Positions 1-64,000 of a stretch of DNA of 64,000 bases are shown here, piece after piece (positions within the stretch are counted from its first letter, which is position 1; every line of letters starts with the position of its first letter). The notes under the pieces are model-generated. The model ran no database searches and was not told the DNA's origin. It saw only the letters and a program-made list of their open reading frames with translations. Made by a program: the position numbers and the translations under genes. This DNA is from Pomacea canaliculata (lineage: Eukaryota > Mollusca > Gastropoda > Architaenioglossa > Ampullariidae), in assembly GCF_003073045.1 (NCBI RefSeq), contig NC_037592.1:18743844-18807843 (forward strand). Direction: 5' to 3'.

Positions 1-1526
1 GCTCTCTGTGTTGTTTCATATGCTGCAAGATCATCTGCTCCCGATTCTGCTGAGATGTAGATAGCCTCTGCAGGACAGGATCTTGCTGGAAAGAAATTTT
101 AAAAGTCATCAGTATGAAAGTAATTCATCTAAATTCTTTACTTTAATTACCAAATTAATTATAAATATTCATGCCCTCTTCATTCATCTGCTGCTGAAGA
201 AACAAAATATTAAATATTAATATGCTCTGTCAGGTGAAGAGATGGTGTCAGTTTAGTTTATTCCGTGTTACTCCTCAAGGAGCATAGCGCTGCAGCAACA
301 CCTTGCCAGACTTGGTTTTGGGAAGAAACCCTCAGTTGGGCCCATGGTGGTGTCAGACTGGTGAAGAAAGCACATTCACCTAATATAGCATTACCTCATA
401 CAGTTCTGATGTATGCTTTTTTTTTAACCTGTAAGTTAACATTAAAGTTCTTGGAAGCATGGAATGTCTTTGGTATTATAGTTACAGATCTAAACAATTT
501 TATTCTGGATGTTAATGAGTATATGCATTGAGTGTAGCAGTCTATAAAGCACCCAATCATCATAACGATGCAAAAATTATCATTTAACATAAGGTATAAT
601 TATCAGTGAAACTTATTTTTTTAAAGTTTACTGAACTGATATTAATGTCTTGCTTATGTTTTGTTCATGCCAAAACTGCACATGAATACTTTTCTGCACA
701 GTGTTTCTATTGAAGTTTTGTATGTTATAACAAAGCTTTAAAACATAATACATATACTTCCTCTGTATTATTTGCACTTTTAGTCCTCTCTTGTTAAATA
801 TTTCCAGTTCTAGACATAATGAAATGACTTTACCACTTAATGGTTGTAAATGTGATCATAAATGTATTTTAAATCAAACTATTCTAAAATTTTGCTCTTT
901 TCTGAGACGATGTACTTCTTAGCATTTATATGATCTAAAGGCTGTGACTGAAATAAGGTCTTTGCCTTCTATATGTATGATTTTAAATTGGTGCATTTAA
1001 TATTACTACATTACAAATCGATTTATACCACATGCAATATATTCTGGCATAACTCACGATTAAATTCGGCGATCTTCAAAATCTAGCTTGTGAAACGAAA
1101 GTTGTTTTCTATGGAAGAGTTGGGGAAGACCCACAGGATAACAAAAACGAAAGTAGAATACACAAAAATAAAATAGCAGCCTCAATAAATATTCTAATCT
1201 CTTAAGCATTAAAATATTAATATGTAGCACTATTTAGTTATGTGTCTATAAGGGCTTTGTGTCGCCTTTTTTTAAAAAATCTCTTTTCTGCAGCATACCT
1301 CCGACTCGACTTCTCGAACCACTTGATTCACTGGAGTTGTGTACCACTTTTGAGGCTTTGACGATGTGCATAACACCAACCCTTTTTTCTTAAGTTTTCT
1401 CAAAGAAAGATGTAGATTACGCTTATCAATTCCTGTCTTATCTCCAATTTCCGATACAGTAGAAGCATCAGCGGTTTCTTGCAAGAAATTGATTATTTTC
1501 TTTTCCTCGCCCGACAGGGCCGCCAT
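1..1526 (-). CDS. Tandem Z-alpha-like winged-helix protein, N-terminal part (partial)
   Basis: Two exons are visible: 1299-1526, with start ATG at 1526 in good context (AACATGG), and 1-85, which continues off the window. Exon 1 is 76 codons, ends in phase 0 before GTATGC, and exon 2 follows a TTCCAG acceptor in frame. Residues 6-62 align with the Z-alpha fold of ADAR1/ZBP1/PKZ: helix 1 EEKKIINFLQET, recognition helix DKRNLHLSLRKLKKKG, and a C-terminal wing with the conserved Trp in PQKWYTT. Exon 2 ends in REQMILQHMKQ, which looks like helix 1 of a second copy, so a tandem arrangement as in ZBP1 or PKZ is likely. Family role: binding left-handed DNA or RNA in editing or innate sensing. Positions equivalent to ADAR1 N173 and Y177 are His and Arg here. 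The downstream catalytic domain is out of view, so ADAR, kinase and other identities stay open. Confidence 0.62.
262..400 (+). repeat. Dispersed SINE-like repeat, copy 1 (GGAGCATAGSGCTGCA core)
   Basis: The core GTTACTCCTCAAGGAGCATA at about 267-286 recurs at 3190-3215 and, more diverged, at 28393-28432. This copy extends furthest, through GCAGCAACACCTTGCCAGAC and CAGTTGGGCCCATGGTGGTG. The longer body and its place inside an intron suggest an interspersed element. No terminal repeats or target duplications could be fixed. Confidence 0.5.
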
Positions 1527-2415
1527 GTTACTGAAATATCACGTGACTTCTCATGCTGCCGGTAACGTAATAAGCAAATGAGGGTCATAACCCTCTATGT
1601 TCACTGTGGGCGTCGGGGGTTTTCTCCGGTCCTCGACATCGCCCCTCCTTCTTCCCTTAGTGCGAAATCGCCGCAATGTGGAAGCACTTTCTTACTAAAT
1701 AAACCAACCAACCTAGTAATAAAGCTATAGCTAGTCCACTGACTTTTATAGCTCGTGGCAAGTCAAAGTATCGGCGATGCTATGTACGTTTGCTAACGAC
1801 GATATAAACTTTAAACAGTATACTCGATCGTATATATATTTTGTTGTGACCATCAAATCTGAAGTTTGCAAAATTACGTGTACATGTATATCTACCTGTA
1901 ACAAGAATGTGACATGTAAACGCTTCCATATATGACGAATAATTAATGTACGTGTTGTCACAATAAAGAAATAACGGGTAAATCAAAATTATTTGTAACA
2001 ATCTGTAAATTATTTAAAAATTTTCTTTTCAGGCTAATAGTATTCTTCTGATATACAGTGAAAAATAAATCTTTGTCAGTTTTGAAATAGTAATCTGCAT
2101 GAAAGTTTTGAAACGTTCACAAGCTTTTGTAAAGAAATTTGAGGACAAAGTTATAAACTTAATTCACAAAAAATAGAATAAGGACTATCGTCGACCTAAA
2201 ACAACATAGCTAGTTAAGGCAATCGTGTGAACTCTGCGCCTTTTTTTTTTTTTTTCTCATGAACGTGTATTTCGTGGACAGACCCTCCTCCATCAAGGGA
2301 ACTCACTCTCGACTCACTCTAAAACCATTTCGCGGGAGTTTTACGTGCTGCAGTATTCCGAATGTAGTAAATACTGTACTACGTAGTTAAAAGCTTGTGA
2401 TTGAAAATCGTTAAT
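1527..2415. promoter_or_regulatory. Shared intergenic region between divergent Z-alpha gene and WDR76
   Basis: The two start codons lie 889 bases apart on opposite strands, so this segment must hold both promoters. No TATA box was recognised. A repeat-like piece at about 1590-1705 (GC-rich core, ending in ACTTTCTTACTAAATAAACC) resembles the 3' part of a dispersed element. The rest is AT-rich with no coding signal. Confidence 0.45.
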
Positions 2416-5400
2416 ATGGTCAATACCAGGAGTAATAAGAAAAGTGAACCACTGCAGGCCATCATTAAAACGAATGACTCAAAACAGGTTTGCATTTTTT
2501 TTTTTTAAATTTCAATAACCAAAGTCAGGACGCTGCGATGGATAACTACTTAAAGGCATAAGAAGCTACTATACATCGTTTGGCTAATAAAACCGTTACA
2601 ATTAACGGTACTGTCGTAAGTACATTTGAGTTCTTATTCGACTTTATTCGGTCAATCTGATCTGGAATTATATAAATTTTCTGTTTTTGGGGGGCATAGC
2701 CCGGTGGCAGATCTGTGTCAAAGAAGAGACCGCATTCGCCAGGCCCACATGAACGCTCTACCTCTAGAAAACCGTTTGTGTCCTCTGAGGAATCTTCATC
2801 AGGATCGGAAGTAAGCATCGATCTCTTATTCACTTTTCTTTTTTTTTCCCCCATCAAATGCAATTCCAACACTAAATATATTATTTAGTGAAAGTGCAAG
2901 CCATGCACTTTAAGAATAACAATATATATTAAAAAAATACAGATTTATAGCTAAAATAACATTTAATAATAAAAGAGCAAATCGAAAGGATAATATATGG
3001 TACTGCAGTTTAAGTTGGGGTTGAGTGTTTGAGATAAAGATTGAAGAAATAAGAGAATCGAGCAACAATGTGTGATATGTTTATTTGAAGTTGCTGTTCA
3101 AGAATTTCAAAACTAGTTTTAAAAAATACCTACACATTTATTTAATGACATGCAGGAAAACTCATTTTATACATTAGTTACTTTAGTCCTTGTTACTCCC
3201 CGAGGAGCATAGGGCTACATTTTATATATTAATGGATGTAAAATGTTTAAGTAAACATGAAATAACAGATTTAAAATGAAATTTCAAAATAATTCAAAAG
3301 TATGTAAGAACACCCTGGTTACAAGGGAGAGGGGGATGTACATCTCAACCATTGACCAAATAGGCATGTTCAGCCTAAATACAACTGACCACTGTCGATC
3401 ACATTGGCCACACTAAGACTAAAACAGTTTGAAAAGACCACAGCTTACACTAAATAGACTAAAGTGACAAAAGTTATAGTAACGTGAATAAAGTCAGGAT
3501 TTTTTCTTTGTCTTGCCTGAGAGAATTGTCTAAAATGAGTACATACTGCACATTTATTTATTTTATTTATATGTGGGGGGAGGGGAGGAGAGAAGGGTAG
3601 AATAGAAGTTATATGTTACAGGAATGTTTATTTTGTATTTTGAAGATGATTATTATGGAGGACTTTGAACCCACTGATTTCAAGTGTAGGAAATCCACAA
3701 TCTGTTGGGCAAGTTAACTATGCTGTAATACTAAGTTTCCCCTTCTTCCCTGCCCTTACTATGCAAATACTTTTACTACAACATTCAATATTAGTTCAAT
3801 AGATAACTGGTTTTCTTCAAAACCAATCTAAGAAAAATAAGAAATTGAAGTGTACAGACCATAAGTAGGTTACCAGTTACATGCTTGTTTGTTTTGACAG
3901 GATGAGACAGACTATGAGAAGATTCGAGATAAAAATCTGCATGACAACGAACTGTTTTTCGCCTCCCTTGGAATTCAACAGGTTTGTTGTGACCTAAATT
4001 GTAGTTCATCAGCATGATCATATATACAAGATGTGAATAGAAAATAAGAAAAACATTTTTTAAACTTCTGTATTTATCCCATGATAATCATTTTCTTTAC
4101 TGATATTTTTTGCATTAAATCAAAGTAGAAGCTAAATGACTAAACCAAAGATTTCCAGTCATGAAATTTGTGAAAGAGTTTATACTATAATAGCATGAAT
4201 GTAAACAGTAAGGTGCCATGTGGCGCATGGTGATCAAAGTGGCGGAACTAAAAATTAATAGGCTGGCTAGTTTACTTTTAGATGCCAAGTTTAAAACTAG
4301 TAAGAACAAATGTCTTTTTATCTGATCTACAACTTCAGCTTCTTTGAGATTATCAAAGTAGTTTGTATAATGATAATTTCATCTGATAGAAGGTTGCACT
4401 TGCAGTTCCAGGGTGTTTGTGTATGCTCAGAAATTCATACTCATTGAATAAATACATTTTACAGTTAATTTTGTTACCTGATATGCTTTATGTGATTCTC
4501 TGTTTTGTTCTGAGTGATTTGACTTTGAGGATGCCTGAACATTTTTGGCTGGACCATGTATTTACTTAAAGTGTTGCATCTGGATGGGTCTTAAAGATTG
4601 TTGCAGAATTCTAAAACATCAAGAAAGAATTATCTCATTTCTGATTTCTTATACATGGTTGACAGACTAATATTTTATACTCAAGATTATTTATCTTGAA
4701 TGTCAGAACATAAGTATGTGTACTATTTATTCAGATTCTATCCCAATTTTTGTTGCTTGTCAGGCCAAAGAAGCACTGCATCAGGCCAAGAGTTCTCCCA
4801 AAACCCACACTCATACACGAAGGTGAACATTTCTGGAAGATTGTGCTATGTACTGAACACAGCTCTTGCTTTAAAGTTTCAGAGCTGCAGCAGAACTTTT
4901 TTATGTATATTTTATATTACAAAAGGGTAAAAGTTTACCTTCCTATCTTCCTCACACCTTTTTTAAAAAATAAGATTCTTGTATTCCATGCAGTAACTAA
5001 CATCAAGTTCAGACATGAATTATTTAACTTTAAGTGGATAAGTTGTGCTGCACTAATGTGGTATGCTCATCAACAAATTTTTATCTGCTATTTGACAAAG
5101 TGTAAAGATGTAGGTGCACAAGCTTAAAAAAGAATATTTGGACTGAAGACCAGTTGGAGAAGGAGGTCCTCTATTTTCAAATTTTGTAGGACTTATATTC
5201 ACGCCTTATGTTTGATTCTTATAATACTCTTGCCATAAATTTATAAAACATGCAGTGAATTGTGCTGCCTCAAAGCACATCTGAAAAAATTTTGAAACAT
5301 ATGGAGAAAATGAGATCATCTGGTATTGACTCAGAAATAAACTTCAAATGAATGAGTCTTGAGGGTTATTCTCCATCTTTGTTCTATAATAAAAAGAAAT

Positions 5401-8400
5401 ATTTGCTAATCATAGTTTCCTAAATATTCTGCACACATATATATATATATATATTCGCATAATGTTTTTATTTTTCAAAGGGAGTCAAAAGCTAAAGCTG
5501 TTTTGCCAAGGCGACAGAGCCTAAGAATCCAACGGCTGAATCCTGATGGCGAGGCTCTTCCACCACTACCAGTACCCGAAACACCTTTCCCAGAACACGT
5601 AAAACTTGTTGTCACTTAAGAATTTTTCCCCATCACTACAGATTTGGTTTTTTATGATCATTACTTATTGATGTTTTTATAGGATTAAGTGTTGTTATGC
5701 ACCAGAAAGATTCAGGCATTAAAAGATGCAACATTTAAATAAATGTGAATTTATAGTAGTTTAAAGTCATGATTTATTGAATAAGAGCAGTCATTGATTT
5801 CCCTACTGAGACCCCTCTCAGTAACAGCCTGATTTTGGTAGATTTTAGCACGTCTTAATAGGGAAGTTTTATTATTTTATTCCATTGGTCATTTCAGCCC
5901 CGATTGTCAGAAGGTCCCCTTGAGATGAAAAAGTCTCTTGTCTATGAAGATGAAGAAAAGGATCATGAGCAGCTTGTCCAGTTTATGATAGCTAGCAACA
6001 AAGATGACAGTAAAGTCAGGTAGGAGGCCTATTTAATACAAATGAAACATTACTTTCAAATATAGATGGACTTTACAAGTCTTCAATGTCTGAATGGTGT
6101 GCATGAGAGAGAAGGGTAGAGGAAATGGCATGCTTACACAGAGGTATTCCAGTATTGGTTTATTTTTTAAAAAGTAAGGATTTTTTGGCATTTGAATTTT
6201 CATATTTTTTCTAAGTTTCATGGGCTATTTAAGAAGTTAAGGAGGAATAGGACATCATATCTTCTGTCACCCAAAGGTCATGTCTAATCTCAGTTTATTT
6301 TTTTCTGCGTACATTTTTGATCCATAATTTATTGTTGGAACATAAAAGATGTTTATTCAGCAGTTAAATTTTTTTTTTAAAAATCAAAATACCATTTTCT
6401 ATGACTAAACTGTCCAGTTTGAAAAGTTTTATGAAATTTTTAGAAAATGGTATACGTTTTACATTTTAGGTGACTTCTCTAGTTGTGTGCACTTGACCTA
6501 TATACAGCAGTGCTTTAGTGCCTCCCACTCAGCTAATGATTTGGCGGTACACTGTATCTGCATTCATGTGGGCGATTTTATTCACCTGTAGATATGTGAA
6601 TCATTGTGCGATTTTGCTTTGGGCGATTACAACTTTCTATATAAGAATACTGTGTAGTTATCAGAGCTTTGAGACTTTTTTGAGAGTTGCATTCATTTAA
6701 TCAGCAGAGAGTTGAGAATTATGTGACAATTTTTAAGAATCTTCTTTCATGCGTGTCTTTTCAGTGACAATTTACAGTTCAACAAAATGAAGGCAAGAAA
6801 AATCAAAGTATGTAAAGATCGTCTTTTCTCAGTGGCTGTTCACCCATCATCCACTAAAGTAATAGCTGTTGCAGGAGACAAATGGGGCCAAATGGGATTC
6901 TGGGATGTTGTGAGTTATTGCATCATCATTTTCAACCATGCTTCATCTCATTCATAGACTATAATGATGCTGGAACTATAGCTAGAAATTTTACTCTGTG
7001 TGCTGTCATCTTTGTCACTGAAGAACTTTAGAGGCCTGAGTTTTTACTGTAAATGTAAAAAGAGAAAATTATAAATATAATCAGAGACTCCACGCTGTAC
7101 TTTCAAAAAACCTTTTCTTTCAGGAGTCTGATTACAGCCATCACCCCACTGTTTATCATCCTCATTCAAGGCCTATCAATCACATCTGCTTTCCATTCCA
7201 TGATCCTCAGAAAGTGTATTCTTGCAGCTATGATTCTACTCTTCGTTGTGGTAATTTTGAAACAGGAATGTTTGACCTGGTAATTTTTTCTTAATTTTTG
7301 CTTTTCTTAACTCACTCAGACCCACAGAGCATATTTTAGATTTAGGCAAGATAAAATTGTTTAACTGAATTATCCGTTTGGTTGTTTTTACTGTGCATGT
7401 AGATGTGCTCTGGCATTATTTCAAGGTTGGAGTAGCTTTCATATCCCTAAGTATATACTTACACTGATTTTACGATTTCAATCTCGACATACATCAGCAT
7501 AGTAGGCAGAAAAAGATTTAAAACAATCAAGATTAAGGAAGCAAAATACATGCAAAAATGATATACTAAAAAGAGATACCTTATGAAAATAGGAATGTAT
7601 TTCATCAATGTTGATTCATCACTTTTTTTTTTCCACAGATTTATTCAGTGCCAGAAGAAAATGATGACTTGTTTCGGAACTTTGACTTCCTTGATCCATC
7701 AACATTGTTGCTGTCACAGTTTCGAGGTGACGTTGCTGTGGTAGACACTCGCACCAAAAGGTAGTGTCGTGTTTGCCTATATGCATCTTTTTGTTAACAA
7801 TAAGTGGCATTAAGATCAACTTTACTGACTTGTTTCATTTTCTTTCTGAGACATTATATCTTATGTTGCTTGTTGAGTTTTAGCTAATTACATTCATGAG
7901 TCAGATCCACTTAGGTGCCTTTCAGTGGCTCACTTCAGTGTTGACATTCAAAGGCAGAGTTTCAGTGTTGATGAGACCTGTTAAACTGTGCCTGACATCT
8001 TGGTCATGGAAGCTGTTATTCGCCTGAGCTGCATGAAGGCTCAGACTGCGCTTATCTGGACCTTCTACATGGCTGACAGTCAGAGGGTGAAGCCCGACCT
8101 GATTGTCCTTATGACCTGACTGACAAGTTGGGGGGTTCATTCACCCAGAAAAGTCAGATCTGGTGCCAGAGTAGGATTTCATCCAAATTGGTTGAGATTC
8201 TTGACACAGATCATCAAGTCTCTAATAGGGCGCACTGGATAGCTATCAAGTATGTGGTCAGCCTGTGATGTTCGGACAACTTTTCTGCACATCGGGGTTG
8301 TTTTTTTTTTATATTTTAAAAATAGTGGCAAGAACAAAATAATCCTTGTTGAAAATTACAATTGTGGCATTCATAGTTTTGAGAACTCTTTATTGTTTCT

Positions 8401-10949
8401 AGCTGTAAAGGTGACCAACTGTTTATGGTGTGTGACAAGTACTTGAGATCTGTCAGCGTGCATCCCATCAACAAGAATTTCTTTGTCACTGCAGGAACAG
8501 ATCTGTAAGTGTGGAGAATTTTATTTTCATATTTTTAAGAGCATCTAGTAAGTTAGAGTTCACTAATAATTTAACACTACCAACTAGTATTAGAGCATAT
8601 TTTTGAAGGTAAGTATGATAGTTTCACATTCCACACAACGATTGAATTATAGCAGCAGAAACGGCACTCCTATATTTACAGCTATATCTCTTATAGATAT
8701 ATGCGAATGCACAATACCTTTTTTGAGTGACTGCAGCATTTTGTACGCTGCCATGCCTAGTCCTCTTACTAGGGTAGGTGTCACACCCCAGTGTCAATCC
8801 TTACTGCACCAGCCAGCCTTCACACTCACACTGCTTCTAGTGCCGTTTGCTTTGTGGTTATCCCCATATTAGCCACCTAGACACACTAGGCAAAATCATA
8901 CTTGTTGCACCTACTGACTTCTGCACAGTGAATGCCGGGCAGAGTCCTTATAGTGTAAAGACTAAGCAGCAACAGGCCTGTTACAACTGTACTCATGCCA
9001 GGGCTCATACGGTCAGTTTCTCCCAATCATAATGTTTTATGTCCCTAAAACCTATGCCACCCTTGGGTAATAATAATAAATGCAAAATTTGTAAAGTGCA
9101 TTAACTCCTAAGGAGCGTGCTTTTAGCGCTTAAGAACAAGATCCCACGCTGACCTAACTGTTCACTGGTCTGTCTTTCCAAGTGAAGATAAATATATAAA
9201 TATATAAATGTCTAGCCCTATAAACACCTATCCCTGTTAAAGCTTAACCTTCTCTGTATAAATTAAGATGTAAAATTATGTGGAAATATGTACACATAGA
9301 AAGATGATCGCAGATATTGCAGTAATTAAACTCAGCAGATGTTGAAAGAAAAAGTCTGGCACAGTCAAGATCAGTAATTCTAATTTGTATGTTTTGTAAA
9401 GAAGACTGAACGTACTTTTAATAGAAATGCCCTTGTGATTTTTTTAACAACAGAAAATGTATTACGTAAAGCAGAGGGATTATGAGATAAAAAAAATCCA
9501 GTACATGAGTACTTTCCTATAATTTAATTCTGTTTCCTACCGTTCTTAAAATAAATTTCAAACTGCCTCCAGCTTAACATCTGTAGATTTCCATAAATCC
9601 TTCTAAGGAGACCATTTCTTTATAATTTGCTGCATTGTTGCTTGTCTCTGTTTTGCAGGAAGGTATGTGTGTGGGACATGCGGTTAATGAAAAGGAAAGG
9701 CACCAAACCTTTGCACATCTTACCACATGCACGTGCCCCTAATAGTGCTTACTTTTCACCAGTGACTGGCAGTCATATTCTTGACATTGCGGGAGATGAC
9801 ACAATCAAGTAGGTGATGTTGCTTTGTATTGAATGCGTGGATGTGATGTGGGTATTTACCGGTGTCATTGTCTCTAACAGTCAAAGCCATCTTAAAAGTA
9901 CTGTGCAAAATGATTAACCCCAAGTGACACTCATGGTTAAAGCCCAGGTTATCATTTCATATTTGGATTAAATCTTGTGATTGTGGGCTAAGTTCTAAAT
10001 GCATGTTGCGACATGCTAATTTTATCATGCCCATCATTAAAGCTTTTTGTTATTGTGTGTTCATACTGACCATGGCATGATGTGCAGTTTCAGAGATTTA
10101 AAAAAAAATAAAATTCCCTTTTCTCCCACCTCCTTCTTTCAGCATCTACAGCTGCTCCAATTCTTGCAGTGAAGTGCAACGCACAAAACAGATCCAGTGA
10201 GTTTTTGGCCTATCTAATACAGACAGCGGTTTTATTAACTTCTTTGCATAGTGCAGTTCAAGAGTTAGCACAAGAATCAAATCTCCATTAACAGTTCCTA
10301 TATTTACTTACTCTTTGGGCTAAATATAGTTACATACTTCAGACTGTCATTTCAGTTCGGTTCTCATATAATACATGCTAGTGTTAGACAGCACTTCATT
10401 TATTTTAAATATAATTACATTAAATATGTCTGATTCATTTCAAAGTTTTATTTCACTTTGGTAGCCATAACAACCAAACAGGGCGCTGGCTGACAAAATT
10501 CAGAGCAGTCTGGCATCCAACACAGGAGAATGTGTTTTTTGTTGGCAGTATGAAGAGACCACGAAGGGTGAGGCTGATTTCTTTACCTTTTGCTAGCCTG
10601 AACTTGGCTGCTTGTTTTCAGCAATGCTGGTGTAACCAATACCATATTGTAACGAAGCTAAATAGTTGTCTTGCATCAGATTAATCTGGATATTTGATAA
10701 AAATTTGTCTGGTCTTTAAACTTTCTTTTCTTCCTTTTTTTTTAAACAATGAACTTTCTTTCCTACATTTAAAAAAAAATAATGACCTTCCACTTGCAGA
10801 TTGAGGCATTTAGTGTTGATGGACGTTTGCTGCATGAGTTTGAGGATGAAGAGGTTTTGACATCAGTGTGCAGTGTTGTGCAGTACCACCCGTATCTACC
10901 AGTCCTGGTTGGTGGGAATTCCAGTGGCTATGTCTTTGTTTTTATGTGA
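2416..10949 (+). CDS. WDR76: WD repeat-containing protein 76 (WDR76/CMR1)
   Basis: Thirteen exons give 477 aa with consistent phase at every junction: 2416-2487, 3901-3981, 4764-4822, 5481-5598, 5898-6019, 6765-6909, 7124-7279, 7639-7760, 8403-8504, 9659-9808, 10143-10196, 10465-10567 and 10800-10949 (TGA). Exon 2 carries the family signature YEKIRDKNLHDN...FFASLGI near residues 28-50, followed by a basic RRQSLRIQ segment. The rest forms a WD40 propeller: VAVHPSSTKVIAVAGDKWGQ, VSVHPINKNFFVTAGTDL with VCVWD, TGRWLTKFRAVWHPTQENVF, and a final VGGNSSGYVFVFM. WDR76/Cmr1 is a nuclear propeller protein linked to chromatin, DNA-damage response and CRL4 ubiquitin ligase; that role is family knowledge. 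The human protein is longer (626 aa), mainly in its disordered N-terminus, so an upstream or skipped N-terminal exon is possible. A polyadenylation signal AATAAA lies at 11052. Confidence 0.93.
2546..2872 (-). other. Unassigned open frame inside WDR76 intron 1
   Basis: A 108-codon open frame on the strand opposite WDR76 has coding-like composition: a basic start (GEKKRKVNKRS), an acidic patch (SDPDEDSSEDTNG), then CGPGECGLFFDTDLPPGYAP and KIYIIPDQIDRIKSNK. I do not recognise the family. It could be an exon of a transposon gene, a nested host exon, or chance. No convincing splice acceptor or promoter frames it. Confidence 0.25.
3186..3222 (+). repeat. Dispersed SINE-like repeat, copy 2 (short)
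   Basis: TCCTTGTTACTCCCCGAGGA followed by GCATAGGGCTACA matches the core of the copy near 262. It lies in intron 1 of WDR76 and only the core region is recognisable. Confidence 0.45.
9060..9200 (+). repeat. Interspersed repeat with TAATAATAATAAA and GCGCTTAAG core
   Basis: In WDR76 intron 9, TAATAATAATAAATGCAAAA is followed by TAACTCCTAAGGAGCGTGCT and AGCGCTTAAGAACA. A trinucleotide run joined to a short GCGCTTA core is typical of 3' ends of widespread short elements in aquatic animals. Borders are approximate. Confidence 0.45.
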
Positions 10950-12367
10950 AATTTTAAGGACATGAGCTTGAAAATATGTGGGCAACAGCAATTTAATGGA
11001 ATTAAAACGAGTTGTTTTCTATGAAGGAACCAATCCTTAGAGTTATTTTTGAATAAACTTATTATTGATATATCTTGGACATTTTTTTTTTCTCCACATA
11101 CACACACACACTTGCAGTAGCACACATGCATGTGGTCATAAACATATAAACGTTTTTTTTTTAAAATATACATTTATTTTAAATAACAAAGTATCCATTT
11201 AACATACTGAAAATCTGAAACTGAATGTATTATCTAAGACTTGTGACCTTGAAAATGTGGACAAAAATTTTCAAATTTGGTAGAATAGGTCAGACCCACA
11301 AGTGTTTCTTGTAGGGATGTAATAAGGCCATCAAGGAAATGTTACATTATGCAGTGTGCGTTATTGAAAGTTTTCAAACTTTTTATTTAGATATGCACAT
11401 TGTCAAATTTTTCCTATTTTTGCCTGCTGAGACAGCATAGTATGTAAATAGAGTAATTTGATCACATTTGTAGAATAGTCAAGTTTGTAAACTGGAATAC
11501 AAAAGTTTTATTAAAAGTATTGTCACCTAAAATGATTACCTCACTGCCTAATTTTTTTATCATTTATCAGTAACAAATTCATCACTGCAAAGAAGTGCTT
11601 ATTTAAAGCACTTTAAATAAGACAGTGTTGGATGAAAATTTTTTCTTCTGATTGAAGAATGCTGTCACCAACTTTTAAGTACATTTCTAAATATGTATTT
11701 AAGGTGATTTTTCCTGCAATCATTCTGTTACAATTTTCAGATGATAATAGATTAATAAATATTTACTGATCACACATTGCTTGTATAAATGTGTTGTCTA
11801 AACTAAAGAGTGCTTGTGATAACTTTTTGAAGAGTGGTGAAATTTTAAAACATCAACTGAACCACATCACAGGAATAACACTCCCCCATTCCCCCAATAT
11901 GATCTGGTCTGCTAAACTTTGTAAACTGCAGCCCACCCTACAAAAAAGCAACATTTTACTAGAATTTTTTTTAATGATTTTTCAACTAAAGGACTTGCTC
12001 ATTACACTCAGATTTCGTTACTTCATGTACCTCTCAAAATCTGTGAATATTGGGTATCTATACCTATTTCACTTACAACATTCTCATCCTCTTGTGAAGG
12101 GCAATCATTGCACAAAACAAGCCTAGCAAGGAAAGTTTTCAAGCTGTAAAAATCTTATCAATGCATGGAATAAAATTAAGATTGGGACAGTTTGCAGGGA
12201 AAAATATTGATTTGAACAAATACTAAAATTCAAAAAGTATAAAGAGGTTCTTTTCCAAAGTGATAGGCGACAGCCTTCATTATATGACCCTGAGAAACTG
12301 GACACCCTAGTAACACAGTTACGAAAGAAAGCTGGTCTCACAATCAGGCACACATCATTACACTTTA
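10950..12367. other. Convergent 3' flanks of WDR76 and SH3YL1
   Basis: This stretch is very AT-rich and probably contains both 3' UTRs. WDR76 has AATAAA at 11052-11057. A minus-strand AATAAA (TTTATT on the plus strand at 12364) touches the SH3YL1 stop. Open frames here are short, low-complexity and without homology. I see no further gene. Confidence 0.5.
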
Positions 12368-15300
12368 TTACATCTGTGAAAGGGGGTGCCTATAAAACAC
12401 GAACATAGTTGGCTGGAAGATTCCAATTCGATCACCATGCTTTCCCTCCCACCAGTCATTATCTGTACTTGTTTGTGTCAAAATCTCTATCTCATCACCT
12501 GTAAGAAAGAGTTTAAAATTATTAATAATACAATAATTATGCTACTCATGAAGCCAGTCAGGTTATGCAGGTAATTTTTTTCCATAACCTACAAATTTTT
12601 CTCTACAGCTATCTTTTGGGAAACAGTTCTTACATACAAATTTGTGTGTGTGTATATAAATAATATAAAAATTTATCAATCCCAAAATTTAATTGATGCT
12701 CTCATATTTTAACACCGTGTACCTCAAATCCCCAAAATTAATGTACTATACATCTGCTTTTCGCATTCTTAAGTGTATATTGTACAAAGGACAGTACTGT
12801 TGTATAAAGATTCTAAAGAAAATAATGTGTGTACTAAATGTTGACTATAAGCAGACCACCTAGACTGCTGGTGTTTGCACCAGTTTGACTACTGTAATGC
12901 TGTTATTGGCAGCCGTCTTTATAAATACCTACACTATTCATTGATCGATAACCAACAGCATTACTATTTTAGTGGCCATGTACATTCCAGCTTGCACAGA
13001 CATCCCTAGATAGCATTCAGCTTTGGTTTTGCCAGTGCTTGAGTCTTTGTGTTTCAAACTGTACAAGTGTTTTCTGCTGTTGAGAATGTGCACAACACTG
13101 AATATCATCATTTCTCTCCAATGAGATCAGAAATGTCCCTCCAACAAATTTCTTGCATGGTTTCAGTTTTTGTTTGAATCAATTTCCATATGTGTAATGA
13201 AGCCTATAGTAGGTGGCATGTTATGAGACGTTTCACCTGGTTTGAAGGAGAGATCGCAGGCAAGCTGTGCTGTGTAGGGGTACATGGCCACAGCTCGTCG
13301 GTGGCTTGATCCTGAAGGCAAAGAAGACCAGGCTGTGGTGTGACTGCTCAGTGATGTGTTTCCTGGCTTATCTGGTACTTTGTGACAGTAAGAATCACCT
13401 GCAGCAAACATAACAGTTGACAAACAAGAAAGAAACTTCATAGAAAGTAACACCTTTGCCAGGTGATTGTAACCAGCAGTTGGGCATTGGTCCTCAGATT
13501 TATGATCTAAAGAGATTCTGATCTGAAAATCTTGCAACACAAATCTGCTGTTCTGTAACAATACTTTGAGTGGTATGTTCAACTAGTTTGTCATGGTTGT
13601 GACAATTCAATTTTAAAATTTAAACATTAATTTTCAAACAATAGGTTATGCCAAACTACATAAAATAATTTTACAAGCCTCAAGATGGAGATAAAGCATC
13701 AATACAAATGTTCACATTCCCTTCACAACAGACTCAAAAGATGTGTCAGCTGGATGACGGCATGCTATCATTTATATATATTTTTATATATTCATACATA
13801 TTTGGAAAAATACATAGGAAGCAATTGATACACCCCATTGTTTTAGAAACTATTTCATGTTCTGAGAACATTAAACATGTTTGATTCATCTGAAATGTTA
13901 CTTGAAGGGACCTCTCTTATCACAATTTCCTAGACTTTAAAAAGGCATTTGACCAGTCTGGCATGAGGGGCTACTGCAAGTGATGCAAAAATTCATCATT
14001 GAAGAAAGCCTTGTTCAAGTCCTTAAAGCACTGTATAATCACAACACAGCAAACATAGGTCAAGGATACCCCTATCACTAGTGCTGCTCTAATCTTGGAG
14101 TACATTATGTGTGAAACCCTCCATGACCATCACATCTCTATTGGTGATAGTTCATTCTGTAACCTATGCTTTGCAGATGATGATGACATAGCTGTTAGCA
14201 GGCACTAATAAAGAACTGCAGGACCTTGCCAACAGATCAACAATTGAAAGCATGTAGAATGGAGACCAGCACTGACAAGAACAAAGTTATGATCATTGGC
14301 AACGGCAAAGCAGAGATTGACATGAACAGGGTACAACTCGAAATGGTAAGCTGCTTCAAGTACTTGGGAGCAACCCTCTTCAAGGATGGCAGCTCCACAG
14401 CAACAGCTTGATACAATCTTGCATAGTCATAATACCAGGTTTACTGCAAAGTATAATCTGTCGAAATACCTTGTAGTACCAATCCTGCTTTACGGTATGA
14501 CACGTGGACACAGAAAGAAAAATTCAGCTATTTGTTCTCAAATGTACTTCTCTTGTACTCAGATGATTAGTTCCACCAAATCTGCAGAGGTGGGCACTGA
14601 CTGAGGAAATGTGAATGCTCCAATCACCAAAAGTTCAAAATCCTAATGTAAACTCTTTGGTAGGTCCAACATAATATGAGTGGAACATATGCTAAGACTC
14701 AGAATAATTACAAAGGACAGAATACATGGAAATGTCAGAGCCCAATGTCAAAAGAAAAACTACCTTTAAAGATACCTATCCCAGTGGACTGTGACAAGCA
14801 CTTTTGAAATGAAGTCTTGGATTTGATAACTTCTAAAGCTGCTAAAGTTACAGTTTATAAATATTTTTTATTTCAGCATGCATTTAACAGAGAATAATGA
14901 ATAAATAAACATGCATGTTTAAAAAATTAGTCTGACAGGGCACGTCAGTTTTTTAAATACCAAAAACGTGGCAACATTTTAGGCTAAAGTCGTGCATAGT
15001 GTTACACATTTTTTATTTGTGATAGATGTTGGGGACTGAGGCAATCAAATAGAGGAAGCACCCTTAATTCCCACCTGCTCTCGATGCACTTCCTCGGAAA
15101 GTTGTGACAGTGTGCACCTGGGTCGCTTTCCTACTGTAGTCTGGTGAGTATGTCTTTTTCTCTGATGTCGTGACTGTTTTTACAACTGTTGTCTTTGAAG
15201 AGAATGATGAGGACTTTTCTCTATCAAAGCTGCTCTTTAGCGAACTCTGCGCATAATAAAAACTTACTTCATGTAACTTTTAATATATAACTGCATATTA

Positions 15301-18300
15301 CTTGGCATTTTAATTAGGGTCTATTATTTTATCCATTCAGCGATAATCAATAGCATGAATGAATCAACTCATTTCATATGTAGACAGTACTTTGTAATCT
15401 ACAACATTTAATAGGCCACTAGATCCAACTATGTTTACATATAAAAGTCTACTTGGAAAAACTGTCTCTATATCAACTTTACTAATAAATCTTTAAGCAC
15501 TTAAATTAGTTAAAATTACTAAAAGAGGTACATTAATAACCAGATTATCCAGTGGCCTAATGATAAACAAGAAGTTCATATTTCACTTAAGCGCATGAGA
15601 GGAAATGAGTCAGAGTGATGTAATACAAGAGCAATAGTATCTATGCAAATGAGGACCATAATATTCAAGGGTTGATACCAAATTGCAAAAATAGTTATCC
15701 AAAATTAAGCAATAATTCCACTTACAGGGAGACTAAGCCCTGTAGAATCTGTAAACTTTCCTCTTGCAGCATCTGCATGTTTTTCTGCTTGGCGCTGGGC
15801 CAGCCTCAGTGCAGCTTTGGCCGCCAGTTCTTGGTGTTCTTTCATAACACAATACAATGCCTCACATTCTGCTGGGGGAGACACCCTCCCCGACAAGATC
15901 TCAAATGCACGAATATCACAACCATAAAACCTTAGGAAAAGATCCATAATAAATAAAATAATGTCAGGTAAACTAAAGATCTTGAAAGTCTTGCAAATGT
16001 AATGTTAACATTTTCCTTAAGTTTTCAACAGTTATCAACATGTCAAATTCTAAGATGATAGCGCCTGTTTCAATCATCCAGAGGAAGAAAAAAAACGAAT
16101 AAATGGTCATTGCTGATTCCTGCAGTACAGAAAAAAGAGGGGAAAAAATGATAATACCAGTTCCGTGACAATGATGATAAATTCAATTATCATTATTATA
16201 AACTCCACAGACTTTAATTGCTGTTTCGCAAGACTTTCATCTTCAGGCTACATTTTTTAGGTGCATGGGTTTTAAAGCCAGCCTTGAAAACTGAAAAGAC
16301 TAAGAAGTGATAAGGGCAAGAAATTCCATACAGAGAGCAAAAGAAGAAAAAGCAGAGAATTCATATACCCACACCCTTACAAGCACTCTCTCCCTATATG
16401 AGTATATTTGTTTTTAATTGTATTTACTTACACCCTTGCTATAGACAAGTACTTAAAGCAATAAAATGCATGATGCCATCTCTCTCTCTCTCACACAAAT
16501 ACACAGATGTGAGAGAGAGATGTGCAGTTTAGATTTCCAGTCTAAAAGCAGCAGCACAAGGCATGTAATTTGAGTTTTCAAATATAACTCACTTTCTGTT
16601 TGCATCTTTCCGTTCAATCAAAGCACTGCCCTCAACAGAAATCCCTGCAAAAATTCCTTTAGTTTTGGAATATGTATAGATAGCAGCTGGGCTCCTGACT
16701 GAAATGTCACCTTCCAGATTTCTTCCTAATGGGCCAACAGCTATTGTAAAATTTCCTCCTAGAGTGAGATTGCCTCCCTTAGAGAATGCATCTACAGCAG
16801 ACTGTGTGTTGAGAATGATCACAAAATCTGTAACCTAGGATTAAAGTCATGGGCTTCAGTTTATGAGTTTTTTCCTACCCTATTCAATATAAAATAATAC
16901 TTTAGTGTATTTTTATCATAAAATAACATACATTAACAGCTATGATCATTGATGTGTGCATACATCTTCACATTCAGCATATACACACTACAGTAATTTA
17001 TTAATGTACTAAGATCTAATATACATCAAATATAGTATTATGTTTAATGTATGCATGAAAATCATAAACTACTACTTTATAATAAAGTTTCTAAAAATAT
17101 TATCAAAACACTTTTTTCGTAATGTTTCAAGTAGATCTACTAGTCTCCAATTAAAACTTCACAATTTAAACACATTATCATGATATGTTTTGAGAAGTAT
17201 GAAACAACAAAAAATGAGGGCAAATCCTCTTGACAAATACTCCTGATAAAAAAACTGAGTAAAAACATGTATCACAAGCAGTTAAGTTTTTCTTATTATA
17301 ATGCTCCTTTGTGCTACACTGCTGTATGCTCCAAATTAATTTTAGAAAATTTACAAAATGTTTATTTGGAGCATTAGTTTTAGAAAATTTACAAAATGTT
17401 TATCTGTAAGAAATCTTGATAACAGGTTAAATGGCAGCCTATTAAATTAACAGTGGAGCTGATTAGATATGAAAACATCTGTGGTCTCTTAAAAGAAGTT
17501 ACTCCACTTACCTCCATTCCAATTTCAAAGCCTCCTCCAAGACCAGCAAGACCAATAGCTGAGGGAGCAGACCAGCCTGAAAAAAACATCAAAGCAATGT
17601 TCATCTCTTGTAAGAGTGGTTTGTTTTTTCCACAAGTTTGCATAGTGATGCTGAATATAAATTATGGAGCAAATAATCTAATTATTTTATTTATTCTTCA
17701 TAAGACTTCATTGCACACACACACACACAAAACAGAGCTTAAAACATAGTGTAACATAATTTTAAAAGGCTTTCATTTTACAGATTTTAAAAAAAATTTC
17801 ATATTGAAAAATGAAGAACAGACCTTTACTATAGTCAATTTCATCTTTGAGTTTAGCAATTACGATACCACTTCCACCTCGTGCAGTAACAAGGAATCCC
17901 GCTTTGAAGACTGTTAAAATTGCTAATCCCTTGGCCTTGGCCAGAATACCGACTGCAAGGGGAAAAAAAATCTGAATTTTAATGTTTACATTGATGTATG
18001 TTCCATAATATTGTTGCTTAAATGATCATTAATATAGTAGTATTAACCATTCCAAGCTATAAGCCCACTCAAAGTCACATTCTCAGCAAAGTTAAAATTA
18101 GAAAGACTGTACAGTGAAAAATATCTTCAAAATGAATTTTTTTTTTTAATTTATGGTGGGTTTTAATACTTTTTTAATTGTTAAAATACAGTTACAATGA
18201 TAGTATAGATTTCTTTCAGAAAAGACAAAGCATTAATTATTCCCGTGGTACATTATGCCTTTTATTTCTCAACTGCTTTAAAAGTCAAAATATTTTCTTT

Positions 18301-18463
18301 TACAACTTCATTAAAAATATCAAGCATACACATATTTTCAGGATTTACCAGGAATTAGTTTATCAGGCCCAGTCTTTGAATTTGGCATGGTAAACTCTTT
18401 CAAGATTTTTGCCGCTTTCTTGGCCTCTGATCGCAGGCTGTGAGGGATAGGGGTGTTCACCAT
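12368..18463 (-). CDS. SH3YL1: SH3 domain-containing YSC84-like protein 1 (SH3YL1), frame broken near its end
   Basis: Eight exons on the minus strand: 18349-18463 (ATG), 17824-17952, 17512-17576, 16593-16834, 15726-15930, 15075-15246, 13237-13398 and 12368-12498. Phases agree throughout and give 406 aa as read. Residues 1-215 are the SYLF (YSC84) lipid-binding domain: IPHSLRSEAKKAAKILKEF, VTARGGSGIVIAKL, WSAPSAIGLAGLGGGFEIGM and AVGPLGRNLEGDISVRSPAA, all close to human SH3YL1. A Ser/Thr-rich linker follows. The SH3 domain runs from about residue 344 (AVAMYPY...CDLSFKPGDEI...DNDWWEG). Family role: phosphoinositide binding and actin or membrane-ruffle regulation. The last beta strand reads GIFQPTMF in the open frame; one extra base gives the canonical GIFPANYVRVL and a stop at 12390-12392. 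Human SH3YL1 is 342 aa; the linker is longer here. Confidence 0.94.
13920..14610 (+). mobile_element. Degenerate non-LTR LINE reverse-transcriptase fragment
   Basis: Lying in an SH3YL1 intron and antisense to the gene, this piece keeps recognisable reverse-transcriptase motifs: LDFKKAFDQSG near 13932, LCFADDDDIAVSR near 14165 (the YADD-like box), SCFKYLGATLFKDGSSTA at 14350-14404 and VPILLYGM near 14478. The order and spacing fit the RTE/Jockey-like non-LTR group. It is interrupted by several stops and frame changes, and lacks an endonuclease and both ends. Old fragment. Confidence 0.75.
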
Positions 18464-20734
18464 TCCTCTCTTTGGATCGTCGATCGCAGCCTCCGACAGT
18501 AGGAGTTAAAAAAAATACTTCCAATAGATTTAAAATGTGGTGCCAGGATGGTGTAAGATGATAATTAACTGAATGCCTTGCGAGAATGAAAAAATACGAG
18601 CATTAAAGTATTGGCATATATTATTTGTTTGGGGTTTGATGAGGCATAAACATGTGTACAGAATATATAGTTACCACAGTGATAGTTATAAAGCACACAG
18701 GAAGTGTCGAGAAGACTACGCTAGTTTTTTACACACTTAACATGTGAATTACAGTAAACAAAGAAGCAAATAGTAAATGACTGTAGACTATTTCCTGCTC
18801 GTATATCATCCTGTCAATAGTCATAAAAAAGGAGACAGCTGTCTTAATTTTAGACTTTCACAATTAATAATTTTGTCGGATCCTTACGTATACATTGACA
18901 GGAAATAATAGTTTGGGGTTTTTTTTTACATCTACCTTTCAAGCGGCTTGGTGAAATTAAGCGCGGGAGGTGTGGTTCCAGTTGTTTACAAACACTAACC
19001 GTTCTCAGCATACCTAGGTACATAGAGTGACTCCCCTTAGATTATGCTTCCCCATCTCAATACTCTTTCTGAAAAACAAGTTTTGATAGCAATTTCCCAC
19101 GCATTATACGTGCATTCAAAACTGGAAAATGAGTCTTGCCCGTTTTCGTATCTTTACACTTAAAGGCATGCTTTTTTAGTGCCATGTAACCCCCCCTAGA
19201 AAAAAAAAAATAATAATAAAAAGTGGGTGAGAATTGTAACACTTGGGGATTCTCGGGTGCATAGTTTCAACTGCACCTTAAGTTTCCTGTGAAAAAACAT
19301 GTACGTTTGAACACTCTCCAACAAGAACAAATAAACATAAAGTCAGGAACTGACAAACTGGAAAATATTTATTTTAAGACATGACAGTATGGATAACTTT
19401 ATTATCCTGTGGCTCTCATTCCATTACAAGAATGCATACACGGTTTTCATTGCCTTGCAAGTATGTACACATAACACCTCTTTAAAAAAACAAAAATTGT
19501 GAAAACCTTTTCATTCCTTCTTCTTTCTTCCAATAAAACAAATTTCAAGACACATTCATACTGGCAAATGATGGCATGAAAAATATGCTGCAAGAAACCA
19601 ATTTGATTCTCCATGAGAAACACATCTTGCAGAAACCAACTGCCACCATTAAAGTCACCATCCTTCCATGTCCTAAGTAGTAGAAGCACCAATGATGAGT
19701 ACAAACTTACATTAAGGATATTTTACAAGCTAAATGTTTTCCCACTAGCCACTCATTCCCACCATCATCCCCTTGACAAACAAAACAAAACAAAAACAAA
19801 AACAAAAAAAGCTACTAAGTTACTAATGCAGTTCCTTGCATGCCTGTAACCATGTGCCTCATTCATGCACATCTTGCAGGTTTCTCTTAGTGCTTAGAAG
19901 TTAAAAACTACTTCACCTGCTGTGGAAGACATGCATTCCAAATGTAAGCCATGAAGTATTTGTCACCGAGCTAAATTTTTGTGCAGGGTTTTAAAACAAA
20001 AGTTCTAAAGCAGTGGTTCTTAACCTGGGTTTCGATCGAATCCTTGGGGTTCGGTGAGTCGTCTCAGGGGTCAAGACATACCCGCAATTCATGATGACAC
20101 TAAAAAAGGGTTCGGTGAATGTGCATAGGAAACTAAAGAAGGGTTCAGTGAATGTGCATTTGAAGCTTGTGGGTTTGGTACCTTAAAAAAGGTTAAGAAC
20201 CACTGTTCTAAAGAGTGCCTACTCATAACCAAGAAGCACTTCTGGCAGCAAGGGTCACTAAAGCTGAATGCCCATGATAATTATTTGTTTTTCCATATTC
20301 TTATTTCCTTTTAGGCTTTTTTCATTTTTTAGAAGCATTATTCACTGATGTCTGGACAAATGATGAAAATTATGGATGGCATCAGCATTTTTGCCAACAG
20401 GTGTAAAGATAAAACAAAAGCATTATCTTTATTTTCATGTTGTGTTTGTTCCTGCAAAATTTTCTCACAATGTTACAAATAACTGTGATACTGCACAGAG
20501 TAAAAATTGTGACATGAGTAATTTATTATTTAATATAAAGAGGTCCTTTATTACTCTGGTCTTCTGAATGCATAGAACCCGACTTAACAGGTAAAAACCT
20601 GTATCCATGCCAAGATTTCACAAAATAACTCCACTGATTACAAATGAGTAGAGAGAATAGTGAACAGCACAAAGTCTGTAGCCTACATCTGGTTGTTTAG
20701 AGGTTGGCTGCAACATGAATTTATAATACTACTT
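18464..20734. other. SH3YL1 upstream region and probable NUP62 3' UTR
   Basis: The part next to 18464 must contain the SH3YL1 promoter; no TATA box was recognised. The right half, from about 19366 (TTTATT, a minus-strand AATAAA) to the NUP62 stop at 20735, is likely the NUP62 3' UTR. It contains the hAT-type MITE at 20011-20205. No other gene was seen. Confidence 0.45.
20011..20205. mobile_element. hAT-type MITE with perfect terminal inverted repeats and 8-bp target duplication
   Basis: The 195-bp element starts CAGTGGTTCTTAACC and ends GGTTAAGAACCACTG, a perfect 15-bp inverted repeat. It is flanked by the identical 8-bp duplication TTCTAAAG at 20003-20010 and 20206-20213. An 8-bp target duplication and CAGTGGTTCT-type ends are hallmarks of hAT (Charlie-like) transposons. 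There is no coding capacity, so it was moved by a transposase from elsewhere. Inside, GGTTCGGTGAATGTGCAT at about 20109 is repeated with one change (GGTTCAGTGAATGTGCAT) at about 20145. The intact flanks indicate a fairly recent insertion. Confidence 0.93.
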
Positions 20735-23700
20735 TCAACTGTAAGCTAATCGGAGATTACGCTCTTGTTCTTTCTTTTCACTCTCCATTGCTTTAGACAT
20801 ATCCTCCACTCGTCGACCAAGATTTGCTGGCAAAAGAAACAAGCACTTCTTAATGGGCATTAAATAAAAATGAAGACCTTTTACTTTGATAGTAACAATG
20901 ACTTTCTTTTTTGAAAAAAGATCTTTTTGCTTAAAATAAATTAGTATTAGCCAAAAACATTCATTGCTTTTTAGACTTTATTTTCTCATATAAAGATCTT
21001 TTGGAAAAAACTTTGCCTAATACACAATACAATCAAGAATTAACAGCAAAAGACAGTTCTTTTTCAGCATCTGCATATGAAGGTATAAAGATAAAAAAAT
21101 ACACACCAGTCTGACGATCAATCCACAGCAGTGAATCCATGTGTGCATTTAAGATCTTAGTAATCTGCTGCACCTGTTAACAGACAGTACTAGTCTACAT
21201 TCTACCATACTGAAAAAAATTGTCTAACTTCTCTGTCACTTTGAAAACAGATATATGGTTTAGAATATTGTGAGCTACCCAACCACCAGCTAACAATCAG
21301 TCATGCAATCATTCTAATCAACTTTTATAACTAGACTTACAGGATCATCTGGATCAGGTTTAGCATTGGAGGAATTGATTCTGTCAATGATCTCTTTCAG
21401 ATCCTGGCCCATGCGTTTGAGCTGAGCATCTAGACTTTCTGCAAGCTGGTACCTGTTGTCACAAACCACAATAATTAGTTTAATAATAAGAATTTTCATG
21501 TGTGGAGGAAAGCTCAATACACTGTGCATGAAGGACCACAAAGAAACCCACAGTTAACCATTAAGTTAGCACTAAGGTCAGTAAAAGATGATACCAAGGC
21601 AAACGTGAACAATGTGAATGGATGAAGATTAAGAAATCAGGAGAGAATAAAAAGGTTCACTGGATTATGAAAGAGATTTCTTGAAAGGCCAGACTTATAA
21701 GCATCAAATATAAATTAAAGAGAAAGGATCCAAGAATTTCCAGGAAAGAAGCATCTGCTAAACTTTTCTCATCTTATAAGTGGCACAGAGAGTAAGTCAG
21801 CACAAGAAAACTGTAGAGAGTGACTTGGGTGATCAGGCATTGGTAGCTCAGACAGGTATGCGGGGCAAGGCTGTAAAAATAACAGTTGCACAATGTGGAG
21901 ATTTTGTAATCAACATGAGCTTGAACTGGCAACTAGTGTAGCTTGCCAAAGAGGAGAATAGCATGGCAAATTCTTTTACATCAAAACTGCACATAAAAGA
22001 GAGAAGATGTGACCTCTACAAGAAATCAGCAAGACCTACGTGTGTTCTCGTTCTAAGTCTGCATGCTGCTGGTATGAAATTGCAGGCATGGCCTCAAGAG
22101 CTGACTCTATTGGACTCAGAAGATCACCCAGCTCCCGCTGCTGGCTCTGTACAAAATCCAACTCATGCTCTAGCTTCTGCTGCTCCAGCTTGACCCGTTC
22201 CAGGTCTGTATTTAATTGTACAATCTGCAAGAAACCCATCATTGCCTGCTTATCATCAGACACACTATTATGAAGGAATGTGTACACACCAAGTCTATTA
22301 GCTGTTACAGCAAGCAAAATTATTTTAAGTCAAATATAACAAAAGATGCAAGGTTTAAAAAAAGGCAAAAAAAAATGATCATTTACCTCAGAATAATACC
22401 AATGTCCCTAAATCTTAAGGGATGTGTTTATTGGTTGAAAGATATGCATCAGATAAAATGTAAGGAAACAAGCAACAGTTATGCCCTAATATCTGCTCAA
22501 TAAAATAGAAAAATAAAAACAAAACTAAATGTAAATTAAGTTGTTTGTAAGTTTCAACATGTAGATCATAACAAAGAACTTTCTTCATGCTGCCTCTAGC
22601 ACTCCTGCTGTTTGCATTAGCTGCTGCATCATTGCAGTTGTAGCGTTTAGTATTATAATAGGTCTTGAATCATCTGTGGATACTGTATCTAAAGACCAAA
22701 ACATCCAATCATTTTACTTACCTTATCCCCATTTTCAATAACCAGACGATCCCAAGCATTAACCTGAGTAGCTTGAAGCAGAAAACTGCGCTCTTCCTCT
22801 TCCAGTTCTGCCATCCACTTGTTGGTCTCCTCTTCCAACTGTTTGTAGTTCATCTGCCGTCCACCAGTTTTAACCTCCGTGGCAGACACTGTTGCAGCTG
22901 CTGAAGTAGTTGAGGTGCTGTAATTTACAAACAATGCAAACTGTCAATATAGAAAAGAAAAAAAAATCTCATGGAAAACCTCACTTCTACTGACGTATAA
23001 GCCCCGCGCCAGTAATATTATAAAATGAAACCATTTGTGTTACATAGTTCAGAAGTTAACACCTAATTCTTCCCTCCCCAGAAAGACAAGAGAACACTAC
23101 AATACATATAACCATATTCACTAAAATTGGCAGTTCAAAAATTAAACTGCAGTATTCAAGGTCATAAATAACTGAATGCTACTGTTTTTTTCTCAACATA
23201 AATTTCATTCTTATGTACAGCTAGCCACTTAGCACCTTCCGTGATCAAAGTTTATTATATTTTTATTTTACACTGATATGATTACTTCAATTTGAAGTGT
23301 TTAAATTTCAAAGATGCTTCAGAAATTAAAAACAAAACTTTCTCACTGAAATACAATGTAATTATTGGCAGAAACTGACTTTTGGCAGCCCTTTAACTTC
23401 AATTGAGATTTACTGTTGTATGGCAACACATGGAAAACAATGTGCATAGAAAACAATAAAGATGCCAAGGATAGCTGACAAATAAAACACTATTTCTGAC
23501 TCTGGGGTGCAAATATATTTATATTTATTTCTGATGCTCATACCTAAGAGTCAGTACAGGGGTTGATGAAGTAGCCAGCGATGTTCCGAATGAGAATCCA
23601 GTGCTTGGTGTAATTGTTGTCGTTGTGGCCGTTGTTCCCAGCTTCAAGCCACTTGATCCAAAAGAAACACTAGTGGTGGCAGATGTTGAAGGTGTGGTTG

Positions 23701-26700
23701 TGGTTGGGAGACCAAAACTGAATGGCTGGGAGGTAGAGGAAGCAGCAGAGGTGGCAACAGTGAGACTTGTGGAGCCAGGCTGAGCTGTGGATGTTCCTGA
23801 TTGACAGAAGAGGAACTCACCAACTGACAAACAAAAAGCAACATCAAGGTTATAGCCCATTATGTTAGTTTCTAAAGCAAAGCACCCAGTGTGAACTCTT
23901 AAAGATTTCTGTTGAGAAATCACTTTCTGTGGGTGACAAAATGTCACTTTCTTGCACTGTTCAGTTGTTTTTTGAAACTCTCTCACACACCCCTTTCATT
24001 CCCTCTCCTCACACACACACACAGAGACAAGGAAATATGTGACCTGCAACTCACACTTACACACAAGCTAATAAGGAAATATGTGACCCACTACCACAGA
24101 ATGAGTCATCAGCCAAAAATTTGAGATTAAGCAAATTGCATATTTTTAAAATGTACAAGTTTTGACCTTTCTTTTGATACCAGAGTTGTTCTCCTAGTTC
24201 TAAAATTGAGTTATAAAGGTTTGAAATGTGCAAGTATGGTGGCGCCATTTTGAGAAAAGCGGGTTCAAAGATTTTCAGCAACTTCACTAAGTTTATCCTT
24301 AACATAGGGTACTTCTAATTGTTCAAATCTTGCATGATAATAAAATACAGTCAGCTACATCATTTAAAGTAACAAAAAGTATGATCATGTCTCATATAAT
24401 GCAAAATCTCTACTGCCAGTATGGACTATTGCAGCAACTACTTTAATGAGGCTTCAAATGTACAGTCCACAATCACTTGTTGGGTACCAGCTAACGTCTA
24501 TCACCAAAATCCATATCCCACCAGAGTTTGTGGTCTTGTTCTTGTCTGTAAATTGATTAGACACCGGACTTTGCTCTTGTCTTATGGCAGTCTCTATTTC
24601 CAATAACCTCGCAGAGTGTACAATAGAAAATGACAATCCATACACTGCACTGTCACAAATGGTAATGTTGAGAAGGAAAATGGACTCCCAGTGCAGCATA
24701 GCTGGTACACCGTTATATATGTTAGTTTCCATATATTCTCTGCTCAAAAGATGAATCTGAACAAGTAGTGTATCAGATTCTGTCAGTCTGATCCTCTGAA
24801 GCCTGTTCCTCACACAATGATAAATCATCACTCGTTAAATTATCCTCTTTCCCAGAACGCTCTGTAATTAATCTTCCGAAATCTAATTTTTGGAATGCAG
24901 AAGTGTTAGATAGATTGGAATTCAGTAAAGCTAATAATGCTTCATTTTTCATAAGTTCTTTACTATGTTTTTGCTTCACATAGCATTTTGAAAGTGTGAA
25001 CAAAACCTAGCAGGAGTTTTATCAACCTATCACTCAGCGCCTTTCCTTTCGCTATCAAGGACAGTTCAGTGTCTAATTTTCCAATGAGATAGTGTAGAGA
25101 TTAATGACCAGATTTGTTTACTCGGAAACCTCTGTAGACAAATCTTCTAATTGGTATATATTTGAATCAGTCATCAAAGAGACTAGAAATACAGATTTCA
25201 AACTCTCTGGCAAGGTATAATACGATGAGGTTTTGACAGAGAAATGGTACTGAAACAACAATGGAATTTCAACGTTTTCCAGCAGAAATCTGGATCGTCA
25301 TTGGGTACCTCGATTAAAATTTATTTTAAGATCACTTCTTTCATTTTAACAGTGTATTTTCATGTTAGTTTAATAACTAAGAAATTCATGCATAAAGAAA
25401 GTAAAACTGCACAAGGTTGACCCTAAATCACCTTTCTGGGTCTTTACTATGAAACTGTTCTGCATGACCTACAACTCATTTCATGGTGGCAGGTTGCATA
25501 TCAATGCTAGATCCATGCATTTATGACCTACCAAGAGTTGCCTGCTGGACTGTTGATGCTCCTAAGAGTGATGCTAAGGATGATGTTGTTGTAGCTGGAG
25601 TTGCTGTTTGAATAAATCAATGTAACAAATGTTAAACTAACTTGATAACAAAGAATCAAAAATTAAATGATAGCACAGCATTATTTTTTTTTTTATTGGA
25701 CTGAGATGTAAGTACAAGAAACCATCTGTCTGATATTTAAACAGAAGGGTGAGGTGCCCAAAGGATGGCGCAACAGAGAAAGTTTACAAACAAATGTGCA
25801 CCAAGACAAGAGCTATGACAATCCTAATGCCAGCTGTTACCTTATCTAGATAAAGTGGATGACAAGATTATGAAAAAGCACCAATATGATGCACATGCCT
25901 ACCTGTTGCAGATTTTGTAAGAGAAAATCCAGATGCTGTGGTTGTAGTTGCAGTAGACAGCTGTCCACTTCCAAAAGAATATGCTCCTGTTGCTGCTGTT
26001 GGGACAGCTGTACTTGCTAATAAAAACACAGCAGATCCTAATGATTTTGCACATCTAGCTAGGTTTTGTAAACTATAATATGCCACAAGTTACATAAATT
26101 TCCATAACCTAGAAGAAGTCCGTTTTTCAAACCTTCCAAATTACTAAAAGGCCAGCATTTTCCTTCAATGAAAATAAGTTACAAGTGGTTTGTTAGATCT
26201 TCAGTTAAAATTACTGTGGGTTTCATGCTTACAGCTAAAACTGTTAGGGGTTTATTGATTAGTCACAGAAAAGAGTACAGTGGTAATATTATTATGATTT
26301 TGATCCTTCGTGTTATAAACTCACCAAAAGAGAAAGATGGTTGCGTGGTTGGTTTTGCAAAGTTAAAGCTGTTTGCTGCAGGCTGTGAAGATGGTGCGCC
26401 AAATGTAAGTCCTCCAGAGCCTGCAGCAGCACCAGAACTGGTAGTTGATGTAGTAGTGGATGTTGTAACAAATGGGAAGCCACCAGCAGAAAAGCCACCA
26501 GTTGGGGCAGGCTGAGCCGCATTGCCAGCTGTCTGTGTGCCAAAGGTGAAGCCGCCAGTTGCTGCAGGCTGAGCTGCATTGCCAGCTGTCTGTGTGCCAA
26601 AGGTGAAGCCGCCAGTTGCTGCAGGCTGAGCTGCATTGCCAGCTGCTTGTGTACCAAAGGTGAAGCCGCCAGTTGCTGCAGGCTGAGCCACATTGCCAGC

Positions 26701-28039
26701 TGCCTGTGCACCAAAAGAAAAGCCACCAGAGGCTGCAGGTTGAGCAGTGTTGCCAGTTGCCTGTGCACCAAAAGAAAAGCCACCAGAGGCTGCAGGTTGA
26801 GCAGTGTTGCCAGTTGCCTGTGCACCAAAAGAAAAGCCACCAGAGGCTGCAGGTTGAGCAGTGTTGCCAGTTGCCTGTGCACCAAAAGAAAAGCCACCAG
26901 AGGCTGCAGGTTGAGCAGTGTTGCCAGCTGCCTGCCCCCCAAATGAGAAGCCACCAGCCGGTGCAGAAGCCGAGGAGGCTATTGATCCAAAGGTAAAGCC
27001 ACCTCCGGTGGTTTGTGATGCTGCCCCTCCAGCTGCTGCATCATTGCTTGCTGCTGTTGTTCCAAATGTGGAGCCTCCCAGTGTGGAACCAGAAGTTGTT
27101 GTCGAAGCACCAAAAGTGAAACCACCAGATGGTTGTTGACCAAATGTGAATCCTAAATCCATATCAAATAATACTTAAATTCTACTTCTCAATCAAATCT
27201 AAATCAGTCACAAAGAGTTTAGACATTACATACAGTTTATCCTTTACCTGTTTATGGGAAAGCATAAAGATTCACCATTTTTCATAAGAGCCTCTTGGAG
27301 GTAAAGGGTAAGCACAAACTACAATTAAGGCAAACAAATGCACTTAACTCAAATAGATTTCATAGCTTTCAACATTAATTCAACTGTTCGCAGCATTGGA
27401 AAAATGGGAATCATAAATAATATTGTGTTAAAAATTTTCTGATCTAAAGAAAGCAGGCAAAGATTATGGCAAACATTACCACTTATCACAAATACAACTG
27501 AGAACTCAAATATAAAAATTTAATTAAAACACATCGTGATTTTTTTTTACTTACATCTCCTAGCAAACAAATAAGTGTTTAATAAATGCAAAATAATTTT
27601 TATGGAAATGGTATGATGCTTATTGTTTACTGTAAATAAGATCTAATAAAAAAAATATATGGTGGTCAGATACTAGACAGTGGTGCTACTAGACTATGTG
27701 GACAATAAAGTAAAAGGTAAAGACCTGTTCAAGTCATTAAGGAAGCAAGGTGTTAGAGACCTCACTTTATTCGGGCCAGCTTTAAAAGAGGGCAGTGCCT
27801 ATCTCCTCTCCCTCACTGCCTTACCTTCCCCTACCCTCTTTAGAGTCAGGTACCTAGTTCCTACAGCTCAATCAACTAAGTTTGCTGTACTACTTGGGTA
27901 TCGAACCAGCACACCTCTCAGTTCAGATGCACACTTGGCTATTCGCTTCCCCTAGACAATATAGTATCAACAGAGTTCTATTTGACAGTCAAGCATCTTT
28001 TCTTTTCTCACCTCCTGGTCTTGGCCCACTTCCAAACAT
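20735..28039 (-). CDS. NUP62: Nucleoporin p62 (NUP62)
   Basis: Ten exons: 28012-28039 (ATG), 26325-27152, 25903-26016, 25532-25603, 23544-23796, 22722-22917, 22040-22224, 21341-21452, 21107-21173 and 20735-20826 (TGA). All phases match and give 648 aa. The start is MFGSGPRPGGFTFGQQ. The first two thirds are FG repeats (FTFG, FSFG) in Thr/Ser/Ala/Gly-rich sequence that would form the pore's permeability mesh. The last 200 residues are the Nsp1/NUP62 coiled-coil region: LEEETNKWMAELEEEERSFL, VNAWDRLVIENG, LERVKLEQQKLEHELDF, YQLAESLDAQLKRMGQDLKE and ILNAHMDSLLWIDRQT, ending KKEQERNLRLAYS. In the family this part assembles with NUP54 and NUP58 in the central channel. Human NUP62 is 522 aa; the excess is FG sequence. 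It is divergent from MRPS21, 759 bp away. Confidence 0.96.
24050..25500. other. Large NUP62 intron section with unassigned coding-like remnants
   Basis: The intron between exons at 25532 and 23796 holds minus-strand open frames at 24454-24831 and 24773-25003. The latter includes LLALLNSNLSNTSAFQKLDF and an acidic DDLSLCEEQASEDQTD segment. These could be remnants of a transposon gene, but I recognise no domain, ends or duplications. Confidence 0.2.
26497..26952 (-). repeat. NUP62: 57-nt (19-aa) tandem repeat array inside NUP62
   Basis: Eight head-to-tail units each encode 19 residues of the form GFSFGAQATGNTAQPAASG. Units 2-4 give identical protein and units 6-8 form a second subtype (GFTFGTQ.AGNAAQPAATG). 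Each unit carries one FG motif. The array adds about 150 residues to the permeability domain. Copy number is likely to vary between alleles and may be mis-assembled. Confidence 0.93.
27690..27957 (-). mobile_element. tRNA-derived SINE
   Basis: Reading the minus strand from about 27957, an A-box-like TAGCCAAGTGTG near 27935 is followed by the B-box GGTTCGATACCC at 27896-27907. After the tRNA-like head comes a body containing CCTCTTTTAAAGCTGGCCCG. It sits in intron 1 of NUP62 in the same orientation as the gene. The cloverleaf is not complete enough for a functional tRNA, so a SINE is the better call. Left and right borders are approximate. Confidence 0.65.
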
Positions 28040-28798
28040 GGTGAATCTTCTTTCTGTTTATTGTTCAAACAGTAGCTTTTACTTGCAGACCTGAAAGTAA
28101 GCCAAAAAAGTGCAAAACATAGGGTGTCTCAAGATATCTGCATGTGTGTACGTGTGATTATGAAAAACACCTTGGGGTGATTGCTCATTTTCCTTTTTTT
28201 TTTTCGTTTACAGTATTAACATTTTGCATAACTGCAATGTTATTAGCCAAAGTGATCATTTATGTCAAGGATTTCGATAACATCCTTAAGAAATTATGTC
28301 ATTCTAAATTGTCCTGTCTCTAAATTAAATAGATGTTGTCGGAAATCTCTAAGCAAAGAATTTCCAGACTAGCAAAAGTGACATTCTTCTTATTACGATC
28401 CCTTTTCACCCCCAGTGGAGCATAGGGCTGCAACTAAACAAATATCTTTGTCTAACCTACTAAAATTTGTGAAACTTAAACATATGTTGCGCTTTAACCA
28501 AAACTTTCTTGCAGGACTTTAATAAGGACGTATCAATAAAAGAAAAATAGGAATCTGACCAAATCCACGCTTATACACGCTTTGAGTGTAACCGGAAGTC
28601 GTCACATACAAAAATGTTACCAACCTAAACATGTTATTGTAATAACTAAAACTAAAACATTGCTGAAAATTACTCTTATGATTTTTATTTATTCACAAAA
28701 TTATGTACCTTTGTAGTCAAACCTCAGAAAAAAATATTAAGGGATGGAGGAAAAAATATTTTTAGAAAAATCAAGTTAAGGTTTTTACTCAATTGAAA
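28040..28798. promoter_or_regulatory. Bidirectional promoter region of NUP62 and MRPS21
   Basis: The start codons of NUP62 (28039, minus) and MRPS21 (28799, plus) are 759 bp apart and point away from each other. No TATA box was recognised. A diverged copy of the GGAGCATAGGGCTGCAAC repeat lies at about 28393-28432, between the two genes. Confidence 0.55.
28393..28435 (+). repeat. Dispersed SINE-like repeat, copy 3 (diverged)
   Basis: TTACGATCCC followed by CAGTGGAGCATAGGGCTGCAA matches the core seen near 262 and 3190. It is the most diverged of the three and lies in the NUP62-MRPS21 shared promoter. Confidence 0.4.
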
Positions 28799-29752
28799 AT
28801 GTCGCGGAATCATTTAAGGTTTTTGGCGAAGACTGTCCTTGTACGCAACAATGACATTGAACCTGCCTACAGAGTTCTCGACAGGCAAGTTTTAAGTAAA
28901 AATGTACCATTTACTTCAAATGCATGAAATTAAACTATCTACATATTATTTTATTTATTTTTTTTTACTCTCCCAGTCTCAAGCGTGTCAATCTGTACAT
29001 TCTCATATTTATACTGCCATGCGATGTTAACGGGAAACGACTGATACTCGTTTTCAATAAAAATTGTTAGGTATTATTCCTAAATACTGTTCTAATTTTG
29101 ATATATTTCATGCTTGTCAAAAGATAACTAAAGATTTCAACTGATTGTAAATTTTTTGGCACACGTCCTTAAAGTCTAAGAGTTTTGAAAAAGTTGATAG
29201 TACAGTGATTACAACTTTTAATGAAGCTTTATCTTCATCAAGTCGGCTGCAAACAAACTTGTTCTTGTTACTACTAGTGTCTATTCAGCTAGTCCCAACG
29301 ATGTAGAAAATCATGATGTAGATCAAGATCTAAAGACCATGAAAACATTACTATTTAAAACCAGTGTAACAGAGTACCATTTATCAAATGATAAGAGTCA
29401 CTAGCCGTTCTTCTTGAAGAGCTATATACATGAATATAGATAATAAGAGGTTTATCAAAATTTAAAATATTCCTTATTCTTTTAAACTTTTTATTTACTA
29501 GAGTTTTGAGTGTTACATCAGTTTTTGTTTGATGTCATTATATAGCTGCTGTGTTTTTTGTTTTTTTTTTGCAGGATCCTTCGAAGTGAAAATTTTTTCA
29601 CAGATGTGAAAAGAAAAGAACGGTATGAAAAACCTTGCCAGCAGCGTCGACGTGTCAGCTACGAGCGCTGCAGAAGAATTTACAACTCAGAAATGCAAAG
29701 AAAAATAGAGTTTGTAATGAGGAAAAACAGAACAAACCCTTTTCCACGATGA
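28799..29752 (+). CDS. MRPS21: Mitochondrial small ribosomal subunit protein bS21m (MRPS21)
   Basis: Two exons, 28799-28884 and 29575-29752, encode 87 aa, the same length as human MRPS21. The N-terminus MSRNHLRFLAKTVLVRNNDI and the end QQRRRVSYERCRRIYNSEM...FVMRKNRTNPFPR follow the human protein closely. It is a nuclear-encoded component of the mitochondrial 28S subunit, equivalent to bacterial S21, and would be imported into the matrix. The intron starts with GC (ACAG/GCAAGT) and ends TTTTTTGCAG. GC-AG with a near-perfect consensus otherwise is a known minor class spliced by the major spliceosome. There is no GT that would keep the frame. Confidence 0.96.
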
Positions 29753-31524
29753 CTGTTTGATGAACATACAGATTTTTCCAGACTTCTGTAGCAGTAAAAG
29801 ACAGAGAACCAGTTGCCCACTTTTACAGGCTTCTGTAGCAGTAAAGGCTAAGGATCAATTGTGTACTTTGTACCAACAGATGAGGGACTTCACTAATCTA
29901 CATCTCTGTATACTTATTTAAAATGCTAGTTTCTTTGAAATGCTCCTAAAATAGCTATTCCATAACATTTTTAAATGCTTGTCAGGATATGTAAACCTGG
30001 CTTGATCAATCAAAATCTCCTCCACTTAGTGTGATGTTTAATGTTTAATATCCTGTCTGTCATCTTCAATTTTGACAGCATTGAAAGATTGCTTTGTCTG
30101 AAAGATTAGTGTAACGTTGATGAGAAATATGTATATTCTTCTGTTTATGGAATTAATATCAAATTTGGCAGACCCTTTACAGTCACTTTTCTGGCATTAA
30201 AGAAGTTTTGAATACAGATTTTGTATATTGAAATAATTATTCTAAAATACTCAGATGGTACTTTTTGTATGTGTGTGTTAGTAATCCATTTTTATGAGTG
30301 ATATTGTGTGGATAAATGGTGAGCTAAAGGATTTACAAATGCAGCAATTTCCGTTAACTAATCATTGGCATCCATACTTTGGTTATGCTAGGTATGTTTG
30401 AGGTCTAGAAATGGGGAATTTCTATTTATGATGCCTTTTTGTTTTACCCTCAATACCAAAACAGCCTTTAACTGTAGGTGGATGAATTAAGCAGAAGATA
30501 GCTAAAGAATGAAGATTAATTTGCTTGACCTGTGGGTGCAGAGATGAAATAACTTGCTGTGAGGAAAAAGAATTTTGGTGTTTCAAACTTTATATTTCAT
30601 TGACTAAGAAGCCTGAGTAGACCATGTCTGTCTAGGGCTGAAAATGAATGTGTGTGCGTTTGCATACTAACACCTACTGCTTTATAAACACTGAAAGCAC
30701 AAAATGGTACTTTTACTTTTAAAATTGTGCTACATGCATTGTCAACTAAATGGAAATTTAGATGTTAGTCAGTATAAAATGGATACAAAATCAATTCAGA
30801 CTTGGAATCTTGAGTATATTTGAGGACATAATGCTGTTGAAGTCAATGAGTCAAACATACTTCATAACATTTTGCCTTACTGCCTGAAGTATAGATGTAC
30901 TATAAAATAACTAGTTCAATGTTTTCACAAAGAAATAGTATATATTATTTTATTTAAGTATAAAATTGGTTAGAGCACAAAGTTTTTCTTCCTTTTAAAT
31001 TGCACCTTAGTCCCTCATACAGTAAGTTATTTTAAGTGAATCTGTAGCATTATTATGTGCCTCTTGTGCATTGCTACCTGCTAAATTACCAGGTGAGAGG
31101 CTGTGATGAAGAAGCCGACAGAGCCATCCAGCACAGGAAAGTTTGAGATTAAGTTTCGATCCAGCTGAAAATGAGGGAACGGGGCTCTCGAGGAAGTGTG
31201 TAGCTTTGAAGTATAGTAAATATTCTCCATAAATAAACTTTTTATGGAAATAAGAACAAATGACAAGACTTCACAATACTATAGCCAAGATGTAAATTAT
31301 CAGAGTTGAAACTATGTGTGCCGCTTACCTCACTGTCCTACAGCACCGACGCAAACATCCCTCCAGAAAGTTGGATAGGTGAAGTGAGATAACACTAACT
31401 AAAGCAGCGGCAATATTGCTACTTTGTTCATTCCGCTATGTGCCTGAGTTATGGACGATGTTGAGGAGTATAGGTGGAAATTGATGTGTGAGCCAACTAT
31501 GTAAACAGATGCCACATGCAGAAA

Positions 31525-31617
31525 AATAACAACATATCCGAGACGAGATCTGAATCACAGGACAGCCAATCCCCACACTATTGGTGACAAGCGCTAACTA
31601 CCGTGCCATCGGACCCT
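31525..31617 (-). mobile_element. tRNA-derived SINE head
   Basis: On the minus strand from 31617, GGGTCCGATGGCACGGTAGT starts with a typical A box (TGGCACGGTAGTTAGCGC), and about 45 bases on there is a B-box-like TGATTCAGATCTC. Acceptor-stem pairing is poor, so this is a decayed SINE head and not a tRNA gene. The SINE body, if kept, runs toward lower coordinates and was not delimited. Confidence 0.55.
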
Positions 31618-33184
31618 AGTGTTACGGAAAAAACGTTTTTCACATTTTTTTTTATGGTAATAGACGCTTGGAAATCCAGAAGAGGATGATTGTGGATATA
31701 TTTCGGTGCAAGAAATATTTCTTAAGTTTGCCGATTTTCTAAAGTTTTTGCGTAACAGCAGGTCGATCGTAGTTAACATCTTGCCTGCTGAAGTAAACAA
31801 AGACTGAACATGTCTAACCTCGTGAAGGCATGGCCTTGTTTTTTGTCTGGTGCAAGACAGCAGTTGGTGTGTAAAGTTGATTTCTTTGGTTTTGTTGTCA
31901 TTTTCTATGTGGCATAGAATGTCATTAATGGATTTATTACCAGCAATCTATCGATGAATCTCTCAGGTTAACAAACCTCAGCAATTCAAAGCCAGGAAGA
32001 ATGGACTGACTACAATATGCACTCGAAAGCCTGAACAAGAATACGAGTCAAGGGGTCCACTTAGACATCCTTTTGTGTGTCTTCTGATTACCCTTGTACT
32101 TCACATTCCCACTAGAGCTGAAGCTACATGCAGGTAAGAGAGCTATCTTCCTGTCCCTTTCTTTCAAATGGCATTAAGTCTGTGATGACATTCACCACTA
32201 GACTGCGGGAGAAAAGTCGCCAGCTTGAGTCACATGCTTCTTCTGACCTCAAGTGTGTCTCCTGAAAGCATTGGCGCTCACCACGTCGAGAGGTGAGAAG
32301 TTATAAGAAGTCGATGATTATCAATATCCCCACCACCAGAAACCTGGTTCTCAGTTTCGATTGAAATAATTTGTAGAACATTTTACAGAAACTAGGCATA
32401 TATATTTTTTCGTGACTTAAATATGACATATTTTGCACTTGTTTCACTAAATGACTTTACGTTTTAGATGCACGAAACGGCTAAGTGATGGACACAGTGC
32501 TCGACAACTGCAGCAGAGGCAGGGGTTATGTTTGGAAAGAAAGATGATGTATTACTACATTTTTCGTAACGATGATATGTTAGCTTAACATCCTTCTTCC
32601 TAAATATGTTGCTTCAGACTCTGAGCCATGCATGTCCAACGCAAGAACGTGCGTTGCAAATGCTACCTGTGAAGTGCATTTGTAGAATACCTTTTGGCCA
32701 CCAAGGAGATGGTTTCTGGAGTGTGTACTACCAGGTCTGTAGAGTTCCATGTGTCACTGAATCATAACCTCGATCAACTCAACGTCAAATGTCTTTGTCT
32801 TCATTAATGTTTTTGCTTCCAAAGACTGAATGTGAACTCTGACTATTCAGCTATCACTCGCTTCTACCTGTAGATCATCTACACCTCAGTCTTTCAGTCT
32901 CTCTACTCTCTTTCACTCACTCTCCGCTCACTTTTTTCCCCTCTAAGTCCGCCTTCTTATCCTCCTGATCTACTAAATATATAAATGCATTCTGTCGTTA
33001 TTTTGAGGCAATAACTTACGACATCCTCTTACAAAATCTGATATTATCACCGTAGAAAGTAGTTTCGGGAAATACTACTTTGGCGACTGAATTACTGACT
33101 GAAATTTCGTGAAGATGTATGACAAAGTTTATTTCCTGCAGCAGCAAAACAAACCTAAACTATCTGAACATATCAGAAGAAAAT

Positions 33185-33187
<3 letters not shown>

Positions 33188-33232
<45 letters not shown>
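33188..33232. repeat. (GT)n-(GA)n compound microsatellite
   Basis: A short GTGTGTGT run passes directly into about 16 GA units. Simple sequence; likely length-variable. Confidence 0.95.
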
Positions 33233-33233
<1 letters not shown>

Positions 33234-35036
33234 TGACGAAATAGATAAATAATGATAATAATATGAGATGGGATTTTGAAAGACAGACAGGAAAGAAGAG
33301 TCATGGCGCTTCCGAGCTGTTCTGTAGATCGCAGGCTTTAAAAGGATGATCTGTGATCAAACATTGTGAGGATTGGGCTCTATTCATCAGATACTGGAAT
33401 TAATTCCTCTTCCATATGGTAGTTTGAAGGGTTTTCAATACATATTTCAAGTGGTGTTGAGCTTCCTCCTTATGCCCGCTATTTCCTCGTTTTAATTTAT
33501 GAGCTGTTAACTTGTAGTCTGCATGCCCTTATTAAACCTTCCCAGTTATCAACATCTTCTGCAGACAACGCCCTTTGTCAGATTTTTCTAACTTTGGTTA
33601 GTTTGGTTAACTCTGTTGTCTCACTCTAATCCATTAATTCATATCACACAATGATCTTCCTCGTATCCACACAATGCACGATAAAATCATTCTACTAACA
33701 TTGTGAAGGGTTATCAGTGTTTTGTAACTGCTCACTAGTTTCGGATTACGAAATTATGTCATTAGGCTGGTCTATGAAGTAGTAGACTTCTTCCTTCTAT
33801 TTTCCACCATGTGTGAGAAGGGGTTGCGCAGACTTGGAAGGCTGAGGGTGCGACTTGTTATGATGTTATCACTGTTGTACCGGACCGCAAAAATTATGCA
33901 ATGATGGCAACATTTTCAAAGTCGACTACGAATAATATGGGAAGAGATGCTTTGGCAGGTCTGCACATATACTGCCAACTGACTTTGACATTAGCCTTAG
34001 CTTCATTAGTACAATTGCTCGGTTGATGTATACTGTATCTCTGTCAGAAGCTTACAGCTTACAGTGAGCACCCTCTAACCGACAGCGAATGACTAACAAC
34101 GTTCCCGTTAGTGTTGCGCGTACTTCCCAGTTGCCAGGGCCGCCCAGCGAGCGTGGGAAGAGGTTAGTGTTAGGATGGAGTGAGGTCCACCAAGCCATTC
34201 TCTTCGACATCAGGAAACATGTTTTGTAGTGAAAATTGGTGCTCAACCATTGTTCTCCGATGTGTGAGACTGTCATAGAGTAAAAAGCCCCTTCTAACTT
34301 GTGTCAGTATTGTTAAGATACATTGAACGGGTCATGGTTGCCATGACAATCAATTTTTGGCACTCTCATTGCAAAGGACTAATGCACTCAGCATAAACTG
34401 ATCGGACAAGGGATATCCTTGTGAGCAATCCTTATAACTTCCTTATATAGCAATATTATAGTATGTACTATTCCTCATCTAAAATAACCATACTCAGTAC
34501 GTGCATAACGACATGTATATGTCTATATACTTGACGCTAGTAATTCTTAAGTTATCTTAGGACATGTTGTGCCGATATACAGAAAATTTCATTTCGTTTC
34601 TGTGTTGGCACTCTCTCCCTCTCTTTAAGTTTCAGTCCGTTTGTAAAGATAATCCGGTTTTATAGAATGTAAAGGTTACTTTTAAGAATCTAAAGTACAA
34701 TAAATCACATATACTCTCTCAGCTATGAGTAAAAATATAACTACTGTATCATGAAAAGCTTTATGGATTATTTGTGTATTTGAGAAGCATTTTATTCTAT
34801 TGCATGGAATAAGTTGTGGGAACTTCTGACTAGCAAAGTGTCAAAGGCTTTATAGAGTATGTATAATGGCTTTCGTGAAAAAGTCAGAGTAGATTGGGTA
34901 GGTTGTACTCGTTCGCCTCTTTTGTTTTTTTTTGTTGTGTCACACTTGGATCCTAGTTCTCGAGAATTAACAGTCTGCACAAAGTGTTGATGATGGTCTT
35001 CATCTCTGCTAGCTGCGCCTGTCACAATTGTTGGCT

Positions 35037-35348
35037 TCATTTCTGCCTGGCTTTGGCTGCTTGCCGTAATATTAGCCTCACCAATTCCCCCCCCCCCTTC
35101 ATCTCTGCTAGGCTGACATTGTTTTCATTCTGCCTGGCTTCGGCTCCTAATTTCGCCATTCTGTCAGCCTGCTCATTCCACAACACCATTAAATAAGGCT
35201 TCCATACTACTGTGTGAGAGTATCCACTGCAGAACCGTTTTAAGAAAACAGATATTTCGTTTAGTGCTGCTGTCAGCTTAGGTAGCCAGCTATCGTTGAC
35301 AGTTTGTAGGACAGACAGGACTGTGAGCAAAAGGGGATTGTTTTGCAA
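35037..35348 (-). mobile_element. RNase H-domain fragment of a non-LTR retrotransposon
   Basis: A 103-codon frame contains SVLQTVNDSWLPKLTAALNE, then LWNEQADRMAKLGAEARQNE and NNVSLAEMKG. This matches the RNase H region found at the C-terminus of many invertebrate LINE ORF2 proteins (consensus ...GNEQADRLAKLGAEA...). The usual LLTDS acid site reads LLTVL, and the reverse-transcriptase part is missing. Further element-derived sequence probably extends on both sides (34790-35600). Fragment, not mobile. Confidence 0.75.
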
Positions 35349-36779
35349 GGGTTCCGAAGGCCAAAGTTGATCACGCTCCTCTTTATCGCCTGGTGGACCT
35401 AGACATTGTCAGTGGACACATGGAGTATTTCTTACCGTGAGGTAGTAGTGCCACCTGAACCACCCCTGTCAGTTGGTGTAGGACTGCGTATTCTTCCAGG
35501 CAGAACCACGGTTACTTCGCATCTAACCTCCATATCTGGAGGCCATTCTCCTATCCACTACTTGGGGACGGTGTTAGGGGTGGCTACCCCGCTACAGGAC
35601 TGAATATAGTCTGGTCCCAGCAGGTAGGTTGTGGTGTTACAGATTCTTTCTTCTGTTCTAGAATGTTAAACCAGGGTGGAACATACAATTCTATCATCTT
35701 TTCCTTTTTTATCGATATATTCGCAAAGAATAGTATTATTGTTGAACATGGTTAACATGTAGTACAGCTAGACGCCGACCTCAGGTGTATAAGCACATCA
35801 CCGAAGTTAAAAAATTAAACACCTCACCTTAACAGATTGTTAAGGTTTGTGAGGATATAAGAAGTGACTGCATTTGCTCACACAAGGAGGAATAGTTCCT
35901 AATAGACTTGACTCTTAACCGACATTTTAATCTTAGCATCCGCATGCGACTGTCTTCAGGAAGAAAGGAGGAAGTCTGGCCAGTTGTGGCCTGTGCTGGG
36001 CTTCATCAAGGCGTTTCCCTGAGGAAGTGATCTCAGAACTTTCTTATGCTCCTTCCTCTTTTTTCTGGCGACTGTCTAGCTGGAGACTTGCATCATCTTC
36101 GTAGATGCCAGAAAACGAACGGACACTTGTAGAAAATATATCGAGAAGTCTACTTTTTCACTTTTTTATTAATAATGATTACATTCGATTAGCATTCATT
36201 TATAGCTATTGCAAGTAGTTACGTGTCTTCCACTGCTTTAAAACAAATACATTCAAAAAACAAATACGCATATGAACCGATAGATATATATATGCACACA
36301 CACAAATAAGCTTGCACATATAGTACAAATGAAAATGCACACACACGCACACATCTATAACTTCAGACATGGCAGATATCATTAAATTATCACAAGTCAT
36401 ACGAAATCGGTTTCCCTAATAGAAAGTATAAGCAACTTTTCCAAAATGTTCATTGTTGGAGGACAACAGCTTTAAAAAAAATACAAAATGTAGCTTCAGT
36501 ACCGTAGAGCTCAGGTGAAAGAATCCGTTTCTAGACAGCACCATGCCCCGTACATTTCATCTTCACTTTACATAAATATCTAGGATTTAAATATTTCAAA
36601 ACAATACTGTGTATTTTTACTCTTGTAACTCCTTCCTTGCCGGTTGCCCCGCATACCTTCTTCATAAACTCAAGAAAGTACAGAAACGAAGCCATGTTAC
36701 TCTTTTCACTTCGTTGTCCACACTGACAATCCATCCGTTTTCGCATTCAGAGCAAACTGTCTGTGCTGTGTTTTAGTTT

Positions 36780-37330
36780 TTGTTTGAAGGCTCCTGCCTA
36801 GACTATTTTTTCTAAATTTCTCTTCCCCTACATCCTAGCTAGACTACTCGGCTCTTCGTCTGGTGATTATACATGCTTACTATCCCTGTCACCAGAACAA
36901 CCACATATGGTTCCCAGAGTTTTAGTTACTGTGCTGCAAAATAGTGGAATTTTGTCTCCTAATATGTGACATCTACCTTCTATCAAATTCTTTATATGTG
37001 CACTAAAAACACATCTGTTGCATGAGAATCCCTTGTTACACTCATCAACCTAGTTGTCAAAAGTTGTTATAATAGTCAATTGACTAGTCTGCCTCTCGTC
37101 TTTTTCTGCATATTTATTAAACTCTCCAACCTTACTCTTTGCTTCCTGCTTCCTCTTTGTGTCTTTAAGTTTGTCTAGATGTTTGTTTTTCTTTCGACCT
37201 GTATATTGTGTCCATGTCTTCTTCTCCTTCGTGAGAGTGATTATGCCCATATAAATAAACCGCTTCATCTTTCATCATCATCGTCGTCGTCGTCGCTGTC
37301 TTCGTCGTCGTCTTTGTTGTTGTGTGGCTG
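36780..37330 (+). mobile_element. 3' end of a CR1/L2-like LINE with microsatellite tail
   Basis: The plus strand encodes a degenerate match to the end of CR1/L2-like ORF2: LQNSG at about 36934 aligns with the usual LWNSLP, followed by HLPSIKFFICALKTHLL (like FKSALKTHLF). A 3' UTR follows with GCCCATATAAATAAACCGCT, then a CATCATCATCGTCGTCGTCG run at about 37272-37310. Ending in short tandem repeats instead of poly(A) is typical of this LINE group. It carries several stops and is truncated at its 5' side. Confidence 0.65.
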
Positions 37331-38639
37331 CAGCTTGTGTGACAAATAAAATCTGTGAATCTGAAGTCACATTTAAACGCAAGCATTTACGCCTATGGAA
37401 ACGCTTTTAATACATCGGGTCACACATCTGCTGCCATTTGATTTCAATAGACTAGGGTCAAAGTTCTATTACTGGAAGGAAAACACTCTGAAGTCGATGA
37501 ATAATACAGTTTGCAGTATAATTAAATAGAATTGTTTTTCACACACTCAATACCGGAAGCAATCAACGGTTGAACAATGCTTCTAAAAATAACATGTTAT
37601 TTTCCGAGTTAACTGATGCATATAGTCGAGATATACACGTAGCTATATATTACAGACTAAAAGATGATACTTCAAAGGTTGGTGACATCAATTGTAAAAC
37701 AAACCACCCTTTGGGTGTGGGAGGTTATGACCAGAAGAACATTGCATGCCTGTCTTGGTCAGACTCATGATCTGAAAACGCTTAGGGTAGTGACCTGAAA
37801 GTAAGTGACAAGGAATGAAGGAAATAAAAATATGTAAATAGTCTGGTGTGCGGCAGACGTTTGCGTAAAAACCCAGGCGAAGTAATAATAAGTATAGACA
37901 TACACGTCCGAACCCATATCCTCTTCTAGACAGACCACAATTATTCGGGAAAAAGTGTGTAAGTAAGAGATAACAACTATAATAACTATGAAGTCTTATG
38001 GTATATCACTAAGCGGATTCCGAGAAGATAATGATTATGACTGAGCGGGCAAACCCTTCAAGGTCAAACCGTTTCAGCTTCCGGTTGGCGACGATGCATG
38101 ATTCTGTGAGCCATCCGTCTGAACCTCGGCCTCGAGTTCAGTTGTGTGCAGCCGCAAATCCTGTAACTAAATATTTCTCTTTTGACTGGTTCCTTCAATA
38201 CTGGGAATGTGACTCTAATTTACAACAGAATACCTAAATATAAAGGCTTTATGCCTGTGTTTTTATTGAGTCTCTGTCCATAGTTGATTGGGTAATTCAA
38301 ATTATTTATACAGGTAGAAAAAAGCAGCAAGTAAAACAAATAAAGCATTTATCACAAGAAACATCACCAAGCTGATCATTTCTCTCTCTCTCTCACGCAC
38401 AGATGAATAGATATTGACAGAACAAGATTATATTTTAAGAGATCATTATGACAATCTTATTTTGTCGAATATTTCGCATTTAAATTGTATCTGCATTCTC
38501 GCCACAAGGAAGTGAAACCAAAGCTTAAACTACGCTTGAAGTCTGCACTGTCTGTACAAGGAAGTTAAACCTAGACTGACAGTGACAGTGCGATGTTTGT
38601 ATTCCTTACAAAGATGTCTGCACGAGCAGGGGGCGGGCT

Positions 38640-38830
38640 ATCAGCGGTGACGTCACGAAAGGAATCAGCCAATCATCGTCAAGCTACTGACACGGCTTGA
38701 GTAAAAAGCACGCCCCGTCACTGGACAGCTCATTCCTGGCGACGCGTTGGCACTGGCAGTTGGTGACAAGACCTTCCTCGTGCCAGACATCCCCCCCCGC
38801 CACTGACACTGACAGAAGCCGAGTCGTCTG
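38640..38830 (+). promoter_or_regulatory. CRE/CCAAT promoter and non-coding first exon
   Basis: A perfect CRE, TGACGTCA, lies at 38648-38655 and a CCAAT box at 38669-38673. Together with a local rise in GC and a strong donor GTCTG/GTGAGT at 38830, this suggests a promoter and a 5' UTR exon for the plus-strand gene that ends at 41825. The transcription start is inferred to lie around 38720-38770. Confidence 0.5.
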
Positions 38831-40459
38831 GTGAGTCGTAGGTTATGTAACGGATCTTTTCTTACATTCCACTGTCACCTTTAGGAGTTGTATTTATGTA
38901 CACAACTACACTTTTATCGTTTGTTGTATTTGTTTTGAACATGAACATGTTCTTCGGCTTGAAAGGGTTCAAAATGTATGTAAGTTGATAAGTGGAAAAG
39001 ACTGGACTACATTGAGTTTGTATCGTCATCTCAGACAAATTTCAAAATGTCAGCTTATCCTATTTTTTTTGAATGGGAGATGCAGACGAACTCGCCACTC
39101 AAGCCCAGATTTAGAAACAGGAACAAAATTATCCATCCCACAATCATTACTGAGTTTTGAAACTTGCTTCAGTACAGAAGTTATAGAGACGACAATTTTT
39201 CCTTGTGAAAGTTTCACTCCACATGTTCTGTATCATCTCGCCATCTTGCACTCTTCTTCGGCTTGTAGTCTTCTCCCTTCTCTTTCATCTCCGATCCTGT
39301 CCTCCCTAATCTGTTTTTTTTTTTAAGTACTCATGATGCGTTATGCTTACATACAGCATTGAAGAACACACACACACAAGCATATCTCTCTCTCATAGGG
39401 ACAGTACAAAAGCCTTCAAAGACATGGAATCACAATTTCAGTAATATAGTGGAATTAGCCGTGAACTAAAACCACTTGGACATGCCTAGAGAAACCCACA
39501 CTGCGCTGCTGTATGTATGCACAGATAAGTGTCTTGGGTGTAGGATCAGCCAGTATTTAGTTCCTTGTTCAGACTTGGCTTGTGTAGTCAGTCTAATGTA
39601 TGACCCGGCCTCTGTGTTCAAGGATCACAAGAGCACTCATTGTGTTACTGCGTTGTGTGCGTGTTGCGCTGGTACACGCATGTCGTATTAGTAATGTGCT
39701 CTGCTGCACTTCAGTATAAAGTGGCAGGACAAGCCCCCAAACCCACCCTTAGCGTGGAAAGAGGAAGTGAATAATTACAGCTAGGTGACGCACGAGGTGG
39801 TCGGCTAGGTTGGTTTTACATACAATGGCTGTGAACAGACATACAGTAACGGCTTTGGCATGGCACAGTCTAGGTCTATAGAAATATCCAACATCGCACA
39901 CACTGCAGAGCAAACCTACCCGGGGCTGAGAAATTGCGTATAGCATTTAAAATATTTACATGTCTGTAACCGTGTCTCAAGTTGTGTTGAGCTAGATGTG
40001 AGGTATCTGTTACTGAAGTAGGACATACGGTTTATCCAAAAGTTGTCGATCTGAATTTAGCCTCACCCTTCAAACATGAAAAGTGAGTCGAGATAAGGGA
40101 ATAAGATTTCAAGATCGTGTTTGAGTATACGTCCTCGTCCTCAGTTTTTATGACATTGTAAACATAAAATCCTTAGTCTGGGTTTTGGGAAGAAAATTTA
40201 TCATACGACTTGAGGCAATAAATCTGCCAGGAACAGTTAGCTCACTACAGGTGGCGCAGCTGCTGAGCACTTCGCTTAATATATATTGTAACCCTTGACA
40301 GACGATTGGCAACGTTTACAACGACGATGACAACGATAGGTTCCTACAACATAAGCTTACGTTTCTCAAATAAACTCTCGCTGCAGGTTCGCCGAGTGCT
40401 GCCGTCTGATGGGTTCAATGTAAAAGAAGGATTGACAGGATCAAACCGTTGACGCAGGC

Positions 40460-41825
40460 ATGATGGAATTGTCAGCCTGTCTGCTACAGCGAATGGCGGG
40501 GGCCTCCTTCCACCCGTCACTTTGGCGATGTAGTGTGTGTGCTTGGTGTGTGTGTGTACAATTGTATATGCATTATGAATAAACAGTCTTGGACTTCTCT
40601 CCTGATGTTCGACTTTTTCTTTTGAAGTCAGAGATGAGAGCTGAGGCTTCAGTGCCCATTTTTTTTTATTTTTAGAAAGGTTGATGTGGTTATTATATGT
40701 CTTCGTGTATGTGTGCGCGTGTCTGTGCGTGTGTTGGTATGCTTGTCTGTATTTTTCGATCTCAGGCGAAGATAAACAGTCTGAAGAAGCCGATATTATC
40801 TGTCATTATCGGTGCAGTAGTCGGCTCTGTCGTCGCCGTTGCTGTGATCGTCGTTATCGTCATCGTTGTCATACGACGAAGAAGGGCAGGTAAACAGAAC
40901 TTTAGTGTTACGGGGACGGTTAGTAGGACTACGTCCAATGTCATAGACACAGATAAATAGTATCACGTGCTAGGACTATCTTTTGTATCGTAAGCACATC
41001 TAAGCAAATAGTTTAATCCTATGTTTAGTGTATCTTTTAATAAAGTTACAGATAATATTTAGGACGATTTTTGAATATATTTTTGAGAAATCTGAAACGT
41101 GTCAAAGCATTGTTTAGGTTAGATAAACCAGAAACAGGAACTAACGGGAAAATTATTTAATTTGTTGACATTACAATGATGTTGTTGGCAACAACTGTAA
41201 CCAGTGTAATGAGTGAAACTTACGATAACGTATTTAGCAGAAACTTGAAGATGAAGTTAGAGTATTGGAACTTAAAATAACGAACTTCCCATGCAACATC
41301 TAACGATGTGAAAACCCGTTCATGGCTGTTGTGTTGTCGAACAGCGAGTGTAAGGATGTCACAATTTTTTTTAGGAAGACAAAGATTAAAAAAAAAAACA
41401 CTTTCAACTCAACAGATCCAACATACGCAAGTCCGAAGTCGAGGCCTGCCCGGGTGAAGAACACGAGTACATGGACCTGAGCGACACAGCCGGTCAGCCA
41501 AACCGGACAGCTGACTCAGAGCAACGAAAACAGGAAGAAGGTGTTTAACCATTTTAGTCATTCTATTTGCAAGCTATAGAATGTTAAGCTTGTGCAGCAT
41601 TCGACAAGACGATTCGCATATGTATTCGCAACTACATATCTGTTATTTTTGATGACATCTTCACCAGCTGCTGTGTTCTTGACCTTATGTACCGATCTCC
41701 GCACAAACTCTTTTAAACTTAAAAACATTTCTCATTCATACGTTTATCATTAACATTTACATTATTTTTCCATTCATTTTGTGCCAACAGGTGCTTACGA
41801 AGTTCCTGTGTTTCCACCTTCTTAG
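40460..41825 (+). CDS. Candidate small single-pass membrane protein with tyrosine-motif cytoplasmic tail
   Basis: Proposed exons: 40387-40534 (ATGATGG at 40460), 40766-40889, 41416-41540 and 41791-41825 (TAG). The second encodes KPILSVIIGAVVGSVVAVAV then a Val/Ile stretch and RRRR, a clear membrane segment with a stop-transfer signal. The last two share one open frame and matching phase: EVEACPGEEHEYMDLSDTAG and, after splicing, EEGAYEVPVFPPS. HEYMDL and AYEVPV are tyrosine motifs of the kind read by SH2 domains. The first exon is weakly supported (GTGTGT donor). The phase between 40889 and 41416 is off by one. An alternative acceptor at 41374, followed by an 11-base A run, would mend this if the run were off by one base. 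With no ectodomain domain, the layout recalls transmembrane adaptors such as LAT or NTAL; that is analogy, not homology. A missed ectodomain exon is the main alternative. Confidence 0.4.
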
Positions 41826-43224
41826 CAGTGACTTTGCATAGAGTGATGACATCACGGAACTTGTCACCGAATACAGGGCAAATCGTTTGTGCGAAAGGAC
41901 AATGGCATGTCACCAGTGAACAGGTAAAGACCAGGACAGCGTCTGGGCGTGGCGTGTCTCAGATGTTGTACAAATGGATGCAAGCCATTTCATTGCTTCT
42001 GTGGCTTTAGCTAGCAGGCCAGTTTCTTCACTCACAACAGGAGAACAAACGATATAAACGGGTGGGTAGCTTAGGTCTTTGACGGAGAGTCAAGAAGCAA
42101 GCCTGGTCAATTTAGCGAAAGTATGGTAGACTGAGATCGCCAACAATTCTGCCAGTAGATTTTTCATAGAGCCACAAGGGAGGAACCAAGACCACGAAAT
42201 TAACAGTAATGGTTGGGCTATGGAGGAAATGCAGCCAGCCGTAAACGGTACCTCCTGTGGCTTACGAAGTCAAACTACATACGAGTATGTCGTTCAGGAA
42301 GATTCTAAACGTCTGTAGCACTGGCTACTTCCCCTGAACGAAGTAGAAAGACCGACTCGCCATTATCATTTATTATACAGCCAATATGAGCTCGGCTTGT
42401 GCACTTTGTTGAAACTGAAAATGACTGATCAGAAGTACAAAAGGAACTTCAAAAGGGCTGTTTTATGTAGGATGTTAATGTTGTCAGAATGATTGATTTT
42501 AGAAAAATGTACTTTCTTTTAAACCTAAACAGATAAATATCAAGAATATACAAAGGCCCTAGATACCATACGCTTTTTTGTTTACTTTTTTCAAGGAATT
42601 GTAGCATCACAAGCTAAGCTCTCGGCTTTGAAGAGCAAGAGTACTTCAGACAAAGTATGCCTCTTCTATACATCTCATGTCTATGACAGACACAACATTC
42701 ATATAGAAGTACTTATCATTTCAACTTTGACCTCTTCCCCATCACCCCACAAAGCAGTCAGTATTTTTTTTTTCAGAACCGCATTCGCCTTTGTTTTATA
42801 TGTGCTGTTTATTGAAATCTGTGATGAGAAAACTGTCATGATTTCTTGAGAAAGTGAGTCTTTTGGGTTATTGTTTTGAAACATGCGTGTTATCTAGTAA
42901 ACATTTATCTTGAACTTTGTTAGTTTTTGATGGTCATTTCGCTCTGGGTGAGTGCATGATGTTTTAGTGTTCGAGAGGTATAATTAAATCTTTCGCTCAT
43001 GCGCGCACTCTCCCATTGACCTATGACTGTGGAAGCACTAGGACTAGAGTAGCAAGATGCAATACTTCACGCTAAGACACGACACAAAAACAAGCAAGGA
43101 GGGTGTTCTGTAGTTCGCATTTAATGCAACTTCAACATAATTTAATTCAAGAAAAGACCTGCATTTCATAGGCATTTCACATATTTTTTTAAATTATTGT
43201 GAAGAAAAGCGTGTGAGAGATTAC
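41826..43224. other. Intergenic region between convergent membrane-protein genes
   Basis: This contains the 3' flanks of the plus-strand candidate ending at 41825 and the minus-strand gene ending at 43225. No domain, RNA gene or clear repeat was recognised. Open frames at 41828-42010 and 42628-42849 have no supporting features. Confidence 0.4.
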
Positions 43225-46200
43225 TCATAAAACGTTTTCGTTATCTATGATATTGCTGATGAGAGGTTTGTCCTGCTTTCGAAAAACATGGTAGAAACGA
43301 GTGGCCACAAATCCAATCAGAAGGCCGACCACCAGTGCTGTCACCACTCCGCCAGCTAGTGCCCCTGAAGAGACAGATTTGGTCACTTAGGTGATACTTC
43401 AGTTAAACAGTTCATAATGATAACCTTTCCACCTCATGCCCCTTGTTAACTCTTGAGTAAATAATCTCAGTGTCGTCAACATTATCATCGCCACAGACAA
43501 CAGCACCACCCAAGCATTCACTTTGTAATAGTCAGAGGAGGAGAGCTTGCAGTTATGCGTTTTCGTCGACTCATGTAAGAACAAAACAGAATATCAACAC
43601 ACAAGAACTGAGCCTGTACTCGAACATGAGACGGAATAACACATGATCTGCAGAGGACTAAGAGGCTGATCCTATACAAAGGGTCACGAATACTTACCAG
43701 CGCTGTAATCCGACTCGCACTCGGGTGAGTCGGAAATGACGAGGTGACGGGCGGATGAGATATGCTCGTGCAGGGTGGATGATGGACATGCACACCCTGT
43801 CGCAGTGGGACACGGCGAGCAAGGGGTGCACTGGAGAGCCATGGCTGTTGTTGGGCAGGAGACACGGGGTCGGGAGGTGGGGCACGAGCAGGAAGTCGAC
43901 CTCGGCGGGCACGGGACGATTTCCTTGGGAGGGCAGGGCGTGGGCGCAGGGCACGTGCAGCGAGGAGAAGGTGGGCAGGGCTTGACCGGTTGGCAGCTGG
44001 TAGTAGGGATGGGAAAGGAGTTGATTGGACGAGGTGGGAACAGTTGCATGGAGGAGGAGGTGGCGGACAAGTCAGCCGCGTAGTGGCTGCCAAGCGTGTG
44101 GAAGGAGAGGTAAGTCGAGATGTCCGCACAGATGACGATACCAAAGGCGTTGTGGGCGGGATGCTCCTGACAGTTGGGCACGTGCAAGGAGTGGGCAGAG
44201 GACAGGTGGCTGTCCTGGTGTTAGTAGAGGTTCTTGTGGTGGAGGTGGTGGTGGCTGTCGTAGGTGGCGCTGTGGGGACTTTCATGGAGATAGTTTTCGG
44301 AGGTAGAGTGGGCACTACGATAGACGTCGGTTTGGCTGTCGTTGTTGTAGTTGTGGTGAATTCCTCATGAAAGTTGTGCTCCACAACATTTACTCCTTCT
44401 AAAGGCATTGGCTAAGGACAAAACAACGAGAACGTGAACCCACACGGTACAGCTACCCTTTTTAAAAAACGAAGAGTACTTTCTTCATGTCTGGTGATGG
44501 TTTCTACTTTTCTCATCGATTAAACACATCTTTGATGAAGCCAGAAAACTCATTGTACTTAAATGCGTGCAGTCTAAAGGTGTGAAGAAAAGTTTTTAAA
44601 AAAAAAAAAAGAGAAAGATCTACTTCCAGGTTTTCTGCCAGTGCACTCTCTCGCTCACTGACTTGCTTAGTCGAGTGGTCGTTGTAGATTTATGCATGCT
44701 TGCACGTGCATGACGTTTCTGGTATACAGTGAGAGGTGAGTGTTATGTTTTCAAGACTAACATACGCTTTTAAGGTCCCTGCATTCTTAAGCAGCACCAG
44801 AAAAGTCCTTACATTACATGACTGTATAAATTTATGCAAAGCACACAGAATGACTCTTACAAATATATTTTTGACTGCGAGAACGGAGTAGCTATTAGGT
44901 AGATATTAACAAGATTTTTTTTTAAAAATTACCTCACCGTCGGAATCACTGAGCATTATGGCCAGGTGGGAAGCTGCAACTGACCCCTTCAAGAAGTCGA
45001 AGGCCCCATTAAGGTCAATTTCTCTTCTGCCGAAACCATTAACTTTTGATGGGCCAAGCATAGTTCCACTCATAAAGAGCGTTCCGTGCTGGTCATAGTC
45101 GAACTGCAGTTTGAAAAGACGGGTGACGCTGTCGTATTTTTCGTTTGAACAGAATAAAGTTTATTTTGTCGCATTAAACATTCAGTCATCTGAAACGTTC
45201 GTCCAATAAGCTTATTTTTTATAATTGCCCGAGACTGATAGCTGGCAACTCACACACAATTACACTCGATTTGTCTTCTTGTAAGGTTGACAGTCGCACA
45301 CACACATCCTCCTCCCCCTTCCTCGGGCTCCAAAAGCAGTATAGCGCGCTGTCCCTTACCGTAACATCTGTGAAGCGATTAGGCTGAATCTCCAGGTGGG
45401 AGGCAAGCTGTACAACCACGGTTTCCCTCAGGTACGGTCTCCCGAGGAGAATGAAGTTTTTGGGGTTAACAACTGTTTATTTGTAAAACAGTATGCAATT
45501 ACACATCGGCACACATGCATGCAAACACACAAACACAAACACGACTCATTTCGGCACATAAGCACAAATATTCTGTTTTTCTTACTGGCATCCCGATATT
45601 ACAATGATGATTTCAACCGAGGATGTGTGAGTCAGAGAAAGCAACCATTTTCACACATGTTGTGGGTTGTGCTTGTGCTATGTGGAGAGCGTGTCAGCAG
45701 CTATATTACGGAGGCCCTGTAAACAGATGCCATTGCCCGAGAAGAAATGAACACCAACCTTGATGTTAAGTACTAATTGCTTTACCTTTGAACTCTATAG
45801 TAAAGTGTTTCTTGTTGCTGGCGTCATAGCAGGTCGCGAAGTCAAAAACTCCAACGTCCGGTGTGGTAGGGTTGTAACGCATGATGTTATATACAGCTGG
45901 TCGCAGGGATCCACCCTGAAGGAAACAATGCACAGGGAAGAGTATACTCACCAAGAGTCATAATACATTGTTCTATACGCTGAAACACGAGACACTTCAT
46001 CTCTGCATTTGTTCTATGATTGCTTGATTTAGTTTTGAATAAGCGCGAATTTTAATTGTATCATTTCAGTAACTGGTTTCGTAGCATTGGACGTTACAAA
46101 AGAAAAAAAAATGTGTTAACAATCATTACGAGTGTTTACTTGCAGTTATTTAAAATATTGCGAAATGTAGCGTGTTCGTTAGCGTGACATTGCGCATTTT

Positions 46201-49200
46201 TAATAAGCTGTGTAGCAGTTTGGTTGTTCTATGCCCAAGACAGCAACACACACACCCTCACGCACGCATTTACGCAGCTATCTACTTTCTCTTTGGAAGT
46301 TCCTGGTCGAAAGTTCAACATCATAATTCTATTTTTACATAATAATCGACAATGTTCCATGGTCTGTTTCCTTCCAACAAATAAAACCCTGAACATTTTA
46401 CTGCTGTCCTCAATAAAGTGAAGTAGGCCAGTTTTCTATATAGTAATAAAATAAAATAAGCGCTTAATGCCACAATATTCTTGTGAATGTATATATATAA
46501 AATATGCTGCATTCTGTATTTGTTGAGAAGAGTAGCTTACTTTCCAGATCTCCATCCTGAAAAATGCACCGGAGCCCACAACACTTCCTGTCGCCTCTGT
46601 CCACTGCGGTCTGGATAAAACCGAATACGAAATAAATTTTGGGGGAATATGCTATTGAACTTTTCCGAGGTCTTTTAAAATGGCCAATTTTTCGAGAAAA
46701 CCCGATTGTCTCAAGCCTAATGTTATTATCTGTGTGCACTTAAATGGAGAGAAGAAAGAATAACTCGTTTATATTGACATTTCACAATGCTATTATTGGT
46801 ATATCAGAGGCTTATAGATGAAATATTTATTTAAATCATTTAAGTCTAGTGCTGCACAATGATATCTCGTCATAAATCATAGCTAATGGCCTGTGTGGAT
46901 GTTTGACCAGTCATCTGACTGTCAATACAGAGACAAACAGAAGGATGTGAATAAACGCGCCTTCGCTATTCGATTGTTATCTCCCATTACACAACACCAC
47001 TGTTTCTATGTAATATGTAGCAAGAAATTACACACCGATGTGAAATACCACTGGACAGTAATCTCTCTCTCAGCATCAGGATCAAAATATTTACCGATCC
47101 AGGTGTTACACTCCACATCACGAACAGTGGTCTGCCCACCACAAAGATATAAAAATAAAGAATGTTAATTATGATGTTTACAAAATGCATGTCAATACTG
47201 TAATAATTTGACAGGTAGAACATCGCATTGTGAGTGAGTGTGCATACCTGTGTGTGTGTGTGTGTGCGTGCGTGCGTGTGTGTGTGTGTGCGTGCGTGTG
47301 TGCGTGTGTGTGTGTGTGTGTGCGTGCGGATATATATATATGAGAGAAAATTATAGAGTGAATTGTCGATCAAACAAGACTCGTTACAAGCTCAAAATTT
47401 GGAAATAGCTGGATAATCCGGCTATTTAGCAAGAAATAATCGCAGGCTCAAACTGTAATACGACTTGCTGAAACTCCCAGATAAGCCCGTTCACATCCCA
47501 AGTGGTTGAGACTAACAGGCTGCTTCCGTCCAAGCCCGTTATCTATTAAGTGACACAGCAGGAAGGTCCGCTGAGTAGCGAGGAGATGCACTTAGTGTAC
47601 GGATGTCAAAAGAAAAGTCGAGCACGACAGAAGATGGCCGCTATCTAGATGAATCATGGAAAGGAGAAAATCAAAACGATTCTCTCTGCTAAGATGGCCC
47701 ATGTGTTTTTCAAGAAAAAACTACATCTGAGCAAGCGAACCTTCTTGCGACTGTTTTAAGAAAGTGCTTGAGGTAGCACCAGGCACCTGAGTGAAAGTAC
47801 ACGTGTGGTAGCAAGGGCCAGTAATCCTTTCCCCTCCAAAGGCAGTGTGATGTGTGGCAGGGGAGACGACCCACACACTTACCGTTCCCACGTACTGTAT
47901 GTCAGCGACCTCCGAGTGGAAGTATGTGGCGGCTGACATCATCGAGATGTTCTTCTGATTGAGCATCACAAAGTCATCGCCAATGACAAGAGGCGACGGA
48001 TCCTCGCACGACATGAGATGGATATCAATCATATACTTCACACCTGAACAGACAAACTGAGCCTTTAACAGTGAAGAAATTAGTATGAACATGAGACCTG
48101 TATGTTATATTGGTCACTCATTCATTGTATTCATAAGTGTTCGACGTTGTTCTTACTTCCTCTATCTCTGAATGGGGGCTGCTACGATCATAATTTATGC
48201 ACATTGATTAAAATTTGTCAAAACTCTTTAAGAAAGACATGATTATGTTATACTGAAAATGGATTTTCAGTAATGATGTGTATAATTAATTATTTCACAC
48301 ATTAAATGATTATTTGTAATAACTTATAAAGTACTTTTTGTCACCTAAGAAAGTTATAAACTCATTTTTACGTTTTACATTTCTGTTTCCTTTTTCTCGA
48401 TAGAATTACTCTCAGTGTATTGAGAACTGCATTGGCATAAGCAGATCCTCTTCACACAGCGTAACCCTTACCAAACATCTGTCTTATCCACCGTGTATGA
48501 TGTGATATCTTTACTATCGGCTATCGGGCAGAAGCCCGGAGAAATAAATTTGACCTTTTTAGCTGGGATCAGTACTAACTAAGGTATCTTTATGCCCTGA
48601 TAACTCGAAGCAATATAAATATGCCATCTTAATATCTTTTTTTTTTGAAGAATAGTTATGTAATCTAAAAGTCTCATTTATTTGAAGCAAGATAATTTCG
48701 TATCCTTCCAATTATTTATTTTCCTATCGCTTACCTACATTGAAGTCAAAAATATAGGTGTGCGCATCTGAGTCTGAACCATCAGCCCTCTTAGAATCCC
48801 ATCTCACCATCTGCAGGCTCCGGTCATACCAAATCTACAACATGGCACCAACCTTTACACCATATTGTCGACCTAACATCTCACGATATAAGAGAGGTCT
48901 GACTGCTGTCAAACTACAGTACAAAATGTCACTATCTAAAGGAACATTTCTTTTAATTATTTTTTGTTTCGTGAAAAGAAGATGTTTTGTAATAAGTAAG
49001 TGCACTTTATCAACTCTAAATATGATAAAATAAACGATTTTTTTTTGAAGGAAGGGGTTTATTGACTTTGGATTGATATTGTTTTCAGATCGACAACTTA
49101 TTTAAACATCAACTTCATTCAGTGATCATCCTTTATCTTCGACTATTTAGACATTTCATGCGTTAGTGACCCTGACCTCCTGATACGCGATCCGCAAGAA

Positions 49201-51810
49201 GTCCTGGTCAATGACTTCCATAAGCAATGAGAACTGGTCTGGAAATGACGGGAACCGCATGGACTCGCCAGTCCTGTTCGGACAAAACAAGCCTTTTGAC
49301 GTCTGACACGCACATGCACAACCACACGCGCACCCACACACACACACAAACACCTTGCGAGTATACAATTACAGGAATAATTTTACAAATACAAACATAA
49401 GTGTACACACTATTGTAAATTGTATCATCATACAGAGGTTAGAGATAAAGATTTTCAACGATTATGAATGTGGAACATCATTTCATATTTCACTCCTTCC
49501 ACTTTAAACTAAACACTGAAGAAAAGAAAATAATGCAAGTTGCCGTACGATAAATGTCTCTGGCTTAAAAGTTGGATTTTGTTGAAATATTATTAAGTCT
49601 CCGATGATGTTATATTCTGTGACTTGTGACCCATTGTGTCGACGTGCAAAGTACTCCACGCGCAAAGGAACACTAGTCTGAGGCGTCTGGAAAGGCGACA
49701 TCCAAGATGAATCTGAGGAGTAAAGTTCCAGTGTTAACTGTCAGCGAAAAACTGAAATAAGCCACACTGACATACAGTCACCTATACTGGAATAGGCAAT
49801 GTTTTTGTTTTGTTTTTCCTGTGCACTGCTATAATGTTTTTAACAGAGTAATTAAAATCGTGCCACATCAAAAATTTGAAAAATTCAGACAACTCTATGT
49901 AAAGGACGACTGCGAAGTCAGTAAGAACGATAAAAAAAATAAATAAATAAAACAAACAAACAAACAAACAAACTAGAAGAGAAAGAAATACCTGAAAAGT
50001 AGAAAGTTGCTCGGTTGGTCATGTTAATGCTGTAGTCGTACAGGCATGCACTCCATCTGGTGGCTGGTATGCCACGAACCGTCGTCGTGTTTACCATGAC
50101 AGCCTGAAAGCCATTCAACACAGTCTTCTGAGCGACATTACAAGATCCTGTGTAACAAAGATGATACACATATATACTCCTAAAATCTCTACCGCTCTTC
50201 TGGGAATGCTTGCAAAAAGCGCAGCATACTATTACTACTAACAACAACAACAACAACAACAAACATTTATATGGCGCTTTTCCAGTGATTTGCTCAGAGC
50301 GCTTTACAAAAATGATACACTGGCCCATCCGCTTAAACTGAATCACTAACAACTATGCGCCCAAATTCGAATGTAACAGACACTCTTGTCCTAAAACTTT
50401 CAGCTTTGTTTGTTTTTATAAGCCACGTAGGTTTAGAGTAAGAAAAGTGTGGCAGAAGGAGAGTGACAGCATGGCTTATAGGTAAACAATTTTGATGAGG
50501 AAAATGGATATGACATAAAATGGCAAAGGATGTGCTGTTGTTCCTACATCTTGGCTGGCGGCCATTTGTTGGAAGAGAAAGTTGAAGGATGTCAGGTAGA
50601 AGATGTCTGAGTACGAGTACTGATACCCCACAATACTGTGCACCACTCGACACGTCGGTCCAGAGCTTGCGCCTAAAGGGGAAAAAAGCCAAAAGTTTTG
50701 TGTGAGGGCGTTGCTGTACGCAGTGTACAAAAGACATTTGTTAGCAAGAGGTTCGTAAACAGATTTGTTGATTTGTTTCCGTGTGAGGTTTCTCACGCTA
50801 CGTGACTTGATTGCTCTCTGCACTCACTGGCAAAACTAACGTCCTCCACCGTGACGTCCTGCGTCAGGTCGTTGAACAGAAGCCTGACGTCAGCAGTCAC
50901 GTAAGGAAGGGAGATCACCACAGTCTCCTTTTTAACCTCCCAGCTACGGTAGTTCTTCACGAAGTAGGTGTGTCTGGTACCCAGGTCACTCCATGCGATC
51001 TCTGTCATCCAGTTCTGAACAAGTGGTGTAGGAGGTTCTGAAACTGTCAGAGTAAGTTTGTTTGTAAGGACGTGCAGAGTTTTGTCTCTAAGGATCCAGA
51101 GCAGTCAGCAAAAAAGGAAAAACAAATTTATGAAATGCCTTGTGTATTTTAGTTTTGGTTGTACTGAATGTTGCATACCTTGCATTTTGCTTTGAAGTGA
51201 CCCATAGGTAAAAGGAATTATTTTTTTTTACAGCAGTTGCAAAAACTTTTGGCGAATATTGGTATAGCGTGCGATAAAACTAACAACTAAGGGAAGGCTT
51301 GGCTAGGCTTTAGTTTAGACAAGTGGTACTAACTATTAAAAAACAATTTTATTCCTTCAGATCAAATTTCATTTTAAATGGTGATAAATATTTACATTAA
51401 GCTGGCGCATATTAGTGTACATAACTTTCTTTTGAATTAGACAAATGACATGCTTAACTCACGAGATTTTATTGACAAGATTGATTTTGATGTAAAAATA
51501 AAACAGAACCAAACACGACAGCAAAATAAGAACAAATAAAAGCAATAAAATATTAATTAAATAAACAAACAACACTGCCTATTTCTCTTGACAAGTGCAG
51601 ACTCCTGTCATCCTCTCATTCACACAAGATGGCGCTTCTCGTCAGTCAGACCTGGCGCAATTCTAATATAGTAAATAACTATTGTCTACCTCGCCCGTTG
51701 GATGGTGTGCAGACAGACGTGTCAAAGTCAGTGGCGCTCGACGAAGGGAGAATTAAAGTGGCTAGTGACATCATCCAAAGACAGCACACCGTGTGAGACG
51801 TAGACCCCAT
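43225..51810 (-). CDS. Multi-exon type I membrane protein with duplicated (LolA-like?) modules and Cys/Pro-rich stalk
   Basis: Fifteen exons: 51690-51810, 50828-51037, 50548-50672, 49992-50199, 49549-49712, 49177-49302, 48735-48834, 47883-48043, 47036-47131, 46541-46603, 45786-45915, 45360-45472, 44933-45128, 43698-44411 and 43225-43364; about 890 codons. It starts with a signal peptide (MGSTSHTVCCLWMMSLATLI, cleavage expected after SSSA). Two related modules follow: VRGIPATRW...FYFSDSSW in the first, and FPDQFSLLMEV, IFDFNVGVKYMIDIHLMSC, VRDVECNTW...WYFTSW and FDFATCYD in the second. Then comes a segment with VVVQLASHLEIQPNRFTDVT, a Thr-rich to Cys-Pro-rich stalk (TTTTTTTAKPT, CPPSPRCTCPAPTPCPP), one membrane helix (ALAGGVVTALVVGLLIGFVA) and a 25-residue tail. 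From memory the modules resemble invertebrate LolA-like/DUF7959 proteins of unknown function. Phases agree at every junction except 45360/45128. The stalk exon changes frame once. Confidence 0.72.
43698..44411 (-). other. Thr/Pro/Cys-rich stalk exon with an internal frame change
   Basis: The 5' part (from 44411) reads TTTTTTTAKPTSIVVPTLPP, then CPLPTPCTCP and CPPPPPPCNC. After about 44030 the CP pattern continues only in another frame (SCQPVKPCPPSPRCTCPAP...CSPCPTATGCACPSS), which leads in phase into the membrane exon. The exon is 714 nt, while its phases demand 3n+1, so one base appears to be missing among the C-rich runs near 44010-44070. The repeated CPxPxPCxCP units suggest a rigid, disulfide-rich or O-glycosylated spacer. 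Confidence 0.75.
47246..47340. repeat. (TG)n/(TGCG)n microsatellite
   Basis: About 90 bases of alternating TG with CGTG interruptions, ending in ATATATAT. It lies in the intron upstream of the exon at 47036-47131 and accounts for the long Thr/His-rich shadow frame on the minus strand. Confidence 0.95.
50236..50330 (+). repeat. Interspersed repeat: (AAC)n plus ATTTATATGGCGCTTTTCC core
   Basis: AACAACAACAACAACAAC is followed by ATTTATATGGCGCTTTTCCA, GTGATTTGCTCAGAGCGCTT and TACAAAAATGA. The sequence (AAC)n-ATTTATAT(A/G)GCGCTTTTCC...AGCGCTTTACA is a very common short interspersed repeat in aquatic animal genomes. It lies in an intron of the minus-strand membrane-protein gene. Confidence 0.7.
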
Positions 51811-54800
51811 ACTTCTTACCATCTGCTGGCCTCGAAGGCGCTGCGATGGAAGTCCTGAGGATCAAAACCTTTAAAGAAGAATTTGGCTTACAATGATGCT
51901 GCTGCCTCCATTGATAGTTGTTTTTTTTTGTTGTTGTTGTTGTTGTTGTTTTGTTTTGTTTGTAACGTATCAATCTTGATACGTTTTTAAGTTACATGGG
52001 CCTATTATTGCCTAAGTAATCCAAACAATGGGAAAACTGTCAGTATATGAGTAGTATTACTATGGCATGCACATTGAGCTTTACGCATTTCATAAAGTTA
52101 AGGTAGAAAAATACGTATTATTAACAATGTATACGTCTCTATTGCGGTAATCACGTTTCGTTGTATATATACTATTTTAATAATATGTTACCCTGGAAAA
52201 CAAAAGTTCACCGGAAGCTCATCAGAAATGTGACAATGCACACTAGGAAAAGGTGCAGCGATTGTAGTACATGTATAAGGAAACGGAACAAAGGAGTACT
52301 TCTCCTGAGAATGAGTTTATATATAAACTTGTTGAAATGTTAAGCGTGCTGCTCTCTTCTAAAACTGTGTTATCATTCTTAAAGTTGCGTGCACGGACAG
52401 AGAGAGAGATATACTAAGAACGATGACACCGTATCAACGTTATCCGCCCCTGAACAAGTGTATTATAACAATACTACCTTTATCGTTTACTGATTGCGAT
52501 ACCAGCAATGGAGGTCAGCTATTTCTATTTGTTTGCTTTTTGGTGTATCACATAGACAAACAAGCCATTACACGGATGGCAGAAAATACGATTTGTTGTT
52601 CAACACACAATCTTCAGAATCGACGTTTAAACATACTGAAATTTTGCTTGGTGCTGTCTACCAAGACGATAAACGATAAGAACGTGAGTGATGAATGTCA
52701 GGAGTAAAAAAAATTATTAAAGATGTATAAAAAAAAGCAAGGCAGATTAATAATTGAATACCAATTTATTAGACTCATATAATGTTTTCAAAATTAATTC
52801 ACTTTTTTTTAAAGTACGGTCCGCCGTAGCTGTCAAAGATTTTAAAAAACAAAATTAAAAGCGAATTTAAGTGTTTGCAGTGTATTCGTCAATAAGATCC
52901 AGTTTTCTATAATAGTAAGTCGTGAGATTTTGGCATATTCTACGTATAAACAAGCCTTCTAGTACCCTCTCTCTTTTATTATCAATCACATCAGTCATGT
53001 TAACCACTATCTTTAATCTCTTTCAACACTGTGTAGTACTTTGTGAAGAGCACCCAGATATGTCTTGCCTTGTGATTGTGACTACCTAATTTTGCTGCTA
53101 GGTGAAGTGGATAAATTAGAAAGCGAGAAGCCTGAATATAAAGACAAAACACAAACCTTTCTTGCTGTCTCTTTAACGTTCACATAGCTGATCGGTGAAC
53201 TGATTGTAACAGTGGGAAAAACACTCTGTCACCGACAGTAAGTAAAGAAAGTCACTGAAAACTTCTATCGTGGAGCAGCTATAACCACTAGAAAGCTTGT
53301 GCTTAGCACGAACCTTACTAACCCATATTGGGGCATGATAACGATTTCGATATCATTGTAACAGTGATTGTTTGATTGGTCGTCTTCGACTTCAAGTTCA
53401 ACTTTTTATCGACTTGGATTGCGGGGATCCATAAGTAGAAAGGCTGATATTCAAAATTAAAACAAACGAAAAAGTCCTTTGACAAAGCACAGAAAAACAT
53501 GGATAGAGAAAGCAAACTAGCTATTAGGCACATTAATCTGGGATGGGGGTATCCTGGATAAACTTATAGGGTTAAGGACTCACAGACCCCTCTCAGACCC
53601 CACCAATTTCCCTGTAAAGCTCAAAGGGTTCCATTACATCAGGGGTAAAAGCATAAATTATGAGATACCATAAACTCTTAACAGAGAAGGGATTGGTACA
53701 GACTGATACACGCATGCTTTTGTTGTAGCTTTGCTGTGACTGAGGTAATCAATATTTGCCTCATTTTGAAAAGGTAAAATCTTATTGCACAGAAGCCCCT
53801 AGCAGATTCTCTCTTGTCCTGCTGGTCAAACAATAACAGTAGTGCCAAAAGTCACACACACACACACACACAGCACCCACACTAACATCTTACACAAACA
53901 CATACACAATGACATTGGACCCTAACAACCCACACACACACAGGACACTAAAAAAAAAAATCATTAAAGTACCCACGCTTTGTCAGCTGGAACCCGAGCA
54001 ATTGCCCCAGTCACGGTCTTTTACACACGTGAACAAGCGGAACTCCCCACTACCGATCCACCTACCTTTCGGAGGGCCACATACACCATAACACTTTCCC
54101 TACCTGCATGCATCCTACGCATTGGTAGCATATAATGAGCATACAGCGGCCATGTTTGTGAGGCATCTATCTACTCACATAGAGGTGCTCAAATAACGCG
54201 TCCTGCATTGACCAGCAGACTCATCATTGTCTCATGCTCAAACATAGTCCACTCACAACCACTGGTTTACATGTGCAAAAGCGACACAAAATTTAACAAA
54301 GGACCATTTTTCCCGATACCTCACTGCAGCGATCCCATCTCAGCACCTAAAGTCCACCTGGGTTCTGTTTGAGACATCCGCAAACAAGATTTTTTTTCTT
54401 GATGTATTTTGTTTGTATGCGTTAGGCTTTGTTAGATGGGTTCTTCCGAAAGTTTTTTTTAAAGATGGGTTGAGTGGGGGAGGTTTGTTCCGTCACTCAT
54501 GTGTATTACAGTGTATATAATTGTAAACAACAGTCGTCGATCTTCGGTTCTCAATCACGGGCACGCTGTTTTTTCTCTCTGCATGTGACATCTACAGGCC
54601 GGCTGCTTTGCCATGGTGTAGCCTTAGTTGCTGATGGTGTAATTATACCAATAGTATCCCTCTCTCCTTGTTCCGGTTTGCTCGAGCTTTTCTTTCATAA
54701 GTGTGTGCACATGTAAATTGTATTGAAGTTCTTATGTGATGATCCACGGGTTATTTTTAGCGAGAAAGGGGCTTGTGCTATGTAGTGTCACACTGATATA

Positions 54801-56934
54801 GGAGTTATAGGAGTGTGGGACTACAAACCCTAGCTCACTAGTGCCCCACACTTATTAGTCACCGCCTTTTTCCGGATGAGATGACTAATGCACGGGTACT
54901 GTGACAATTTAATTGTCCTGTGGTGTAGCGAAGGCGTGATGTCTCAGCTGTGACAATCCTGGACAGGTTGTTTCTGGTAGCACAGTGGTATCTTGAGTGC
55001 ACTTTCTCGTGGTACCGCGTATGTAATGTTTTCAATACCCTCCCTCCAGTTTAACCGGTTCCCCGTCCTTCATCTTCATCGCTGTTCGTCCACAGCTTGT
55101 CTCTATAGGGATCGAACCACTCGATCCTGACATGATCGTCTGCCAGGCGGAGTATACTGGTTTGACGACTATATACATACATATCGTAGGAATTAGTGAT
55201 TAAGAGGTCTTTGGGGGGAAAATTTCTAACAAAATATCCGAATCAAGCAGGTCACTTGGTGTAAATAAAGTTTAAAGTTGACGATTGACACAGTGACGCA
55301 CACTGCTGCACCCGATCGATTGATTGTACTCACAAAGTCCCTCCAGACTTCACAAAAATCAGTCCAGTACTAAAATACTTTATAGTTTTATAAACATAAC
55401 TGAGCAACGTCCATGTATATATATAGCAATTCATTCATACACTGGACCTAACTCAGCAATATCATATTCCAGAAAGTTTTTTTCGCCTGAAAGTTTTATA
55501 GTGCACAAGTCGAAGCCGAAGCCGGCCATCCCACGTGTAATAAATACAGCTGACATGTGACGACTGTAATGTGCATTCTTCTGCCTAAAATATGTACAGG
55601 TCTCTGGTGCTTGGTCTGATATACAGCTACAGGTAAACATTAAAATGTGCTCTGCGTTCAAGTTATACACTACAACAGACCAAGAATAATTTCCGTATAC
55701 CCAAACATTGTTCAACAGCTAAGCGTCGGCCTTTCCCTGAAGTTACTGTATGGTTGTAGGTTTACCTTGATGACACAGATACGCGCGTTAGTCACCTTTA
55801 CATAATCCAGGTGTGCGCAGTCTCCCACGCTAAAGAGCTCTCGACGACACGAAAGGTGTAACACCGGGCAGTTTAAATCAAAAGAGGTAAGCCGACAAAC
55901 GTTATTCGTGGTTTAAAATACAGTGGTAATGTCTGAAACGTTTAGAATTTAGAACTTTATTATTGATAATGAGCCCGGTAACATTTAAACTGTTGTTGAC
56001 TCTTTTAACATGGGTTTTCAGGAGAGAAGTGCGAGTTGGTAAAGGCAGTCATAGAAAAATGGGATAATTCGTACAGGTGCTAATAAACAAAAAAAGCAAA
56101 ATAAAGTCTTGTAATCACACTAGTTTACTGCAAAGAAGAGACATCAAACCTATGGAAAATTTTTGTTTCCAAATCAAATTAACTTGGGCTTTTGTTGCTG
56201 CCATGCTATTCTACCAGAACAAGAAGTAGGGCATTTGTAATGTCTCGCATGATGCTATTTTGGTTTGTAATTAAACAGTTGTTAATTATGTTGACTGCGC
56301 TTTTGTCTTAAATGAAAAAAATTATTATTAAAATTTAAAGATGCAGTGAAGCATTTCAAACCAAAGCCATAGCATGTTCTTTTGCATTAGTTTCTGAGAA
56401 TGTAGGAGCATTAGTGTTATTCTGTGGTTTTCATGCAAAATTGTCCCATGTCAGTGACAAAAAAAAACCCCAAAAAAACAAACAAAACCCAACAAAAAAA
56501 CAAACTCAAAATCAACAAGAGAAAATCAGATATATTGATGTTCTTGGTGCCTAAAAATACTGCGATGTCACTTGCTTTGCACCATATATGCTTTTCTATC
56601 AGTGACAGTATAATGTGCTTTTTATTAGTCCTGAACCTGGCTGTTGTTTCATTGCGTTCATTTGACCCCTTGTACCATGAAAACGAATTACTTATCCAAG
56701 TTTATTTTCTAAGAACCTGTATTTTGTTCACTGAACTAAGCAATACTGGATGAGATTCCCTAATGTACCAAGATGTCTCAGCAGGCATTCTTTGGAGCAA
56801 CTTTCCAGGAAGTTACCAACAAAAATTACCAAGAAGTATTCTGTGACCTTTCACATTCTGTCTTCAAAGGCTTCTGTTTGTCCATCATTTAATCAGTATA
56901 ACTATTTGCATAATGTGTTTTTATTGCAGCAGCC
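51811..56934. other. Intergenic region upstream of two divergent membrane-protein genes
   Basis: Both flanking genes are transcribed away from this 5.1-kb region, which must hold both promoters. A GTT run lies at about 51925-51955, CA repeats at about 53850-53875 and 53925-53945. A possible non-coding first exon of the tetraspanin ends near 55887 (AAAAGAG/GTAAGC); this is weak. No coding exon was recognised. Confidence 0.4.
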
Positions 56935-59900
56935 ATGGCTTGTGGACCGAAGATAATCATCACATTTCTTATCATCTTTAATGTTCTTCTTATGGTAAGT
57001 TAGGTGCCATATTATTTATTATACAGGCATGGGACAATAGACATTTAAAGATAAATGTGCTTACATTGATTTTTCTATGATTTTAGTGCAGAATGCAGTC
57101 AAACCTTTATACTTAATCAACAAATTTAAAAAGATCACAAAACTACATGGTTGATGAGTCCAAAGTAAAAGGACATTTTTTTGTAAGCAAGGAATTTGTT
57201 TCGCTATGATGTTTCAATTACTTATGTAAATAATCTTAATACTATAAAGCAAAATAAATGGTTGTAATTAATAATATTTGCATTAACCTTTCGACAAACA
57301 AATGAAAGTATTGTATTACATCTATGTTTGCCATATGAAGATATCCTTGTGTGCCTTAGTAAACTAGATCCCCATACTTCTTTGACAATTTTCATTCTTG
57401 TTATCTACAGCTTGCTGGGCTAGCACTTTTGGGTATTGGAATATGGTCAGTGGTAGATAAAGTCTATATTTCTGATGTCATTGGCAACAACAAGTTTTCA
57501 GCGGCATCATACATGATTATCGTTGGTGGTGCCATCCTTCTTGGCATTGGCATCTTTGGGATCTTCGTTGTGAGATCAGAGAGCAGAGCTCTAGTGATTG
57601 TGGTAAGGGGGAGATTTTCTTCTTAAGGAAGCAAGATTGTGTTAACCTTTCCTTGATTCATTACTGTTTTTTGTCTCTCCAGTACTGTAAAATGTATGTT
57701 GCATTTGTGACGCAGACTGCAAAAAACAAGGGGAGTAGTGGGGGTTTCTTCAAAGAAGTAAAAAACATGCAACACTGAAAGTACTTGCTACTTCCTGCAT
57801 TCTTCCCAGATGATTATTGAAATTCACTCCTTGCTGGATGTCCTAACTTGGCTTTTCAGCCATTTCAAAACCCTTAAATTTTTGTGAATGCCGAATTTCC
57901 AGACATATTCTGTCTCAGAAACTTGTAAATAAAGCAGTGTGGGGATTTTGTGTGTGCATATATTGCTCGATACCTATGCAAATCCATGTCATTTAATGGA
58001 TCCTTACCAACATTTGTAGGAATGACTCTTTTGTCTCTGGGAAGTCATAGACCATTTGTGGTTGGTGTATTTTACCCCAGAACATGCTTTTTTTACCCAT
58101 AAGAAGATTTTAGAAGAGGAAATGTATCTTCACACGAGTAGGATGTCATTTAATGAATCATAGAAGTAGTTGACGGGAATGATGTTAACTTGCTTTTCAC
58201 AGTTTAGCTGTCCATTTTGATGATCTGGCTTTTACAAATAATTTAAAATTTTACTTTGAATCTATGATTGTGAATAGATTTTCTTTTCATCTTTTTTAAA
58301 CTCCTTGTGGTGAATGATTTAGCACCTTTTCATTTACAATCTTTCCCCTTCATTATAAGATGTTCTAAACTAAACTCATTTTATGATTTTACAGTACTTC
58401 ATTTTGCTGATAGTGCTCTTTGTCGGCATTTTATTAGCTGCAATCTTAGCTATAATATTTAAACAAGAGGTGAGTAAATTTTTGAAATACATTTTTAAAT
58501 ACTGTAGTTTATAAAGAAACAGATTTAAAAGCAAATTTTCAGCATGCTTACTTATTTATATACAAATTATTTTATCTTGCATTTCAATTATTATTTTTTT
58601 GCAGAAATTGTATGTCAAACGTTTTAATGTAAAAATCCATTACTGGTTTCTGGAGGATGCAAGAAATTCAGCCAGGAAATATTCTTTACTTGCCATGTTT
58701 CAATCAATGCACTATTTGCAATTTTTCATATGAAAACTGGTTTCCTGGAATTACATTTAAAGGTAATGGGACTTACTATGTGAGACTTAATGCACTTAAA
58801 CTGCTTGCATGCAAATAATCCAGGTGATGATATCTTTGCAGCTGGAGGAAGCAATGATAGATGCTATGCGTCAGTCACTTGTGGGCCAGTATGGAGCAGA
58901 CTCTACAATCACACAGTCATGGGACCGATTGCAACGAGATGTGAGTAGCATCAAGGACATGTATATGTGGATTGCTGTCTGTCTGCCAAGACCAGCGCTT
59001 AGCCTCTTACGAAGTGATCTGCTTTTAGTCTTGGCGAGCCATAACAAAGAATGTGACTAAACCAGAAGCTTTATTGTATCATGCCTCGTTTTAGCTAATC
59101 TGAAATGTGAATAAACCAGAAGCTTTCTCGTCTCATGCCTCGTTTTAGCAGTTAACTGGAAAAAAATTGTCTGCTAGCAGTCCAGGGATATTCGTGGTAG
59201 CATGAATAGGTAAAATGCCTTATTTCCAGACACAATAAAATCATTCATCTAAGTTGTGAACCTGAATCTGCATTTTAATTAGGTCTGTTGTTTATGGTGC
59301 TTTTTTTTTTTTAATTGTTTTTTCAGAAAATTTCATCAGTATTATGTTTATGAACCTATGTGTTTGTTTATGCAAATAGCTTATTTTATTGTGGTCTAAC
59401 AAAAGCAATGCACAGTTAACAAAAATTCAGTAATTATTTAACAGAGACCAGCTGGTGCTTTTTATGATGCAAAATATCTTAGATTTTATCATTAGCTTGC
59501 CTGCACACAAGCAAATCACTCACATTAAATTTGATTGGGTTTTCAGTTGCGATGTTGTGCTGTACGGGCTGAGCGTGGATCTGAAGGGGGAACCACTCAA
59601 GACATGGAGACCATTCGGCAAGACTCCTGGCCTCTCTATAAGAAGACCCGTTGGTACCAAAATGCTCGAGGCCAGGACTGTGAGTACTCTTGTATACCTT
59701 GTATATCGATACCTTAACCCACAAGTGTTGTATTGAGCTTGACACTTTTGTACAAGAGAGCTTTTCTAAAGAATGGCAACCAATGTTGTGGCAGGACATG
59801 AAAGTGTAAATGAATAAAGTGAGATAAATATCAAAGTGAAATTTTTTGTAAAATATTTGCCAGTGAAGATATTTCATTTTATTGTAGTCACGGCTGGAAT

Positions 59901-62420
59901 CAAGGATACAGAAGTTCTGTACGTACCCATAACCTGCTGCGTCTTTGATGAGGTTCTTCAAGGTTATATAAACCAGCGACAGTGTCAAAGCTGGAAGCTT
60001 GGTCCACCAGGAAATTATAAAGCGTCCTTGAAAAATAATGCGCTGTATTATGACGTAAGTCTGCTTCAAGTCAGGTGTGCCTTGCCTGTTCTTATTGTAA
60101 CATTAGTATCATTAATTGATGTTTGGTGGCCATGAAAAAAGTAAATAACCATTAGTGACCAAAACATGTGGCAAATGTCAGTGGCATGGAAAGGTTTTGA
60201 AAATGTGCACATTACAAGACAAAACAAAGTAAATTTTAGGCGACTAAGACATCACATGCCGTTTTGAAAAAAAAGCTGCATTGTAAGAGTGCATGCAGCA
60301 CAAATGAGAAAACAAAAGAGTACTCAAAATTCGTTTGATAGGACTCAAAATTGATACAAACCTTGGTTCTAGTAACCTTGTCAATGCAGTGTGTTGACAG
60401 TTTTAAGTCTCACTATAAATACTAACATGTTACAGAGGTAGTCAGTGCCTTTTTAATACATTAAGAATTATTAAAGTGTTAGCCTTTTTTAAGAAAATAG
60501 GGGAAATTCTTTTTCCTGTCAGCTTCCTATTAATTTAAATGAAGGAGGAAGTGATTTTTGGTCTAAGGGACAGGATGGCATAGATAAGACACATGAATAT
60601 AATGATGATTAAATTTCATGTAAGGCATATTGGCACATAATTTGTTGTATGAATTATGTTCTTGAGGGTTTTGAGGCTGTTATGTGTGCAGTTGTTGGTT
60701 TTTATGTTTTAGGGGTGCTATGAGAAAGCTAAAGCCTTTATAGAAGCACAATCAGACATCATTGTTGGCTGTGCATTTGCATTTGCTTTTTCCATGGTAA
60801 GATTACTTTCATTTATATGAATCAAATCTTATAATTAAGTTGTGCATTTATGGAAATTATCTTTTTTCATCATCTTTTGCAATATTCAAATTTAATTTGC
60901 CATCCAGCCTTCAAATGCCATGTAGTGGCTGGCAGAATCCACATTCTGTACTTGTTCTTAGTAATTAAAAAAGTAAGGGGTTAATTACTATGTGGTAGGA
61001 GACAAATTGGGAAAATCTCCTTAGGTTACAGAAAAATCATGAATGTTGAATTTGCTTCTTTGACATCATATTTCCTAAATCAGATAGTAAAGGTGTAACT
61101 CCCCGAAAATGTTTTATTATTAAAAACATTGATAGAAGAACTTTTCACTTTTTTTAAGTACTAAAGGCCTATTCTCATGCTGCAATGTTCTCAAGGTTTG
61201 TGCATGCAAGGCAGCTTTGCAGCATCGTTCTATTCTCACGTAGAAAGGCCATTAGCAAATGTCTTGCGAGGTCCGCACAGCGCATTATGGTAGTCAGCAA
61301 TATAACAGACAACATCAATGACCAGATTCTTTTGGAAGCTACTGCGGCTACGTTAGTTATGTTGCTTGATGAAGTCGAGAGAAAGAAAAAAAGATGTGGG
61401 TAGCTCGAAGGAGTTGCTTGGGGGCATATTCTTGTCTTTTAAAATATATTCAGAAGACTCACGAGAGTGTAGACGCTTTTTGCGAATATCGTCTTCTAAA
61501 TTGAATGACTACTACATTTAATGGAGCCTGCAATTTGCAGACAAGCTCAAAGCGCTTACCAAGTTGTCTTGACCCTTTCGTGTTTTTATAAAGGGTCTCA
61601 GAAAATAAAGGCTTTCCACAAACACCATGCAGGCTCTGCCACATCGTGCACAGACGTGCCAATTTCACAGCGAGTGTTGTGGAACGATAGTTGCTGCTAA
61701 AAAAGATGATCTCAGTGAACGCATTTTCTGCTTCACATCGTTTTCAGAAATCAGGAAAACAGCAGACTTAAATATCCTAAATCGTATTAATAAAAATGAG
61801 CTACAAAAGCACATCAATAAAGATTATGAAAGCTGCTCATTTAATGTTATGTAGAATGTGTTTTGTGAGAAGAATTTTTTTCCTTGTATTTCTGTGGCAA
61901 AGTTCTTAGAATTTCTGGTATGGCATATCATTACACTTATTTATTTCATATAATCCATCACTATTATCAGCAGCGCACATTTTGGTTCATACATTCTTGA
62001 ATCTGTTTTAATCGCACTGAATCGCTCAACAAGACACAAACATTGAAGTAAAAAGATAATAAAATTGTTACCTGTTATGCTATTGCCCAGCGCACAAGCA
62101 ATTTCAATTAAGGCATTCTTGGCCTTATCCTGGTTCATATATTCTGGATGGGCAGTGTCAGTTAGGCACGGATAGTTCTCCCAAAGCAAAATAATGAGTA
62201 CACATCTTTCCTCCGATCACATCACCATTATTTACAATTTGGAGGTAGAAGGGAGCCTACTGTGTTCAAGCATTCTGAGTGGCTACAACCACACAATGTA
62301 TGTATAGAAAAATTTTGCACCCTATAATTGATTTTTTGTCTGTTAATGTTACAGATTGGAGGCCTAGTGCTGACTGTACTCCTGTTTCGCACACTTGCAC
62401 GGCAGACACGTGAGCTGTAG
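56935..62420 (+). CDS. Tetraspanin
   Basis: Eight coding exons: 56935-56994 (ATG, preceded by acceptor at 56929), 57411-57602, 58395-58469, 58842-58940, 59547-59679, 59888-60054, 60713-60796 and 62355-62420 (TAG). All phases agree; 291 aa. Four membrane segments are clear: IIITFLIIFNVLLMLAGLAL, SYMIIVGGAILLGIGIFGIF, YFILLIVLFVGILLAAILAI and IIVGCAFAFAFSMIGGLVLT. The large extracellular loop (about residues 110-245) has six cysteines: CC at 145-146, PITCC at 200-204, RQCQSW and GCYEK, consistent with three disulfides. The signature CCG is CCA here (LRCCAV). Tetraspanins organise integrins, receptors and proteases in plasma or vesicle membranes. Subfamily cannot be fixed by eye. The start follows a splice acceptor closely, so at least one 5' UTR exon lies upstream. 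Confidence 0.95.
59050..59157 (+). repeat. 54-bp tandem duplication in tetraspanin intron 4
   Basis: AATGTGACTAAACCAGAAGC...ATGCCTCGTTTTAG is followed directly by a second copy from 59104 (AATGTGAATAAACCAGAAGC...ATGCCTCGTTTTAG). The two differ at only a few positions. Non-coding. Confidence 0.85.
61140..62215. mobile_element. Broken PIF/Harbinger DNA transposon with MADF gene remnant
   Basis: In tetraspanin intron 7 two oppositely oriented fragments lie side by side. On the minus strand (61941-62215) LWENYPCLTDTAHPEYMNQD with KAKNALIEIACALGNSI is a MADF DNA-binding domain. On the plus strand (about 61300-61500) LVMLLDEVERKKKRCGW followed, in another frame, by ARRSCLGAYSCLLKYIQ resembles the N-terminus of PIF/Harbinger transposases (RRRR.W....R...GA...L). 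A transposase plus a separate MADF/Myb-like gene is the standard layout of this superfamily. The catalytic DDE part is absent and the frames are disrupted; terminal repeats could not be paired, although AAGGCCTATTCTCATGCTGC at about 61165 could be the left end. Confidence 0.6.
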
Positions 62421-64000
62421 TAAAACCTATTGCTATTTATGAGTTTCAGAACTATTAATTTCAGTTTCTTCAGAGATTTTTTAGTTAGGCATTGTAATGG
62501 TGATTCGACATTTTCTCTGAATTCCCAAGTGAAGATGTGGTATAACCATATCTTAGAGACATGAAATTGGTTCATATCATCACTTCTCTGGTACTTCAAG
62601 GATTTTTTCCCATTGTTCAGCTTGCTGGATGCAAATGCTGAGAAAATTTTCATGGGTGCTCATGACCATTGGCACTATTTTGTAACAAATCTCAGATCTG
62701 CTTTTTTTTTTTTAAATGGTGTATTGAGCACATTACAAAAATGTATGTACTCCCCCATTTATTTGTCGAGGACACTGTATTTCTAAATCATTGGTAAGTC
62801 GTTAATTAGGTGGTACAATAAACATTATTATCTATGCTGCTGTGTTCTGTGGCCTTTAAAGAACAATCCCATTCACAGTATTATTTTTACCAATTAGATC
62901 AATTTTAGGTTTGGTAGTCCTGTGCTAGTATTTTATGAGTAAGTTGACAAGATTAATGGTTGTGACAACACTCAGGGTATCAGCCAATCATTACATTCCT
63001 TTCATTTGGTATACTACTTTGTCTGCATGACTGTTTTTGTTAACATCTGTTCTGCAATCCAGATTAACATACCCTCTGGATTGTGCTTATTTGTTAATTT
63101 AACTGAAAGCAAAATAAAGTTATGCATTGTCCACATGCCAGGAATATGAGGTTTAACCTTGCAATTTTCTGTTTTGAGTAAACATCTTTATAAGATACTC
63201 ATAGTCTATAATCTTTTTCCTTTTGCTTACTCTGTAAAATATATATTGTCAATTGTTTGAACTGATATTCCTTTTCATTTTTCATTTTGTTTTGACGCAA
63301 ATTATAACAATTATGAATTTTACAAGCTTGATGAATTTTACTATTGTGTAAACTGTTTACCAATTTAGTTATGCATTTTACTGTTCAGACAAAGATACAC
63401 AAATGTACAGTTCATTTTCAGAAAAAATACCTTGCTAGTTAATGTATCAAAGTTCTGTGTGTGTGTTAGTGTATGCATGCATACATTAAGATACGTGATG
63501 TTTTATATGTGAGAAAGCAGATGAAAGTGTGTGGGGAGGAGAGAGTGCATACATCCCTGAACATGTATACCCTAAGGCTCTATTTTAATTATTCTCCTGT
63601 GATGCCTTGTACATCATGCTGTCATTGTACAAACAAGAGTCAAAAATAAACAACTTAAATCTTCATAATTTTTTGTTAACTTGATGGTATGGTCTATAAA
63701 TGAAAAAGTGTTTTCAAGATCTATTTTACTTATTAGTCTATTAGTATTTTTTGCACGGACGACCAAACTACAAAATCACAACAAATACTTTGTGTGACTT
63801 TATTTGAGGCCAAATAAAGCTTCATTGTGTAACAGATACATAAGATATAGTAACACAAGTTCTTACTTCTTTGGTATTAGCAGATGGTTATTTCTACTAA
63901 GATTTTTTAGAAAAAGTTTTGTTTCTTTTACAATAGATAAAATAAAAAGAGGCAACAATGATAGTATTATAATGTAATAATCAGAAACTTAAGTATAAAT
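62421..64000 (+). other. Tetraspanin 3' UTR and downstream flank
   Basis: Polyadenylation signals AATAAA occur at 62817-62822 and 63645-63650, so short and long 3' UTRs are possible. A short GT-rich stretch lies near 63457-63475. No further gene was recognised up to the window end. Confidence 0.55.

Follow-up and report, generated by a model that had tools for sequence, protein, structure and literature searches.

The analysed window comprises 64,000 nucleotides of the Pomacea canaliculata genome (440,159,624 bases in 24 contigs). A gene lies on its minus strand, from 51810 to 43225, and its first 13 exons, all in phase, encode an ectodomain of 564 residues (Table 1). All 12 junctions between exons 1 and 13 (51810 to 44933) match in phase, the joined frame contains no stop codon, and every intron between these exons has GT...AG ends. 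The exons were called from splice sites read in three frames and with a purpose-written spliced aligner. As the aligner was guided by a hand-made gene model, its output is a consistency check and not an independent proof; independent support for the exon model comes from the paralogs described below. Exon 1 ends with the donor CGAG/GTAGAC in phase 1 and has an alternative in-frame ATG at 51822. Its N-terminal hydrophobic stretch (KD19 1.57) agrees with the signal peptide proposed in an earlier, sequence-only reading of this DNA, and the exon resembles an open frame upstream of the first repeat in the paralogous locus C2b (KLDTSVC against DFDTSVC). For exon 4, a start at the AG before GSCNVAQ was considered and rejected because it is out of phase with exon 3; the AG lying 44 bases further on is in phase and agrees with the paralogs. 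A TG-rich microsatellite array can be noted in the intron preceding exon 9 (47229-47328).

Table 1. Exons of the minus-strand gene, in window positions
Feature	Position	Strand	Content
Exon 1	51690..51810	-	Signal peptide and start of the ectodomain, residues 1-41; includes Cys34
Exons 2-5	51037-50828, 50672-50548, 50103-49992, 49712-49549	-	Module 1, the first repeat (R1); phases match
Exons 6-11	49302-49177, 48834-48735, 48043-47883, 47131-47036, 46603-46541, 45915-45786	-	Module 2, the second repeat (R2)
Exons 12-13	45472-45360, 45103-44933	-	Third domain (D3), residues ~470-564
Exon 14	43698..44411	-	Thr/Pro/Ser/Cys-rich stalk with CP motifs
Exon 15	43225..43364	-	Membrane helix (ALAGGVVTALVVGLLIGFVAT), 24-residue cytoplasmic tail, stop at 43225

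Other open frames are present on the minus strand of the window. Those at 26263-27174 and 23525-23995 carry repeated GGFSFG/FGAQ units and, judged by eye, resemble a p62-type FG-repeat nucleoporin. A frame at 35037-35408 contains NEQADRMAKLGA and, also by eye, resembles the RNase H part of a retrotransposon.

The C-terminal part of the protein consists of a stalk, a membrane helix and a tail. The stalk rich in Cys-Pro, expected from the earlier reading, is present but not as one continuous frame, as the reading frame shifts around 44050 (44060-43980). Cys-Pro coding potential exists on either side of the change, and Thr, Pro, Ser and Cys make up 74 of 124 residues before it and 61 of 100 after it. 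The first part of the stalk exon, before the change, contains no splice donor with a positive score. The aligner placed a 50-base gap across this region (44030-43981), which is not believed to be an intron. The change may be an intron or an assembly indel; no good intron and no obvious indel accounts for it. Exon 15 follows with the acceptor TTCAG, and phase 1 fits. Its single helix reaches KD19 2.45, compared with a maximum of 1.15 in residues 41-564; the membrane helix and short tail anticipated earlier are borne out. The tail includes DKPLI, and no such motif was seen in the corresponding frame of the paralogous locus C2a.

The earlier reading had also described two modules with the same landmarks. 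Both are found on the minus strand: TTTVRGIPATRW and YFSDSSW in module 1 (residues ~34-251, its ends falling in exons 1 and 6), and TTTVRDVECNTW and YFTSW in module 2 (residues ~245-470). Aligned directly, the modules have a Smith-Waterman score of 51, against a mean of 32.3 (s.d. 5.2) for shuffled sequences, and 12 of 2000 shuffles score as high. Profile HMMs were built from 14 R1 and 12 R2 repeats of the paralogs, both without the window modules. Module 1 scores 42.2 bits with the R1 HMM (best shuffle 8.6; 472 reported of 500), and module 2 reaches 129.8 bits with the R2 HMM, in an alignment that covers almost the full model (best shuffle 6.9; 469 reported of 500). Module 2 is also recognised by the R1 HMM (32.1 bits; shuffles not above 5.2), whereas module 1 is not above chance with the R2 HMM (9.3 bits; shuffles up to 11.2). 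The R1 HMM aligns only residues ~122-234 of module 1; therefore, its N-terminal half is strongly diverged. These comparisons support the view that the modules are two related copies of one module, beyond chance. The window protein carries R1 and then R2, in the same order as the paralog family; this order thus predates the split of the paralogs. Accordingly, the window gene represents a divergent member of the family, not a one-off duplication.

By sequence comparison, at least 14 loci in the same genome are paralogous to the window gene and appear to be its little-studied relatives. A genome search with the window modules returned the exons of the gene itself, together with seven weak matches at other places, the best with an E-value of 0.063. 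When one of the weakly matched loci was used as the query, 30 places were returned, including its own four exons, which indicates that these loci are clear relatives of one another. Spliced alignment recovered R1, whole or partial, at 14 loci beyond the window, of which seven are on contig 10, four on contig 2, two on contig 5 and one on contig 9; several of them are clustered. Some end exons and poorly matching pieces in the aligner output are probably spurious, and those plainly wrong were removed manually. In 12 of the 14 R1 loci, R2 was recovered as well, either complete or truncated where the examined DNA ends. A short R2 core probe was run on 14 stretches, some of which began too late or ended soon after; its low scores at C2c (5.5), C10e (12.4), C10d (19.7), C10f (20.3) and C9 (28.0) can be explained in part by these truncations. 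With a longer R2 guide, 12 of 15 stretches were kept; of the other three, one duplicated C10c and two, lying upstream, had scores below 20. The kept R2 repeats of C9, C10g, C2d and C10d are incomplete at the end of the DNA, and R2 was not found by the short probe at C10e and C10f, where little downstream DNA was covered. Compared with each other, the R1 and R2 repeats of the paralogs give an hhalign E-value of 4.8e-19 over 181 columns and are thus one and the same domain. On contig 10, clusters of R1-R2 paralogs are located at 24.45-24.49 M (four loci) and 9.49-9.58 M (three loci), which suggests local gene expansion.

A third domain, D3, sits between module 2 and the stalk. It was overlooked in the earlier domain layout, of which the two modules stand. 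D3 has no Pfam match above the cut-off (best E 0.16). The domain is also present in C2b (Smith-Waterman score 52; shuffles 22.9 on average, s.d. 4.0; none of 2000 as high), and the C2b piece is similar to that of C2a (4 of 2000 shuffles as high); compared directly, the window D3 and the C2a piece show no significant similarity (404 of 2000). Downstream of C2a and C2b, open frames that may be spliced to the repeats contain a comparable hydrophobic helix (KD19 2.31 and 2.14). The long CP-rich stalk of the window gene was not seen in the open frames of C2a or C2b, which were judged by eye.

Pfam scans of the modules, the paralog repeats and D3 gave no model that reaches its curated cut-off; the best matches below it were YejG (E 0.01) and Rhabdo_M2 (0.077), with others from 0.11 to 0.27. 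In hmmscan, the ependymin model PF00811 matched none of five window pieces at E up to 1, and none of the eight members of alignment A2, among them both window modules, at E up to 10. A PDB sequence search with one paralog repeat, the repeat profile and module 2 returned no match, EPDR1 chains included, and the LolA model PF03548 has no match anywhere in this genome. The LolA-like domain, or DUF7959, is found in extracellular invertebrate proteins with LolA-like modules, and the paralog family described here may well be this one. The Pfam library used lacks PF25898 and PF25899, which we take to be the accessions of that family, and the name DUF7959 was not met in the literature searched. Apart from the R1-R2 family, ependymin-related exons are found at 14.38 M on contig 1, 11.71 M on contig 8, 14.64-14.73 M on contig 7 and 19.35 M on contig 4. 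Those on contigs 1 and 8 pass the PF00811 cut-off (4 of 20 matches), and those on contig 7 (a cluster) and contig 4 are below it and EPDR-like in translation.

The C-terminal landmarks of the modules suggested ependymin-related proteins (EPDRs), and for this reason the repeats were compared with an EPDR profile of 13 rows, consisting of human, mouse and frog EPDR1 from PDB and ten exon pieces of EPDR-like genes from this genome. The pooled paralog repeats without the window modules (26 rows) align with this profile with a score of 35.4 and an E-value of 9e-5 over 120 columns; with the two window modules added (28 rows), the values are 39.2 and 1.9e-5 over 162 columns. The alignment is collinear, extending from the strand that precedes the sixth-strand Cys as far as the C-terminal Cys. 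None of 198 valid column-shuffled EPDR alignments (of 200) reaches the score of the 26 rows, the highest being 18.3, and the real unrelated families used as controls, which were few, score 10.8 (retinol-binding protein) and 10.7 (D3). The R2 paralogs alone also align with EPDR (25.7, E 0.0046). R1 alone gives a weak score (18.5, E 0.059) that exceeds its score with retinol-binding protein (17.4) by only 1.1, and it is not convincing evidence of kinship by sequence. Preceding comparisons of smaller profiles gave weaker results: A2 against A3 reached E 0.014 over 72 columns, and R1 without the window scored 18.5, compared with at most 15.7 for 150 column shuffles.

Comparisons with single proteins are less clear. 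The pooled profile scores 23.7 with human EPDR1 alone, which is exceeded by one of 200 shuffles (26.9). Module 2 is marginally similar to human EPDR1 (BLASTP E 0.032, 39 of 155 residues identical, 40 of 2000 shuffles as high), and not significantly to the frog protein (214 of 2000). Module 1 is at chance level with both (1569 and 806 of 2000 for human and frog, respectively). As R1 alone and the pairwise tests are weak or at chance, the case for EPDR kinship rests on the pooled profile.

EPDR1 landmark positions include D70, R77, W151, P174, F191, F204 and the cysteine pair C113/C210, as given in PMC6363788. The repeats resemble EPDRs (PF00811; human EPDR1, PDB 6e7o) in having an N-terminal Cys, Tyr-Asp with a later basic residue, and the sixth-strand Cys, followed in the same order by Tyr-x-Gly, Trp, Pro-Val, two Phe and a C-terminal Cys. 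This set belongs to the repeat family, and neither window module has all of it. Module 2 retains Y289-D290, R297, C332, W384, F450 and C455 in order and lacks the conserved Pro; the Asp-Arg spacing is 7 both here (D290/R297) and in EPDR1 (D70/R77), and the Cys follows the Asp by 42 residues in module 2 and by 43 in EPDR1. Module 1 has C118, W169, P205, F243 and C251 in order and has lost the Asp/Arg pair. By alignment, the counterparts of the EPDR cysteine pair, which lies in the sixth strand and the C-terminal segment, are C118/C251 and C332/C455; the landmarks were assigned by alignment and by eye, and the counterpart of F191 is ambiguous in both modules. In the window modules, the sixth-strand Cys and the Trp are 13-14 residues further apart than in EPDRs.

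The idea of LolA-like modules put forward earlier is supported indirectly, through the profile match to EPDR and the LolA fold of EPDR1, whereas direct comparison does not support it: E. coli LolA scores 11.6-11.9 with the repeats in hhalign, which is background (retinol-binding protein 10.8-11.4), so that this bacterial protein, the only one compared, has no detectable sequence similarity to them. The EPDR profile itself scores only 13.5 with LolA, near background, despite the fold shared in crystals; thus, the missing match of the repeats says little. A match to ependymin had been named beforehand as grounds against the LolA-like idea. Since EPDR1 is itself LolA-like, the profile match now found refines that idea rather than refutes it. 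Through EPDR1, the fold of bacterial LolA/LolB, LprG and VioE would be expected for the modules; the known bacterial structures of this fold treated in PMC6363788 have no disulfides. According to the same source, EPDR1 has the LolA fold (a beta-clam) with a hydrophobic groove, and its dimer presents two grooves on one flat face. Binding of lipid or a hydrophobic probe by EPDR1 is described in PMC6363788 and PMC6608618, with a Kd of about 14 micromolar for ANS and the human protein (PMC6608618), and a sponge EPDR heterodimer is described as binding carotenoids (PMC10470211).

We consider it probable, with some reservation, that the gene encodes a type I membrane protein with tandem EPDR-like domains of the LolA-type beta-clam fold, acting as a stalked binder of hydrophobic ligands. 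The gene structure, the duplicated module, the paralog family and the similarity of the pooled repeats to EPDR at profile level are shown directly, and the fold, disulfides, ligand, location and role are inferences. D3 and the Thr/Pro/Cys-rich stalk, which is probably rigid or glycosylated, would raise the two modules above the membrane. In each module, the groove of the curved sheet would accommodate a hydrophobic ligand (a lipid, a sterol, a fatty acid or a carotenoid), with the inter-sheet loop and a disulfide from the sixth strand to the C-terminal segment, predicted by alignment as C118-C251 and C332-C455, closing it. The role of the protein may be to capture, store or present these molecules on the cell surface or the endolysosomal surface; the latter site is a possibility because DKPLI in the tail resembles a dileucine-type sorting signal. 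The short tail argues against signalling via a known cytoplasmic module. By analogy with proteins of the EPDR/LolA type, the protein would be a stalk-mounted binder of hydrophobic molecules; the surface-receptor function proposed in the earlier reading is an inference. EPDRs are described as secreted single-domain proteins of about 200 residues (PMC6280359); the window protein, with two tandem modules, a third domain, a stalk and a membrane helix, differs in architecture and is invisible to PF00811, and for these reasons it is not filed as an EPDR. Among the papers listed by the literature searches, judged by titles and abstract openings, none describes a membrane-anchored tandem EPDR-like protein.

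A bolder version, which we regard as doubtful, is that R1 and R2 amount to a covalently linked EPDR1 homodimer, packed so that the two grooves share one face, in an animal family of stalked surface receptors or shuttles for lipids built on the LolA fold. This family would have expanded to at least 15 loci in the genome and be separate from the classical secreted EPDRs found there. That the two modules mimic the EPDR1 dimer is a guess.

The protein may instead keep the EPDR/LolA fold and have lost lipid binding, the pocket being structural only, and serve as a stalked adhesion or matrix-contact protein. The stalk and the type I topology suit such a role, mollusc shell-matrix proteomes among the matches listed mention ependymin, and PMC6363788 does not decide whether the LolA/EPDR fold serves mainly to bind lipids. 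This alternative is unlikely, as Pfam finds no known adhesion domain in the scanned pieces and the EPDR and LolA structures and assays described centre on the hydrophobic pocket. Still less probable is some other beta-rich extracellular fold that resembles EPDR by convergence in the pattern of aromatic residues and Cys spacing. The similarity exists at the profile level only, with no HMMER match to PF00811 or EPDR1 chains, the controls included few real unrelated families, and the score of R1 alone is about the same with EPDR as with retinol-binding protein; against this stand the E-value of the pooled repeats, the in-order alignment as far as the C-terminal Cys and the shuffled controls, none of which reaches the observed score. 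A decaying or non-functional paralog, to which the stalk frame change without a convincing donor and the loss of recognisable sequence from all but the C-terminal half of module 1 might point, is improbable given 564 residues open over 13 exons with intact phases and splice dinucleotides, a module 2 close to the family, an intact membrane exon beyond the stalk, and a Cys-rich frame that stays open before and after the change, as a small assembly error or an intron would produce.

If the preferred reading of a stalked tandem binder is true, animals would use the LolA/EPDR beta-clam not just as a secreted carrier but also as a tandem, membrane-anchored ectodomain. A large and apparently uncharacterised family would then join a superfamily with known pocket chemistry, and its ligand would be directly testable. 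It would also suggest that ependymin-related proteins have relatives that are missed by Pfam's ependymin model.
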